From Siphonodentalium dalli (lineage: Eukaryota; Mollusca; Scaphopoda; Gadilida; Siphonodentaliidae), in the NCBI GenBank assembly GCA_032622095.1, contig CP136067.1, positions 76,286,705 to 76,350,704 of the forward strand: a stretch of DNA of 64,000 nucleotides. Direction: 5' to 3'. Shown piece by piece: positions 1 through 64,000 of this stretch. Below the pieces are notes generated by a model that saw nothing but the letters and a program-made list of their open reading frames with translations, was not told the DNA's origin and did no database searches. A program made the position numbers and the translations under genes. Each line of letters starts with the position of its first letter. Position 1 is the first letter of the stretch.

Positions 1-460
1 AATTCAAAATAACCCCGTGAAGGGTCCGGGTCAAATACGTGACATATAAAAGGAAATAAGATTAGAAATCGTTACAGTTTATAAACGAGAGGTGAACGCG
101 GGAGAGCTTAGCAAAAGGATGCGTGTTTTGCAACGGGGCGTGACAAACCTGCTAAACTCCGAAAATGCTATTTTGTCAGTAATAAAAAATTGAACCTGAG
201 TCGTACGTGAACAGTCAGGGAAGTTTAAGATATGTACATGATGTTTATCCAACTGTGCCAATTCCCTCGAGTAACAATTGAAACCCTCTAATGAACTGAC
301 AAATATAAGGTCAAGAAGGATAAACAACAAATTAAGTTAGTCCCCAATTAACCCGTATAGCCCAAACTATAGAAAATAGGTCGGAGACTTATACAGAGAG
401 AGAAGACATTTCCGATGAGAATAAATATCTGCGGAATGTACACGAATCAAAGATAAGGAC

Positions 461-512
461 GTTATTATAGTCCCTGCATATATCCCAATCATTGAACGCT
501 CTTTATTATTGG
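461..512 (-). repeat. Short direct repeat, copy A (left arm)
   Basis: About 50 bp starting GTTATTATAGTCCCTGCATA and ending GCTCTTTATTATTGG; a close copy lies about 400 bp away (862-914). Mirror copies in the right arm are near 20072-20123 and 19670-19722. Both copies carry AATAATAAAGAGCGTT on the minus strand, a motif that recurs through the window. They may be ends of an old element. Confidence 0.6.
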
Positions 513-780
513 AAAACCAAATATTATAATAATTTACCAGACAAAAAAGTCCAGCCATGTAATTGTCCGCCTATTAATGAAATTCGAGGCAAGGCAAAGT
601 ATAATGTCATTAGTGGTAGTACTTGACTAAATATTAAATGCAATATAGTTTCGACCTTCACAAAGAGACACGTATAGTACACAGTAATAAACCGTCCAGA
701 AAAGGTGGAGATGCTTTGAACCTTGGTGTAGGGAGGGTGATCATAATAGTACATACCAGACCCTTTCAATGAGCTAGAGA

Positions 781-858
781 CTTCTAGACGTGGGGGGGGG
801 TTCTATTTCCCGTAAAATTAACCCCTTGCGTCGTCGTTCCACCCACCGAGAAACTAAC
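781..858. mobile_element. SINE-body remnant (left arm)
   Basis: The segment around TTCTATTTCCCGTAAAATTA and GTCGTTCCACCCACCGAG resembles, with gaps, the body of the tRNA-headed SINE at 20985-21205: both share a TTAATTT-ACGGGAAAT core and a flanking GGAA-GAC-ACGC stretch on one strand. No tRNA-like head is seen here, so it is a degraded fragment. The mirror copy is at 19726-19803. Confidence 0.4.
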
Positions 859-861
859 AAT

Positions 862-914
862 GTTATTACAGTCCCTAAGCAGACCCAGAGTGATGGAACG
901 CTCTTTATTATTAG
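862..914 (-). repeat. Short direct repeat, copy B (left arm)
   Basis: Second copy of the unit at 461-512, with the same order: GTTATTACAGTCCCT, about 15 variable bases, then GGAACGCTCTTTATTATT. It directly adjoins the SINE-like core at 781-858. Confidence 0.6.
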
Positions 915-2079
915 GGACTGGGCACTATAAACATTAATTAGCCCAGGCAAAAACATTTGCCTATACAAGTTATATGTATATGTAATTGTTGATAATTCTT
1001 AAATTTCTATGCAATGTATTGCAGAATGTCTAGACTAATTGAATATGGTGGGAGTATTTAAATTATTCATGTCTTGAAACCTTTAGACAACTTTAAATTC
1101 ACCTGTATATAATAAAGAGCGTTCTAATCACGCCGAGTATTTGTGTATAAAGTGCAAAGCACAAGGAATATCACCACTAATAAGTCAATACAACAGTATA
1201 AAATATGTTTATTTTGATTGGTGGAATAAACAATAATCAATATGTGTAAGGTAGATTAATTAAATGCTCTTCTTACAAAACATATCTAATTCTGTTCAAA
1301 TATACAACAATTGGATCAAGTTAACCGTGGAATATCTGATTGTATAGGACCGAATCAATACAACTTTTGAAATTTCACCCACAGCAAGTGGTACCAACCA
1401 GAGCTTATACACATGGATCTCATAATTGAATTAATATATAGTCTGAATGAATAGTTCTTCAACAGGGGGTGGTCCAGCCTAATCCAATACAAGGTACACA
1501 GAGATGGAGAACATGAAATATATAATTAAATATATTTCTACGCACACAGTTCATACATTTAGAATACTTATTCATAGAAGCTCGTAATATAATGCACTCC
1601 AATTCTGAAATTCCTTTTATATGCTCAACAATGGTATCATTTCCCCAAAATAGCCACAATCTAGCATTCTGAGAACCAAATCGAATCAGTACCTTCCCAA
1701 TTCATACAACAGAGTAACAAAATGGAGATATGTATCTGTGTTTGTACAGCATATCTGCAGAATCAAATAACAGACAAGATGGTGAAAACAGCAGAACCAA
1801 AATTTGAAATCTATACAACTGAATTATGTGCACGCTTAATATGTTGTAAAATGTCTACAACCCACAGATATCTTAACTAAGCTATCTGATCACACCTGCA
1901 CATACCGATAGACTACTCAGATGATGAAAACCGATCCAATCAGATCCCGTTATAACGAGTATAAAATATATGTGTATAAGAATATAAAATGTAAATCACA
2001 TAATGGCATTTGACACAAACGAAAATAGAGAAGTTGTACTGATTTATTTACATGTAATTCCACTGGAATATGAAGGGCT
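915..2079. other. Unassigned arm sequence
   Basis: AT-rich and without a recognisable gene. It contains one more AATAAAGAGCGTT motif near 1110-1124. The mirrored stretch is at about 18503-19669. Small reading frames here have no family resemblance that I can see. Confidence 0.6.
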
Positions 2080-2084
2080 GTTCG

Positions 2085-2237
2085 TGTTATGTTTGGTGAA
2101 TATAACTTATTATGGAGGAATTGTGTTGATGTAACAACGAGCATTGGCAAACAAGAGGAATATATTCTAGCCAATGATAATCTGGTCTCAACCAACAGGG
2201 TACATAACAACGCGTAGTATAAGTCCAAAGTCTATCA
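2085..2237 (-). repeat. LTR (3' LTR of the minus-strand element)
   Basis: 153 bp, starting TGTTATGTTTGG and ending TCTATCA on the plus strand, identical base for base to 4263-4415. It is preceded by target duplicate GTTCG (2080-2084). Confidence 0.93.
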
Positions 2238-2348
2238 TCTCCCTTCCGAGATTAAGTCCATCAATCTATCACCTCCCTTCCGAAATTAAGTTCATAATCT
2301 CCTCTCTCGTATCCACTGTTGTCGAAGTAACGTTTATCACCCTGAGAG

Positions 2349-4184
2349 TCATATCTCTTCAATTAACCGTTTCGGAGGATTCCGATCTCGTTGGCTTCGT
2401 CTTGTGGCTATATTTTCAGACGCGGGAGTACCGTTTTGATTAACAGGCGGGTCTGCTATGATCTGTGTATTTGCTGTTGGCTTACCGCTGTTTTCTACAA
2501 TCGGATATCTTTTCCGTAAGAATCGCCGGTTTCTTCTCCAAACCCGTCCGGACGGTAACTTAACAAGATAGTCACGATTATGGCCAACTTCCGTTACAGT
2601 CCCATAAATATCCCATCGTTTAGTATTATGGCTCTGAATTGCGACTTTCGCGCCAACGGTTAGTGGTGGTATGGCATGAGCTGATGCGTTGTATCTACGT
2701 TCAATCTTCTCGTTTTCCATACGATCTTTCTTGTCTGCGGCTTTGATGGATTTTTGCCATTCTGGGGCAAATGCGCGCTTGTGGATTGGTAGTGTGTCCC
2801 TAGAGGGGTGGCCGAACACAATTTGAGCTGGAGAACATCCATTAGAGCGAGGTGTGTTGCGCCACTGTAACAATCCTTTCAACCATTTGTCCATGTCCAC
2901 AGACCTTTTTCGTTCGCAATAGCTCGCTTTGAGTAGCGACTTCATAGCTTTCACACTTGCCTCGGCATAGGAGTTAGACTGTGGATAGTGCGGAGAAGAC
3001 GTGATCTGTTTAACTCCCCAGTCTACTAGAAACATTTGGAACAATCGTGATGTGTATTGTGGGCCATTGTCTGTGTATAATATGGTTGGAACAGCTGTAT
3101 CTACAAATGTCTTCCTGAATGATTCGATGAGAGCACTGGAAGTGGTGTCTTTACCAAGACCAAACACGGATGGCCAACCAGACTTCACATCCGTGATAAT
3201 CAGATACATGCAACCATTACATGTAAACAAATCGGAGCACATGTGCTCAAACACACGCGTAGGGTCGGTGTGGCGTTGGAGTGGTTCCTTGCAATGAGAC
3301 GGTAGATTTTTAGCACAAGACGAACACGATCGAACTATTCTCTCAATATCGCTGTCGATCCTTGGCCAGTAAACGACAAGACGAGCTCTCCGTTTTGTGC
3401 GTTCAATTCCCTGGTGACTATCATGAAGTTTCTCGAGTATAGACTTTCTCATAGCATTTGGAATGACTAGACGACAACCACAAACAACAAATCCATTATC
3501 GATTGACAGGCGGTCGCGCATGTACCAATATGAACGTACAAGAATTGGTAAGTCATTCTTATTATTCGGAAACCCGTTTTGCACGACATGGTACAGCTGC
3601 TGATATTCATCATCGTTTACGGACGCGTCCTTTACTGCTTCAAGATGAAGATCTGCCATTTCACCACGTTGATTTATCGCTGATAACCGCAATGCTTGTA
3701 AACTATACTCGACTTCCTGTTCCAGAACTTGATCGTCATCAGTAGGTTCTGTTGTCGGATATCGAGACATCGCATCAGCAGCGCATAGTTTGGTCCCCGG
3801 GGTCCATAGAGTAGTGAACCGGTACCGCATTAATTTCATCCTTAATCTTTGTAGTCGGGGATTGTCTATGTCCGATAAATGATAACTGTTCATGATTGGC
3901 AATAAAGGTCGATGATCAGTAACAATATCAAAATTCGAGAGGCCTTCAAGAAAAATTTGGCACTTTTGGACTGCCCAAACGGCACCAAGCATCTCAAGCT
4001 CGATCATTGCGTATCGGGATTCCGCGTCTGACAGGAAACGCGATCCTGCCTGAATCAGATGCCAATTTCCAGTTTCGGTATCCTTTTGGAACAGAACGAA
4101 TCCTAGTCCATTTAAACGACTCGCGTCAACATGTAGCGATGTTGGCCGTTTTGGATCATAACAAAATTGTCCGATCTTAGTCAA
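2349..4184 (-). CDS. Ty3/gypsy pol part: RNase H and integrase (fossil)
   Basis: This is the readable part of pol in the LTR element. RNase H features come first (LHVDAS, a glutamate in AMIELEM, VTDHRPL), then the linker LWTPG...ADAMSRYP typical of Ty3/gypsy. Next come the integrase zinc-binding region (LHDSHQGI ... CSSCAKN) and the DDE core: an aspartate in CSDLF, YTDNGPQYTS, then a glutamate in SNSYAEASVKAM. A GPY-like C-terminal module follows (VGAKVAIQS ... RRNRRFL), with no chromodomain seen. The element as a whole is incomplete. Relation to a named clade would need a tree. Confidence 0.9.
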   Translation of the reverse strand: MTKIGQFCYDPKRPTSLHVDASRLNGLGFVLFQKDTETGNWHLIQAGSRFLSDAESRYAMIELEMLGAVWAVQKCQIFLEGLSNFDIVTDHRPLLPIMNSYHLSDIDNPRLQRLRMKLMRYRFTTLWTPGTKLCAADAMSRYPTTEPTDDDQVLEQEVEYSLQALRLSAINQRGEMADLHLEAVKDASVNDDEYQQLYHVVQNGFPNNKNDLPILVRSYWYMRDRLSIDNGFVVCGCRLVIPNAMRKSILEKLHDSHQGIERTKRRARLVVYWPRIDSDIERIVRSCSSCAKNLPSHCKEPLQRHTDPTRVFEHMCSDLFTCNGCMYLIITDVKSGWPSVFGLGKDTTSSALIESFRKTFVDTAVPTILYTDNGPQYTSRLFQMFLVDWGVKQITSSPHYPQSNSYAEASVKAMKSLLKASYCERKRSVDMDKWLKGLLQWRNTPRSNGCSPAQIVFGHPSRDTLPIHKRAFAPEWQKSIKAADKKDRMENEKIERRYNASAHAIPPLTVGAKVAIQSHNTKRWDIYGTVTEVGHNRDYLVKLPSGRVWRRNRRFLRKRYPIVENSGKPTANTQIIADPPVNQNGTPASENIATRRSQRDRNPPKRLIEEI

Positions 4185-4262
4185 TTCAACCTTTGTTATA
4201 AACCAAACTGTGGTTTTGCGATCCTATAATTCAAACGCTTACACATCCTGTCGACGACGCCA

Positions 4263-4415
4263 TGTTATGTTTGGTGAATATAACTTATTATGGAGGAATT
4301 GTGTTGATGTAACAACGAGCATTGGCAAACAAGAGGAATATATTCTAGCCAATGATAATCTGGTCTCAACCAACAGGGTACATAACAACGCGTAGTATAA
4401 GTCCAAAGTCTATCA
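4263..4415 (-). repeat. LTR (5' LTR of the minus-strand element)
   Basis: 153 bp, identical to 2085-2237 and followed by GTTCG (4416-4420). At 153 bp it is short for a Ty3/gypsy LTR. Confidence 0.93.
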
Positions 4416-4420
4416 GTTCG

Positions 4421-5295
4421 AGTGACCTCTGAAGTCTCGATTACAAACTATGTAATAAATTGAATGAATTAGTAAGTCAAACACAAGGTAATGCCTCGAA
4501 ATTATAGTCCAAATCAGAAGTTGGTATTAATCAAAGAACAGTTCTTCTAATCTCAACCTGTATATTTAGTCAGACCTATAGGTACGTCTATAGTGTGCTT
4601 AAGATTTTATGGAAAGGTCAGGTCTAGTTTAATTAATTCAATCTCTGAAAATAAGTTCCATTCTAATCAGACCTATATACCCCACGTGATGAGTAAAAAA
4701 ACTGGTGAAATAAAATGCAAATCATATTAAACACTGAAATTTGACAAATAAATGATGAGGAGATACTTATCTGCGTTGGTAACGGATATGCGCGAAATGA
4801 TGCTCACTAATGTAAATTTAGTGACGCTAGCACTAGCGGTCCACTCTCAATAACAGATGAGGTACTAGATAACAATCAAAATATCTTGGTTATATGTTTA
4901 TACCGGCACATAATTCACAAATTTCTGAGGACAAAAGGGCTGTAACTCCAATACAAATTGATGCACGAACCCGTGATGTGTGTATCTATGGGCGGTCATT
5001 CGGTCGGAAATTACATGAAATAAAAGTTAATGGTGGTTTGTGAATACAACTACAATCTATTTCAAACCAATAGTCTCCATTTTCAAACCAATAGTCGTTC
5101 TTTGATTCAATAAGAGACAATTCCGTGTTAACAGATATAGATTCATAATCAATGTTGACCGATGCAAAATTAATGTTCAATTTAATTTAATAGCATTCTT
5201 TGTTCAACTAATATCTAATAACAAACAATTAATACAGCTTCGCTCATATTCAATAAACGTATATTCCGTTTCAAGAGCCATATTTTCTTAATCAA
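4421..5295. other. Unassigned arm sequence
   Basis: No gene or clear repeat. Contains a short direct echo of AGACCTATA at about 4574 and 4670. Mirror stretch is about 17625-18497. Confidence 0.5.
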
Positions 5296-5909
5296 TAGAC
5301 ATATTTCAAACCAATAGACGATTTCCCACGATCAGTGATTATCGTTATCAAACTAATCGACCTTATTGTAAAACTAGTAACTTATTGTATAACTAATAAC
5401 TAAAACCATAATTAACTTATTGTAAAACTAATAACTTATGGTAAAATTAATAGACCTTATTGTAAAACTAATAACTTATTGTAAAATTTATAGACCTTTT
5501 TGTAAAACTAGTAGCTTATTGTATAACTAATAACTAAAACCATAATTAACTTATTGTAAAACTAATATCCTATTGTAAAATTAATTGACCTTATAGTAAA
5601 ACTAATAACTTATTGCAAAATTAATAGACCTTATTGTAAAATTAATAGACCTTAATGAAAAACTAGTAACTTGTTGTATAACTAATAACTAAAACCATAA
5701 TTAACTTATTGTAAAATGAATAGACCTTATTGTAAAACTAATATCTAAAACCATAATTAACTTATTGTAAAACTAATAAATTATTGTACAATTAATAGAC
5801 CTTATTGTAAAACTAATAACTTATTGTAAAATCAATAGACATATTTCAAACCAATAGACTATTTCCCACGATCAATGATTATCGTTATCAAACTAATAGA
5901 CCTTATTGT
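5296..5909. repeat. AT-rich degenerate tandem array (left arm)
   Basis: Repeats of ACTAATAACTTATTGTAAAA with variants (AATAGACCTTATTGTAAAA; ACTAAAACCATAATTAAC) fill the region. Unit length is about 20 bp with longer composite units. A ~75-bp sequence with ATTTCAAACCAATAGAC and TTTCCCACGATCA flanks both sides (5296-5372 and 5832-5909), so the array is bounded by direct repeats. Mirrored at about 17010-17625. Confidence 0.9.
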
Positions 5910-8900
5910 CATTCTTATATTTAATAGATATAAATTATCACCAATGCACTATTAAAGACGTTCTATTTCGATCAATGCAATAGGTTTCGTATTAAAATCA
6001 ATATCTAATAGCGGAATCAACTATTTCCTAAATACCTTCATTACCCAATTCTCCGACACCCCTGCAAATATGTTAAAAATCTACAGAAACCGGTTTAATT
6101 AGTATATATTCAATTATTTGCAATCTAGCACACATAAGTCGAGGTCCCAGATAAGATGTTAAATTGGTATTAATAGTCTATCGTGTTTGGGTAAATTCAA
6201 TAAAATCAATCTACAACAATTAATATTGATCAATAGCATAAAAGCTTTATGTTAAACAAGTTATAGAGGTCGAGTTTAATACAGTACACATACAGAAAAT
6301 CATCTTTCCAATGTATACAACCTGATTAAAGTAATGAATATACATGCGATCGAAGTTCCATTGACAAACGTGAAAAAATCCATTCAAGCGAAATGAAAGT
6401 ACTATTACTGCATTGACTGTGTGAGTTTACCGACTTCATTTAATGTTGACCAATATTTTGTTTATATAGTTAATATTCCGATCCCATCGGTGTAGTAACG
6501 CTGATATAACTTTCACTGAGTTGAAAATTCATTTAGCCTTTCGTATTGGCATGACTCAACTATAATCAGCAAATCGATTCGCGTGTATTGAATACAACCG
6601 ATCGATGTTATCATAATGAATAGGGTAAATATCAAATGAACAATTAAGTTATTACCACTCGCACACGAACTCTATGACACCATCAAAATAGACATATCCG
6701 TTCATTTCCATGATACAGCGAAGCAATAAACGTATGCTTACGAATACGAGATCAGGGATAAACAATTGTGTTATCGAAAATAAGATGAAGGTCAACATGG
6801 TATACGGAAAAGCAAATGGTGAGGGCTCGTAGTAAGTATGAAATATTTGAAAGCAGGTGGATGGTCTTAAAATTGGTTAAATATCAGTAGAAAAATATAG
6901 ATGATTGAGTTTGCGAGCAATCCGGACTATCATGAGATATACATTCTGGAATTTAATACACGAATTAAATCTCAAGGGGAATAACTGTGAAGTTAAGTAC
7001 ACAATTGTTACTTGAGATGTGATAAACAACCAAGCGGTATGTCTCGTGGAACAGAATGTAAGAAGTTCAAGTTTTGTGTCCAACGTGTAGCACACGGAAG
7101 AGGAATTATCTAAGCTTCTAATAAGCTAATGGTCGATTAGCGCTGTGCAGTCAACGGGGAAAATGGGATTTGTCTGCGTGGAAATGTCATATTTTGATTC
7201 AAATCAATTAAGTCTACCCGTGGTCAAAGTTTGAGCAGCTTGTTATCACCGATCCAATATTGTTTACACGTTGTGCTATAAGGTGAACATATGACTATCA
7301 ACGTTTGCGTTTGTCGCCGCAAAACAATGTGAATATTCTCCATAGCAATACCATAATTAACACAATTATACGTGCATGTGAATAATCCTAGCTATTTATG
7401 TGTGGTCACTGTGTAACTTGACCATAATTGCATAATGATGCTGTTTGACACTATCACCACTCCCCAATTGACCTAGATTATGATCGTAGTATACATGCAG
7501 TTATAATATAGTGTCCAGTCCTTGTCCTCACTTATTCTATATTTAAGCAGTATTTTCCCGAGTTAAAAAATTTGAAATAATTTTAAATGAGTTAAATCCG
7601 ATTTATAATAATATTAATTGAATTTGGTACAGGTTGATATAGTTAAATGTCGGAAATATTTAAAAATAATATCAAGCAGAAAGGTCATATGTTCAATGTG
7701 GGTAAACCATAGTCCATGGTACCTTGCAGCTATTTTGGGGTATTATTTAACGTGGATTTATATCGTTTAAATCTCTCATCTTAACATATCACAAATAGAG
7801 ACTTTCTCACGTGTATTACGAAAGGTGTTAATATGTCCCCCGGTAAATATCCAGAAAGCACGCACGGCATCGATATTTATTCCATATCTAATTTACTCGA
7901 ACCGAAAAAGATCATGTGATATATATAAAGCTGTAAGAATCTGTCAAAGAGCTGTTGAACTGAACCGTAAACAGTCCGTGACAATTTACCTGGATATTCT
8001 ATCCCGGTCCTTGATAGTATAGACCCATATTTGAACTTTCGACTGGAATCTGTAAAATTCCTAAACTCAAATACATATTCCACTATTATGATATCCGATA
8101 AGCATTTAATACATTTCGATATGCAAGTTTCGTCATGGTTCACATCGAACGTAGCCAACAACGATTCTTTTTATTACTATTACATCATCTTTACGACGTT
8201 ATTCGATTCATCGTGGAAGGGTGTTGGTGTGAGAGCTGCGTGTTCAGGTATTGTCTTTAGTTTTCTTTTTATCTCTTCGGTTGTAGCTGTACTCTTATTA
8301 TCAACTCATTATATGTTTCTTTCCTTTTGTTGTCTCCTTAATTTTCTAAGGTGATGGTTTTTGTGTTCAATGTTTCGTATTATATGTATAACTCTTCAAT
8401 ATTGGAGGAAATAAAGATATATCTAGTTTGCACTGTTGTCCACTGGATCCAGTCCATAATTCCGGGGACATGCGTAGTTATTCAGACGTTCTATTATCTA
8501 GAACGACTATAACCAATACGAATGCGTCAAACTACGTAATTTCAATATCATTATACGATAGATACAACAGTTATCACCCGGAACATATACTTGTTTTTTT
8601 GGAAAGTCCATGCGTGAATTGAAACGACCATGCACTAAACTGCCTACTTAGTAATTGGTACAAGTTGTTCAAATGTCTTAAGAATTGTCGATTCATCAAA
8701 ACAAACGGAATGAGATGTTTGTCTTAACTTGAGTTCACATTGTCATTGTATAAAACACTGGTTTAGAAGATTCTTTAGATACTTCAAACTCGTATAACAA
8801 GCGCAATAACCCGGATGATATAGTCTGGTTCCCCAGGTTGCATTACTGACTAGGTTCCGCGTATCTTGGTGAAGTTTAATTGTGCCATAATTCAACATAC

Positions 8901-9518
8901 CGTTATCTTACAAGAGTATAGTTAACAAGACATCCGAGAATGAGATTGATTTATCCACCCAAAATCACATACAAAACCACATGATGTTCAGATTATCTCA
9001 TAATTCGACGTGGATCTTGAGCGTTAAATTGTTGGTAAATGGAGCAGGTGGTGAGACAATACAGTTTCATAATATGATAAACGCGAAGTCAACCAACTTA
9101 GCGTTGTACGTCGAATGTTCGCGCTATTATATCCGGCAATACAATTATAATAGACATCCAAGTTTGGAGTTTGCACAAAGCATGCAGCAGTTCCGTATAA
9201 ACACGACATCAATCAATTGATCAACCGTTTGTGGCACTTGTGATTGCTGTTCCTGCTTCATGTTCTAGTCCATCAGAACGTTCCTCCAGAAATTACATAG
9301 AGGCTGGTCGTAACGGGGTCTCAAATCGAGATTCGCACAAGAATTAAGAGGCGCACAATAGTTTGCTTTTCAACCTACTACATATACATGGCTATTGAAT
9401 GGACATTTGTCTCGTCTAACTACTAAACTACAATATGATTGTTTGCGTTATAGATGTGTATTGCCTTTCTAACCGCTAAACCATAAAACTAAGTGTTAGT
9501 GTCATGTGTAAGATGCGT
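5910..9518. other. Unassigned arm sequence
   Basis: About 3.6 kb with no recognisable gene. Reading frames near 8031-8354 and 7877-8161 overlap on opposite strands, have low-complexity hydrophobic stretches and occur again as mirror copies. I treat them as chance. No clear repeats beyond the palindrome itself. Confidence 0.5.
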
Positions 9519-9545
9519 ATATATATATATATATATATATATATA
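9519..9545. repeat. (TA)n microsatellite (left arm)
   Basis: Short TA run. The mirror copy at 13367-13400 is several repeats longer, one of the few differences between palindrome arms. Confidence 0.95.
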
Positions 9546-10952
9546 GGTTGTTAATCTCACGGGGTAAGGAACGTGGGAACATCTATGATCAGAAAGAAAA
9601 TTGAAGTCGCGTGGAAACAACCGCTCCTCGGAAAGTAACTGAAAACTTGTCTGGATACACAAGTTTTCTGTCTCATTGCACGGATCGCAAAACTGCACCT
9701 ATTTGGAATCGAACGTCAGCGCTGAACGGCGCGATAGTATAAAACAATAGATACCACACACGTAAAATCGCGGGAATAATACACATATTAGTGTATAGGC
9801 GATCGGGGGAAATTTGAGGAACGATAAAGTGCGCGAAACGATAAAAATTACCTCCATACAATTGAATTGAAGGACCTGTGAGTGAATGTGACGATCGATA
9901 TAAAATTAGCAGTCAGTAAAATGCCTTGCTTATGCACCCCGAAAAGTAGAGCAAACGAAGACTCAACACCTTTGGACGTGGTAATTGATATAATCGTGAT
10001 TTGTTGTCAAAAAGCTGGTATACATTTTTCTCATAAAGTCATATATATGTTTATATTCGATTTTGTTAACATATCACGATCAAATCAATCGCAGTGAGTG
10101 ATAGTATGTGGTTTCTGCATGTATACGCACAAAGGTTATATGGTTATGAATCGAATCTACATTGAGGCCTAGATCTCTCAGAGATGTTAGCTCGATCGGT
10201 TAATGGTTCGCTTTGACCAACACACCTATGTACCGAGAGACATAATTTTAGAAACTAAAACGCACCCCACTTATCGGTATGTCCGGGTTAGCAATAAGCA
10301 AGATTGTGATCTTCAGTTGTTCGTGTGTCCAACACGTTAAATGCTTAATATGGTGAAGATGTCGCGGATAAAATAAAATATAGTATGTACCTGATCAATT
10401 TCGCACCATCAAACTAATTATAATATGGAGGTAGTTAAATGAGTTCTCCCGGAAGTGATAAACTTATACAATCCAGTGTTTCTGGTAGTTTGTCTTATTT
10501 AGGTTGTATTGATTTCAGTCGTCATATAGGCTACATTGCGAACGTATCGGGTTTTGGTCAGTATAACTGATGTATGGTTAATGCCATGGAATACGTGACG
10601 TGGAAACCAACCCAACCCCGAACAGAATCTGACATATACATAAGCAAAACGTTCCATTGTGCCCATAGCAAATATGTGGCTCATATACTATGATCATTAC
10701 CAACTGAGCTACCAAGTATCCAACTATAAGACGGTATACAAGGTTACAACTAGTATACAGTGATACCGAATCCCGTGAGTGTAGCGAAGAGATTCCTATG
10801 CCTGTGATAATCTTAACCATTTTGTGAATTGGTGTGTGTATACATATGTCTGGATGAACGGACGAGCAGATTGGCAAAGACATCTGGATTTATTCGAAAC
10901 TTTTATTGATTGATGCATTAAATTGATAGGTATGGTTGCACCATACACAACG

Positions 10953-10953
<1 letters not shown>
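9546..10953. other. Unassigned arm sequence
   Basis: No gene assigned. Contains tRNA-like A-box words (TAGCTCGATCGGTTAATGG near 10184; TACCAACTGAGCTACCA on the other strand near 10698) without a properly spaced B box. These may be remains of tRNA-derived elements. Confidence 0.4.

Positions 10954-10988
<35 letters not shown>
10954..10988. repeat. (GA)n microsatellite (left arm)
   Basis: GA run, longer than its mirrored (CT)n copy at 11932-11957. Confidence 0.95.
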
Positions 10989-10994
<6 letters not shown>

Positions 10995-11451
10995 TAGAGA
11001 GTCTGTTTCAAATGTGTGCGATCTGTATCGACTAATATTCTCGCTGTATAGCTTCTTTAATGTCTTGTCAACACTATCAAGGACTGATTCAAACTATTGA
11101 GGATTATAAGTCACTATCGTGAAGATCAGCAGTATGCTTCAACTAACTCATGCATATACTAGATTTTCTTACAAAGAAATACCTGTCAAGCAGGAATCGT
11201 AGAATATGCTATAGAGACTAGTTCCTTATCCAGTGACCTATAATATGTATGTATGTGGTTCGGACGGAAACGTGTCTGAATGATGTCCCAAATAACAAAG
11301 GTTTAACCCCAACCTGTGTAAAGCAAACAACGTTTTGATATCATACACGTTCAGTAATGGCTCACTCTCGATGGAAAGGGATCACTGTAAGACAGTGGTC
11401 GTATATTCTAACCAGAGTGATGAGTCAACAATTGGATATTTTCCAACCGCC

Positions 11452-11468
11452 CCCCGGAGGGGGGGGGT
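11452..11468. other. Palindrome centre, G/C homopolymer spacer
   Basis: Seventeen bases of C and G runs separate the arm ends CCAACCGCC (to 11451) and GGCGGTTGG (from 11469). There is almost no loop, so the two arms meet head to head. A poly-C/poly-G junction is a place where reads fail, so this can be a real symmetric centre or an assembly join. Confidence 0.85.
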
Positions 11469-11931
11469 GGCGGTTGGAAAATATCCAGTATTGTTGACTC
11501 ATCACTCTGGTTAGAATATACGACCACTGTCTTACAGTGATCCCTTTCCATCGAGAGTGAGCCATTACTGAACGTGTATGATATCAAAACGTTGTTTGCT
11601 TTACACAGGTTGGGGTTAAACCTTTGTTATTTGGGACATCATTCAGACACGTTTCCGTCCGAACCACATACATACATATTATAGGTCACTGGATAAGGAA
11701 CTAGTCTCTATAGCATATTCTACGATTCCTGCTTGACAGGTATTTCTTTGTAAGAAAATCTAGTATATGCATGAGTTAGTTGAAGCATACTGCTGATCTT
11801 CACGATAGTGACTTATAATCCTCAATAGTTTGAATCAGTCCTTGATAGTGTTGACAAGACATTAAAGAAGCTATACAGCGAGAATATTAGTCGATACAGA
11901 TCGCACACATTTGAAACAGACTCTCTATCTC

Positions 11932-11957
11932 CATCTCTCTCTCTCTCTCTCTCTCTC
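11932..11957. repeat. (CT)n microsatellite (right arm)
   Basis: Mirror of 10954-10988, several repeats shorter. Confidence 0.95.
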
Positions 11958-13364
11958 CACGTTGTGTATGGTGCAACCATACCTATCAATTTAATGCATC
12001 AATCAATAAAAGTTTCGAATAAATCCAGATGTCTTTGCCAATCTGCTCGTCCGTTCATCCAGACATATGTATACACACACCAATTCACAAAATGGTTAAG
12101 ATTATCACAGGCATAGGAATCTCTTCGCTACACTCACGGGATTCGGTATCACTGTATACTAGTTGTAACCTTGTATACCGTCTTATAGTTGGATACTTGG
12201 TAGCTCAGTTGGTAATGATCATAGTATATGAGCCACATATTTGCTATGGGCACAATGGAACGTTTTGCTTATGTATATGTCAGATTCTGTTCGGGGTTGG
12301 GTTGGTTTCCACGTCACGTATTCCATGGCATTAACCATACATCAGTTATACTGACCAAAACCCGATACGTTCGCAATGTAGCCTATATGACGACTGAAAT
12401 CAATACAACCTAAATAAGACAAACTACCAGAAACACTGGATTGTATAAGTTTATCACTTCCGGGAGAACTCATTTAACTACCTCCATATTATAATTAGTT
12501 TGATGGTGCGAAATTGATCAGGTACATACTATATTTTATTTTATCCGCGACATCTTCACCATATTAAGCATTTAACGTGTTGGACACACGAACAACTGAA
12601 GATCACAATCTTGCTTATTGCTAACCCGGACATACCGATAAGTGGGGTGCGTTTTAGTTTCTAAAATTATGTCTCTCGGTACATAGGTGTGTTGGTCAAA
12701 GCGAACCATTAACCGATCGAGCTAACATCTCTGAGAGATCTAGGCCTCAATGTAGATTCGATTCATAACCATATAACCTTTGTGCGTATACATGCAGAAA
12801 CCACATACTATCACTCACTGCGATTGATTTGATCGTGATATGTTAACAAAATAGAATATAAACATATATATGACTTTATGAGAAAAATGTATACCAGCTT
12901 TTTGACAACAAATCACGATTATATCAATTACCACGTCCAAAGGTGTTGAGTCTTCGTTTGCTCTACTTTTCGGGGTGCATAAGCAAGGCATTTTACTGAC
13001 TGCTAATTTTATATCGATCGTCACATTCACTCACAGGTCCTTCAATTCAATTGTATGGAGGTAATTTTTATCGTTTCGCGCACTTTATCGTTCCTCAAAT
13101 TTCCCCCGATCGCCTATACACTAATATGTGTATTATTCCCGCGATTTTACGTGTGTGGTATCTATTGTTTTATACTATCGCGCCGTTCAGCGCTGACGTT
13201 CGATTCCAAATAGGTGCAGTTTTGCGATCCGTGCAATGAGACAGAAAACTTGTGTATCCAGACAAGTTTTCAGTTACTTTCCGAGGAGCGGTTGTTTCCA
13301 CGCGACTTCAATTTTCTTTCTGATCATAGATGTTCCCACGTTCCTTACCCCGTGAGATTAACAA

Positions 13365-13366
<2 letters not shown>

Positions 13367-13400
<34 letters not shown>
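13367..13400. repeat. (TA)n microsatellite (right arm)
   Basis: Mirror of 9519-9545, several repeats longer. Confidence 0.95.
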
Positions 13401-13401
<1 letters not shown>

Positions 13402-16400
13402 GCATCTTACACATGACACTAACACTTAGTTTTATGGTTTAGCGGTTAGAAAGGCAATACACATCTATAACGCAAACAATCATATTGTAGTTTAGTAGTT
13501 AGACGAGACAAATGTCCATTCAATAGCCATGTATATGTAGTAGGTTGAAAAGCAAACTATTGTGCGCCTCTTAATTCTTGTGCAAATCTCGATTTGAGAC
13601 CCCGTTACGACCAGCCTCTATGTAATTTCTGGAGGAACGTTCTGATGGACTAGAACATGAAGCAGGAACAGCAATCACAAGTGCCACAAACGGTTGATCA
13701 ATTGATTGATGTCGTGTTTATACGGAACTGCTGCGTGCTTTGTGCAAACTCCAAACTTGGATGTCTATTATAATTGTATTGCCGGATATAATAGCGCGAA
13801 CATTCGACGTACAACGCTAAGTTGGTTGACTTCGCGTTTATCATATTATGAAACTGTATTGTCTCACCACCTGCTCCATTTACCAACAATTTAACGCTCA
13901 AGATCCACGTCGAATTATGAGATAATCTGAACATCATGTGGTTTTGTATGTGATTTTGGGTGGATAAATCAATCTCATTCTCGGATGTCTTGTTAACTAT
14001 ACTCTTGTAAGATAACGGTATGTTGAATTATGGCACAATTAAACTTCACCAAGATACGCGGAACCTAGTCAGTAATGCAACCTGGGGAACCAGACTATAT
14101 CATCCGGGTTATTGCGCTTGTTATACGAGTTTGAAGTATCTAAAGAATCTTCTAAACCAGTGTTTTATACAATGACAATGTGAACTCAAGTTAAGACAAA
14201 CATCTCATTCCGTTTGTTTTGATGAATCGACAATTCTTAAGACATTTGAACAACTTGTACCAATTACTAAGTAGGCAGTTTAGTGCATGGTCGTTTCAAT
14301 TCACGCATGGACTTTCCAAAAAAACAAGTATATGTTCCGGGTGATAACTGTTGTATCTATCGTATAATGATATTGAAATTACGTAGTTTGACGCATTCGT
14401 ATTGGTTATAGTCGTTCTAGATAATAGAACGTCTGAATAACTACGCAGGTCCCCGGAATTATGGACTGGATCCAGTGGACAACAGTGCAAACTAGATATA
14501 TCTTTATTTCCTCCAATATTGAAGAGTTATACATATAATACGAAACATTGAACACAAAAACCATCACCTTAGAAAATTAAGGAGACAACAAAAGGAAAGA
14601 AACATATAATGAGTTGATAATAAGAGTACAGCTACAACCGAGGAGATAAAAAGAAAACTAAAGACAATACCTGAACACGCAGCTCTCACACCAACACCCT
14701 TCCACGATGAATCGAATAACGTCGTAAAGATGATGTAATAGTAATAAAAAGAATCGTTGTTGGCTACGTTCGATGTGAACCATGACGAAACTTGCATATC
14801 GAAATGTATTAAATGCTTATCGGATATCATAATAGTGGAATATGTATTTGAGTTTAGGAATTTTACAGATTCCAGTCGAAAGTTCAAATATGGGTCTATA
14901 CTATCAAGGACCGGGATAGAATATCCAGGTAAATTGTCACGGACTGTTTACGGTTCAGTTCAACAGCTCTTTGACAGATTCTTACAGCTTTATATATATC
15001 ACATGATCTTTTTCGGTTCGATTAAATTAGATATGGAATAAATATCGATGCCGTGCGTGCTTTCTGGATATTTACCGGGGGACATATTAACACCTTTCGT
15101 AATACACGTGAGAAAGTCTCTATTTGTGATATGTTAAGATGAGAGATTTAAACGATATAAATCCACGTTAAATAATACCCCAAAATAGCTGCAAGGTACC
15201 ATGGACTATGGTTTACCCACATTGAACATATGACCTTTCTGCTTGATATTATTTTTAAATATTTCCGACATTTAACTATATCAACCTGTACCAAATTCAA
15301 TTAATATTATTATAAATCGGATTTAACTCATTTAAAATTATTTCAAATTTTTTAACTCGGGAAAATACTGCTTAAATATAGAATAAGTGAGGACAAGGAC
15401 TGGACACTATATTATAACTGCATGTATACTACGATCATAATCTAGGTCAATTGGGGAGTGGTGATAGTGTCAAACAGCATCATTATGCAATTATGGTCAA
15501 GTTACACAGTGACCACACATAAATAGCTAGGATTATTCACATGCACGTATAATTGTGTTAATTATGGTATTGCTATGGAGAATATTCACATTGTTTTGCG
15601 GCGACAAACGCAAACGTTGATAGTCATATGTTCACCTTATAGCACAACGTGTAAACAATATTGGATCGGTGATAACAAGCTGCTCAAACTTTGACCACGG
15701 GTAGACTTAATTGATTTGAATCAAAATATGACATTTCCACGCAGACAAATCCCATTTTCCCCGTTGACTGCACAGCGCTAATCGACCATTAGCTTATTAG
15801 AAGCTTAGATAATTCCTCTTCCGTGTGCTACACGTTGGACACAAAACTTGAACTTCTTACATTCTGTTCCACGAGACATACCGCTTGATTGTTTATCACA
15901 TCTCAAGTAACAATTGTGTACTTAACTTCACAGTTATTCCCCTTGAGATTTAATTCGTGTATTAAATTCCAGAATGTATATCTCATGATAGTCCGGATTG
16001 CTCGCAAACTCAATCATCTATATTTTTCTACTGATATTTAACCAATTTTAAGACCATCCACCTGCTTTCAAATATTTCATACTTACTACGAGCCCTCACC
16101 ATTTGCTTTTCCGTATACCATGTTGACCTTCATCTTATTTTCGATAACACAATTGTTTATCCCTGATCTCGTATTCGTAAGCATACGTTTATTGCTTCGC
16201 TGTATCATGGAAATGAACGGATATGTCTATTTTGATGGTGTCATAGAGTTCGTGTGCGAGTGGTAATAACTTAATTGTTCATTTGATATTTACCCTATTC
16301 ATTATGATAACATCGATCGGTTGTATTCAATACACGCGAATCGATTTGCTGATTATAGTTGAGTCATGCCAATACGAAAGGCTAAATGAATTTTCAACTC

Positions 16401-17009
16401 AGTGAAAGTTATATCAGCGTTACTACACCGATGGGATCGGAATATTAACTATATAAACAAAATATTGGTCAACATTAAATGAAGTCGGTAAACTCACACA
16501 GTCAATGCAGTAATAGTACTTTCATTTCGCTTGAATGGATTTTTTCACGTTTGTCAATGGAACTTCGATCGCATGTATATTCATTACTTTAATCAGGTTG
16601 TATACATTGGAAAGATGATTTTCTGTATGTGTACTGTATTAAACTCGACCTCTATAACTTGTTTAACATAAAGCTTTTATGCTATTGATCAATATTAATT
16701 GGTGTAGATTGATTTTATTGAATTTACCCAAACACGATAGACTATTAATACCAATTTAACATCTTATCTGGGACCTCGACTTATGTGTGCTAGATTGCAA
16801 ATAATTGAATATATACTAATTAAACCGGTTTCTGTAGATTTTTAACATATTTGCAGGGGTGTCGGAGAATTGGGTAATGAAGGTATTTAGGAAATAGTTG
16901 ATTCCGCTATTAGATATTGATTTTAATACGAAACCTATTGCATTGATCGAAATAGAACGTCTTTAATAGTGCATTGGTGATAATTTATATCTATTAAATA
17001 TAAGAATGA

Positions 17010-17625
17010 CAATAAGGTCTATTAGTTTGATAACGATAATCATTGATCGTGGGAAATAGTCTATTGGTTTGAAATATGTCTATTGATTTTACAATAAGTT
17101 ATTAGTTTTACAATAAGGTCTATTAATTGTACAATAATTTATTAGTTTTACAATAAGTTAATTATGGTTTTAGATATTAGTTTTACAATAAGGTCTATTC
17201 ATTTTACAATAAGTTAATTATGGTTTTAGTTATTAGTTATACAACAAGTTACTAGTTTTTCATTAAGGTCTATTAATTTTACAATAAGGTCTATTAATTT
17301 TGCAATAAGTTATTAGTTTTACTATAAGGTCAATTAATTTTACAATAGGATATTAGTTTTACAATAAGTTAATTATGGTTTTAGTTATTAGTTATACAAT
17401 AAGCTACTAGTTTTACAAAAAGGTCTATAAATTTTACAATAAGTTATTAGTTTTACAATAAGGTCTATTAATTTTACCATAAGTTATTAGTTTTACAATA
17501 AGTTAATTATGGTTTTAGTTATTAGTTATACAATAAGTTACTAGTTTTACAATAAGGTCGATTAGTTTGATAACGATAATCACTGATCGTGGGAAATCGT
17601 CTATTGGTTTGAAATATGTCTATTG
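17010..17625. repeat. AT-rich degenerate tandem array (right arm)
   Basis: Mirror of the left-arm array at 5296-5909, with the same bounding direct repeats (ATAACGATAATCA ... GTGGGAAAT). Arm-to-arm similarity is far higher than unit-to-unit similarity, so the array diversified before the palindrome formed. Confidence 0.9.
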
Positions 17626-18497
17626 ATTAAGAAAATATGGCTCTTGAAACGGAATATACGTTTATTGAATATGAGCGAAGCTGTATTAATTGTTTGTTAT
17701 TAGATATTAGTTGAACAATGAATGCTATTAAATTAAATTGAACATTAATTTTGCATCGGTCAACATTGATTATGAATCTATATCTGTTAACACGGAATTG
17801 TCTCTTATTGAATCAAAGAACGACTATTGGTTTGAAAATGGAGACTATTGGTTTGAAATAGATTGTAGTTGTATTCACAAACCACCATTAACTTTTATTT
17901 CATGTAATTTCCGACCGAATGACCGCCCATAGATACACACATCACGGGTTCGTGCATCAATTTGTATTGGAGTTACAGCCCTTTTGTCCTCAGAAATTTG
18001 TGAATTATGTGCCGGTATAAACATATAACCAAGATATTTTGATTGTTATCTAGTACCTCATCTGTTATTGAGAGTGGACCGCTAGTGCTAGCGTCACTAA
18101 ATTTACATTAGTGAGCATCATTTCGCGCATATCCGTTACCAACGCAGATAAGTATCTCCTCATCATTTATTTGTAAAATTTCAGTGTTTAATATGATTTG
18201 CATTTTATTTCACCAGTTTTTTTACTCATCACGTGGGGTATATAGGTCTGATTAGAATGGAACTTATTTTCAGAGATTGAATTAATTAAACTAGACCTGA
18301 CCTTTCCATAAACTCTTAAGCACACTATAGACGTACCTATAGGTCTGACTAAATATACAGGTTGAGATTAGAAGAACTGTTCTTTGATTAATACCAACTT
18401 CTGATTTGGACTATAATTTCGAGGCATTACCTTGTGTTTGACTTACTAATTCATTCAATTTATTACATAGTTTGTAATCGAGACTTCAGAGGTCACT

Positions 18498-18502
18498 CGA
18501 AC
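18498..18502. other. Empty target site of the LTR element
   Basis: CGAAC (reverse complement of GTTCG) appears once here, in flanking sequence identical to that around the left-arm insertion. It represents the pre-insertion site. Confidence 0.93.
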
Positions 18503-19725
18503 AGCCCTTCATATTCCAGTGGAATTACATGTAAATAAATCAGTACAACTTCTCTATTTTCGTTTGTGTCAAATGCCATTATGTGATTTACATTTTATAT
18601 TCTTATACACATATATTTTATACTCGTTATAACGGGATCTGATTGGATCGGTTTTCATCATCTGAGTAGTCTATCGGTATGTGCAGGTGTGATCAGATAG
18701 CTTAGTTAAGATATCTGTGGGTTGTAGACATTTTACAACATATTAAGCGTGCACATAATTCAGTTGTATAGATTTCAAATTTTGGTTCTGCTGTTTTCAC
18801 CATCTTGTCTGTTATTTGATTCTGCAGATATGCTGTACAAACACAGATACATATCTCCATTTTGTTACTCTGTTGTATGAATTGGGAAGGTACTGATTCG
18901 ATTTGGTTCTCAGAATGCTAGATTGTGGCTATTTTGGGGAAATGATACCATTGTTGAGCATATAAAAGGAATTTCAGAATTGGAGTGCATTATATTACGA
19001 GCTTCTATGAATAAGTATTCTAAATGTATGAACTGTGTGCGTAGAAATATATTTAATTATATATTTCATGTTCTCCATCTCTGTGTACCTTGTATTGGAT
19101 TAGGCTGGACCACCCCCTGTTGAAGAACTATTCATTCAGACTATATATTAATTCAATTATGAGATCCATGTGTATAAGCTCTGGTTGGTACCACTTGCTG
19201 TGGGTGAAATTTCAAAAGTTGTATTGATTCGGTCCTATACAATCAGATATTCCACGGTTAACTTGATCCAATTGTTGTATATTTGAACAGAATTAGATAT
19301 GTTTTGTAAGAAGAGCATTTAATTAATCTACCTTACACATATTGATTATTGTTTATTCCACCAATCAAAATAAACATATTTTATACTGTTGTATTGACTT
19401 ATTAGTGGTGATATTCCTTGTGCTTTGCACTTTATACACAAATACTCGGCGTGATTAGAACGCTCTTTATTATATACAGGTGAATTTAAAGTTGTCTAAA
19501 GGTTTCAAGACATGAATAATTTAAATACTCCCACCATATTCAATTAGTCTAGACATTCTGCAATACATTGCATAGAAATTTAAGAATTATCAACAATTAC
19601 ATATACATATAACTTGTATAGGCAAATGTTTTTGCCTGGGCTAATTAATGTTTATAGTGCCCAGTCCCTAATAATAAAGAGCGTTCCATCACTCTGGGTC
19701 TGCTTAGGGACTGTAATAACATTGT

Positions 19726-19803
19726 TAGTTTCTCGGTGGGTGGAACGACGACGCAAGGGGTTAATTTTACGGGAAATAGAACCCCCCCCCCCACGTCTAG
19801 AAG
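19726..19803. mobile_element. SINE-body remnant (right arm)
   Basis: Mirror image of 781-858. It reads TGGAACGACGACGCAAGGGG, then a TTAATTTTACGGGAAAT core and a run of Cs. It is similar to the SINE body near 21000-21050. Confidence 0.4.
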
Positions 19804-20583
19804 TCTCTAGCTCATTGAAAGGGTCTGGTATGTACTATTATGATCACCCTCCCTACACCAAGGTTCAAAGCATCTCCACCTTTTCTGGACGGTTTATTAC
19901 TGTGTACTATACGTGTCTCTTTGTGAAGGTCGAAACTATATTGCATTTAATATTTAGTCAAGTACTACCACTAATGACATTATACTTTGCCTTGCCTCGA
20001 ATTTCATTAATAGGCGGACAATTACATGGCTGGACTTTTTTGTCTGGTAAATTATTATAATATTTGGTTTTCCAATAATAAAGAGCGTTCAATGATTGGG
20101 ATATATGCAGGGACTATAATAACGTCCTTATCTTTGATTCGTGTACATTCCGCAGATATTTATTCTCATCGGAAATGTCTTCTCTCTCTGTATAAGTCTC
20201 CGACCTATTTTCTATAGTTTGGGCTATACGGGTTAATTGGGGACTAACTTAATTTGTTGTTTATCCTTCTTGACCTTATATTTGTCAGTTCATTAGAGGG
20301 TTTCAATTGTTACTCGAGGGAATTGGCACAGTTGGATAAACATCATGTACATATCTTAAACTTCCCTGACTGTTCACGTACGACTCAGGTTCAATTTTTT
20401 ATTACTGACAAAATAGCATTTTCGGAGTTTAGCAGGTTTGTCACGCCCCGTTGCAAAACACGCATCCTTTTGCTAAGCTCTCCCGCGTTCACCTCTCGTT
20501 TATAAACTGTAACGATTTCTAATCTTATTTCCTTTTATATGTCACGTATTTGACCCGGACCCTTCACGGGGTTATTTTGAATT

Positions 20584-20984
20584 TTAACTGCTTGCAAACA
20601 CGATTCATGCTAGCTATACATATACATATAGTTGCTATGGGATACATTCCGATTACAGGGTTGTTGGTGATCTATATTTTGCGGGTGATTGGTTATGGGT
20701 AAGTTATATTTAGCAAATAGTGTTGTCGTTGTTGAGTATTCGCGTCTGATATTCGATTATATTGCATCTCTGGAATATTTGGTACATGCAGCCATTCGTC
20801 TGTCCGTCCGTACACATATTTGCTTCAGATAGTGTTATCGGTATTTATTATAGTGGAGACCACCACTTGGGATACATATATCCGCATTGTATGGTAGCCG
20901 ATTTTTTCCCACGCCTGTCTGCTATTACTTTGTTTGGCATTTGAATTCATCTACGTGTTTGTTTTGTTAGGGTTTATCGTCATT
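20584..20984. other. Unassigned sequence right of the palindrome
   Basis: About 400 bp without a gene. The matching left-side sequence is outside the window, so whether the palindrome continues cannot be judged. Confidence 0.4.
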
Positions 20985-21205
20985 CTTGCCGCTAGGGTGG
21001 AGGAAAGACCACGCATAGGCTTAATTTCACCGGGAAATCGTTCCACTGCGTGTAGAGACCACCGAAAAGCAACTGACAAACTTGACCATATACACGATTC
21101 AGGTCACCCTCGCTATCACGGGGTTCGAACCACCTTCGTCAGCGCTGGAGGGTCTGTGACGGTGTAATACACCTGACACTCTACCGAGTGAACAACCGAG
21201 CCCCC
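20985..21205 (-). mobile_element. tRNA-derived SINE
   Basis: On the minus strand it begins GGGGCTCGGTTGTTCACTCG and carries an A-box-like stretch (TTCACTCGGTAGAGTG) and a B box (GGTTCGAACCC, plus-strand 21121-21131), as in tRNA-headed SINEs. A tRNA-unrelated body follows (to about 20985), whose core CACCGGGAAATCGTTCCACT resembles the SINE-like core in both palindrome arms. The A/B spacing is wider than in a normal tRNA and no cloverleaf is intact, so this is a SINE, not a tRNA gene. The family name is not known to me. Confidence 0.7.
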
Positions 21206-21439
21206 TTTAATTATAGGAAAAGTTATTCAAACACAATAGTTTAGGTTGTATAGAAATTGAGATTTATTTTTAAATAATATAGTTCCTCCGTATTTTCACG
21301 ATTTTGAAATATCACTCGTTGTTAGGTTGTCTGTCACACATCACAATGTTCCTGTCATACATCTCTTTAAGGTGTGACGTCACCAGTCAGGTAAGTTCTA
21401 TATAGTGTTTTTGGAATTTCTCTTCAATTCTTGTATTGG

Positions 21440-21673
21440 TCATTCGCAGAAATAACATTTACAGTTAGGTTCAGTATCACAATATAATGCCCTAGCGAAC
21501 CATGGGTGTATCTCTTCTATTAGTAGCATAATCAATCTGGTTAATTCTGCTTTCCTCATTATATATTGTTGTGGAATTCCATAATATCGTTTAACAGCTG
21601 TCGCCAAAATAGTTCTACCTGGATATATGTCTATACCGTCTGATGATGTACACGGATGTGTCCAATTATCCAT
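21440..21673 (-). CDS. Unassigned 77-codon reading frame
   Basis: A 77-residue frame with protein-like composition: MDNWTHPCTSSDG start, then PGRTILATAVKRYYGIPQ, and a cysteine-rich end (CDTEPNCKCYFCE). No family recognised. It follows the frame at 21689-21895 on the same strand with a 15-bp gap, which could suggest an old element with small genes. It may also be chance. Confidence 0.22.
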   Translation of the reverse strand: MDNWTHPCTSSDGIDIYPGRTILATAVKRYYGIPQQYIMRKAELTRLIMLLIEEIHPWFARALYCDTEPNCKCYFCE

Positions 21674-21688
21674 TGAGATTTATAAAGT

Positions 21689-21895
21689 TTAAATATTTTG
21701 GTTTGAACTGTTAGTGGTTTTAATATATACGTAGATATATATAGATGTACCGGACTTAATATATTTATTACTGTACTGACCCACTTTGATAAATATAGGG
21801 TTTTTCAGTTCGTTTCCTTGTTTGGAGAGATCACATCTTATAGAAAATACGGGGTTTTTCAGTTCATTTCCTTGTTTGGTGATATCAAAGCACAT
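21689..21895 (-). CDS. Unassigned reading frame with an internal repeat
   Basis: Begins at the ATG ending at 21895. The peptide has two copies of KQGNELKNP, reflecting a direct DNA repeat (21797-21829 and 21855-21887). The last third is low complexity. Function unknown; coding status doubtful. Confidence 0.18.
   Translation of the reverse strand: MCFDITKQGNELKNPVFSIRCDLSKQGNELKNPIFIKVGQYSNKYIKSGTSIYIYVYIKTTNSSNQNI
21797..21887. repeat. Two-copy direct repeat, 58-bp spacing
   Basis: TTTTTCAGTTCGTTTCCTTG and TTTTTCAGTTCATTTCCTTG, each followed by TTTGG and GATATCA/GAGATCA. The spacing is about 58 bp. Next to it (21902-22010) are further short echoes: GAGGTGTGAAA twice and CCTTTGAT three times. 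Confidence 0.75.
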
Positions 21896-22010
21896 TTTCA
21901 CAGTGAGGTGTGAAAGTGGAATACTGAGGTGTGAAATGTGAATCCTTTGATCTTTTGAGGAATTCCTTTGATATTGAAAGTGGAATATTGAAAACCCTTT
22001 GATCTTAACA

Positions 22011-22766
22011 AAGGATTTTTACTCCAATATCCTTCCTCACACTACTACTTGCATCATTCTCGCTATCTGTAAAATGTCTATGAACAATGGCTGCATGTGC
22101 CATGCACTCTTAGCTTTGATCCGCATTTAGAAGCATTCTGGTGTGGCGAATGAGAAACCTGCAGTAATTTATAAGCCGTAGTTCATTGTAATAATTTGAA
22201 GAATTACTTGTCTTAACAGAATTCTGAGGCGGTCCATTCATGTAACCAATATATTTTATATTATGATTTATATTTATGACTAATAATACGATCTTGGTGG
22301 CGTTACCATTTCTGACTATGGTTTTCTTGTTGCCACCTCGTGCAGGTACCCCCGGAAACAATAGCTGTCGGCAGATCGAGATGCTCCCGTATACACCCGT
22401 CAGTAAGCCCGGGGGCTCGTGCACGTTTTTGCTCAAAAAGTGGGTACTGGGCTTACTCACGAGGAACCCCCTGTGCAAAACGTCTGTTGGCGTTCAGGTG
22501 CAACCTACCATCATATTTTATACCAATACCATATATTTTTGTATTGAATACAAATTATAATGTGTTTTATTTATATTATAAAGAATTTAAAATCATATGA
22601 TAATAACCAAAAACAGTGATAGACAGTTCTTTTCATTTGGAATAATTTTGTATGAAGTTGTACATTTTGGGATTAATTTGTATACACAATAGGGCTGTAT
22701 GATGAGTTCACAAGTTAATTTAGTTACAATAATGATTAGGCCATAAAAAAAAAGATTGTATGTTTC
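22011..22766. other. Unassigned; GC-richer island at 22280-22510
   Basis: No gene named. The island around 22280-22510 (GTACCCCCGGAAACAATAGC, AAGCCCGGGGGCTCGTGCAC) is clearly richer in GC than its surroundings and has open frames on both strands, none recognisable. It may be a fragment of a mobile element or structured RNA. Both flanks return to AT-rich sequence, and the stretch ends at the gap. Confidence 0.35.
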
Positions 22767-22866
22767 NNNNNNNNNNNNNNNNNNNNNNNNNNNNNNNNNN
22801 NNNNNNNNNNNNNNNNNNNNNNNNNNNNNNNNNNNNNNNNNNNNNNNNNNNNNNNNNNNNNNNNNN
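22767..22866. other. Assembly gap (100 N)
   Basis: Exactly 100 Ns, the usual placeholder length for a gap of unknown size. Sequences on its two sides need not be neighbours at that distance. Confidence 0.99.
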
Positions 22867-23325
22867 CCTGATGATAATGCTATTCGCAGAGGGAAATACT
22901 TCAAACCATATCTTGATCTCTTAATACAATGGAAACCAGAAGCCATGTTCGTTCAGCTAGGGGCTAATGATATCACCCCTGAGCGAGACGCAGTAGATAT
23001 ATACAATGCCCTCATAGATAAAGTGGTAACACCATGCAGAGAGAACGGCATCCGCGTATTCATCGGTCAGATACTTCAGAGAGGTAGATTTAAAAACCAA
23101 CAACTGACGGCTGATATGTACATTCACCACCGCAACATCATCAACCGTTTGCTGAAGAAACGACTACAAGCAGATTGCATCCAATTTAGAACAATAAAAT
23201 ATCCGAGAGACTTTAGTCGCGAGGACGAGGTGCACCTGAGCGATCAACACCAGACCCCGACAAATCCTGGTGTCCGAAAGTATTTCTTCGAAATCAGAAA
23301 GGTGTTTCTGAGGTATTTAGGATGA
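22867..23325 (+). CDS. SGNH/GDSL-type hydrolase, 5' part lost in the gap
   Basis: About 152 codons remain after the gap, ending in a stop at 23325. The visible part has LGANDI (block III, Gly-x-Asn-Asp of SGNH hydrolases) and, near the C terminus, EDEVHLSDQ (the Asp-x-x-His catalytic block V) followed by a conserved-looking NPGVRKYF. The nucleophile block (GDS) would lie upstream, in or before the gap. Known SGNH enzymes are esterases or lipases of the flavodoxin-like fold. In invertebrates such domains also occur in LINE ORF1 proteins, and the LINE fragment just downstream makes an element origin plausible. No intron seen in the visible part. Confidence 0.65.
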   Translation, partial: PDDNAIRRGKYFKPYLDLLIQWKPEAMFVQLGANDITPERDAVDIYNALIDKVVTPCRENGIRVFIGQILQRGRFKNQQLTADMYIHHRNIINRLLKKRLQADCIQFRTIKYPRDFSREDEVHLSDQHQTPTNPGVRKYFFEIRKVFLRYLG

Positions 23326-23399
23326 TTATGTATCACGAGTTATCCATGTATAAATATTGTCATTGTTGCTTTCGTTCTATTAAAATCTTGTTAATTGTT

Positions 23400-23680
23400 A
23401 TGTCTATAGTTGTTATGTCTATGATGCGTCATCCTAATTGCCACTATCTCTTTGAATGTACATTTTATCGAGAGCCCAGAAGAAAACTATATATGATTCT
23501 CTACCCAATGGTGTCCCATCTGAGAATACTCTATTGCGGGGATCAAGGGAACTGAGTATCTGCGAAAACAAAAAATGTTTAAAGGCACGACGGCGTTCGT
23601 TGCAGAAATATCTATATTTGTTCAATTCGCCATCAGAAGGAACACAAATATATACAGTTACGCTCATATGCCAAGCATAA
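23400..23680 (+). pseudogene. LINE reverse-transcriptase C-terminal fragment
   Basis: Translated pieces show a motif common at the ends of LINE ORF2 proteins: HYLFECTFYREPRRKLY, then in another frame NGVPSENTLLRGSRELS and a terminal ENKKCLKA...LQKYL helix. A cysteine-x-x-tyrosine plus arginine-rich stretch followed by an LL-G-x-x-x-LS segment is typical there. The frame changes near 23470-23510, so the copy is broken. It lies 75 bp after the SGNH frame, so both may belong to one LINE with an esterase-type ORF1. Confidence 0.5.
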
Positions 23681-23789
23681 TCAGTGCGTAAATAGTATAT
23701 TGTAATTCAATTGAGTATTTGTCACTAAAAACAAACATTCTGATTGGCCAAGAGCGGATAACTTTAGTTTTCGATTCACCGACATCGCC

Positions 23790-23983
23790 CGCTTCAGCGT
23801 GCATCAAATCTGAATGTAGCACGGTCAAATTTCATTGGCACAGAACGAGTAGCGAAACGAGCACACCCGCGCGTTGTTGTCTATAGATACCGTTCATCGG
23901 CCGCTTCACCGTGCATCAAATCCGAATGTGGCACGGTACTATTTCTTCGGCGCAGAACGGAGTAGCAAAAAGAGCCAACCCGC
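23790..23983. repeat. Two-copy tandem duplication, ~112-bp period
   Basis: GCTTCAGCGTGCATCAAATC at 23791 and GCTTCACCGTGCATCAAATC at 23903, both followed by GAATGT-GCACGGT and GCAGAACG-AGTAGC. About 85 percent alike by eye. Confidence 0.85.
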
Positions 23984-24154
23984 CCCACAGGAAATGGTTA
24001 CGGAGCAGTGTTCCGAGTAACGCAATGAACAAACCCAACTATTCGTGCACGGTGACAACAGCAAAATGAAAGTCTCGATTCGTGTCATGAAAACGACTAA
24101 ATGAAACTTTTTATACAGTTTTTTTGCAAATTCCTTGCTAGATTGAATTACAAT

Positions 24155-24300
24155 GGAGATAAACGTACCCTGTTGAGTTGTACATTCTGGGATTCGAGCA
24201 TGAAAACAGTTTGTGAACTCGCCGGCAAGCCGGCTCGTTCACAAAATGTTTTCATGCTCGAATCCCAGAATGTACAACTCAACAGGGTATGTTTATCTCC
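24155..24300. repeat. 146-bp near-perfect hairpin (foldback element)
   Basis: The left arm from GGAGATAAACGTACCCTG (24155) pairs with the right arm ending CAGGGTATGTTTATCTCC (24300). The arms are about 66 bp, around a short GC-rich loop near GCCGGCAAGCCGGC. It is a compact MITE or foldback element; no target duplication was obvious. Confidence 0.88.
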
Positions 24301-25087
24301 TAAGTGTCGTCAAGACGTACTTAATCACACAACAATTATATAAACGCTCTTTATTGTTTCCATATCCGGATCTAAACAAAAGCCAGGAAACGTAACGTTT
24401 TTTGCTTTTGTTTGCATAAAAAAAAGGGGGAAAATAGACAATAACATGCTGTGTATGCCACATTTCTGATTAGCATGAGAATATAGTTTGCCTATATTTT
24501 ACTATTCTTTCTGTATACGGCGGCTTTTGACTGATATGGCTATTTTAACAGCATACCCACCGCAAACGCCGTTCGTATCTTTAATGCAGTTCAGATAAAT
24601 ATTATGAGAACGAAACGGTTCCCATGATTTGTACGGGTAACAACTTGCTTTGGATTCCGGTCGCGTTATGCGGCAGCAAGATACCCACCAATATATGTAG
24701 CACTAACTGCTATCCGAGAACGATTATTTTGTATATTGCTTACTTGCTATTAGTCTGTATATACGTGAAATGATCCACATGAACGATGCTCCGAAATTCA
24801 TAGTGAACACCCTTGACATAGGAATTGTCTTGTTTTGGGTTAGTGCTGCTGAATACGTACTTGTTCTCACGGAAGATATATAGTCCACGACTCGTAGCCG
24901 TGTGTGTGTTTGTTTAATAACTTTTTGACGGATGGAACCAGTTAAGAGCGAATGCGATTGGCCCCATCCCATGGCGTCTGACGCATGCATCTTATTATAG
25001 ATAATATAGCATAATTTTAACCATGCACCAACTCAATTATTGAAAACTCCCCACCACCGTCATCATTTCAAGATTCATCTGTCTTCT
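24301..25087. other. Unassigned sequence
   Basis: No gene. Carries one AAACGCTCTTTATT motif at about 24342, the same word as in the palindromes. Small reading frames without family resemblance. Confidence 0.4.
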
Positions 25088-25088
25088 A

Positions 25089-25129
<41 letters not shown>

Positions 25130-25155
25130 TCTCTCTCTCGCTCTCTCTCTCTCCC
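25088..25155. repeat. (CT)n microsatellite
   Basis: CT run with occasional T, C or G interruptions, about 68 bp. Confidence 0.97.
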
Positions 25156-25963
25156 TACACCATACTATACCGAACAATATCTCCGTCACTTATTGGGGAA
25201 AGTACATGTCGCCAAAGAGGATCGAGGACACTTCATAAGCCCTCGGGCTTGTTGTCTGATCCTCATGTCCATAATTAACTCTTATATTTTGTATATTTAT
25301 GTCATCTGTATATTATGTTATTTGCTTTGATTTGGAAATAAAATGTGTTTAAATTAACTGTTACATCGGAAGTCATCATACTGTCGGCATTGTGTATTTG
25401 TGATGGTTCAGGAATTATTAAAAGCCGAAATAGCGAGTTATAACTTGCAATTAAGCCATCTGAACGTAATTCGTTCTGTTTAGTTATGTTCACATCATGG
25501 TTATTTTGAAGCAAACATCCTTCCAAATATTATTTATCGTATGCCCAGTATAGAACGGCAGATTTCGCGGTTTCATCCATATCCACCAGCGGCAACAACA
25601 ACACCGGTAACACCACCAGCAGCTCTGCTGTCTCCATCGCAGAACTTCTGCGATCGATGACATACTATGAAATGGGCCAAAGAGATAAAAGAAACAATTA
25701 GCAAAAGCACAGAAGAAGCGTTGGCAACAACAGGATACCTAATCATCATACCTTGACCCTTCCAAAAATTCGAAGTGACATTAAAACATAACCAAAGTGG
25801 GTTGCAGGCTAGGGCTGACAGTTCTTTCAGTTGTGGTTGAGTTAAAAATTCGGTACGTCGGTACGAGTGATTTGAGCGGTCTGTAACCTTAATTGGAAGC
25901 AACCGCCCTCGTATTGATGCCGGCGAGTGAGACGGTTTTGGATTAGGCTTAGTGCGACGGACA
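25156..25963. other. Unassigned sequence upstream of the 292-codon frame
   Basis: No gene recognised. 25560-25640 has trinucleotide-like CCACCAGC/AACAACA richness. The frame on the minus strand at 25573-25902 has an unconvincing composition and was not called. The last 40 bases are more GC-rich and lead into the ATG at 25964. Confidence 0.4.
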
Positions 25964-26842
25964 ATGGAGCTAATCCCTGACGCCGCGTTAGCAGCGATAG
26001 AGAGATCTCAAATTGCGGATATTGTTAGCTGGAATCTCCAGTCTAACAGAGGCTATTTGACTCTCTGCGTTGAATTCAGGACGGGAGATGCTGGAAACCA
26101 GAGATCTTCCACCTGGAGCAAGACCAAGACCAGCCGTACCATGAAAGAGGAGCCTCCTAAGAAAAAGACACCAGCTCGAAGGAGAAGGGACGCAGCCAGA
26201 CGGGCGAAATGGAAGAAGAAGATGGGGGCGACCGTTGATCGACCGGTCACCCCTCCCCGTGTGGCTCAGCCGTCCAAAGTCATAGCCGGCGGGTCGAAGT
26301 TGTCTGAGAGACGCCCAGACGACTCGACCTGCATGGAGACTGACGACATAGCACCAACTAGCAGGGATTCCGTTGATCTGCCGGAGATCCCTGCTGTCGT
26401 CGTCGAGGCTTGCGGAGACAGGGACGTGGATACCACCCCAGATGTTCCTGCCGCCAGCTTCGACGTGGAACTGGATAGCTATACACCTCGGACACCGGAT
26501 TACCAAAACATCCCGGTGTCCTCCAGCTCTACCACCACCAGCAACTCCAACAACAACAACAGTAGTGGCAGGCCTACCAATTTCGAACGGCTTTCCGGCA
26601 TGAACTTTGACTTTAATGACCCAATCATCATTGAATCTCTGAGATTGATTAAAGAATCAGAAGACAGACAACTCGCCGACCTCGCCGCCACCAACACAAC
26701 CTCTTCAACATCAGCAACATCGACAGAAACATCTGATCATAGAACAAAAAAGAAAGCCAAGAAAACCAAAAAAAAAAAAGAAGATCATTTTCACTTTCAC
26801 CTCACCGATTCATGCTTATGTTACACCATATCATGTTTCTAA
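25964..26842 (+). CDS. Unassigned ORF1/gag-like protein, 292 residues
   Basis: The ATG at 25964 is in a good context (ACAATGG). Visible parts: a short N-terminal segment (ALAAIERSQIADIVSWN, then GYLTLCVEF); a strongly basic stretch at about residues 58-88 (EEPPKKKTPARRRRD, RAKWKKK); a long Ser/Thr/Asn/Asp-rich middle; and a lysine-rich tail (KKKAKKTKKKKED). The order 'SWN - beta segment - KxP-RRRRD' reminds me of N-terminal proteins in metazoan retroelements, but no domain is certain. It is followed by a structured 3' sequence with a (TAG)n stretch, which fits a LINE-like end. It lies upstream on the same strand as the 1157-residue gene; a shared transcript is possible but not shown. Confidence 0.5.
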   Translation: MELIPDAALAAIERSQIADIVSWNLQSNRGYLTLCVEFRTGDAGNQRSSTWSKTKTSRTMKEEPPKKKTPARRRRDAARRAKWKKKMGATVDRPVTPPRVAQPSKVIAGGSKLSERRPDDSTCMETDDIAPTSRDSVDLPEIPAVVVEACGDRDVDTTPDVPAASFDVELDSYTPRTPDYQNIPVSSSSTTTSNSNNNNSSGRPTNFERLSGMNFDFNDPIIIESLRLIKESEDRQLADLAATNTTSSTSATSTETSDHRTKKKAKKTKKKKEDHFHFHLTDSCLCYTISCF

Positions 26843-26936
26843 TTAAAATTCATAAGTGGGTTGTATGAGAGGGGTTCCGCCCCTTTCAAATCTTCCCGGG
26901 AGAAATCCCAAACCCCCATAGTAGTAGTAGTAGTCC
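26843..26936 (+). other. Retroelement-like 3' end with (TAG)n tail
   Basis: Two small stem-loops (GAGGGGTTCCGCCCCTTT; TTCCCGGGAGAAATCCC) are followed by CCCCCATAGTAGTAGTAGTAG. A stem-loop plus a simple-repeat tail is a usual LINE/SINE 3' end. This supports an element origin for the upstream frame, but it is only suggestive. Confidence 0.35.
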
Positions 26937-27009
26937 AATGTGACAGACCCTCAACATTGGTCCAGCAGGGACACAATTGCATGTGTGACAGACCAACACG
27001 GAGCTACAG

Positions 27010-27437
27010 GTAAGTGCCACATATTGTTTTTTTTCTTCACACAAGGGTAGATATCATTAATGTACTTTATATTAGTTTCTGATGTCACGATCTGTACTGT
27101 AATGGAACGTAGAATTAGTCAGATTGCGACTGTATAAATACCATACCAAATTTATGGACGTTTTAAGTTAGTAGACTGAATATGCCCAAATCAGTCAATT
27201 TTGAAATAAATGTTTAATGTGCTCAAATTCAAGCCCAAATTGCCAATTCGCTCCACGCGTCCGATCATGCAGCTCAGCTAGAAACCATTGTCTTAAACCA
27301 AATGGCCTTGAAATAAAGAAAGTCTACTGATGCGCAACTGTATTGCATTATTGAGATTGTGAAATGCTAAAAGATACAGATATTTTGACATAAACATTGA
27401 TGTAAACACTATACATTACTAATTTGTGTTGTTTCAG
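27010..27437 (+). other. Predicted 5'-UTR intron of the 1157-residue gene
   Basis: Donor CTACAG|GTAAGT at 27009/27010 is a full consensus. Acceptor TTGTGTTGTTTCAG|GA at 27437/27438 has a pyrimidine tract and lies 20 bp before the ATG at 27458. The 428-bp intron would leave an untranslated first exon of unknown start, which includes CAGACCAACACGGAGCTACAG-like sequence just before the donor. No transcript evidence is available. Confidence 0.6.
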
Positions 27438-27457
27438 GAAATAATCGTGGCAGAAGA

Positions 27458-30400
27458 ATGGCTAGCGACGGCCAGCTAAGGTGTGTTGTCTATGCCACAC
27501 GAACCGGACCTGTATCACTGGTAAATGTACAAGACATTCTGCAAAACCCAGACACATCAAAGGTAAGTGATACAGCCCCTGCCAAACCAATAAGTGGTAC
27601 ATTATATTTGATCGCTTACCAGAATGATATTCACAAAGATGACTGGAGATGTGACGGTTACAGGTGGCGAAGTAAGGGTATTACACGCCTTCCTCGTGGT
27701 AATCCAATTTTTAGAAAATACTATTTTCACATGCACCTTGAAGGTGAAGAAAAATCATCTAGTGCTTTTCAAAGAAATGCATATATACTGGAGGAAAATC
27801 CCAATCTTATTTTGGTAGAATATATTGGCGACTCAAGCCAATTTAAAGATACGCCTCATGGCAATGCTAAAACAAATCATCGTCCGTTCAAAAGAACGGC
27901 ACCCTCGGTAATGAGGGAAGTCCAATCATCTGTAACGAATCAGTATCCAGCTAAGGTATATAAAAATGTTGTTGCTAACCATGTACCTTCTGCATATCAG
28001 GGTATTTTGAATCCAAGAGATGTTCGCCAAGTAAGATACGTGAGACAAAAAGAATTAGACTCTCGGAGAATATCAAGGGATACCATCGCCAACGTCCTAC
28101 AGTTGGGTCAGCAACTAAAGGGAATTCCGGAATTGGGCATCATAGATCAAGACTTGTTCTGTGTTGTCCACTATCCTGAATGGTCTTCAGTCGTTAACGA
28201 ACTGTTGGACGTTGACACGGGAACTCACCCTTTAGTCTTAGGATACGACACCACCTACAACATAGGTGATTTCTATGTCTCTACCTTGACCTTTAGGGTT
28301 TCTATTTTTGAAGGATCTCCTGTATTTCAAATTGCATTCTTGATTCATGAAAGAAAATTTGACAAATTTCACTTGCGTTTCTTCGAAAATGTGAGTGATA
28401 AAATACCTAATATGTCAAACAAAGAGATCCCCATTGTAATGGATCGCGAGGCAGCATTCACCAAAGCTGTGAAAGAAATATTCCCTCAAATGAAGATAAT
28501 ATATTGTTGGAACCACTTAAAACAAGATTTTAGCAATCACTTAGAATATAAACTCGGGGCACAAAAACCGGAAATTCCCGTGTATATTACAGATCTTTCA
28601 GATATGCTAAAATCTCGGTCTATTGAAGATTTCGAATTAACATATCAAAAAGTTTCAGATAAGTGGAGTTCTGCTGCTAAGTTATATTTTGAGAAGAACA
28701 TGAAAACAGATATAATGATGTACGCCGGAGCATGGATTTTGAAGCCTTTATATATTTATGACCCACTTTCCGGCATTACCAATAACACTTCCGAGTCATT
28801 TAACGCTGTCATCAAGCACATGCATGATTGGAAAGAAATTCCGATGGATACCGCCATTCTCTCTCTCAATTATCTTGCAAAATTTTATCACTCAGAATAT
28901 CTACGGGGTAGATTAGGTGTGGGAAATTACCAACTCAGAAACGTTTTTATAGGTTATAGGATGAGTGAGACGGAGTGTTTATTTCCAGAAGGTGTTTTGG
29001 CCCCCGATGACATTGTACAATTTGTGAAATACGGGGAAGCAGAAGAGGTGGAAGAAGAAAGCGATATTGATCAGGCTCAAATTTCATCAGATTCAGACAA
29101 TGATCATAAACCTATCAGCACACAAAGAGCAATGGCATTAGATATCGTAAAATCAAAGAGTAAAATAACGTTTGTGGCTGATCAGAGAGCATTCATGGTT
29201 GAAGGTAGCAAAGAGGACAAATACGCAGTCAAGCTCTTCCCCAAAGAGACTTGCCAGTGCCCTTCTACAAACACATGCTACCATATCTTGGCTGCCAGAA
29301 TTATTGTCGGCAAGGTGGACTGCACCGCACCAACACCAGTGAATTTAACTGCACTTAAGAAGCGAGGCCGCTCTCGTTCCGACAAGAAATCTGGCACCAA
29401 GAAGGGTAGACCAAATGACTTAGATGTTATTCCTGCGCCTGATTCTGAGGTAATGCAGTCTTTGTCCAGTCCAATTAAACATTCACCGCCCACAATTCGG
29501 ACATCAACCCCCAAATCTCGTCGAAAAACCCATTCCAATAGAAATGAAATATCAGTGTCCCCAATCAGAGATTCCAGTCTATTGCCTTCGACCCCCATTA
29601 TCCTTGCTCAGGAAAAAAGCAATCAATCGGCTTTTGATAACTTGCCTCCATCATTATCAATGTCAGTGGCGCCAATTCCACAAACAATCCCATGTCCAAA
29701 TGCAATGAAATCCAAATCTTTGCAGTACACACTACCGGCTTCGCCGAACCCGCCACCCATAAACTCAAACCCTATCAGATCTCAACCGGAACAACGGAGC
29801 TCACGATCCACTTCTGGACTCTCACCTTTAATGTTAAGCATAACGCCAGAAACATCTGTTCGTGACACACCTAGCTCGCCGCATATATCACCACATTCTC
29901 TTATCAATCAGTCCGTGTTTTCCAATCAGCATAGCCCACACAATAGTCGTTCACATAGCTCGCTTCTGAACTCACCGACGAGTTCGAATTCCCCGAACTC
30001 TTCAGCTTGCATTTGGCTGCCTCCTGTCTCACCGCAACGATTTGTGAGTTCATCAAAAGCCAAGTACATGCGAAAACCAGCAAATGCGAAGCCAACAAAA
30101 AACCAATCACCATTAACAAAGCCATTGTGGGCAACTTCTCCTAGTCCAAAGTTGTTGACTCCAAAAAAAAATAATACATTAAAATCAGGCAATTGGCTTT
30201 GCGACGGTATATTGAATACATCTCAACAGTTGTTGAAAACGCAGTTCACTCACATAATGGGTTTTCAAGACACTTTGTTTGCTCCAACTAGAGATATGGC
30301 AACTAGATTGTATTTACCGTTAGGTAGCAACTGTTTTGCTTCTTTTGGACATGACCGAATCATTGGCCAAATACATCACACTGGATACAGCCATTGGGTA

Positions 30401-30931
30401 GCATCCACATATGCTTCGAACGAATATGATCATGCAGTGTACGTTTTCGATTCATTGTTTTCTGAAGTTGACCCTCTTACTACATCAATGCAAATTCAGC
30501 TTTGGTCTATATATGGATCCGGGTCAAATATTGGAGACGTCACCATAAAATTACCACACACACAGAAACAATCAAACTCTGATGACTGCGGAATCTTCGC
30601 ACTGGCAAACTTAGTAGAATTTTGTTTCAACCCAAACCACGGTAGGACTGAGACTACCAGATTTCAACAACGCTTGATGCGATCTCACTTGATCAATTGT
30701 CTTTCGTTGAAAAATTTCACTCCTTTCCCAAAAAACAACCTATGTTGTAAAACAAAACTGAAGTATACTAGTGTCATCATCACCAAACACTGTGCCCAGC
30801 TGGGATGTGCTATGCCCGATGTATTTGATAACATGGTTCAGTGTTCCCTTTGTGATAAATGGTATCACAAATCGTGTCAGAAATCAGACAAATACTCAAA
30901 AAAATGGAAATGCTATCCCTGTCCAAAGTAA
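27458..30931 (+). CDS. CG-1-like / MULE transposase / SWIM / Ulp1 protease / PHD protein
   Basis: One uninterrupted 1157-residue frame. The ATG at 27458 has a strong context (AGAATGG) and follows a splice acceptor. Domains: (a) 58-125, CG-1-like: DDWRCDGYRW ... FQRNAYILEENP ... ILVEYIG; (b) 255-460, MULE-type DDE: D264 (LGYDTTYN), D329 (VMDREAAF), CxxH at C350/H353 (IYCWNHLKQD), E446 (NTSESFNA); (c) acidic 527-548; (d) 599-609, SWIM finger C-x-C-x5-C-x-H; (e) 635-900, basic then Ser/Pro-rich linker; (f) 913-1056, Ulp1/C48 protease: WLCDGILN, H979, D998, Q1038, C1044 (DDCGIFA); (g) 1112-1155, PHD finger with all eight ligands C4HC3. MULE enzymes cut and paste DNA; Ulp1 enzymes cleave SUMO-like modifiers; PHD fingers read histone tails. 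All catalytic and zinc residues look present. Terminal inverted repeats were not found, so it may be a transposon or a domesticated gene. Confidence 0.9.
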   Translation: MASDGQLRCVVYATRTGPVSLVNVQDILQNPDTSKVSDTAPAKPISGTLYLIAYQNDIHKDDWRCDGYRWRSKGITRLPRGNPIFRKYYFHMHLEGEEKSSSAFQRNAYILEENPNLILVEYIGDSSQFKDTPHGNAKTNHRPFKRTAPSVMREVQSSVTNQYPAKVYKNVVANHVPSAYQGILNPRDVRQVRYVRQKELDSRRISRDTIANVLQLGQQLKGIPELGIIDQDLFCVVHYPEWSSVVNELLDVDTGTHPLVLGYDTTYNIGDFYVSTLTFRVSIFEGSPVFQIAFLIHERKFDKFHLRFFENVSDKIPNMSNKEIPIVMDREAAFTKAVKEIFPQMKIIYCWNHLKQDFSNHLEYKLGAQKPEIPVYITDLSDMLKSRSIEDFELTYQKVSDKWSSAAKLYFEKNMKTDIMMYAGAWILKPLYIYDPLSGITNNTSESFNAVIKHMHDWKEIPMDTAILSLNYLAKFYHSEYLRGRLGVGNYQLRNVFIGYRMSETECLFPEGVLAPDDIVQFVKYGEAEEVEEESDIDQAQISSDSDNDHKPISTQRAMALDIVKSKSKITFVADQRAFMVEGSKEDKYAVKLFPKETCQCPSTNTCYHILAARIIVGKVDCTAPTPVNLTALKKRGRSRSDKKSGTKKGRPNDLDVIPAPDSEVMQSLSSPIKHSPPTIRTSTPKSRRKTHSNRNEISVSPIRDSSLLPSTPIILAQEKSNQSAFDNLPPSLSMSVAPIPQTIPCPNAMKSKSLQYTLPASPNPPPINSNPIRSQPEQRSSRSTSGLSPLMLSITPETSVRDTPSSPHISPHSLINQSVFSNQHSPHNSRSHSSLLNSPTSSNSPNSSACIWLPPVSPQRFVSSSKAKYMRKPANAKPTKNQSPLTKPLWATSPSPKLLTPKKNNTLKSGNWLCDGILNTSQQLLKTQFTHIMGFQDTLFAPTRDMATRLYLPLGSNCFASFGHDRIIGQIHHTGYSHWVASTYASNEYDHAVYVFDSLFSEVDPLTTSMQIQLWSIYGSGSNIGDVTIKLPHTQKQSNSDDCGIFALANLVEFCFNPNHGRTETTRFQQRLMRSHLINCLSLKNFTPFPKNNLCCKTKLKYTSVIITKHCAQLGCAMPDVFDNMVQCSLCDKWYHKSCQKSDKYSKKWKCYPCPK
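27629..27832 (+). other. CG-1-like DNA-binding domain (residues ~58-125)
   Basis: The spacing DGYRW-(~35)-FQRNAYILEENPNLILVEY mirrors the CG-1 domain of CAMTA transcription factors, where an N-terminal DGY-W and a later FQRRSYW-L-x-VHYL lie in the same order. In plants and animals CG-1 binds a CGCG-type DNA site. Here it would supply the transposon-end recognition that BED, FLYWCH or WRKY-like fingers provide in other families. The match is by eye and would need a profile search. Confidence 0.5.
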
Positions 30932-30990
30932 CATGGTTTACGAGCATAACACACCATTAGTTCAATCGTAGTTATAGTGCTTAAGAACAT
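30932..30990. other. Short 3' flank of the large gene
   Basis: About 60 bp between the stop codon and the tandem array. No AATAAA signal here, so the 3' UTR probably includes part of the array. Confidence 0.5.
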
Positions 30991-31700
30991 TCCTCCATTT
31001 CCCCCAATGATTATGGGGTTGCCTCCATGACGATGAGGCGGAGGATCAGTTCTGAATATCAATATTTTGTTTGACATAGTTTATAATTCGAAAACAGTGC
31101 TTCTATAACTTGCCCCTGCGTCTCCATTTTCCCCAATGATTATGGGGTCGCCTCTATGGCGATGAGGCGGAGTGGGTCATTCTGAATATTCATGTTTAGT
31201 TTGTTATTGGCAGAGATTAATTTCCTAGTTCGTTGCTTTTATAGCTTGCCCTCTGCGTCTCCATTTTCCCCAATGCTTATGGGGTCACCCCCATGGTGAT
31301 AAGGCGGAGAGAGGTCAGCTCTGTGTGTCCATTTTTGGTTTGACATAGTTTATATTTCGAAAACAGTGCTTCTATAACTTGCCCCTGCGTCTCCATTTTC
31401 CCCAATGATTATGGGGTCGCCTCCATGGCGATGAGGCGGAGGGGGTCATTCTGAATATTCATGTTTCTTTTGTTATTGGTAGAGTTTAATTTCCTAGTTC
31501 GTTGCTTGTATAGCTTGCCCTCTGCGTCTCCATTTTCCCCAATGCTTATGGGGTCACCTCCATGGTGATGAGGCGGAGAGAGGTCAGCTCTCTGTGTCCA
31601 TTTTGTTTGTTTGACATAGTTTATATTTCGATAACAGTGCTTCTATAACTTGCCCCTGCGTCTCCATTTTCCCCAATGATTATGGGGTCGCATCTATCTC
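30991..31700. repeat. Higher-order tandem array, 269-bp period
   Basis: CCCCAATGATTATGGGG or its GCTTATG variant recurs at about 31001, 31131, 31268, 31400, 31537 and 31671, spaced 130-137 bp. Two unit types alternate: one has TTTGACATAGTTTATA before GTGCTTCTATAACTTGCC, the other TTTGTTATTGGCAGAG before GTTGCTTTTATAGC. The true period is therefore ~269 bp (two units). Each unit holds two small stem-loops, CCCCAATGATTATGGGG and GCCTCCATGGCGATGAGGC. The array starts about 70 bp after the stop of the large gene, so it is likely transcribed with it or forms part of the element's 3' region. Confidence 0.92.
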
Positions 31701-31724
31701 TTGTTTCATACCGTATCCATATTC

Positions 31725-32375
31725 CTACTATGCTATCATGTGTGCTAATCATTTCTGCTTTATTTCAGCTGCGTTGTAATGACGATATTGTACATAAAAC
31801 ACTTTTACTATGTGATAACATCTCGAAGCTTTTCTAAATTTCACCTGCCACTTTTGCGTTCGGTATCAATGCACAATAATTAGTCTTTTAAAATTACTGA
31901 CTTTACTGGATTTTAAGTGATAATTTCATATGGAAGATCAGCTATTTTCTTTATTGAACGTAATTTTTTTTTACCGCCATCCATGTGAATTGAAAATGAT
32001 GGGACGAGGGGTATAGCGATGAATCTCATCGGTTCATATCATATCCCTATCTTAGTGCTTATGTCAAATTCATTTTATATGTGATTCGGACTTCATAACA
32101 GGTATTCAGTTCATAATATGCTATCACATGTGCTAATCATGTCTGCTTTTTTTCAGCTGCGTTGTAAATAAACTATTGTACAAAAACAAATTTTTACTAT
32201 GAGATGACATCTCAAACATGCTAGATATGTAATTTTCTAAATTTGACCTGTTAATTTTCCGCACAATAATGGATACTATTTTTGAAATGTATTATTTTAA
32301 GGATTACTCCATATGGAAGTTATCTGTTATTTTCCTTTATTAATTTTTTTTTTTTACCGTCAAAATTTGAAATTA
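31725..32375. repeat. Two-copy direct duplication (~390-bp spacing)
   Basis: Copies at about 31725-31990 and 32115-32375 share ATGCTATCATGTGTGCTAATC, TTCAGCTGCGTTGTAA, the CACAATAAT word, CATATGGAAG and a poly-T stretch before ACCG. Both have a pyrimidine tract and TTTCAG|CTGCG, which looks like a duplicated splice acceptor. About 75-80 percent alike by eye. Confidence 0.8.
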
Positions 32376-33190
32376 TGTGAGAATCGCACTCAAATCGGTC
32401 ATCGTGAGTTAAATTTGGCTGCATCGCGTACTAGGTCTAGCAGTTGTAAATATATTGGATTATGAACTAATAAAGATGTTATGTAAATACATATAAATTA
32501 TCCATTACGTTCCATATACGGATCAATGTTTACTCAGACGTTGTTCCTGCATTACTGCATCAAATTGCAGGCACCAGACATGGCAAACAATGGCCATATT
32601 TGTTGCAAACCAGCCTTGTCGTAAGATGAGCCGGTCCCAAGCCCGGAAAATGGCGAGGGCAACACAATTCATAAATCGCCAAAACAAATGAAGGGTAACC
32701 TGGATAGGACCCATAAATAAAAAGTCCCAAAGGGCAGAGTCACACACTCCCCTTCAATGTGGGTAATTGTGCCGAGCCTCAACTGATCGAGCTCGAGTGC
32801 TAAAATAAGTGCAAAATAGCACAAGCACTTTAAAGTTTAAAACATTTTAGCACGTTGTGTTATAACCAAATATGTGTGCATGTGTGTACCATGTGTGCAC
32901 TAAGTGCAACGTCTAGGCACTAGACAAAAATCTTTAAAGCTGCCAGACCATGTCTGCCGGTCCAAAGCCCGGATAAAAGCTGATGGGAGTTTTTTTTTTA
33001 TACGAAATCTGCTATAGCAAAAAAGATATTTAATTTAATAAACGTGTTCACACTCATGTCAAACGAAGAAGACATTCAACCCGAGAACAAACATATGTAT
33101 TTGTTCTTGCGATTAGTTAAGTATATTTCAATTAAAATATATCTATCGATGTCTATATACTATACTGTTTCAAGTATTATAACGCGTTAT
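32376..33190. other. Unassigned sequence
   Basis: No gene and no clear repeat. 32840-32900 is rich in TGTGTGCA/GTGCAC. Contains poly-T at 32990-33000. Confidence 0.4.
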
Positions 33191-33194
33191 TTAA

Positions 33195-33786
33195 AGGGGT
33201 ACTGTACGCCATTTTAAATAAATTCCCGGTGATAACAACGATCTATTATCGATACTATATAGAAATATAAGTAATTTGAGTCGAAGATGTATTCTGTAAA
33301 CGCTCAGGTTAATAGGCTATCTTAAAATTTAATAATTTAAAAGTTAATAATTTAATATAAATTGATTTTATGGCTCCAGCCATAAAATGGCGTCTCTTAA
33401 AATTGGAATTTCCGTGTACAAAACGTAATCAAATTATAATTGAGGGATACTGGATTAATAAAACAATTGCACACACGATCGTTTGAAACATTATGCTTAT
33501 ACGGGTAGAAAACCCAAGCCACTCATTGACTAGTGACCATACACTAACTTAAATGAGTATATGGGACTGCTAAGCATATAATATAATGTTTATTTGATTC
33601 ATTTGGTTGAAAACTGTACAAAAATTACTCGACAACGACAATTTGTATTTTTGCATTCCGGTAAATTTGCCATCCGTAACAATACTTCGTACTCAACAGA
33701 CTTTCAAAAAATGGAAAAGTTGTTACCTTATTCTCCGACTCGGGGATTATAGAAACCAACAACAACATCTTGGGTACAGTACCCCT
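33195..33786. mobile_element. 592-bp MITE with TTAA target duplication
   Basis: The ends are inverted copies: AGGGGTACTGTA at 33195 and TACAGTACCCCT at 33786, each flanked by TTAA (33191-33194 and 33787-33790). The interior has no coding capacity. The TTAA duplication fits piggyBac-type transposition. The 12-bp inverted end is short, and the family is otherwise unknown to me. Confidence 0.8.
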
Positions 33787-33790
33787 TTAA

Positions 33791-34962
33791 TGCATATATG
33801 GTAATTTATAAGCTTGTTCTCAGTTGCCCTCGGTAAAGACGCACACCCTTGATATGGGTAAATGCGCGAAGTCTCACAATTCTCCTTTATTTATAGGGTA
33901 GTCAATAAAGAGCGTTTGTTGAAGCATTTATTGCGAGGGTCTTAATTGCAACTAAGAGTCCTTTAACATCATGCCTCCATTAAAAAAAACTGGTAATTTG
34001 TTTACTTAGAAGCCACAACATGCATGTTAGATTTGACAATTCCAATTAACAAAAATATTCCTGATGCATAATGCCCCATTATCATTATGTTTGTACAGTC
34101 TGTCAGGATGACTGAGGTGTCACTGGCTTTAAAGATTATCCCACACGAAGAGCTGTGTTAATTTTCTATTGTTTATGGTGTTCATTGATTTGCTTCAGAT
34201 ACTGATGAAATAATGCGGTTAAGCTGATAATCTGAAATTCAGTGATTTCATTGGCCTTAGCACAGTGTGGTGCGAACACATCTCATCTTTGGCCGCCAAA
34301 AAAACTAAACTAAACAAAACACAAGGCAAAGATGGCATGTATTCCAATAAAATGTGTGCGCGCAGTGTTCGTGATATATACGAGAGACTACACAATCATG
34401 GATTTAATTAAAATTCGAGTGTCACACGTAAGTGTTTATATAAGTCTATAAAAAAAATTTGGATATTATTTCCAACAGTCTGACCATTGACATATTCATG
34501 CGTTCAAACCAGTTAATCTATTTTGTAACTTGGCTTTTAGTCGCCGGGCTCCGGCATCTGGGCTTTTAGTCACAACTGAAATAAAAATAAGTGCGAATAT
34601 TTTGGAGCGAATTTCTGCAACAATTTCACCGCGTGGTGGACCCATTTGGAAAAAAATACATTCCCTGTGTCTAATCCTACATTTTGATATACTATACGCC
34701 CCATTATATTGAATATACCAGCTGAAATCGATTCTGTAAATGTAAACATCGAGTCTATTTTTAGCTGTTTTATCGGCGCTTGTTTGCGTTTCGCCATTAC
34801 AGTATTCGCACTAAAACAGCCATATTGTAGCTAAAAACGAGTGCACAGTATTCCACTGCGTTATTTGATACCTAAAACTTGGTGTTTGCTAGCGTATTCA
34901 TCGAGAAATCTAAATTCTAAACATTAATGTCGAACGCAGTTTTTCGTGTTTGTGGCATTTTA
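33791..34962. other. Unassigned; one AATAAAGAGCG motif and a possible first exon
   Basis: CAATAAAGAGCGTTTG at about 33904 repeats the window-wide motif. On the minus strand, ATG at 34797 opens MAKRKQAPIKQLKIDSMF, a lysine-rich start of the sort seen at the N terminus of hAT-type or zinc-finger transposases. The frame (to 34570) soon loses any resemblance, so only the first ~25 residues look interesting. Nothing else recognised. Confidence 0.3.
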
Positions 34963-35370
34963 TGTTAGGTCAGTTTTCGACCCGAATAATGCAACTTCCG
35001 GTGTCCGTTCAGTGGCGGGGTTAATATGTGTGGATAGGACGAATATCGGCCTTTCGTTAGACACCAAAATGAGCCCTCTACGCGCTGTATTCCTCGAGAT
35101 ATCGGCCGTCCCACGCAATTTGAAAATCCCGTCCCGCAGATTGCCATGCTATCCCAAATTTCACCCCATGTTAGGTCAGTTGTCGATCAAATAATGCAAC
35201 TTCTGGTGTCCGGTCAGTGGCGGGGTTAATATGTGTGGATAGGGCGAATGTGGGCCTTTCGTTAGACACCAAAATGAGCCCCCTACGCCCTGTATTCCTC
35301 GAGATATCGGCCGTCCCACGCAATTTTAAATTCTGTCCCGCAGATTGTCGTTTTGTCCCATATCCCATCC
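34963..35370. repeat. 206-bp unit, two tandem copies
   Basis: TGTTAGGTCAGTT at 34963 and 35169. Both copies share TGGCGGGGTTAATATGTGTG, CCTTTCGTTAGACACC, CTCGAGATATCGGCCGTCCC and a GTCCCGCAGATTG end. More than 90 percent alike by eye. Partial extra copies of the CCCGCAGATTGTC word follow to 35390. Confidence 0.93.
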
Positions 35371-37096
35371 CATCCCGCAGATTGTCATGTCCCCTATTAT
35401 ATAATTTAAGAAAAACAACTGGAAAAAATAATAAAAGATGTGCTTGAGTATCTTCTCCTATTCTACAGGATAGGGACATATTATGATTGTATTCACCTTC
35501 CAAATACTCAGGAATGGGGGTGGGCTTATCTACTGTACGAGGACCACCCATGTTTTGTTCATGGTTAAAAACCCAGACTGGGCTTATCTTCGAGGATGGG
35601 CTTACTGACGCGTGTATGCCACTTCATAATCTGACCCGCCTTGTCACCCGCCTTGTCAGTTTGCTCACTGCAGTTTACTACAATCCTTGTCACCAGGTGT
35701 CACTGGTCAGTTTGTTTACTACAGTTCACTACAATAATTAGCCAGGTTAATGATTTTCTGTCTCACACACACATGCACTCAAGTCACAGTTGCATGATTT
35801 GAAGTTCAGAACACAATTCCCCTGAATAACAACTCACCTATGCTGATTCTCATTGGCTGGAGACGAGTGACTTTTTTCTCATTGGCTAGAGTCAAGTGAC
35901 TTTCATTTCATTGGTTTTGGTTAGAATTCAGGACTTGTCACTTGCCTGGCAGTTAATTTGGAGGGAAGACAAATAGTTTTGTGTTCTATTCTTCTTGACT
36001 TGAAAATTTTGATGAAGATTTTTGACACAACTTGGCTTTTGTGATAACAATTTGTAGTTTTCAAGTTAGGAAATTTAGGACAGCTTGGTTTTGGCTGCGG
36101 CGCGATAAATGTTACAAGTATATAAAGGTGTTACAATCTTATTTATATTATCCATTCTGGAGACTGCATGAGCTGGTAAGTTTTATGCAACACCACAAAA
36201 TATGGAAAATGCATGTGCATAAAAAAACAAGCTACCGATGTCATCATCTAGGTACTAAATGATTGAATTGCATGGGCATTATTACTTCATTCAAAGTGCT
36301 GCAACTTTTATTTGAAATGAAATGGCAGTGTTCCCCAAATTCACATCGCTGTTTGCCATTATTAATCGTTCACTCATGCTACTCATGTATAACATCAAAA
36401 TTCATCATCTTTTTGCATGGCTATTGTACAATTTCCAAGTATTAAAGATAAACTTTCCAATTTTGCACCCCTAATTACATGTACTATTTCTTTGGCTTGG
36501 CCAGGGTGAAAAATATTTTAGTTGAGGAACCCACCAAACAAATCTCAGAGCTATTACATTTTTATATTTTAAATAAATTTATTTTCTATACATTGAATAT
36601 TCCATACATGGTGATCAGGCCTCTTCATACGCAATTGCTCGCGTGCACCTCATTCGCCCTTAAAAAATATTTAAGGCGTGCTCCTACCCACTGGCCTCGG
36701 GTCCGAGAATATTCCTCGCACAATGTCAATCGCGATTGACCGATGTTCTGTTTGCGTGGCATTGCGTCCATCACATATCTAATACTCTACATATCTAATA
36801 CTAGACATATCTAATACTTGTATCTAATAATGTACCGGATATTTGGGCAATTGTGACAAGTATAACCATCTTAAATAATTGATGACTACCCACAAATGCA
36901 GCCATATTAGTGGCATGTTGTATGCCTTGAAATTTCACCAGGGAAATCAGATCATCAGTCATTGATTTTGACACATCAATTCGAATCAAGAGGCATAACT
37001 CTAAATTGTAAATTTGCTCAAAAAGAAAGACGTGGGATATTCCTGGGTGAAATTAGACTACGATTAGTCCATTACACGATTTGTTTACGCTGTGGC
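35371..37096. other. Unassigned; minor repeats
   Basis: 35630-35740 holds a two-copy ~60-bp repeat around GTCAGTTTGCTCACTGCAG / GTCAGTTTGTTTACTACAG. 36463-36535 matches, with changes, the arms of the foldback at 41170-41762 (CTATTTCTTTGGCTT, GTTGAGGAACCCACC). 36770-36830 has three copies of ACATATCTAATACT. No gene recognised. Confidence 0.45.
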
Positions 37097-38942
37097 CAGG
37101 GGCCTATACTATAGAATACATTTTTTGTAATAGCAGGCTTATTTGAGCCGTACAAAAGGTGTCGAGTACTATGGACCACTGTAATCTAGCAGCTAACGCG
37201 ATTTCTTGTAAATCACAAAAAGACGGCAAATCGAGTACTATCGACCACCGTTCGTCAAACGCACATCTAAACATTTGTGATTTTATCAAGGGAAATTACT
37301 CTAATGATATATGCGAATGATATGGCAATGCCTATTTGTGTCAGTTGGTGAGTGATTTAGTTGATGAATAAAGGTACATAATGTGTGACTAGTTTCCGAT
37401 ACTTGGGTTATTTTGACCACAATTGCGCACGATGAAAAGTAATTCCTTCGGTATCGTATGGAATATTTACCATTTTCAGATAGTTTATGTTACATAAACA
37501 TGTAACATGAAACATTTGAAATTAACGGTTTTTCGAAAAGGGTCGGCAAGCACACATATCGGTTGCCCTTCAAATGGCCACATCAACTTTATATAGCAAT
37601 ATTACCAAGGATGGAACCTGATTTGTCTAGCTAGCTATAGGGCTGGGACAGCGGCTGAAATATTAGAAGTGGGAACATCTAGACCTTAATAGTTGAAAAG
37701 GTTGAGGTACAATGCATCTGGGAAAATTCAAACCCATGATGGGGTGTGATGGCTGTTCTCTGACTTGGTTTTTTCGACCTGTGTCAAGGATGGGTGTTCA
37801 TTTGGAAATTCCAATGTGGACGAACACTCCCTCGTCCAGGGTCTCCGGGGACATCCAACCTCGATTTTAAAACAAATATATAGCACCATCTACTTAAACT
37901 ATACCTAATTAATGGTACATTCCATTTATACCCAACTAAGCGGCTGAATTTAGGTCAACATATGACATTTAGTTTCTAACCAACACGCACTACTACATTG
38001 GTATTAAGTTAAGGATCATGAGACCCCGATTTTTTTCTAAGAATTCACTCGTGGAACATTCTGTGCGACACTATTGGCCAAATTAAATTGTTTAGACCAC
38101 AAGGTGAATGCAAACTTCTTGAGCACACAAATGCCATTCGGTTCAAATATGTTTCATAATGTCATGGTAAATATTTGGGGTCCACTGATTCTTAACGCAA
38201 CTTAGCCTGAAATTATCAGTAACTGTTTCAACACGAAATGCCACCACCCCCGATTCACCGCGTATCCGTGTACCTTCGCACAAAGATCGTTTATACGTTT
38301 TGAGCCCAAGCCCCACAACTTTAACTCTTTAATTCCGTTCATAATTAAAATCTCCTTTCAACTCCATTGAGCGTAAACCACCTCAATGGGTTAACAATTG
38401 AGATTCCGTGACTGCATTACAAAGAACATGTACCCAGCTAATCGCACTCAAAATTATCCGCACGGATCATCGTCGTGGTCACGGCGTGAAAAATCAATTA
38501 TGTAGCCTATGCCGTTGTAATCTAATACGGAATTTTTACAAAAATATTATCGCTGTACTATAGAACCCGCTTAGCCCGTACTTTATCATTCCGTATTGCG
38601 AATTTTTACATATTACAAAGCCGTAGCGTTCGAGTACTATGAAAACATGAACAGATGAAACTTTCAGGCCCCCTTTTTCTCCACCAAATGCAAAGATTTT
38701 CCGATCAAGTGAACCCGGTATATAGATGGTTCGCCAAAAAAGATCATATAAGTCATTGCATGTCAATGTATTTTGCATATAAAGAGTTTTGGGCATATGT
38801 TGAGTTTCAATCTACAATGAAAGAAATACACTGATAGAAATACAGTCGAATACTATAGAACACAAAATATGTATTACAAAATTTGTAAATCACAAATTAA
38901 CGCTGATATTACAAAAATTGTATTCTATAGTATAGGCCCCTG
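37097..38942. mobile_element. 1.85-kb terminal-inverted-repeat element, hAT-like
   Basis: Left end CAGGGGCCTATACTATAGAA... (37097) is the inverse of the right end ...TTCTATAGTATAGGCCCCTG (38942); the terminal repeat extends about 36 bp through a TTTTTGTAATA word. The subterminal zones repeat GTACTAT-GACCAC-like words (near 37165, 37235, 38550, 38630, 38850). CAGGGG ends and subterminal motif clusters are usual for hAT elements. No transposase frame remains, and an 8-bp target duplication is not evident. Confidence 0.7.
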
Positions 38943-40662
38943 GTGAATGTTGTTATAATTTTGACCACAATGGTAGCAAAGGGTGACCAAGAAGAATGGC
39001 GACATATCTCAGATGGGACGATGCATTCACTGAACATATTAAATACAGGGAGAGATACATTAGAGAATTTTATTCGTACATGATATCTGTGATTTGCAAA
39101 ATATTTGGTTAATATGGGTGGAAAAAACATTGTGGTAAAATAGACTGGATTTGTCTTTATCCCCATCGACCAAATGTCAATCAAATAAGCAACAATCATA
39201 CCAACTTGTGAGTAGAGTCCTTCATTGGTCACGATAATTTGCATCTATCATTACAGGTTAGCATTTTGTGTTATAATTAATCGATTCTGATAACTAAAGC
39301 GTATTTTGAAGAAATGTTGGAACTTTGCTATGGGACCATCTGATCGGATTGAGTACCTTTAAAATGGTACCTTTAAAATGGCCCGAAAAATATTGCGAAT
39401 GGCCAGAGTTTTGGCACAACGATTTCTGAACCAGCGCCAACACTGTTTGTTCATAAATATTCTGCATAAGTACATTTTGAGATGGTTTGAACAAGCTATA
39501 ATGTCCGTTTAAGCATTGGGGTATAATATTAATTTTGACTCGTCCCAGAAATTTAAACCGGAATTGCCCGTTGATGTCTTTTTTATTCAAATATTGTATT
39601 GCTCTGAAACTATCAAACTTTTACTGACATTTACACAGGACAATTCTGGTGCTTGAAGCCCCCTCCCTACCTGTCAGGTGAACTTGTTGAACTGATCGAC
39701 AAATAGAAAGCTCAAATCAGAACATCAGAAAGAACCCACAGACACTGACTTTGTCCTAATGAACTGGCTACACCATCTCCTTACCAGTCTCTGCACTCAA
39801 GACATCGAGAATAAGTTGTAAGTACTTGCATACCATCTGTAATTTTTTGTGGATAATTCAGTTTTCATCTTTTATTGTATGCTCAATGGTGATTTCTCAA
39901 AAAAATTGAGATTAAATCATTTTCAACATCTCCCATAAGGGGATATAGAAGTTTTCTCTTTCACACTAGCTCGAGCTGCGACTGATTTACTTGCATGTAC
40001 CAATGGGCTGCCAGATATTTCAAAATATTCACGAATCAGTTATCAGTTATCCTTCACTGTTATTATATAGTTATAATAAAAAATTAATTTATGTTGAAAT
40101 TCGACACAATTATGGCGGAAATAAACAGAAGAATACGGGAAATATTTCTCTGTTCTGCGGATGGTGAAGTAAACCATGCAGCGATCTACTGTTGGCTTTG
40201 ATACATCGATTCAAAGTGATTGTGAAAACATTGTTTTAAATGGCAAATTTGCAAATATTTTTGAAACGCATTTATAAAAAGAATATCTACTATCTAGTGT
40301 TATTAAGTAGATACTGAAAATTATGTTATTCGTGAACGAGACAAATGTTTATTTTCATGCCTCATTTAACCATGACATAATTTTTTATATCGGCCCTAAA
40401 ACACCAGATGTACTTTGTAATTTTCTTTGAATTGTGGATTGCATTTGTGATTATTTCATACCAGACAGAAGGACGTTAATGTTAGAGGATGTAGAACAGA
40501 TATAATATTATTACCAACTCAGTCTTATTTGTGAAGACGATCCATATCGTTGCTGGGCTTCAAAATTGTATCTGCGAAAAATAAAATTTTACAGGGACCC
40601 AAAAAAAAAAACATCTCTGGAAATATAATTGGTAACGGCCAATAACTTCGCAAAACAGTCCG
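38943..40662. other. Unassigned sequence
   Basis: No gene recognised. Short tandem GTACCTTTAAAATG at 39353-39380, part of a fragment (GATCGGATTGAGTACCTT) related to the foldback ends at 41270 and 41670. At 39639-39810 a possible exon-like stretch ends at GTAAGTACTT, but it has no consistent frame. Confidence 0.4.
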
Positions 40663-40693
40663 TTAACCCTTTATCCAACAGAACGGCCCTGTG

Positions 40694-40760
40694 CCAATGC
40701 ATTCTCTTATATATGCGAGTCGACCATAGGTCGCCTCACATATATAAGAGAATGCATTGG
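40694..40760. repeat. 67-bp hairpin module
   Basis: CCAATGCATTCTCTTATATA ... loop GTCGACCATAGGTCGCC ... TATATAAGAGAATGCATTGG. The stem is almost perfect (about 30 bp). One of many copies in the window. Confidence 0.93.
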
Positions 40761-40842
40761 CTTAACACATTAAAAATTATAAAATTGTTAAAGAATGTAA
40801 GAAAAAATGGTAAAAAGTGCTAAAAAAAGATTTTTTTTTAGG

Positions 40843-40909
40843 CCAATGCATTCTCTTATATATGCGAGGCGACCTATGGTCGACTCGCATATATAAGAGA
40901 ATGCATTGG
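40843..40909. repeat. 67-bp hairpin module
   Basis: Reverse-oriented partner of 40694-40760: same stem, loop CGACCTATGGTCGAC. Confidence 0.93.
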
Positions 40910-41169
40910 CACATGGCATAACTATAACCATCACAATGTGGTCAATGAGCCGGTTCCAATGATATCCATATTTGTATGGTTTTATTGAGACAGACCCAAG
41001 ATATTTTAGGCTGTTGAAGCTTGTTTTGGCCGGTTTGTTGGGTAAAGGGTTATATCACAATTGTTATAAAAGATAAACTTACATATGAGAACAAAATGTA
41101 CTCATGGAAATTTTACATGATTTTAAAAGTAAGCATCAGGCTGTGAGATACGACATAGTTTTGACAATT

Positions 41170-41762
41170 TCCATGGCTTTGATTAGTCTGCCACTCAAGA
41201 TGAGGAATGACAAAATGCCTTCACACCATTCCTCTTCAAAACAATCTGATCAGAATTATCTTTAAGGTACTCAATCCGATTAAGCACCCCTAAATTACCA
41301 TTTCTTTGGCTTCGGGGATAAACAATGTGATTAGAGTCGAGTGATCAGATATCGATTTTTGAAATCGTGTTTTTGGAGATGTTGCCACTTCCACGTCTCA
41401 AACGGAAAAATTGCGGGTATATAAAGATGGATAACTCTAAAATAAAGTTATTATTAACAATAATAATCACTTGATTTTAGAGTTATCCATCTTACACCCG
41501 CAATTTGTCCGTTTGATACATGGAAGTGGCCCACATCTCCAAAAATTAACACATTTAAAAAAATTATATCTGATCACTCTGAAGGGTGGGTTCCTCGACT
41601 CGAATCAAATATTTTTTACCCCCGAAGCCAAAGAAATAGTAATTTAGGAGTGCTTAATCGGATTGAGTACCTTAAAGATAATTCTGATCAGATTGTTTTG
41701 AAGAGGAATGGTGTGAAGGCATTTCGTCATTCCTCATCTTGAGTTGTCGACTAATCAAAGAT
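41170..41762. mobile_element. ~590-bp foldback element
   Basis: Left arm (from TTTGATTAGTCTGCCACTC) and right arm (to GTCGACTAATCAAAG) are inverse copies over about 280 bp, meeting near 41455 at TTATTATTAACAATAATAAT. Shared words include GTACTCAATCCGATTAAGCA / TGCTTAATCGGATTGAGTAC and the foot TTATCTTTAAGGTACTC. No coding capacity. Fragments of the arm occur near 36463 and 39350. Confidence 0.9.
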
Positions 41763-41949
41763 AATCGACTCCTTAACCAGAACAGAATTATGGGTAATTT
41801 TTCAGGATTTAGTCTGAAATATGGCTTGTTGCCATTCATCGGAAACCTCACCGATGAATGGCAACAAGCCATATTTCCGCCTAAATCCTCTTAAAATTAC
41901 CCATAATTATGCTGTGGTTAAGGAGTCAATTATTTAGGGCATTACAGTA
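41761..41949. mobile_element. Tc1/mariner-like MITE, left end truncated
   Basis: A hairpin with ATAATCGACTCCTTAACCA...CATTCATCGGAAA / CGATGAATGGCAAC ... GTTAAGGAGTCAATTATTTA and a right end GCATTACAGTA. It belongs to the family seen whole at 58155-58284 and 59370-59511. Its left end merges into the foldback at 41170-41762. Confidence 0.7.
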
Positions 41950-42102
41950 CATGTATTTAAACCTGGTACCACTCTCTGTAAATGATTTAGCAAGTAGAAT
42001 TAGCAGTTGTAGTGGCTAGTTTGATGTTCCATGTTAATTAAAAAGAATTCAAACTCTGGTTAAGGAGTTGATTATTTAGAGCATTACTATAGACCCCTGG
42101 CC
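41950..42102. other. MITE end fragment
   Basis: 42053-42085 repeats the MITE terminus (GGTTAAGGAGTTGATTATTT, then AGAGCATTACTATAG). Otherwise unassigned. Confidence 0.5.
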
Positions 42103-42321
42103 TATTCTCCAAGCACATGGCAAATTTTGTTTCACTATTAGAACCAGGGTAAAATTCATGTGGACTAGTCACTGTTGATATGCATCGGTAGGAAATCAGA
42201 TCACTGGAGCTTTACTCCATCAAGTTCATGATACATTCGCCCATTTGTCCAAAGTTCAAGCTACTATATTCATTATCCCTTCCGTGGTTGGAGCTTTCTG
42301 AAATTTTGCGAAAACCCTGTG

Positions 42322-42473
42322 CCAAAGCATTCTCTTAAATATGCAAGTTTCCCCATAAAGAGCCTCACATATATAAGAGAATGAATTGGTCTAAAAATAT
42401 TTACCTCGACCTTGTAAGCCAGTGCATTCTCTTACACATGCGAGGCTCCCATATAAGAGAATGAACTAGCTGG
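42322..42473. repeat. Two diverged hairpin modules
   Basis: 42322-42389 (CCAAAGCATTCTCTTAAATA ... ATATAAGAGAATGAATTGG) and 42419-42473 (CCAGTGCATTCTCTTACACA ... AGAGAATGAACTAGCTGG). An outer inverse pair encloses them: TTTTGCGAAAACCCTGTG before and GGCACAGGA after. Right-arm counterparts are at 47707-47853. Confidence 0.8.
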
Positions 42474-42595
42474 CACAGGATCTTCAATGCTGCAGCAGCA
42501 CAACTCCCATCACAAAAGGGTTAATTGGCAAGCAGTAGCAATCAAAATAATAGAGATTCATTGCTTAACCCTTTACCCAACAGAGCGGCCCTGTG

Positions 42596-42662
42596 CCAAT
42601 GCATTCTCTTATATATGCGAGTCGACCATAGGTTGCCTCGCATATATAAGAGAATGCATTGG
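42596..42662. repeat. 67-bp hairpin module
   Basis: Same stem and loop as 40694-40760 with one or two loop changes. Confidence 0.93.
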
Positions 42663-42879
42663 CCTAATAATTTTTTACAATTTTAATAATATTTTCTTGT
42701 ATTTAACAATTTTATAAATTCACCCATACAGAGCCCCAGACAAACATGAGCAGACGATACTCTTCTATATGCTTCTATATATGTGTGGGGCTCCCTGCAG
42801 GGTAATGGATGATTTTTATTTTATGTCCTAAAAATTGTAAGAAACATTTATTTAAAAAAAATGATAAAAAATTGTTAGG

Positions 42880-42946
42880 CCAATGCATTCTCTTATATAT
42901 GCGAGGCGACCTATGGTCGACTCGCATATATAAGAGAATGCATTGG
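42880..42946. repeat. 67-bp hairpin module
   Basis: Same as 40843-40909; mirror partner of 42596-42662 inside MITE copy 2. Confidence 0.93.
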
Positions 42947-43381
42947 CACAGGGTATTTTAGGCTGTTGAAGCTTTATTTGGGCGTTTTTGGCCGTTTTGT
43001 TGGGTAAAGGGTTAATCGCATCAACTTCTTACCTCAACATGTGTGCAGATATCTGTATATACGCTGCCTAATCAGTTTTCTAAGTAGTTTATTTCTGGTT
43101 TTGAAATATTGAACATGTAAGAGATCGCCTATTCTAAGTTGCCATAAGTAGCATGTCCATAGATGGAAATTTGTTGTTTTTGTCAGATATCTCAAGTTTA
43201 TGTTCGTTTTAGGTCATGTGGAAATGAAAAAAGTGTAGTTGTCAGATGTGTGCATTGACATTGTAATGTCATTGTCATTTTGATAACTGATAAGCATGAA
43301 AATTGGTACCTAGCACCCCTCCCCAAATTCAAATGTTGAAAAACTGTAGAAAATAGGATATCTGGAGGATTGTTCATAATG

Positions 43382-43401
43382 CCCCCCCCCCCCCCCCCCC
43401 C
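43382..43401. repeat. Poly-C run (20 bp)
   Basis: Homopolymer in the left arm; the mate in the right arm is a poly-G run at 46590-46602. Length is likely to be inaccurate in assembly. Confidence 0.95.
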
Positions 43402-44020
43402 ATTCCATTTTTGAAGTTGACGGCTCATGTTCAGATATCCTGTTTATTGAGCATCATCTTTTTCTATTCTAATGTTATTCATTGATGTGATACAGTAGGA
43501 AATCAAATACTGGAGCTCTATTGCACCATATTAAGGTTACATCATTCCAATTTTCAAAGTCGGCAGTTGATGAACAAATTAATAGAGATACATGGCTGCA
43601 TCGCATCAAGTTCATGTTACCTCTCCGCTGCCTCCTCATTTTTCTCAACTGATCACTTCATTGATACAAACAGTAGAAAATTTATTTCCATTTGTTAAAT
43701 ATCGAACCTCGTATTGAGATCCCCCTTTTCTAAGTTGCCATAAGTAGCAAGTCCATTGATAGAGATTTGATGTTTTGTCATTGTTAAATGTTGGAAGTTC
43801 TCATTGAGATACAAAGGAAAATGAAATACAGAACTATAGTTCATTTTAGGTCAGGTAGAGATGGTAAGATATAGCTATCAGATCTCTGTTGACATCATGA
43901 TGGCATTGTCATTTCTATGTCTGATAATATGCGCGAAAATCCCCACCCCGCTTAATTCAAAAGTTGACAGACTGCAGAAAAGAGAACATCGTGGAAAGCG
44001 TTTAGGGCCCTTTCTCAGTA

Positions 44021-44469
44021 TGTGCTTGGTAAATGTTTCTAAATAAAAGAAATACAATGGTGTACAGGCAATGTATTGGTTATCCATGGTTACGCTTTCT
44101 CCCATTGTTATTACACATGTACTTTAAAGTTCAGTACAACATGGGAATGCTGAATTTTTTTTATCCTGCCCAATATTAATTAGTAGCTACATAGGGCATA
44201 ATTCGATCAAATTATTCCCATTTTGTACATGTATCTCATTCCTGAATGAGTAGAGCAATGCACACTAACAATATGTTCTATGGTGTCGGGGGGAGGAAGT
44301 GTAACCGCCAATACAAAACCTAGCAATTATGGTTAATAATTATATAATAATCTTTCGAAGACAAAATTGTTTTGTTAACAAAATGATACGGCCATCTGTC
44401 TTGCTATTATACCCCTTGATGTTGCTGGAAATATCTTTTGATAATAATAGAGGATCTCTAATGTAGGGT
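44021..44469. other. Unassigned sequence in the loop of the second inverted repeat
   Basis: No gene; AT-rich. Nothing recognised. Confidence 0.4.
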
Positions 44470-45530
44470 CCTGCGAATTGGACATTTTGATCGAATCGAA
44501 TATCGAATCGAATTCAGGAAATCGAATCGAATATCGAATCGAATATTGAATCGAATCATGTATGTTGCATTCTCAATTGGGCATGTTTTGTCAACGATTA
44601 GACGATTTGTGAAATGTTCCATTAAGTACATGCACGAAGTTCCATCATAACTAATGTGGCGATGAACCGTCATTTGCAATACTATTAACTTCAATTGATA
44701 ATTGATTAAAACGTCCATGCGACCGTCACGACAATTAAAATATAACCACTAAACGGTGTATTGGAACTAAAATCACGCAAAATTTGTACAGATTGCATGT
44801 GCATGCAAAATTGCAAATCAACATTCGGAATCACCCGTTGTTATAAAACTTGAAGATGCAACAACAGTCGCAGTGCAGTCTGTTTATGTAGTGCTGGATT
44901 CTTCTTGGACAGATGATACCATAGATGGGTCGTTGTCCCAGATGCTTGCGATTTATACACCATGTTGCATTCATCACATGTGTAAGCCTGCAGCTTTATC
45001 ATGTTTAAAATAAACATGAATAACGGATGACGCTCCGAAATTGAAAGTAAACTTCAAAAGAAAACACTGCCAAAATGCATTTTTCGATGCCGGGAACACG
45101 TGTTGTTTAAATTCTGAGCTATATTACATAACGCGGAATCTGAGACGGATAGACCGCGGATAACGCTAGCGGTTGATCATTCTCATAGCTATTATAATTC
45201 ATGCGCGTCGTCGGTCCATCTGCGATCTCCAAGATTTTGGCTACCATGTTCAAAGATAGAAATCAGACGTATTTATTTGTCCTATAGTGGCTAATTGCCG
45301 TCTATACTTATATTTAATATATAATCGCGATGTACAATGGTAATTATAAGGTGCATATATACATCATTTTCTGTAATTAAATGGCACAAAACAGCTAAGA
45401 TCGACGTGTGTACCTGCCCGTAAACCGCCTACTTTTCCATCAGTGTATATTCAAAATTTTGAGTTGGCAATTTTGAATCGAATTCGAATTGAATTCTACT
45501 TTCGAATCGAATCTAATGAGTCGCAATTCT
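44470..45530. mobile_element. hAT-type element remnant bounded by GAATC-rich ends
   Basis: Runs of GATCGAATCGAATATCGAAT (44490-44560) and TTTGAATCGAATTCGAATTG (45470-45515) bound the segment. Inside is a BED zinc finger on the minus strand. BED fingers are the DNA-binding domain of ZBED/hAT transposases. No catalytic core is visible, so this is a gutted copy. Exact ends are unclear. Confidence 0.5.
44858..44993 (-). pseudogene. BED-type zinc finger exon fragment
   Basis: Read on the minus strand the peptide is AYTCDECNMVYKSQASGTTT followed by HLWYHLSKKNPALH. This gives Cys-x2-Cys, then His-x3-His with the SGTTTHLWYHL core of BED fingers. Upstream, CTGCAG|GC could be a splice acceptor. The frame soon reaches a stop and no transposase follows, so it is a fragment. 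Confidence 0.7.
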
Positions 45531-45795
45531 ATTAATATTTTATTAACTGAGTGTAATAAATTTGATTCGAGCCAAGCTTTAGTGAGGCTTGAATAAAATT
45601 TAGTGGAAAAGTTGATAAATTTTGTATATAATTGAAGATGAATTTGAGATCCATTTTATCACATAATCACAAATATTTATATTGATTTCCTTATCACAAC
45701 AAAAGAGGAAGTAAAGACACCTTTCAAGTAAAAATTTAGTGTTTTTTCATCACCCATGTTTATCGCACAGTCAACACGAAATAAAATTAAATCTG
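45531..45795. other. Unassigned sequence
   Basis: No gene recognised; AT-rich. Confidence 0.4.
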
Positions 45796-46410
45796 ATTAA
45801 CTCTACTAAAGTTATCATCCGGACACCAACTTTTGGGGTTTTATATGTCGGGTCAGCAGACAAAAAAGGGCCATAACTCTCGCAAAAATTAACGGATTAA
45901 ACCGAAATTCGAACTTGAGCTGTATATTGATATAAGTAATCCACAAAAAAACGGGTATGCATATAAACAATCCAAAATCAAGTTATCACCTGGAAACCAA
46001 AAAAACAGAAGAAAAAGTTAATTTTCTATGTCGAAAAAGGGGCATAACTCTGCCAAAAATGGTAGGGCAGAACCCAAGTTCGAACTTGACCTGTGTTTTG
46101 CTGGGAGAAAGTAATATACGAAATTTGGTTTGAATCCGATTAATTCTACTAAAGTTATCATCCAGAAACCAACTTTCAGGGGTTTTCTAAGTCAAAAAAG
46201 GGCCAAAACTCTCGCAAAAATGGGCGGAGCAAATCCATATTCGAACTTGACCTTTATTTTGGTCTGATAAACTCACCTGTGAAATTTGCTTTTGACCTAA
46301 TAACCGAAACTAAAGTTATCATCCGGAACCATTTCCGGACGCACAGACGGCTCGACGGACGGACGGACACCGGCTATTTTAATAGTCCCCCGAATTTTTT
46401 TCGGGGGACA
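45796..46410. repeat. ~170-bp tandem repeat, about four copies
   Basis: AAGTTATCATCCGG (or close forms) at about 45808, 45980, 46153 and 46312. Each of the first three is followed by ACCAA, AAAAAGGG-CATAACTCT (with variants), AAAATTAACGG or AAAATGG and TTCGAACTTGACCTG. The array ends in GACGGACGGACGGACACCGG and a GTCCCCCGAA/TTCGGGGGAC stem. I associate this repeat type with mollusc genomes. Confidence 0.85.
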
Positions 46411-46549
46411 ACACAAATTGAGTATCATAACTATAATCTAATTAGTATAATACTAAAGTTCTGGCATTGACATGTGTGTTTAACTAAAAAATATTATGCT
46501 GGGTTTAGGGGCTAATTAATGTAATAATAATTATTATATAGCGCTTATC
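46411..46549. other. Unassigned sequence
   Basis: Short AT-rich spacer between the tandem array and the right arm. Confidence 0.4.
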
Positions 46550-47990
46550 CCCATATTGGGCCCTAAGCACTTTTCTACAGTTTTGAATTGGGGGGGGGGG
46601 GGTGGGGATTTTCGCACATTATCAGACAAGGAAATGACACTGCCATCATCATGTCAACACACAGATCTGCATCATTTTTATCTGACCTGAAATGAACTAT
46701 AGTTCTCTGTATTTCATTTCCCTCTGTATCTCTGATGAGAACTTCTGACCTTTAACAATGACAGTTTGGGACATATGGGGGCATGAACACGATATTTCAG
46801 ACAAAACACCAAATCTCCATCTATGGACCTGCTACATATACTTATGGCAATTTAGAAAAAGGGGATATCTCCATATGAGGTTTGATGCTTCAAAAATTGA
46901 AATAAATTTGCTTCCAATTTTCTACTGTATGTATCGGTGAAGTGAATAGTTGAGAAAAAATTAGGAGGCAGCGGAAAACTCCTCATGTTGATGTAACATT
47001 AAGTTGATGCGATGAAGCAATGAATCTCTATTAATTGGATCATCAACTGCCAATTTTGAAAATTGGGATATTGTAACCTAGATATGATGCAATAGAACTC
47101 TGGTATTTGATTTCGTACTGTGTCACATCAATGAATAACTTTAGAAAAGAAAAAGGTGCTCATTAACTGGATAACTGCATATGAGCTGTGAACTTTGAAA
47201 ATGGAATGGGGTAATATGAACATACTGCAACAGATCTCCAGACATCCTATTTTCTACAGTTTTTCAAAAGTTTGTATTCAGCGAGGGGTTACTAGGGAGC
47301 CAATTTCATGCTTATCAGATATCAAAATGACATCACAATGTCAACACACACATCTGCCAAGTACATTTTTTTTATTTCCACAAGACCTAAAATAACAATA
47401 ATTCTCTCCAATTTCCCTCTGTATCTCAACAAGAACTTGTGACATTTTATAACGGCAGTGAGCGATCTCCACATGTTCAATATTTCAAAACTAGAAATAA
47501 ATCTGCTTCCAATTTTCTACTGTGTATCAATGAAGTGACTACTTATAAAACTGAGACGGCAGGGCCTATACAGATATCTACGCACATGTTGAGGTAACAT
47601 GAAGTCGATGCGATGAAGCAATGAATCTATTAATTTGATTGCTACTGCTTTCCAATTAACCTTTTCATGACTGGAGTTGTGCTGGTGCAGCATTAAAGTT
47701 CATGTGCCAGCTAGTTCAATCTCTTAATGGGAGGCTCGCATATGTAAGAGAATGCACTGGCTTACAATGCCAAAGTAAATATTTTTAGCCCAATGCATTC
47801 TCTTATAAATGAATATGCGAGGCTCCCTATGGGAGACTCCCATATATAAGAGAATACTTTCAAGTTGTCACAGGGTTTTCGCAAAAATTCAGAAAGCCAT
47901 GGAAGGGATAATGAATATTAGTTTGAACAATTGAATTTTACCACTTGTTCTAAAGTGAAACAAAATTTGCCATGTGGGGTGGTCAATAGG
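46550..47990 (-). repeat. Right arm of the second large inverted repeat
   Basis: Inverse of 42103-44020. It lacks the MITE at 42569-43011. It contains the poly-G run, an internal duplication (GATGCGATGAAGCAATGAATC at about 47004 and 47608) and two diverged hairpin modules at 47707-47853. Confidence 0.88.
47707..47853. repeat. Two diverged hairpin modules (right arm)
   Basis: 47707-47760 (CCAGCTAGTTCAATCTCTTA ... AAGAGAATGCACTGG) and 47790-47853 (CCAATGCATTCTCTTATAAA ... ATATAAGAGAATA). Counterparts of 42322-42473. Followed by GTCACAGGGTTTTCGC, the outer inverse of the module pair. Confidence 0.8.
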
Positions 47991-48591
47991 TGGCAAGAAT
48001 TGGTTTTAGGGTAGTTGTCAGATCTCAAGATCATACTGAAATACTGATCTAGATTAAAAAAAAATATCCTAATAAGTGTGTGTATAAAAATAAAAAATAG
48101 TTATTACTATGACATTTCTATTGAAAATACTTTCGGTGAGATGTATGAAGCTTGTGTCATACACATATATCACGTGAAACACCTATTATATCATCAAAAA
48201 AGCCATTACATATTTCCTTATCTCTCACTATAGTTATAAATCGGCGCATGTTTCCCAGGATCACTTGCCATCACGCCAACAAAATAACTGCATGGATTAA
48301 TACTATTTCAAAAAGCTGTGGATGACACCAACACCAACACCAGACCATGCAATATATTTGCTTTGTTCATTAAAGTTAAATTCTTGATCAACTTTGTTGC
48401 ATTATCGAAAATAGACGCAAAATCTAAGTACACAAATTGGGGGACTATATTTTCCGTCGGCCAGGCAGAGCGTGCAATACTGTTGTATATGGTTGTGAAG
48501 CATCTTAGCCAACACTAAATGTGTGCATTTTACAGCTTTTAAGGATTTTGATTTGTTAAAAAGGCATAAAGCTCTAGTTTTTTCATGTGAT
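47991..48591. other. Unassigned sequence
   Basis: No gene recognised. ACACCAACACCAACACC at about 48328 is a short repeat. Confidence 0.4.
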
Positions 48592-48765
48592 ACACAAGAT
48601 CTTCAACTCATTATGTTGCGATATAAGATTTTTTGAAATTCATTTGATAAATATGATTCGATCACAACTCTTCAATGACTGGCTGTGAATCAAATTTATC
48701 AAACTCGTTTCATAAAATATGTTATCCCAATATGACTCATTGAAGATCCTCTATGTATCAAGGGG
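48592..48765. repeat. Imperfect 170-bp inverted repeat
   Basis: ACACAAGATCTTCAACTCAT ... TTTGATAAATATGATTC pairs with GAATCAAATTTATCAAACTC ... GACTCATTGAAGATCCTCTA. Arms about 70 bp with several mismatches. A degraded foldback element. Confidence 0.75.
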
Positions 48766-49060
48766 ATATCCACAAGCTAGACTATTATATTGTAATGATA
48801 AGGCACTCAGTGTATACTCATGACACTGGGCTGTTGGTCGTCCATTTCAGTTGTTAACACAATCATTGTCTTATAGGCCTGCATACCGTGACTACGTGAT
48901 AAGAATGCATCACAGCATTTTCATTGACTTCGTGTATAAGGTCTGTGCAACAGAAATAAAAAATGCCAAGTGCAAAATCCAAAATGAAAATAGCATCTAT
49001 TTCTACCATCGAAGATCTTTACCCTTCCACGATGGGAGCGTCCTGAATTTTTGCAAACCC
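48766..49060. other. Unassigned sequence
   Basis: No gene. The end (TTCCACGATGGGAGCGTCCTG, then TTTTTGCAAACCC) resembles the sequence before the hairpins at 42280-42320, so the hairpin element was probably longer than the stems alone. Confidence 0.4.
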
Positions 49061-49258
49061 CATAGGTCGCCTTGCATATATAAGAAAATGCGTTGGCCTT
49101 ACAAATTTTATATTATTTTTTTATAATTGTTAAAAAATGTAATAAATTTATTTTTTATTTTTGAAAGTGAAAGAAATAATGATAAAAACGATAAAAAACT
49201 GTTAGGCCAATGCATTATCTTATATATGCGAGGTGACTAAGAGAATGCATTGGTGCAT
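49061..49258. repeat. Damaged hairpin modules
   Basis: 49061-49096 is a half stem (CATAGGTCGCCTTGCATATA ... GCGTTGG). 49206-49252 is a shortened module (CCAATGCATTATCTTATATA ... AAGAGAATGCATTGG). The A/T-rich spacer between them matches the layout of copies 1 and 2. Confidence 0.7.
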
Positions 49259-49267
49259 GCTGTTTAA

Positions 49268-49624
49268 CCCTTTCAGTGCCAGGGGCCGATCTCATCGGCC
49301 CTAATTGATGGTCTGTAAAATCGGCCCTAAAAAATAAATAAAATGTTATTTTTATTATAGATTTTTTTGGTTTGAATTTTTTTTGGGTATGCTTAAGCAT
49401 GCTATAGCGAATTTAAAAACAAACTGGATAAAACCTTAGGGGCATGTTATAACTCAAAACTATCGCCAAGTATTCATAGTAATAATTTTGATGCCCATGA
49501 AAAACGTAAGATTCCTTGGCACTAAACCTACAAAATAAATCTGTTAAAGACTCTCATATATAAGAGAATGCATTGGCACAGGGTATATGGGTTGATACAA
49601 AAATCGGACCTGGCACTGAAAGGT
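49268..49624. mobile_element. TTAA-flanked MITE, second family
   Basis: Ends CCCTTTCAGTGCCAGGGGCC (49268) and the inverse GGACCTGGCACTGAAAGG (49624), flanked by TTAA at 49264-49267 and 49625-49628. Inside, GGCCGATCTCATCGGCC forms a small stem, and a half hairpin module (CATATATAAGAGAATGCATT) lies near 49553-49576. CCCTTT next to TTAA again suggests a piggyBac-like origin, but the ends differ from the 40667 and 42569 copies. Confidence 0.82.
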
Positions 49625-49628
49625 TTAA

Positions 49629-50149
49629 TGATATGCGACCCACAGCATACTTCGTCTCACAATATAAACTGTTCATCTCAATGAATTTTACTTCATAAAT
49701 TGTTATACAACTAGGATTTAAATTTCTGAAATGCCAGAAATTTTATACTTCCATGGAATATTTAATTTTTAATGAACACAATCTTTATATTATATGGAAA
49801 TTATATATTAAATAATTAAAAGAAATGAATGAGAAAAAGATCATAGACATGGATAGTAAGTTCAGAATTTCGACTTGTTGGTATATTATTAATGATATAT
49901 GAGGATTTATTTGTTAAAACTGTCGTTGCGATTACTGTCCTTAGTCTCTTGTTACCATTGTTATAATGATACTAATATTATGCAATACGCCACAACCCTG
50001 GCTGCTAATTTATAACAAACACTCACAGTACATAAGCGAAATACTAGATAACACTGTAAGCCATGAAAGTCTTAAGATGTATATCATTAATATAATGCTA
50101 CGGCCGTGCAACATTCTATAGTCGTTCGCTCAAAAACATAGAAAATCGC
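49629..50149. other. Unassigned AT-rich sequence
   Basis: No gene or clear repeat. Confidence 0.4.
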
Positions 50150-51540
50150 TCAAAAGTAGCACATAGATACTACCCATCACATCCACTCGTCAATGTTGCA
50201 TTATCTGGATTCGCGATTCCACCCCCCCCCCCCCCCCCCCCCCCCATTGAGTTTCAGTGGATTTTTTCAAACGTGTGAACCATCCCTAACCGAGCTCTCC
50301 GTTGGGCAGGTTGCTTTTATAGCAGAGCGGTCAAAATTTGAGGGCAATCTGACAGTATACCGACGTACCTGTCCCTGCATTATATTAATATTAATAAACG
50401 TCCTAGTGTATACAGTCATCCGGTGGTATTTTCCTATTAACATGTGAATGCATGTAATATCGGGCACTTAATCCTGATTAACTCATTGCGAATTTATTTT
50501 AAAAGTTAGAACATTTCACGGAATTTGCGCGTGGATAGTACCCACCACATCCACTCGTCAAAGTTGTTCTATCTCGATTCACGATTTCTCAATTTTTTTC
50601 CTTTGTGAGATTTACTCGAATTTGCCGAAAGCCTCGACCCACACCGATGCAAGCTCTCTGTTAAACGGATTGCTTTTAAACCACGACAGTCAAACTTCCA
50701 GGATGTATCTATTGTATACCGATGTACCTGCTAGCACATTTCACTCGCTCCTTCATTAGCCTGTTTGAATTTGACGGGAATATTGGCGAATTTCGAGTTT
50801 TGCTATATATCGATGGCAGGCTGTGTAGTACGTATTACGCTATATCGCGTCGCCACTAGTAAACCCTTTTCTCTGAAACTTAAGAAATCGCACCAGAGTT
50901 GGGCGGTGATACCCGCTATCACACCCGCTCATCAGCAAAATTGTATCTCCGTATTTGATATTTTGAAGTATTTTTCAACTTTTGGTTTTTGTTGGAATTT
51001 GCCAATTTGAACCCACCTGAACACGAGCTCTCCGTTGGTCAGGTTTCTTTGTTAGTAGAGCGTTCAAACTTTCGGATATTACCAGAAGTATATCGACGTA
51101 CCTGCTCCGGCACTAGCTCGCTCCTTCATTAACCCGGTCGGATTTGGCGACAAAAATAGGTTAGTGATACAGCACTTAACAAAATTTATTTACATTATAA
51201 AGCATCGCCACGAGTAAACCTTCGATCTTAGCGCAAATTAAGCCGACATCAATAAGTTGCGCTTGGATACTATCTACCATATGCACTACTCAGAAAAATT
51301 TTAGCTCGATGTTTCATTTTTTAGACATTTACCCCCTTTGATTTTTGTTGGAATTTGCAAAAAGTCTGAACCCACCGAAGCTCGCTCGCTGTTGGGCAGG
51401 TTGCTGTTATAGTAGAGCTATCAAACTTCGGGGGCCTACCTGTGAGATACCAGCATACCCGCTCCTGCATTAACCTTGCTCATCAATTAGCCCATTGGAA
51501 TTGGCGCCAAAAATAGGTCATTTTCTTGTCCATGCTGTAT
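50150..51540. repeat. Satellite-like tandem repeat, ~360-bp unit, four copies
   Basis: Markers recur at 357-373 bp: GAGCTCTCCGTTGGGCAGGT (50293), AAGCTCTCTGTTAAACGG (50651), GAGCTCTCCGTTGGTCAGGT (51024), and CTCGCTGTTGGGCAGGTTGC (51387). Each is followed by a TATAGTAGAGC-like word, TCAAACTTC, ACCGACGTACCTG and CTCCTTCATTA. Copies are strongly diverged (about 70-75 percent by eye). Confidence 0.85.
50222..50245. repeat. Poly-C run (24 bp)
   Basis: Homopolymer inside the first copy of the ~360-bp repeat. Confidence 0.97.
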
Positions 51541-51689
51541 ATCGGTAACGGTTGGGAGAAGAAACTGATAAATGGTATACTCCGGTCCGAATCACTCTTC
51601 CCATCTGGAGCACGCAATAAAAATATTATTCCGCTGGACTTGTTTTTTGTTTGTTTTTTTGCTAAATCTGACGTTTACATCCGCCACAG

Positions 51690-51800
51690 GTCACCCTGGT
51701 CTCACCACCCTCGGCCTGGTCTCACCACCCCGACATGGTATCACCACCAGCATGGTCTTATCGCCTCCCCGGTATGGTCTCACCCTCTCCCATGCTCCTT
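51690..51800. repeat. ~20-bp degenerate minisatellite
   Basis: GGTCTCACCACCC, GGTCTCACCACCCC, GGTATCACCACC, GGTCTTATCGCC, GGTCTCACCC in series: five units of 17-22 bp. Confidence 0.75.
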
Positions 51801-51807
51801 CATTAGC

Positions 51808-52473
51808 CAAATTATTTAATTTTCGATGGTCTGTAACTTGGACATTTCTCAACGGATTTACAAAATTCTTTCAGGAGGTTCATTAGTACGTCCTAAAGAT
51901 ACATGGTAGTAAAAATGGTTGAAATCATCGCAAAAAAACAATTGCGAAAATTTCGCCCCCACCCTAACCAAAAAATGTAAGCCCGACCTATCCAAATTAT
52001 TTCTGTGTAGTATATTGACAACGGCCAGCACTACTATAGAAACTAAATCCAGCTATCTTTCTTGCTATGTGAGAACAGGCGATCAGAAGATTTAGAGGTT
52101 GACATATCTATGGGAGATAACTCTGGAGAGGAAAGACGGACACAGTTTTTTATGTACTCATGATTCAGTGGATATCAAGATGTATGTATCGACCAAATTT
52201 CAGTGCTGTACTCCTTATATTTTCGGAGATCTGAAAACACCAATTGTTCACATAAAGGGAGATAACTCTGCAAATCAAGTGAGGACATGATTCTCAATAG
52301 GCCTAAGCACTAGAGTTTGTATACATATATACATACAAAGTTTTAGCTTTCTAACTCTTGTATTGACTGAGCTATGCTCATTATAAAATTGCTAAGAAGA
52401 AGGCAAATAATAATAATAATAATAATAGAGAAAAATCACAAAAACAATATACTTCCATGTAAAACATGGAAGT
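51808..52473. repeat. Segmental duplication, copy 1
   Basis: Matches 53197-53850 over ~660 bp: TTTTCGATGGTCTGTAACTT, ACAAAATTCTTTCAGGAGG, TGGGAGATAACTCTGGAGAG, GCCTAAGCACTAGAGTTTGT and an AATAAT run followed by GAGAAAAA. About 93-95 percent alike by eye. The GGGAGATAACTCTG word appears twice per copy. No protein frame. Confidence 0.92.
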
Positions 52474-53196
52474 ACAATAAGGGAATCGCGCGGAATTGAT
52501 TGGTATGTCGATAGTATGGTTTCTTGACATTTCTGTGTTCAGTTGGAACGTTCTGGTGTGACCCCCACCCATACCTCGGAATTAGGTGACGCGGGTAGAA
52601 AAGTCGCCATATCTCTGCCAATTTTCGAGATATCGAGCTAATTTTTGCGTGATTGTGTTCGCAATTGATGCCCCTTTATTATATAGTAGGGTTTTAGTAA
52701 GATATTGTGGCGATATTCTACTATGTAAGCCTATATGTATTCTGTTCAGTATATACATTTCGATTATCTCTGGCTTCCATCGACATAATACGGCAAGTAG
52801 GTAATCGTTTAGAAGTACTAGAAATTCCCCATTGAATGACGCCAATAAAGTGACGATTGGTTGTAGGAATTTAAATCCATAGAGCATCTTCTGTAAACTT
52901 GATAAGAATTAATGGGCCACAATTTCTACATTTTTCAACAGATTTACAAAATTCTTTCGGGAGTACTCTCAGAACGTCCTATAGATACTTCACAACAATT
53001 TTGGTTCGAATCGGAGACGACAAAAAAAATGACAAATTTTGACCCCTCCCTAGTGAGGACAGCTATCATTGGATCTTGGTAAAAATTTGCACCAGTTCGT
53101 CTTCTCTCTACGTATAACACGCTCACATAAATCAAATCCAGCTCATGTGCGTCGTCTAGGAGGAGTTTTGTATACAAGCACTTTCTCCTCAATCAA
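52474..53196. other. Spacer with a partial third copy
   Basis: 52930-53060 repeats the beginning of the duplicated block (ACAAAATTCTTTCGGGAG, AACGTCCTATAGATAC, TTTTGACCCC) at lower similarity. CTTCCATGTAAAACATGGAAG near 52451 is a small hairpin. No gene. Confidence 0.6.
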
Positions 53197-53850
53197 TGTA
53201 TGAATATAATTTTCGATGGTCTGTAACTTTGACATTTCTCAACCGATTTACAAAATTCTTTCAGGAGGATCATTAGAACGTCCTGTAGATACATGGTAGT
53301 AAAAATGGTTGAAATCATCGCAAAAAAACAAATTGCAAAAATTTCGCCCCCACCCTAACCAAAAAATGTAAGTCCGACCCTGTCCAAAATAGTTTTGTGT
53401 AGTATAACGGCCAGCACTACCATAAAAACTAAATCCAGCCATCTTTCTTGCTATGTGAGAACAGGCGATCAGAAATATTTCGAGGTTGACATATATATGG
53501 GAGATAACTCTGGAGAGGAAAGACGGACAAAGTTTTTGATGTGCTTACGATTCAGTGGATATCAAGATGTATCTATTGACCAAATTTCAGTGCTATACTC
53601 CTTATATTTTCGGAGTTCTGAAAACACCAATTTTTGACATAAAGGGAGATAACTCTGAAAGTCAAGTAAGGACATGATTCTCAATATGCCTAAGCACTAG
53701 AGTTTGTATACATATATATACATACAAAGATTTAGCTTTCTAACTCTTGTATTGACTGAGCTATGCTCATTATAAAATTGCTAAGAAGAATAAAGAATAA
53801 TAATAATAGAGAAAAATAAAAATCACAAAAACAATATACATGGAAGTACA
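53197..53850. repeat. Segmental duplication, copy 2
   Basis: See 51808-52473; copies lie 1389 bp apart in the same orientation. Confidence 0.92.
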
Positions 53851-54324
53851 ATTATATTTATAATTATAGCCTTCAAATATATCGCCACTATAAATAATGC
53901 AATAACTGGTGTGCCAATTTATCATAACAAAATATATACAATGTATACATTTTGTATATCACCGAGAATTAGGAAGTGTATCGGTCTGAACATGCGTTCG
54001 AACCCACTACCTTGGAAATTTTTTATCTGCCATTCTGGAAACATGTCAATGCACTTCCTCCGAAATTGTATATGTCAAGAGTTTATATGGAGGCGTGGAC
54101 TCAGTATGAGTTCATTGCTTCATATTTGCGTAACTCGGTGAGCGTGAACAAATTCTCATTTCTTATCGAAATGGCTATGTGTCGATCGGAATGGAATGGT
54201 GCATTGAGATGTCCCTCAAACCAAATCAAGCTCGAAAATCGATCCATGCCGGGGTTCGAACCTTCGCCAACCTCATCATTTTGTTTTGTTTTTAAAAATA
54301 TTTTGAGCCGTTTCCTTGCTCCGT
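53851..54324. other. Unassigned; two B-box-like words
   Basis: GCGTTCGAACCCAC near 53995 and GGGGTTCGAACCTTC near 54251 resemble Pol III B boxes (in inverse and direct sense) but lack a convincing A box. Possible SINE debris. No gene recognised. Confidence 0.35.
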
Positions 54325-54520
54325 TAGATCGAGGCTTCCTATTTTGGGTTGCTTCTTGCTCGGTTTGATCGAGGCTTCCTATTTTGGGTTGCTTCTTGCT
54401 CGGTTTGATCGAGGCTTCCTATTTTGGGTTGCTTCTTGCTCGGTTTGATCGAGGCTTCCTATTTTGAGGGGTTGCTTCTTGCTCGGTTTGATCGAGGCTT
54501 CCTCTTTTGGTTGCTTCTAG
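54325..54520. repeat. 40-bp tandem repeat, about five copies
   Basis: Unit GATCGAGGCTTCCTATTTTG followed by GGTTGCTTCTTGCTCGGTTT. The last copies have small insertions. Open frames here only mirror the repeat. Confidence 0.93.
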
Positions 54521-55483
54521 CTCTCGAGCACGTTTTTTGCTCTTTGGCATTTTTTGCTGGCAAGGTACGTTTTTGCTCACTTATTTTGCCTTGGAGTCGG
54601 CTGCTTTTATAAGCACGTTTTTTCTTGCCTCTGAGTGGATTGTCTTGTCGAAAGATTTGTTTTAAAAATATTTTGATTATTTTCTTCTCTCCGTTATATA
54701 TATATATAGACTTCTGATAATTTTGGGTTGCGTCTTGCTCGAAGAGCTCGTTTTAACTGCATTTGCATACTATAAATTTTATAAGTTATTAATCAGTCAC
54801 TGACTAAGTAAGTGTAAGTAATACAATTATGCTTTCACCAACATGTACCTAAATTGTCATACTTTATATTCTCATCCCTGCCTTGTCTGTAACATATTTT
54901 CTTTGTGTTACTTCACTTTACACGTAATACTTCATGTAAAGTAGTTTATGGCAGTAGTAAATCATCCTTGGGTAGGATTTGGTCATTTTCACAATTCATA
55001 TTATTATGTGAACATTATTGCAATAATTTGGATCATCACTGATTAGTTATTTTCTTTGCGAAATATCCATTTAGTAGAGTACTTTAGATCTTCACCCATT
55101 GAATACTTCAGTTTTATTATATCATTTTTGACAGTCATATCCCTGTTGCCTATTTGAGTACCAACCATTCCTTTAAATCCTTCAACATTCCTTCAGCGCA
55201 TGTGTTTCTTGTCCGTTAATAATTATAGAAAGCTTTTATTATCTTTAACCGTGTCACTTCTTTTATAAGATAAGGTAGTTTCTGCTTTATATTATAGTAT
55301 AAATTTATTGATATTGGAAGTTATTTCTTCAAATTGGATGGGTCCTTCACGGCTGGACTTTTTGTGTCTGCGCTATTGCAAAGTGTGATGCCAATTGGGT
55401 TTGGTATGATCGGGCATCCCGCCACATTCAGTTCCCCCCCATCAACTTTCCCCATTATCATGCGCTATATAAGCTCCATCATT
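54521..55483. other. Unassigned AT-rich sequence
   Basis: No gene. Contains TATATATATATA near 54696. Nothing else recognised. Confidence 0.4.
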
Positions 55484-55677
55484 GTTATTATTATAACTTT
55501 GGTGGAACCAATTGCATAACTTTCGTTTGAGCCTTGATCGAATACATACAAAGCTCTAGGTTACCAATCCCTCATTCGAGCAAGCCTGCTTGTCATAATT
55601 ATGACTCTTACAACAAGGACTTTGATTCTGGTCATGCTGCAGCTGATACCACCCTTGTCTAATTTTGGGAGCATACG

Positions 55678-55790
55678 GTAATGCTCTAAATAATCTACTC
55701 CTTAACCACATCAGAATTATGGGTAACTTTTAAGGATTTAGTTGGAAATATGTCTTGTTGCCATTCATCGGAAAGCTCTCACTGAGAGTC
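55678..55790. mobile_element. Tc1/mariner-like MITE half (left arm)
   Basis: GTAATGCTCTAAATAATC, TACTCCTTAACCACATCAG, TTGTTGCCATTCATCGGAAA: the left half of the MITE family. The mirror copy is at 61736-61841, so it was present before the arms were duplicated. Confidence 0.7.
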
Positions 55791-56189
55791 CAAAATTTCT
55801 TTGATTACAAAGATTCATTTTCCCCACCCTCCCTCCCCATTATTCTGTTAGCAGCTTGAGATTTAAGTTCCATCTCACACTAATAACTTATTTTTGCTGT
55901 TCATTATAATTAATACAAGCTGGTATTGATGCTAGATAGGTTTATTGATCATATTACATACAGTTGGAGAGGCAACTAGTTATTACCCTCCGCCTTCTAC
56001 GGCTTTTAGACAATATATTTTGTTCGCGTTGATTATTGGTTGTTTACGTTTTGAATCTGAACTATAGTGTTTGTTGTCAATGGACAAGCTTATCCTTTTG
56101 AGTGCCCATCTTTTCCTTGTGTATAGCCATACTTAAGATTCTGCAAAAAGCATATATGATATAACAATTTTTAATATGGTTAAACTAGG

Positions 56190-56440
56190 AGTAAAGTATA
56201 AATGCTCTTTACATATGACTAAACTATTGAGTTCTACATGTGCTTGGGTCAACAATGGGATTATGTAGATATGACTTAATATTATATGTTAATTGACAAA
56301 TCACTCTTTACATGTCGCCAAATTATTGAGTTCTACATATACGCTCGTCTACAGTAGGTTTATGTATATATTATGATGTATTTATGTATGTATATTATGT
56401 GTCATTAATTGACAAATCACATATAAACGGTCTTTACTGC
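56190..56440. repeat. ~115-bp satellite-like monomers (first cluster)
   Basis: Units start GTATAAATGCTCTTTACATA and go on with AACTATTGAGTTCTACAT, GGGTCTACAGTGGG-like and TTAATTGACAAATCAC. Two units here, degenerate. Mirror copies lie at about 61070-61335. Confidence 0.7.
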
Positions 56441-56607
56441 AATATCAAGCGATTCAGACCATTTTCAGGCATTACGCAGGATTTATACCTATTTTCTAAC
56501 TGGCACACAGGTTTTATATGCACGATTTAATGCTGGGTCATTCGGTGTTCAACATCTGGTATGCAGTTTCTACAGCCCAAAATTTTTGACTAATTCACAG
56601 CCCAAAT

Positions 56608-56692
56608 AACCATTTCACTATGGTGAACCATTCACTACAGCGAACCAGTCACTACGGCAAGCCAGTCACCACGGGGAACCAGTTACTACAGT
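56608..56692. repeat. 17-bp minisatellite, five units (left arm)
   Basis: AACCATTTCACTATGGT, GAACCATTCACTACAGC, GAACCAGTCACTACGGC, AAGCCAGTCACCACGGG, GAACCAGTTACTACAGT. Exact 17-bp register, variable units, preserved almost unchanged in the mirror copy at about 60838-60925. Confidence 0.9.
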
Positions 56693-57370
56693 GACAATAC
56701 GTGATAAGTCGTGTGTCAGTAATAATACTGTGATACACTCATGTACATACTAATATTGTTTCATATAATGTCTATCCTTGCTCATCATTTTCATAGCATT
56801 AAATCTGTTATACAGAGGAAATAAAGCACTAATGCTGCGTTTATTGTTGGGAGTTTAAATTATTGCATTAGTAAATCGATTCACAGTGTAACGCCAAATA
56901 GACAAGAGAGACAAGTTCCTCACAATGCCAACAAACATAAGTAAACGTAATATGTTTGTAATATGTCAGACACCATTCACATGGTGGTTTGTAACTCGTA
57001 GGCGCTAGTTTCGGAAGATATCCAATCATATTCGTTGTTTATTCTCATTGGGACAGAGGTGCAAAAATGTAAATTATGTTCACAATACACATACACCGTT
57101 GTTTACAAACAATGAATTTTATATTATAAATTAAATATATAAAATATTAGCCTTCAAAGTTCAGATATATCACAACTATCAGTCGTGCAATAACTGGTGT
57201 GGAAATTTATTACAAAACAATATTGATATGACTAATATAGCGAATGGAATGACACATTGGAGATTTCCCCTCAACTCAGATCAAGCTTGTTAATCAGTCC
57301 CAATTTTCGTATTTCAGTTTTATTTAGATCTAAGTTCATTGTGTTATGACATATCAATCGTTAATGGGTC
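56693..57370. other. Unassigned arm sequence
   Basis: No gene; palindrome-paired with about 60160-60837. Confidence 0.4.
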
Positions 57371-58050
57371 AAGAATATATAAATGCTCTTTATTATGGTT
57401 CAACTATTGAGTTTTCACACACTGTAGTTTTCGTTGGCTATATATGTAGTATTCTTCGTGATCTTTGGGTCATTATATACGCATAGCCAATGTGCTCGAG
57501 AAGAATGCACATTGATTCTGCTTCAGTCTGCTTGCTTTTTATTGACCTGTATGTCCATGTTTCTTAATGCAGTTTCATTGCCCATGTTATGATGATGTAT
57601 CAGGGATCTTTTATTGACAAATCATATAAATGCTTTTTACTATATATGGCTAAACTATTCATTTCTGCACACGTTCTGGTCTACAGTGGGTTTATGATAT
57701 ATTAATATGCTATTAATTGACAAGTCCCGTATAAATGCTCTTTACATAGGGCTCAGCTATTTATTTCTGCATATGCTTGGGTCTACAGTGGATTTATGTT
57801 GATATTATGACGTATATTATGTTGTTTAATAATCACGTATAAACGCTCTCTCCTGCCATATCAAGCTATTAGCGATGATGGTCAATAACTTTTTGAGATC
57901 CTCCCCATACAATATTCATAAATGACAGCAATAGCGGTTTCTTCTGATCGATTATCAAGTGCCATTTCTGCCAAATAACCCCCTTCCCTTATTGTGTTAT
58001 GATGTATATTTATCGTTAATTAGTGAATCACATATACAAGCTCTTTACTG
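57370..58050. repeat. ~115-bp satellite-like monomers (second cluster)
   Basis: ATAAATGCTCTTTATTATGG (57379), ATAAATGCTTTTTACTATAT (57626), GTATAAATGCTCTTTACATA (57730) and GTATAAACGCTCTCTCCTG (57837) begin successive units with shared CAACTATTGA / CTACAGTGGGTTTATG / AATTGACAA words. Mirror copies at 59330-59930 and 60070-60150. Confidence 0.7.
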
Positions 58051-58154
58051 TACGACTCAACTTTATGGGAACATTTATATCATATGTTTTCTGCTAAAAG
58101 TAAAACATACATGACGATACATATCAGTTTTGGGATTTGTTGTATGTATACCTA

Positions 58155-58284
58155 CAGTAATGCTCTAATTAATCGACCTTAACAACAGCAGAATTATGGG
58201 CAACTTTTCAGGATTTAGTCGGAAATATGGGAAAAGTTACCTATAATTCTGCTGTTAAGACGTCGATTAATTAGAGCATTACTG
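58155..58284. mobile_element. 130-bp Tc1/mariner-like MITE (left arm)
   Basis: CAGTAATGCTCTAATTAATC at the left and GATTAATTAGAGCATTACTG at the right, flanked by TA on both sides (58153-58154, 58285-58286). The interior is a hairpin (GCAGAATTATGGGCAACTTT / AAAGTTACCTATAATTCTGC). A TA duplication with CAGT ends fits Tc1/mariner. The mirror copy is at 59370-59511. Confidence 0.85.
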
Positions 58285-58530
58285 TAATACTTATTTTAAA
58301 GATACTTTATTAGTGCTATTAGTCTACAACAAGGAAATTAAAAAAGTGCCTTTTCGCAAAACCATATGATGCGTAATGACTCATTTTCGAAAGGCATATA
58401 TTTGATTAACTCAAATATAGATGGTATTTTTAAACTGAATTATTTGTTTGACACATAATCACACATGGCACCTTTACATTTTTCAAAAATTATTGAATGG
58501 ACCAAATCATATATTCTAAAATATACATTT

Positions 58531-58985
58531 TACACTGAAAATAAGGTAAAAAAATTATTAAAACATGGTCGGACTCCTACAACACTGAAAATAAGCTACA
58601 AGAAAAATTTAAACATGGACTGACTAATACAACACTGAAAATAAGGTAAAAAAAATACTAAAACATGGAATGACTAATACAACACTGAAAATAAGGTTAA
58701 AAAAATATATAAATATGGACCGACTAATACAACACTGAAAATAAGGTTAAAAAAATACTAAAACATGGACTGACTAATACAAACACTGAAAATAAGGTAA
58801 AAAAATATAAACATGTACTGTTTAATACAACACTGAAAATAAGGTAAACAAATATTAAAACATGAACTGACTTATACAACACTGAAAATAAGGTAAAAAA
58901 ATAATAAAACATGGACTGACTATTAATACAACACTGAAAATATGGTAAAAAACATGATCGGACTCATACAATACTGAAAATAAAA
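58531..58985. repeat. 49-bp tandem repeat in the loop of the third inverted repeat
   Basis: About ten units of ACACTGAAAATAAGGTAAAA, then ATACTAAAACATGGACTGAC and TAATACA, with length variation of a few bases. It forms the whole spacer between the two arms. Confidence 0.95.
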
Positions 58986-59369
58986 TAATTTCAGGTGCAA
59001 TTTCTGATTATGTGTCCAAACGAATAATTTAGTTTAAAAATAGTATATATATTCACGTTATCTAATATGTCTCTCTAAAATGGGTCATTACGCATCGTGA
59101 CATTTTGCGAAATGGCACTATTTAAATTTCCCGGTTGTAGACTAAATAGCACTGAAAAAGATTATTTTTTATTGGGTGCATAAGAAACATAACATTTTCA
59201 AATATCTTTAAAATAATTATTAGGTATACATACAACAAATTCCAACAACTGACGTGTATCGTCATTTATATTTTACTTTTAGCAGAAAACATGATATAAA
59301 TTTTCCCATATAGTTGAGCCATACAGTAAAGAGCATTTATTTGTGAATCGCTAATTAATGATAGATATA

Positions 59370-59511
59370 CAGTAATTCCCTAAGTAATCGACCTCTTAAC
59401 CAAAGTAGAATTATGGGTAACTTTTCAGGAAGCCATATTTCCGACTAAATCCTGAAAAGTTACCCATAATTCTGCTGTGGTTAAAGGAGTCAATTAATTA
59501 AGGCATTACTG
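59370..59511. mobile_element. Tc1/mariner-like MITE (right arm)
   Basis: CAGTAATTCCCTAAGTAATC ... GAGTCAATTAATTAAGGCAT, TA on both sides. Mirror copy of 58155-58284 with a slightly longer interior. Confidence 0.85.
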
Positions 59512-60837
59512 TATACGTCATAACACCAACAAGGGAGGGGACATTGGGCAGAAATGGCGCTTGATAATCCTTCAAAAGAAACCACTATTGCTGTCATTTA
59601 CGAATATTGTATGGGGAGGATATAAAAAAAGTGATTGACCATCATCGCTAATAGCTTGATATGGCAGAGCATATATACATGATTTTTCAATTAACGACCT
59701 ATAATATATACGTCGCATCTACATAGACCACTGTAGACCCAAGCGTCTGTAGAAATCAATAGCTGAGCCCTATGTAAAGAGTGTTTATGCGTGACTTAAT
59801 GTCGATTAATGGCATATTAATATATCATAAACCCACAGTAGACCAGAGTTTATGCAGAAATTAATAGTTTAACCATATAGGGTAAAGAGCGTTTATATAT
59901 ATATATGGTTTGTCAATAAAAGAGCCCTGATACATCATAAGATATAGGCAATGAAATTGCATTAAGAAACACAGGTCCATATAAAGCAGGCAGACTGAAG
60001 CAGAAACAATGTGCAGACATCTCTGCGCACATTGGCTATGTGTATATAATGACCAAAAGATCACGAAGAATACTATATATATAGCCAACGAAAACTACAG
60101 TGTGTGAAAACTCAATAGTTGAACCATAATGAAGAGCATTTATATATTCTTGACCCATTAACGATTGATATGTCATAACACAATGAACTTAGATCTAAAT
60201 AAAACTGAAATACGAAAATTGGGACTGATTAACAAGCTTGATCGAGTTGAGGGGAAATCTCCAATGTGTCATTCCATTCGCTATATTAGTCATATCAATA
60301 TTGTTTTGTAATAAATTTCCTCACCAGTTATTGCACGACTGATTATGAGTTGATATATTTGAACTGTGAAGGCTATATTTATAAATATATAAAATATAAC
60401 AATTTATAATATAAAATTCATTGTTTGTAAACAAAGGTGTATGTGTATTGTGAACATAATTTACATTTTTGCACCTCTGTCCAAATGAGAATAAACAATG
60501 AATATGATTGGATATCTTCCGAAACTAGCAGTCTAAAGCCTAAGAGTTACAAATAACCATATGTGAATGGTGTCTGTCATATTACAAACTTTGATCATAC
60601 TTACGTTTGTTGGCATTGTGAGTAACTTGTCTCTCTTGTCTATTTGGCGTTAAACTGTGAATCGATTTACTAATGCAATAATTTAAACTCCCAACAATAA
60701 ACGCAGCATTAGTGCTTTATTTCCTCTGTATAACAGATTTATTGCTATGAAAATGATGAGCAAGGATAGACATTATATGAAACAATATTAGTATGTACAT
60801 GAGTGTATCACAGTATTATTACTGACACACGTATTGT

Positions 60838-60925
60838 CACTGTAGTAACTGGTTCCCCGTGGTGACTGGCTTGCCGTAGTGACTGGTTCGCTGTAGTGAA
60901 TGGTTCACCATAGTGAAATGGTTAT
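60838..60925. repeat. 17-bp minisatellite (right arm)
   Basis: Inverse of 56608-56692: ACTGTAGTAACTGGTTCCCC, GTGGTGACTGGCTTGCC, GTAGTGACTGGTTCGCT and so on. Confidence 0.9.
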
Positions 60926-61735
60926 TTGGGCTGTGAATTAGTCAAAAATTTTGGGCTGTAGAAACTGCATACCAGATGTTGAACACCGAATGACCCAGCA
61001 TTAAATCGTGCATATAAAACCTGTGTGCCAGTTAGAAAATAGGTATAAATCCTGCGTAATGCCTGAAAATGGTCTGAATCGCTTGATATTGCAGTAAAGA
61101 CCGTTTATATGCGATTTGTCAATTAATGACACATAATATACATACATAAATACATCATAATATATACATAAACCTACTGTAGACGAGCGTATATGTAGAA
61201 CTCAATAATTTGGCGACATGTAAAGAGTGATTTGTCAATTAACATATAATATTAAGTCATATCTACATAATCCCATTTGTTGACCCAAGCACATGTAGAA
61301 CTCAATAGTTTAGTCATATGTAAAGAGCGTTTATACTTTACTCCTAGTTTAACCATATTAAATGGTTAATCATATATGCTTTTTGCAGAATCTTAAGTAT
61401 GGCTATACACAAGGAAAAGATGGGCACTCAAAAGGATAAGCTTGTCCATTGACAACAAACACTATAGTTCAGATTCAAAACGTAAACAACCAATAATCAA
61501 CGCGAACAAAATATATTGTCTAGAAAGCGGAGGGTAATAACTAGTTGCCTCTCCAACTGTATGTAATATGATCAATAAACCTATCTAGCATCAATAACAG
61601 ATTTTATTAATTATAATGAACAGCTATAATAAGTTATTAGTGTGAGATGGAACATAAATCTCAAGCTGCTAACAGAATAATGGGAGGGAGGGTGGGGAAA
61701 ATGAATCTTTGTAATCAAAGAAATTTTGGACTCAG

Positions 61736-61841
61736 TTAGAGCTTTCCGATGAATGGCAACAAGACATATTTCCGACTAAATCCTTAAAAGTTACCCATAA
61801 TTCTGATGTGGTTAAGGAGTAGATTATTTAGAGCATTACTG
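61736..61841. mobile_element. Tc1/mariner-like MITE half (right arm)
   Basis: TTTCCGATGAATGGCAACAA ... GATTATTTAGAGCATTACTG. Mirror copy of 55678-55790. Confidence 0.7.
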
Positions 61842-62020
61842 TATGCTGCCAAAATTAGACAAGGGTGGTCAACTGTATCGGCAGCATGACCAGAATCCAA
61901 GTCCTCGTTGTAAGAGTCATGGCAGGCTTGCTCGAATGAGGGATTGGTAAGCTTTGTATGTATTCGATCAAGGCTCAAACGAAAGTTATGCCATTGGTTC
62001 CATCAAAGTTATAATATCGT

Positions 62021-62860
62021 AGTTGAACGTAGTGAAAAGGCGGTAAGTTGAACGTAGTGAAAAGGCGGTAAGTTGAACGTAGTGAAAAGGCGGTAAGTTG
62101 AACGTAGTGAAAAGGCGGTAAGTTGAACGTAGTGAAAAGGCGGTAAGTTGAACGTAGTGAAAAGGCGGTAAGTTGAACGTAGTGAAAAGGCGGTAAGTTG
62201 AACGTAGTGAAAAGGCGGTAAGTTGAACGTAGTGAAAAGGCGGTAAGTTGAACGTAGTGAAAAGGCGGTAAGTTGAACGTAGTGAAAAGGCGGTAAGTTG
62301 AACGTAGTGAAAAGGCGGTAAGTTGAACGTAGTGAAAAGGCGGTAAGTTGAACGTAGTGAAAAGGCGGTAAGTTGAACGTAGTGAAAAGGCGGTAAGTTG
62401 AACGTAGTGAAAAGGCGGTAAGTTGAACGTAGTGAAAAGGCGGTAAGTTGAACGTAGTGAAAAGGCGGTAAGTTGAACGTGGTGAAAAGGCGGTAAGTTG
62501 AACGTGGTGAAAAGGCGGTAAGTTGAACGTGGTGAAAAGGCGGTAAGTTGAACGTGGTGAAAAGGCGGTAAGTTGAACGTGGTGAAAAGGCGGTAAGTTG
62601 AACGTGGTGAAAAGGCGGTAAGTTGAACGTGGTGAAAAGGCGGTAAGTTGAACGTGGTGAAAAGGCGGTAAGTTGAACGTGGTGAAAAGGCGGTAAGTTG
62701 AACGTGGTGAAAAGGCGGTAAGTTGAACGTGGTGAAAAGGCGGTAAGTTGAACGTGGTGAAAAGGCGGTAAGTTGAACGTGGTGAAAAGGCGGTAAGTTG
62801 AACGTGGTGAAAAGGCGGTAAGTTGAACGTGGTGAAAAGGCGGTAAGTTGAACGTGGTGG
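62021..62860. repeat. 25-bp satellite, 33.6 copies in two variant blocks
   Basis: Unit: AGTTGAACGT, AGTGAAAAGG, CGGTA. Units starting at 62021 to 62446 (18 units) carry GTAGTG; units from 62471 (15 full plus a partial) carry GTGGTG. There is no other variation and no mixing. The array begins at the outer edge of the third inverted repeat and ends in GTGGTTTTAACCAC. It has no stop codon on the minus strand in any phase, so long overlapping open frames appear, but they are a by-product. Confidence 0.98.
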
Positions 62861-63086
62861 TTTTAACCACTCGCCAAAAGGCTTGTGATTAAAACCACAA
62901 TGCCACTTGTGGTGAAAATTTGGGTACACTCGGCGACTATGGGTGTATTCTATATAGCACATGTTCACACAATAAGAGATATGACAAAGAGACCCATCAT
63001 CAGCTGGTGGCTGAAGAGAATAATTTATTGGGATTTGAGAGTTATCAAGATGGGAGCCGAGCTAGTGAAGCATTAAATATCCTGTG
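62861..63086. other. Unassigned sequence
   Basis: TATATAGCACATGTTCACACA at about 62950 recurs near 63345, so the hairpin pair between them may lie inside a ~400-bp direct repeat. No gene. Confidence 0.45.
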
Positions 63087-63233
63087 CCAGTGCATTCTCT
63101 TATATATGCGAGTCTCCCATATATAAGAGAATGCACTGGTTTACAGGGTCAATGTAATTATTGTTAGGCTAATGCATTCTTATATATGCAAGGCTCACAA
63201 TGGAAGACTCGCATATATAAGAGAATGCATTGG
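63087..63233. repeat. Pair of hairpin modules
   Basis: 63087-63139 (CCAGTGCATTCTCTTATATA ... GAGTCTCCCATATATAAGAG ... ACTGG, 53 bp) and 63169-63233 (CTAATGCATTCTTATATATG ... AAGAGAATGCATTGG). Preceded by CCTGTG and followed by ACATGGTTTTCGC, the same outer context as at 42300-42480 and 47700-47880. Confidence 0.85.
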
Positions 63234-63444
63234 AACATGGTTTTCGCAAAATTTCATGTAGATCCAGTTCAAACTCCATGCAGGGTTTACCTCCCTTGAT
63301 GACTCGGCAAGACCGCTGCTGCCGACATTTCACCCACATTTGCCCTATATAGCACATGTTCACACAGATTTAGTATAAAATCCATTCTGAAAATGAACTG
63401 GTCATATTCATTGTGTATTAATTATCTATATCTATATTTGCGAA

Positions 63445-63472
63445 TGTCTGTCTGTCTGTCTGTCTGTCTGTG
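63445..63472. repeat. (CTGT)n microsatellite
   Basis: Seven TCTG/CTGT repeats. Confidence 0.97.
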
Positions 63473-63539
63473 TTCTATAGAAATTCACAGGGGACCATCT
63501 AGATGATGCCAAAGGGGTCTACTAGAAGTAGGTTTTTAC

Positions 63540-64000
63540 GAGAAAGATAATGGTCGGGGTTAGAATTTTCTAAATTGACGCCGTTGTTGTCAGGGGCAGA
63601 AAAGGGGGAGGGGCAGAAAAAAAATTTGTCGCCGATTGCCACCAAACTTATATATAATCATCCCCATAATATGAGGAATCTAATGGCGTGGTTTAAATAT
63701 GGAAAATGTCGCGCCGTTCGCTTTAGGGGTGCCCGGAAGGGGAGGGGCAGATTTTTTTTCTGTCGCCGATTGCAACGAAACTAGCATATAATCAGCCCCA
63801 TGATATGAAGAATCCAACGGTGTGGTTTAAATATGTCAAAAGTGGCGTCGTTTGAGTCGGGGATGAACGGAAGGGGAGAGGGGCACCAAAATTGATAAAA
63901 CTAATTTTAGCGCCGATTTCCACCAAATTGATATATATTCATCTTCATGATACAAGGAATCTAATTGTGCGATTTAACAACGCCAAATTGTTGTTTTTGG
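63540..64000. repeat. ~140-bp tandem array running off the window
   Basis: GTCGCCGATTGCCACCAAAC (63628), GTCGCCGATTGCAACGAAAC (63762) and GCGCCGATTTCCACCAAAT (63911) mark three units. Each has ATATATAATCATCCCCAT-like, GAATCTAATGGCGTGGTTTA-like and GGAAGGGGAGGGGCA-like words. The unit is 134-147 bp. Confidence 0.88.

Follow-up and report, generated by a model that had tools for sequence, protein, structure and literature searches.

A probable Rehavkus-like Mutator transposon in Siphonodentalium dalli whose predicted transposase joins CG-1/WRKY-clan, DDE, SWIM, Ulp1-type protease and PHD parts

Introduction

Rehavkus is a little-described outgroup of the Mutator-like (MULE) DNA transposons. According to the accessible portion of the account that lists its traits (PMC6446971), very few such elements are known, and they have a PHD finger in the transposase, a minisatellite before the 3' inverted repeat, a 9-bp target duplication and inverted repeats of 26 to 400 bp. 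Rehavkus-1_TC also has tandem repeats within its inverted termini (PMC10218199). The animal MULEs Phantom and Muta1 resemble the element described below in their DDE transposase, 8-bp or 9-bp duplications and inverted repeats, and aphid Phantom also in a minisatellite after the open reading frame (ORF); unlike in this element, the available sections of both sources list FLYWCH, SWIM or no finger for them and do not list PHD or C48 (PMC6446971, PMC5225508).

Transposon-borne Ulp1-type proteases, a further likeness, occur in plant Kaonashi/KIU and in other ULP-bearing MULEs and CACTAs. In the excerpts available from two sources (PMC13317346, PMC2528002), KIU is a VANC-type gene of non-TIR MULEs, some grapevine MULE families encode an Ulp1-type protease whose frame runs in the orientation of the transposase, and the Tnp2-ULP1 proteins of rice belong to CACTA elements, Tnp2 not being a MULE transposase; PHD and CG-1 are not mentioned in those excerpts. 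FAR1/FHY3-type proteins, which derive from Jittery-like MULEs, have a WRKY-GCM1-family N terminus, a MULE core and a SWIM motif in the same order as here, but they are plant proteins for which the part of the source at hand describes no C48 or PHD (PMC2528002). Here we compare with these systems an ORF from Siphonodentalium dalli, found in a stretch of 64,000 nucleotides of contig CP136067.1 (the window).

Results

The initial annotation of the window had described an unbroken frame of 1,157 codons, and this frame was found as described (Table 1). Its coordinates fit the ORF but leave out most of the element, which spans at least 22867 to the end of the 3' inverted repeat at 35393. The five parts that had been placed in this single chain (CG-1, MULE, SWIM, C48 and PHD) were all recovered when Pfam matches and residue patterns were taken together. 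In the window protein, the MULE profile (PF10551) matched aa 260 to 356 (E = 1.5e-8; 35.4 bits against a cut-off of 27.6), and CG-1 (PF03859) matched in the whole protein with E = 4.6e-6 (26.8 bits against 23.5) and in the segment scanned alone with E = 3e-8. Peptidase_C48 (PF02902) scored barely above its cut-off (E = 1.9e-4; 21.8 bits against 20.7). The profile check thus bore out MULE, CG-1 and Peptidase_C48, but PHD (aa 1117 to 1155; E = 0.011, 16.2 bits against 24) and SWIM, which matched just in the isolated-segment scan (12.3 bits against 19.6), fell below their cut-offs, though the ligands of both are complete.

Table 1. Features of the element and its transposase ORF in the window
Feature	Coordinates	Strand	Evidence
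Second element ORF, GDSL/SGNH-hydrolase-like; start in or beyond 100-N gap	22867..23325	+	Pfam Lipase_GDSL_2
Probable 5' intron upstream of start codon	27010..27437	+	GT at 27010, AG at 27436-27437, sequence reading
Transposase ORF, 1157 aa, ATG start, 0 stops	27458..30931	+	98% identical stop-free copy on C5
CG-1/WRKY-clan DNA-binding domain, aa 23-123	27524..27826	+	Pfam CG-1
MULE DDE catalytic domain, aa 260-446 (D264, D329, C350-H353, E446)	28235..28795	+	Pfam MULE and residues
SWIM-type motif C599-x-C601-x5-C607-x-H609	29252..29284	+	Pattern; Pfam SWIM below cut-off
C48/Ulp1-type protease, aa 974-1068 (H979, D998, Q1038, C1044)	30377..30661	+	Pfam; OtDUB-type PDB chains
PHD finger, aa 1112-1155, 8 ligands	30791..30922	+	C4HC3 pattern; Pfam PHD below cut-off
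Minisatellite downstream of ORF and ahead of 3' inverted repeat; unit 137/269 bp	30993..31691	+	
3' terminal inverted repeat, ~1.5 kb, ends CCGCAGATTGTCATGTCCC	33889..35393	-	Right end common to C5, C6 and window copies

We then compared nine aligned sequences, all copies from the same genome and including the window protein. The DDE triad (D264, D329 and E446), C350 and H353, the SWIM ligands C599, C601, C607 and H609, and the protease residues H979, D998 and Q1038 were identical in all nine, each sequence thus having the SWIM CxCx(n)CxH motif. C1044, and likewise the full H/D/Q/C protease set, was present in eight of nine, and the C4HC3 PHD pattern was complete in seven, the exceptions being two copies with broken C termini (L015 and L017). 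Neither the SWIM nor the PHD pattern arose in any of 2,000 shuffles of the window protein, and Pfam PHD matches were obtained for 7/9 sequences at E <= 1 (best, 0.0079). The DDE triad with its CxxH, the SWIM C-x-C-x5-C-x-H, the four protease residues and the eight PHD ligands, all of which the initial annotation had read from the window alone, hold across this alignment apart from the exceptions given. When a single member of each of three other families was taken for comparison, the parts of the window protein were 37 to 71% identical. Between families dN was 0.46 to 0.55 and dS was saturated; within-family dN/dS was 0.51 to 0.85, values that inform little on present selection since each of the five pairs had only 11 to 35 changes.

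A genome-wide search for copies, which had been proposed earlier, returned near-identical dispersed copies and at least three related families. The window protein had at least 57 matches in its own 2.23-Gb genome (40 of 1,912 candidates scored), several of them with open frames of more than 1,000 aa, and the best copy pairs were 99.7 to 99.8% identical in DNA. The further families (B, C and D) are 44 to 48% identical and have the same parts. Frames were damaged near aa 82 to 105 in the C6 copy (a frameshift), at the C terminus in L015 and L017, and at the N terminus in L019. None of the pattern matches was confirmed in the viral collection (viral_contigs; 8 for the window protein, 23 for alignment A1) or in the prokaryotic collection (genome_contigs; 90 for alignment A1), results that say little, and a host exon (L037) had no match in the PDB.

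The termini were read in several copies. All 40 ends scored among 2,114 candidates, including the window's own, were 96 to 100% identical, and two repeats of ~206 bp lie inside the 3' inverted repeat at 34962-35373. No left inverted repeat was detected for the window copy, and a run of 100 N occupies 22767-22866. In the C6 copy, which belongs to family A, 17.7 kb separate inverted repeats that are 99.4% identical over 1,428 bp, and the copy is flanked by TATTATTT, an 8-bp target duplication. A second element with family A ends lies on C3 between copies of CTCAAGAC, also 8 bp, so that both family A copies with both ends read have an 8-bp duplication. In the one family B copy examined (L015), inverted repeats of ~1.8 kb are 98.5% identical and the flanking duplication, CTTATTTGG, is 9 bp. 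Families A and B thus display the terminal inverted repeats and 8- to 11-bp target duplications of the MULE superfamily. BLAST offsets revealed tandem repetition downstream of the ORF in families B, C and D as well. The second ORF of the element matched Lipase_GDSL_2 with E = 5.4e-6 (27.4 bits, below the cut-off of 32.9), and a GDSL-like ORF whose DNA is 98% identical occupies the matching place in the C6 copy. An ORF at 25952-26842 was left out of the element, being without a match in that copy.

The N-terminal domain was assessed in seven N termini. CG-1 was found in six (missing in L018) and exceeded its cut-off in three (the window protein, L013 and L027), and a DxxxW motif was present in all seven. 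The WRKY profile exceeded its cut-off in L027 (22.9 bits against 21), where it overlaps the residues that pass for CG-1, and fell below it in L022 and L024; the three E-values were 1e-4, 0.026 and 0.027, of which the second and third belong to copies that are nearly identical. No WRKY match was obtained by Pfam in the window segment. A profile of the N termini yielded just four chance matches in the PDB and no WRKY chain, which leaves Pfam and weak phmmer matches (E = 0.08 to 0.66) as the support for the WRKY link. With both cut-offs passed in L027, the N-terminal domain of this transposase would bridge the DNA-binding domain of CAMTA and the WRKY clan.

The nearest solved relatives of the protease were two OtDUB-type PDB chains (E = 1.7e-4 and 4e-4 with profile A1), and RickCE_cat also matched it below that profile's cut-off. 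PHD proteins made up 11 of the 14 PDB sequences matched by profile A1 at E <= 1 (PHF23, PHF13 twice, PHF2 twice, PHF20, TAF3 three times and EBS twice; E = 0.04 to 0.9), most of which we take to bind methylated H3K4; the PHD segment alone had no PDB match at E <= 1. M1126 and W1135, presumably cage positions, were kept in all seven complete PHDs. In sequence, the PHD finger weakly resembles H3K4-methyl readers.

Discussion

We consider it highly probable, on sequence evidence, that the ORF encodes a transposase and belongs to a Mutator DNA transposon that is Rehavkus-like and was recently mobile, a multicopy element with long inverted repeats that contain internal repeats, 8- to 9-bp duplications, and conserved catalytic and zinc residues. 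Recent mobility is indicated by the inverted repeats, target duplications and near-identical copies. Counting against this reading are the PHD and SWIM scores below Pfam cut-offs, a C48 score barely above its own, the damaged frames (C6, L015, L017 and L019), the 8-bp rather than 9-bp duplication of family A, and the left inverted repeat that was not detected in the window copy. The initial annotation was right about MULE kinship but missed the likely Rehavkus link, to which the PHD finger and the minisatellite after the ORF point, and the apparent CG-1/WRKY bridge.

Somewhat short of an even chance is the reading that this is an ordinary catalogued Rehavkus, the Repbase Rehavkus proteins sharing the CG-1, MULE, SWIM, C48 and PHD order and merely missing a description of it. 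The MULE-type DDE, the transposase PHD finger, the minisatellite before the 3' inverted repeat, the single transposase ORF and the 9-bp duplication of family B all agree with the traits in the accessible account (PMC6446971), as do the tandem repeats within the inverted termini with Rehavkus-1_TC (PMC10218199). The parts are, moreover, common to four aligned families, and the architecture is therefore old. However, the inverted repeats here are ~1.5 and 1.8 kb rather than 26 to 400 bp and the family A duplication is 8 bp rather than 9 (PMC6446971, available part); C48, the SWIM motif and CG-1 go unmentioned in the available Rehavkus descriptions with which the comparison was made; and family A has the extra GDSL-like ORF.

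It is improbable that the protease and PHD finger are captured passengers with no role in the transposon life cycle. Plant MULEs do capture Ulp1 domains, according to the excerpts at hand (PMC13317346, PMC2528002), but in the comparison with single sequences from three other families the protease is 52 to 54% and the PHD finger 49 to 64% identical, compared with 17 to 31% for the linker (aa 661 to 885), and the protease and PHD residues are complete save in two copies with broken frames, L015 and L017. The Kaonashi/KIU arrangement, a separate Ulp1 gene in a non-TIR MULE, differs from what was found here, a protease in the same chain within an inverted-repeat element. Of the two origins proposed earlier, an active transposon or a domesticated gene, the first fits the inverted repeats, duplications and near-identical copies. 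A host gene derived from a transposase would share the intact frame and conserved residues, but the many dispersed near-identical copies, terminal repeats and target duplications make it extremely improbable, and we ruled it out on copy number and termini.

For the Rehavkus-like transposase, family knowledge suggests that the CG-1/WRKY-clan domain at the N terminus, possibly together with the SWIM motif, would bind the inverted repeats and that the DDE domain would cut and paste the element. There is about an even prospect that the PHD finger would bind methylated H3K4 and tether the complex to active promoters. The PHD finger of RAG2 similarly joins an H3K4me3 reader to recombinase machinery, but RAG2 is a separate subunit and the recombinase is of the Transib type. 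More tentatively, the C48 protease, whose nearest solved relatives are of the OtDUB type, might serve against silencing by stripping the transposase, or silencing factors on the element, of SUMO or some other ubiquitin-like tag.

Structure comparison has assigned CG-1 to the WRKY/GCM1 clan (PMC9252788). The domain here resembles both in its DxxxW motif and in its matches to the CG-1 and, for three copies, the WRKY profile; unlike CAMTA CG-1, it is the N terminus of a transposase. Counting against a close CG-1/WRKY tie, the accessible part of another study considers classical WRKY too divergent to group with FLYWCH, GCM1 and MULE proteins (PMC4350883). Three CGCG sites of the CG-1 type within the inverted repeat, a raw count, were dropped as evidence. 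We regard as unlikely, though conceivable, the fuller proposal that this N terminus links CAMTA's CG-1 domain and the WRKY clan in sequence, so that the DNA-binding domain of CAMTA would have come from a MULE transposase, as that of FAR1/FHY3 did, or else passed into one, with the same chain acting as a self-contained chromatin machine whose PHD finger would find methylated-H3K4 promoters and whose protease would remove SUMO-like silencing tags. The sequence evidence that joins CG-1 to transposase DNA-binding domains bears on the origin of the CAMTA transcription factors. The element also suggests that a jumping gene can bring its own tools for handling chromatin: if true, a single transposon protein would bind the ends, cut DNA, read histones and remove protein tags, and it would become testable whether a transposase alone picks its chromatin target and defeats SUMO-dependent silencing.

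Architecture and conservation of the transposase

The initial annotation described one unbroken frame joining MULE, SWIM, Ulp1 protease and PHD segments, and this frame was borne out (see the table). In Pfam searches with the whole protein, MULE, CG-1 and Peptidase_C48 exceeded their curated cut-offs, so that the profiles held on the transposase and protease segments on which the annotation depended, while PHD fell under its cut-off and SWIM was matched, also under its cut-off, only when its segment was scanned alone. RickCE_cat, a CE-clan profile, also matched the protease under its cut-off. We aligned the window protein with 8 of 19 other loci from the same genome, chosen by open frames of >1000 aa (alignment A1). 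The copy on contig C6 (L011) was omitted on account of a frameshift within its first 105 residues, and the family D row (L019) lacks its N-terminus, encoded in a different frame. The catalytic and zinc residues named in the annotation were all present in the window protein and invariant in all nine sequences with two exceptions, the protease cysteine (8/9) and the complete PHD pattern (7/9), which are missing where the L015 and L017 frames are broken. The five parts occur in a single chain, and this architecture is conserved.

In between-family comparisons, synonymous changes have reached saturation (pS ~0.80-0.84) and dN is 0.46-0.55. The window protein shared with L018, L013 and L019 55-62% identity over the DDE core, 59-71% over the region around SWIM, 52-54% over the C48 segment, 49-64% over the PHD and 37-48% over CG-1 (for L019, on 44 codons only), against 17-31% over the linker (aa 661-885). 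Five within-family pairs, with 11-35 changes each, gave dN/dS values of 0.51-0.85, like those of young transposon copies.

Positions of features in the window
Feature	Position	Strand	Description
Transposase ORF	27458-30931	+	1157 codons, ATG to stop
296-aa frame	25952-26842	+	Basic stretch; ends near TAG microsatellite
Run of 100 N	22767-22866		
Gypsy-type pol fragment	2349-4184	-	611-aa frame; RT RNase H, integrase zinc and rve domains
Inverted arms	55489-58008, 59512-62016		2.5 kb, 91% identical
GC-skewed segment	62001-64000		Strong GC skew (0.358)

The N-terminal domain

Scanned alone, the N-terminal segment of the window protein matched CG-1 at 3e-8 (Pfam). Among seven hand-picked N-termini (alignment A2, with the near-identical pairs L012/L018 and L022/L024), CG-1 matched six, three of these above cut-off, and WRKY matched three, one above cut-off. 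Both profiles exceeded their cut-offs on overlapping residues of L027 (CG-1, 1e-6 at 35-139; WRKY, 1e-4 at 82-141), and the L018 N-terminus had no Pfam match, CG-1 and WRKY included. A DxxxW motif was kept in all seven. According to sections of one paper, CG-1 is assigned to the WRKY/GCM1 clan via structure models, and in one clan member DxxxW is said to stabilize the recognition loop (PMC9252788); Babu et al. 2006, cited there, reportedly deals with WRKY-GCM1 fingers and transposons. FAR1/FHY3-type proteins, as part of another paper describes them, combine a WRKY-GCM1 N-terminus with a MULE core and SWIM (PMC2528002), and the window protein shares this layout in its first three parts. Two observations count against a close CG-1/WRKY tie: profile A2 retrieved no WRKY chain from the PDB, and an excerpt of PMC4350883 regards classical WRKY as too divergent for a grouping with FLYWCH, GCM1 and MULE proteins.

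A 64-bit CG-1 exon elsewhere in the genome (L037) was taken for the host CAMTA. Outside this presumed CAMTA exon lies a near-identical CG-1-like pair (L038 and L039; G000:C8:103118301-103118700 and C8:125728901-125729300), probably another repeat family with a CG-1-like domain.

Protease and PHD finger

With an E-value limit of 1, profile A1 retrieved 14 sequences from the PDB: two OtDUB-type chains (1.7e-4 and 4e-4), eleven PHD proteins (PHF23, PHF13, PHF2, PHF20, TAF3 and EBS; E 0.04-0.9) and a VP1 chain, dismissed as a chance match. The OtDUB-type chains suggest that the protease may have a target other than SUMO. Most of the PHDs of the named proteins bind methylated H3K4, and M1126 and W1135, which we take to be cage positions, were both kept in 7/7 complete PHDs. 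We infer that the transposase could have chromatin functions.

Separately, PF02902 gave 13 C48 matches in the genome, of which several, from different contigs, covered one and the same stretch of the profile (89-177 or 89-206) and may represent a further repeat family that encodes a C48 protease.

Copies and mobility

The further copies that the initial annotation proposed to look for are present: the organism's own genome (2.23 Gb, 9 contigs) contains at least 57 matches to the window protein, near-identical copies included, a lower bound because scoring covered 40 of 1912 candidates. The copies on contigs C5 and C6 encode proteins 98% identical to the window protein. Across 7.5 kb their DNA is 99.7% identical to each other, and the right end is common to both of them and the window copy. 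The C6 element measures 17.7 kb end to end, with TATTATTT at both flanks and inverted repeats of 1428 bp at 99.4% identity that continue for 75-78 bp past an insertion of ~0.47 kb. A second element with window-family ends, on contig C3 and outside the 57 protein matches, spans 8.4 kb between flanks CTCAAGAC. Family B (L013-L017, L020, L026) has ends of its own; its member L015 has inverted repeats of ~1.8 kb (98.5% identical, flanks CTTATTTGG), in which a 193-bp unit is repeated in tandem about six times. The terminal 0.45 kb of the window family was found at 96-100% identity in at least 40 places, its own included (2114 first-look candidates), and non-autonomous copies are therefore probably common. 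No left inverted repeat of the window copy was detected; the window contains a run of N (see the table). A minisatellite lies 3' of the window ORF, and tandem offsets 3' of the ORF also occur in families B, C and D.

The C5 copy (L010:4993 versus window 27450) differs in its 5' region, with the junction a few bases 5' of the start codon and adjoining a predicted splice acceptor, a 5' swap downstream of which it is 99.7% identical to C6. The 296-aa frame is unmatched in the C6 copy and has an inverted 77% DNA match in the C5 locus.

Neighboring structures and repeat content

A 23.5-kb structure extends from L033:3528 to window 22054. Its inverted arms, each 3.56 kb long, are 99.8% identical, its ends read AGTAGTAGTGTGAGG, and it has what looks like a 6-bp duplication (TGCATC); an unoccupied-looking paralogue of the site lies near L033:750. 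We take this structure, which contains the Gypsy-type pol fragment, to resemble a Polinton/Maverick insertion. PF10551 matched at least 150 MULE-domain places, all scored ones above cut-off (813 first-look candidates), and the genome is very MULE-rich.

Relation to known transposons

In plants, according to parts of two papers, non-TIR MULEs carry an Ulp1 domain in their KIU genes, grapevine MULEs have it in a frame with the same or the opposite orientation to the transposase, and in rice CACTA proteins it occurs together with Tnp2 (PMC13317346, PMC2528002); a plant protein with MULE and Ulp1 in one chain is therefore possible. In accessible portions of the open-licence literature, a scope outside which Repbase lies, we found no description of MULE, CG-1, SWIM, C48 and PHD in one chain. 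The main text of a 2026 arthropod MULE survey, which uses Rehavkus as outgroup, does not contain the words PHD, C48, peptidase, SWIM or Ulp1, by word counts of the portion available (PMC13359780).

Rehavkus, a little-described outgroup of MULEs, is characterized in the sections available by a PHD finger and a minisatellite preceding the 3' inverted repeat, together with duplications of 9 bp and 26-400-bp inverted repeats (PMC6446971, Table 1 and Rehavkus section), and the inverted termini of Rehavkus-1_TC contain satellite repeats, according to part of PMC10218199. The window element likewise has a PHD finger and a minisatellite before its 3' inverted repeat, but it has longer inverted repeats, and the duplications in its family are of 8 bp; those of Muta1 are 8 or 9 bp, as an excerpt gives them (PMC5225508). 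The window ORF belongs to a MULE that resembles Rehavkus, was recently mobile and encodes an unusually rich transposase in a single chain.
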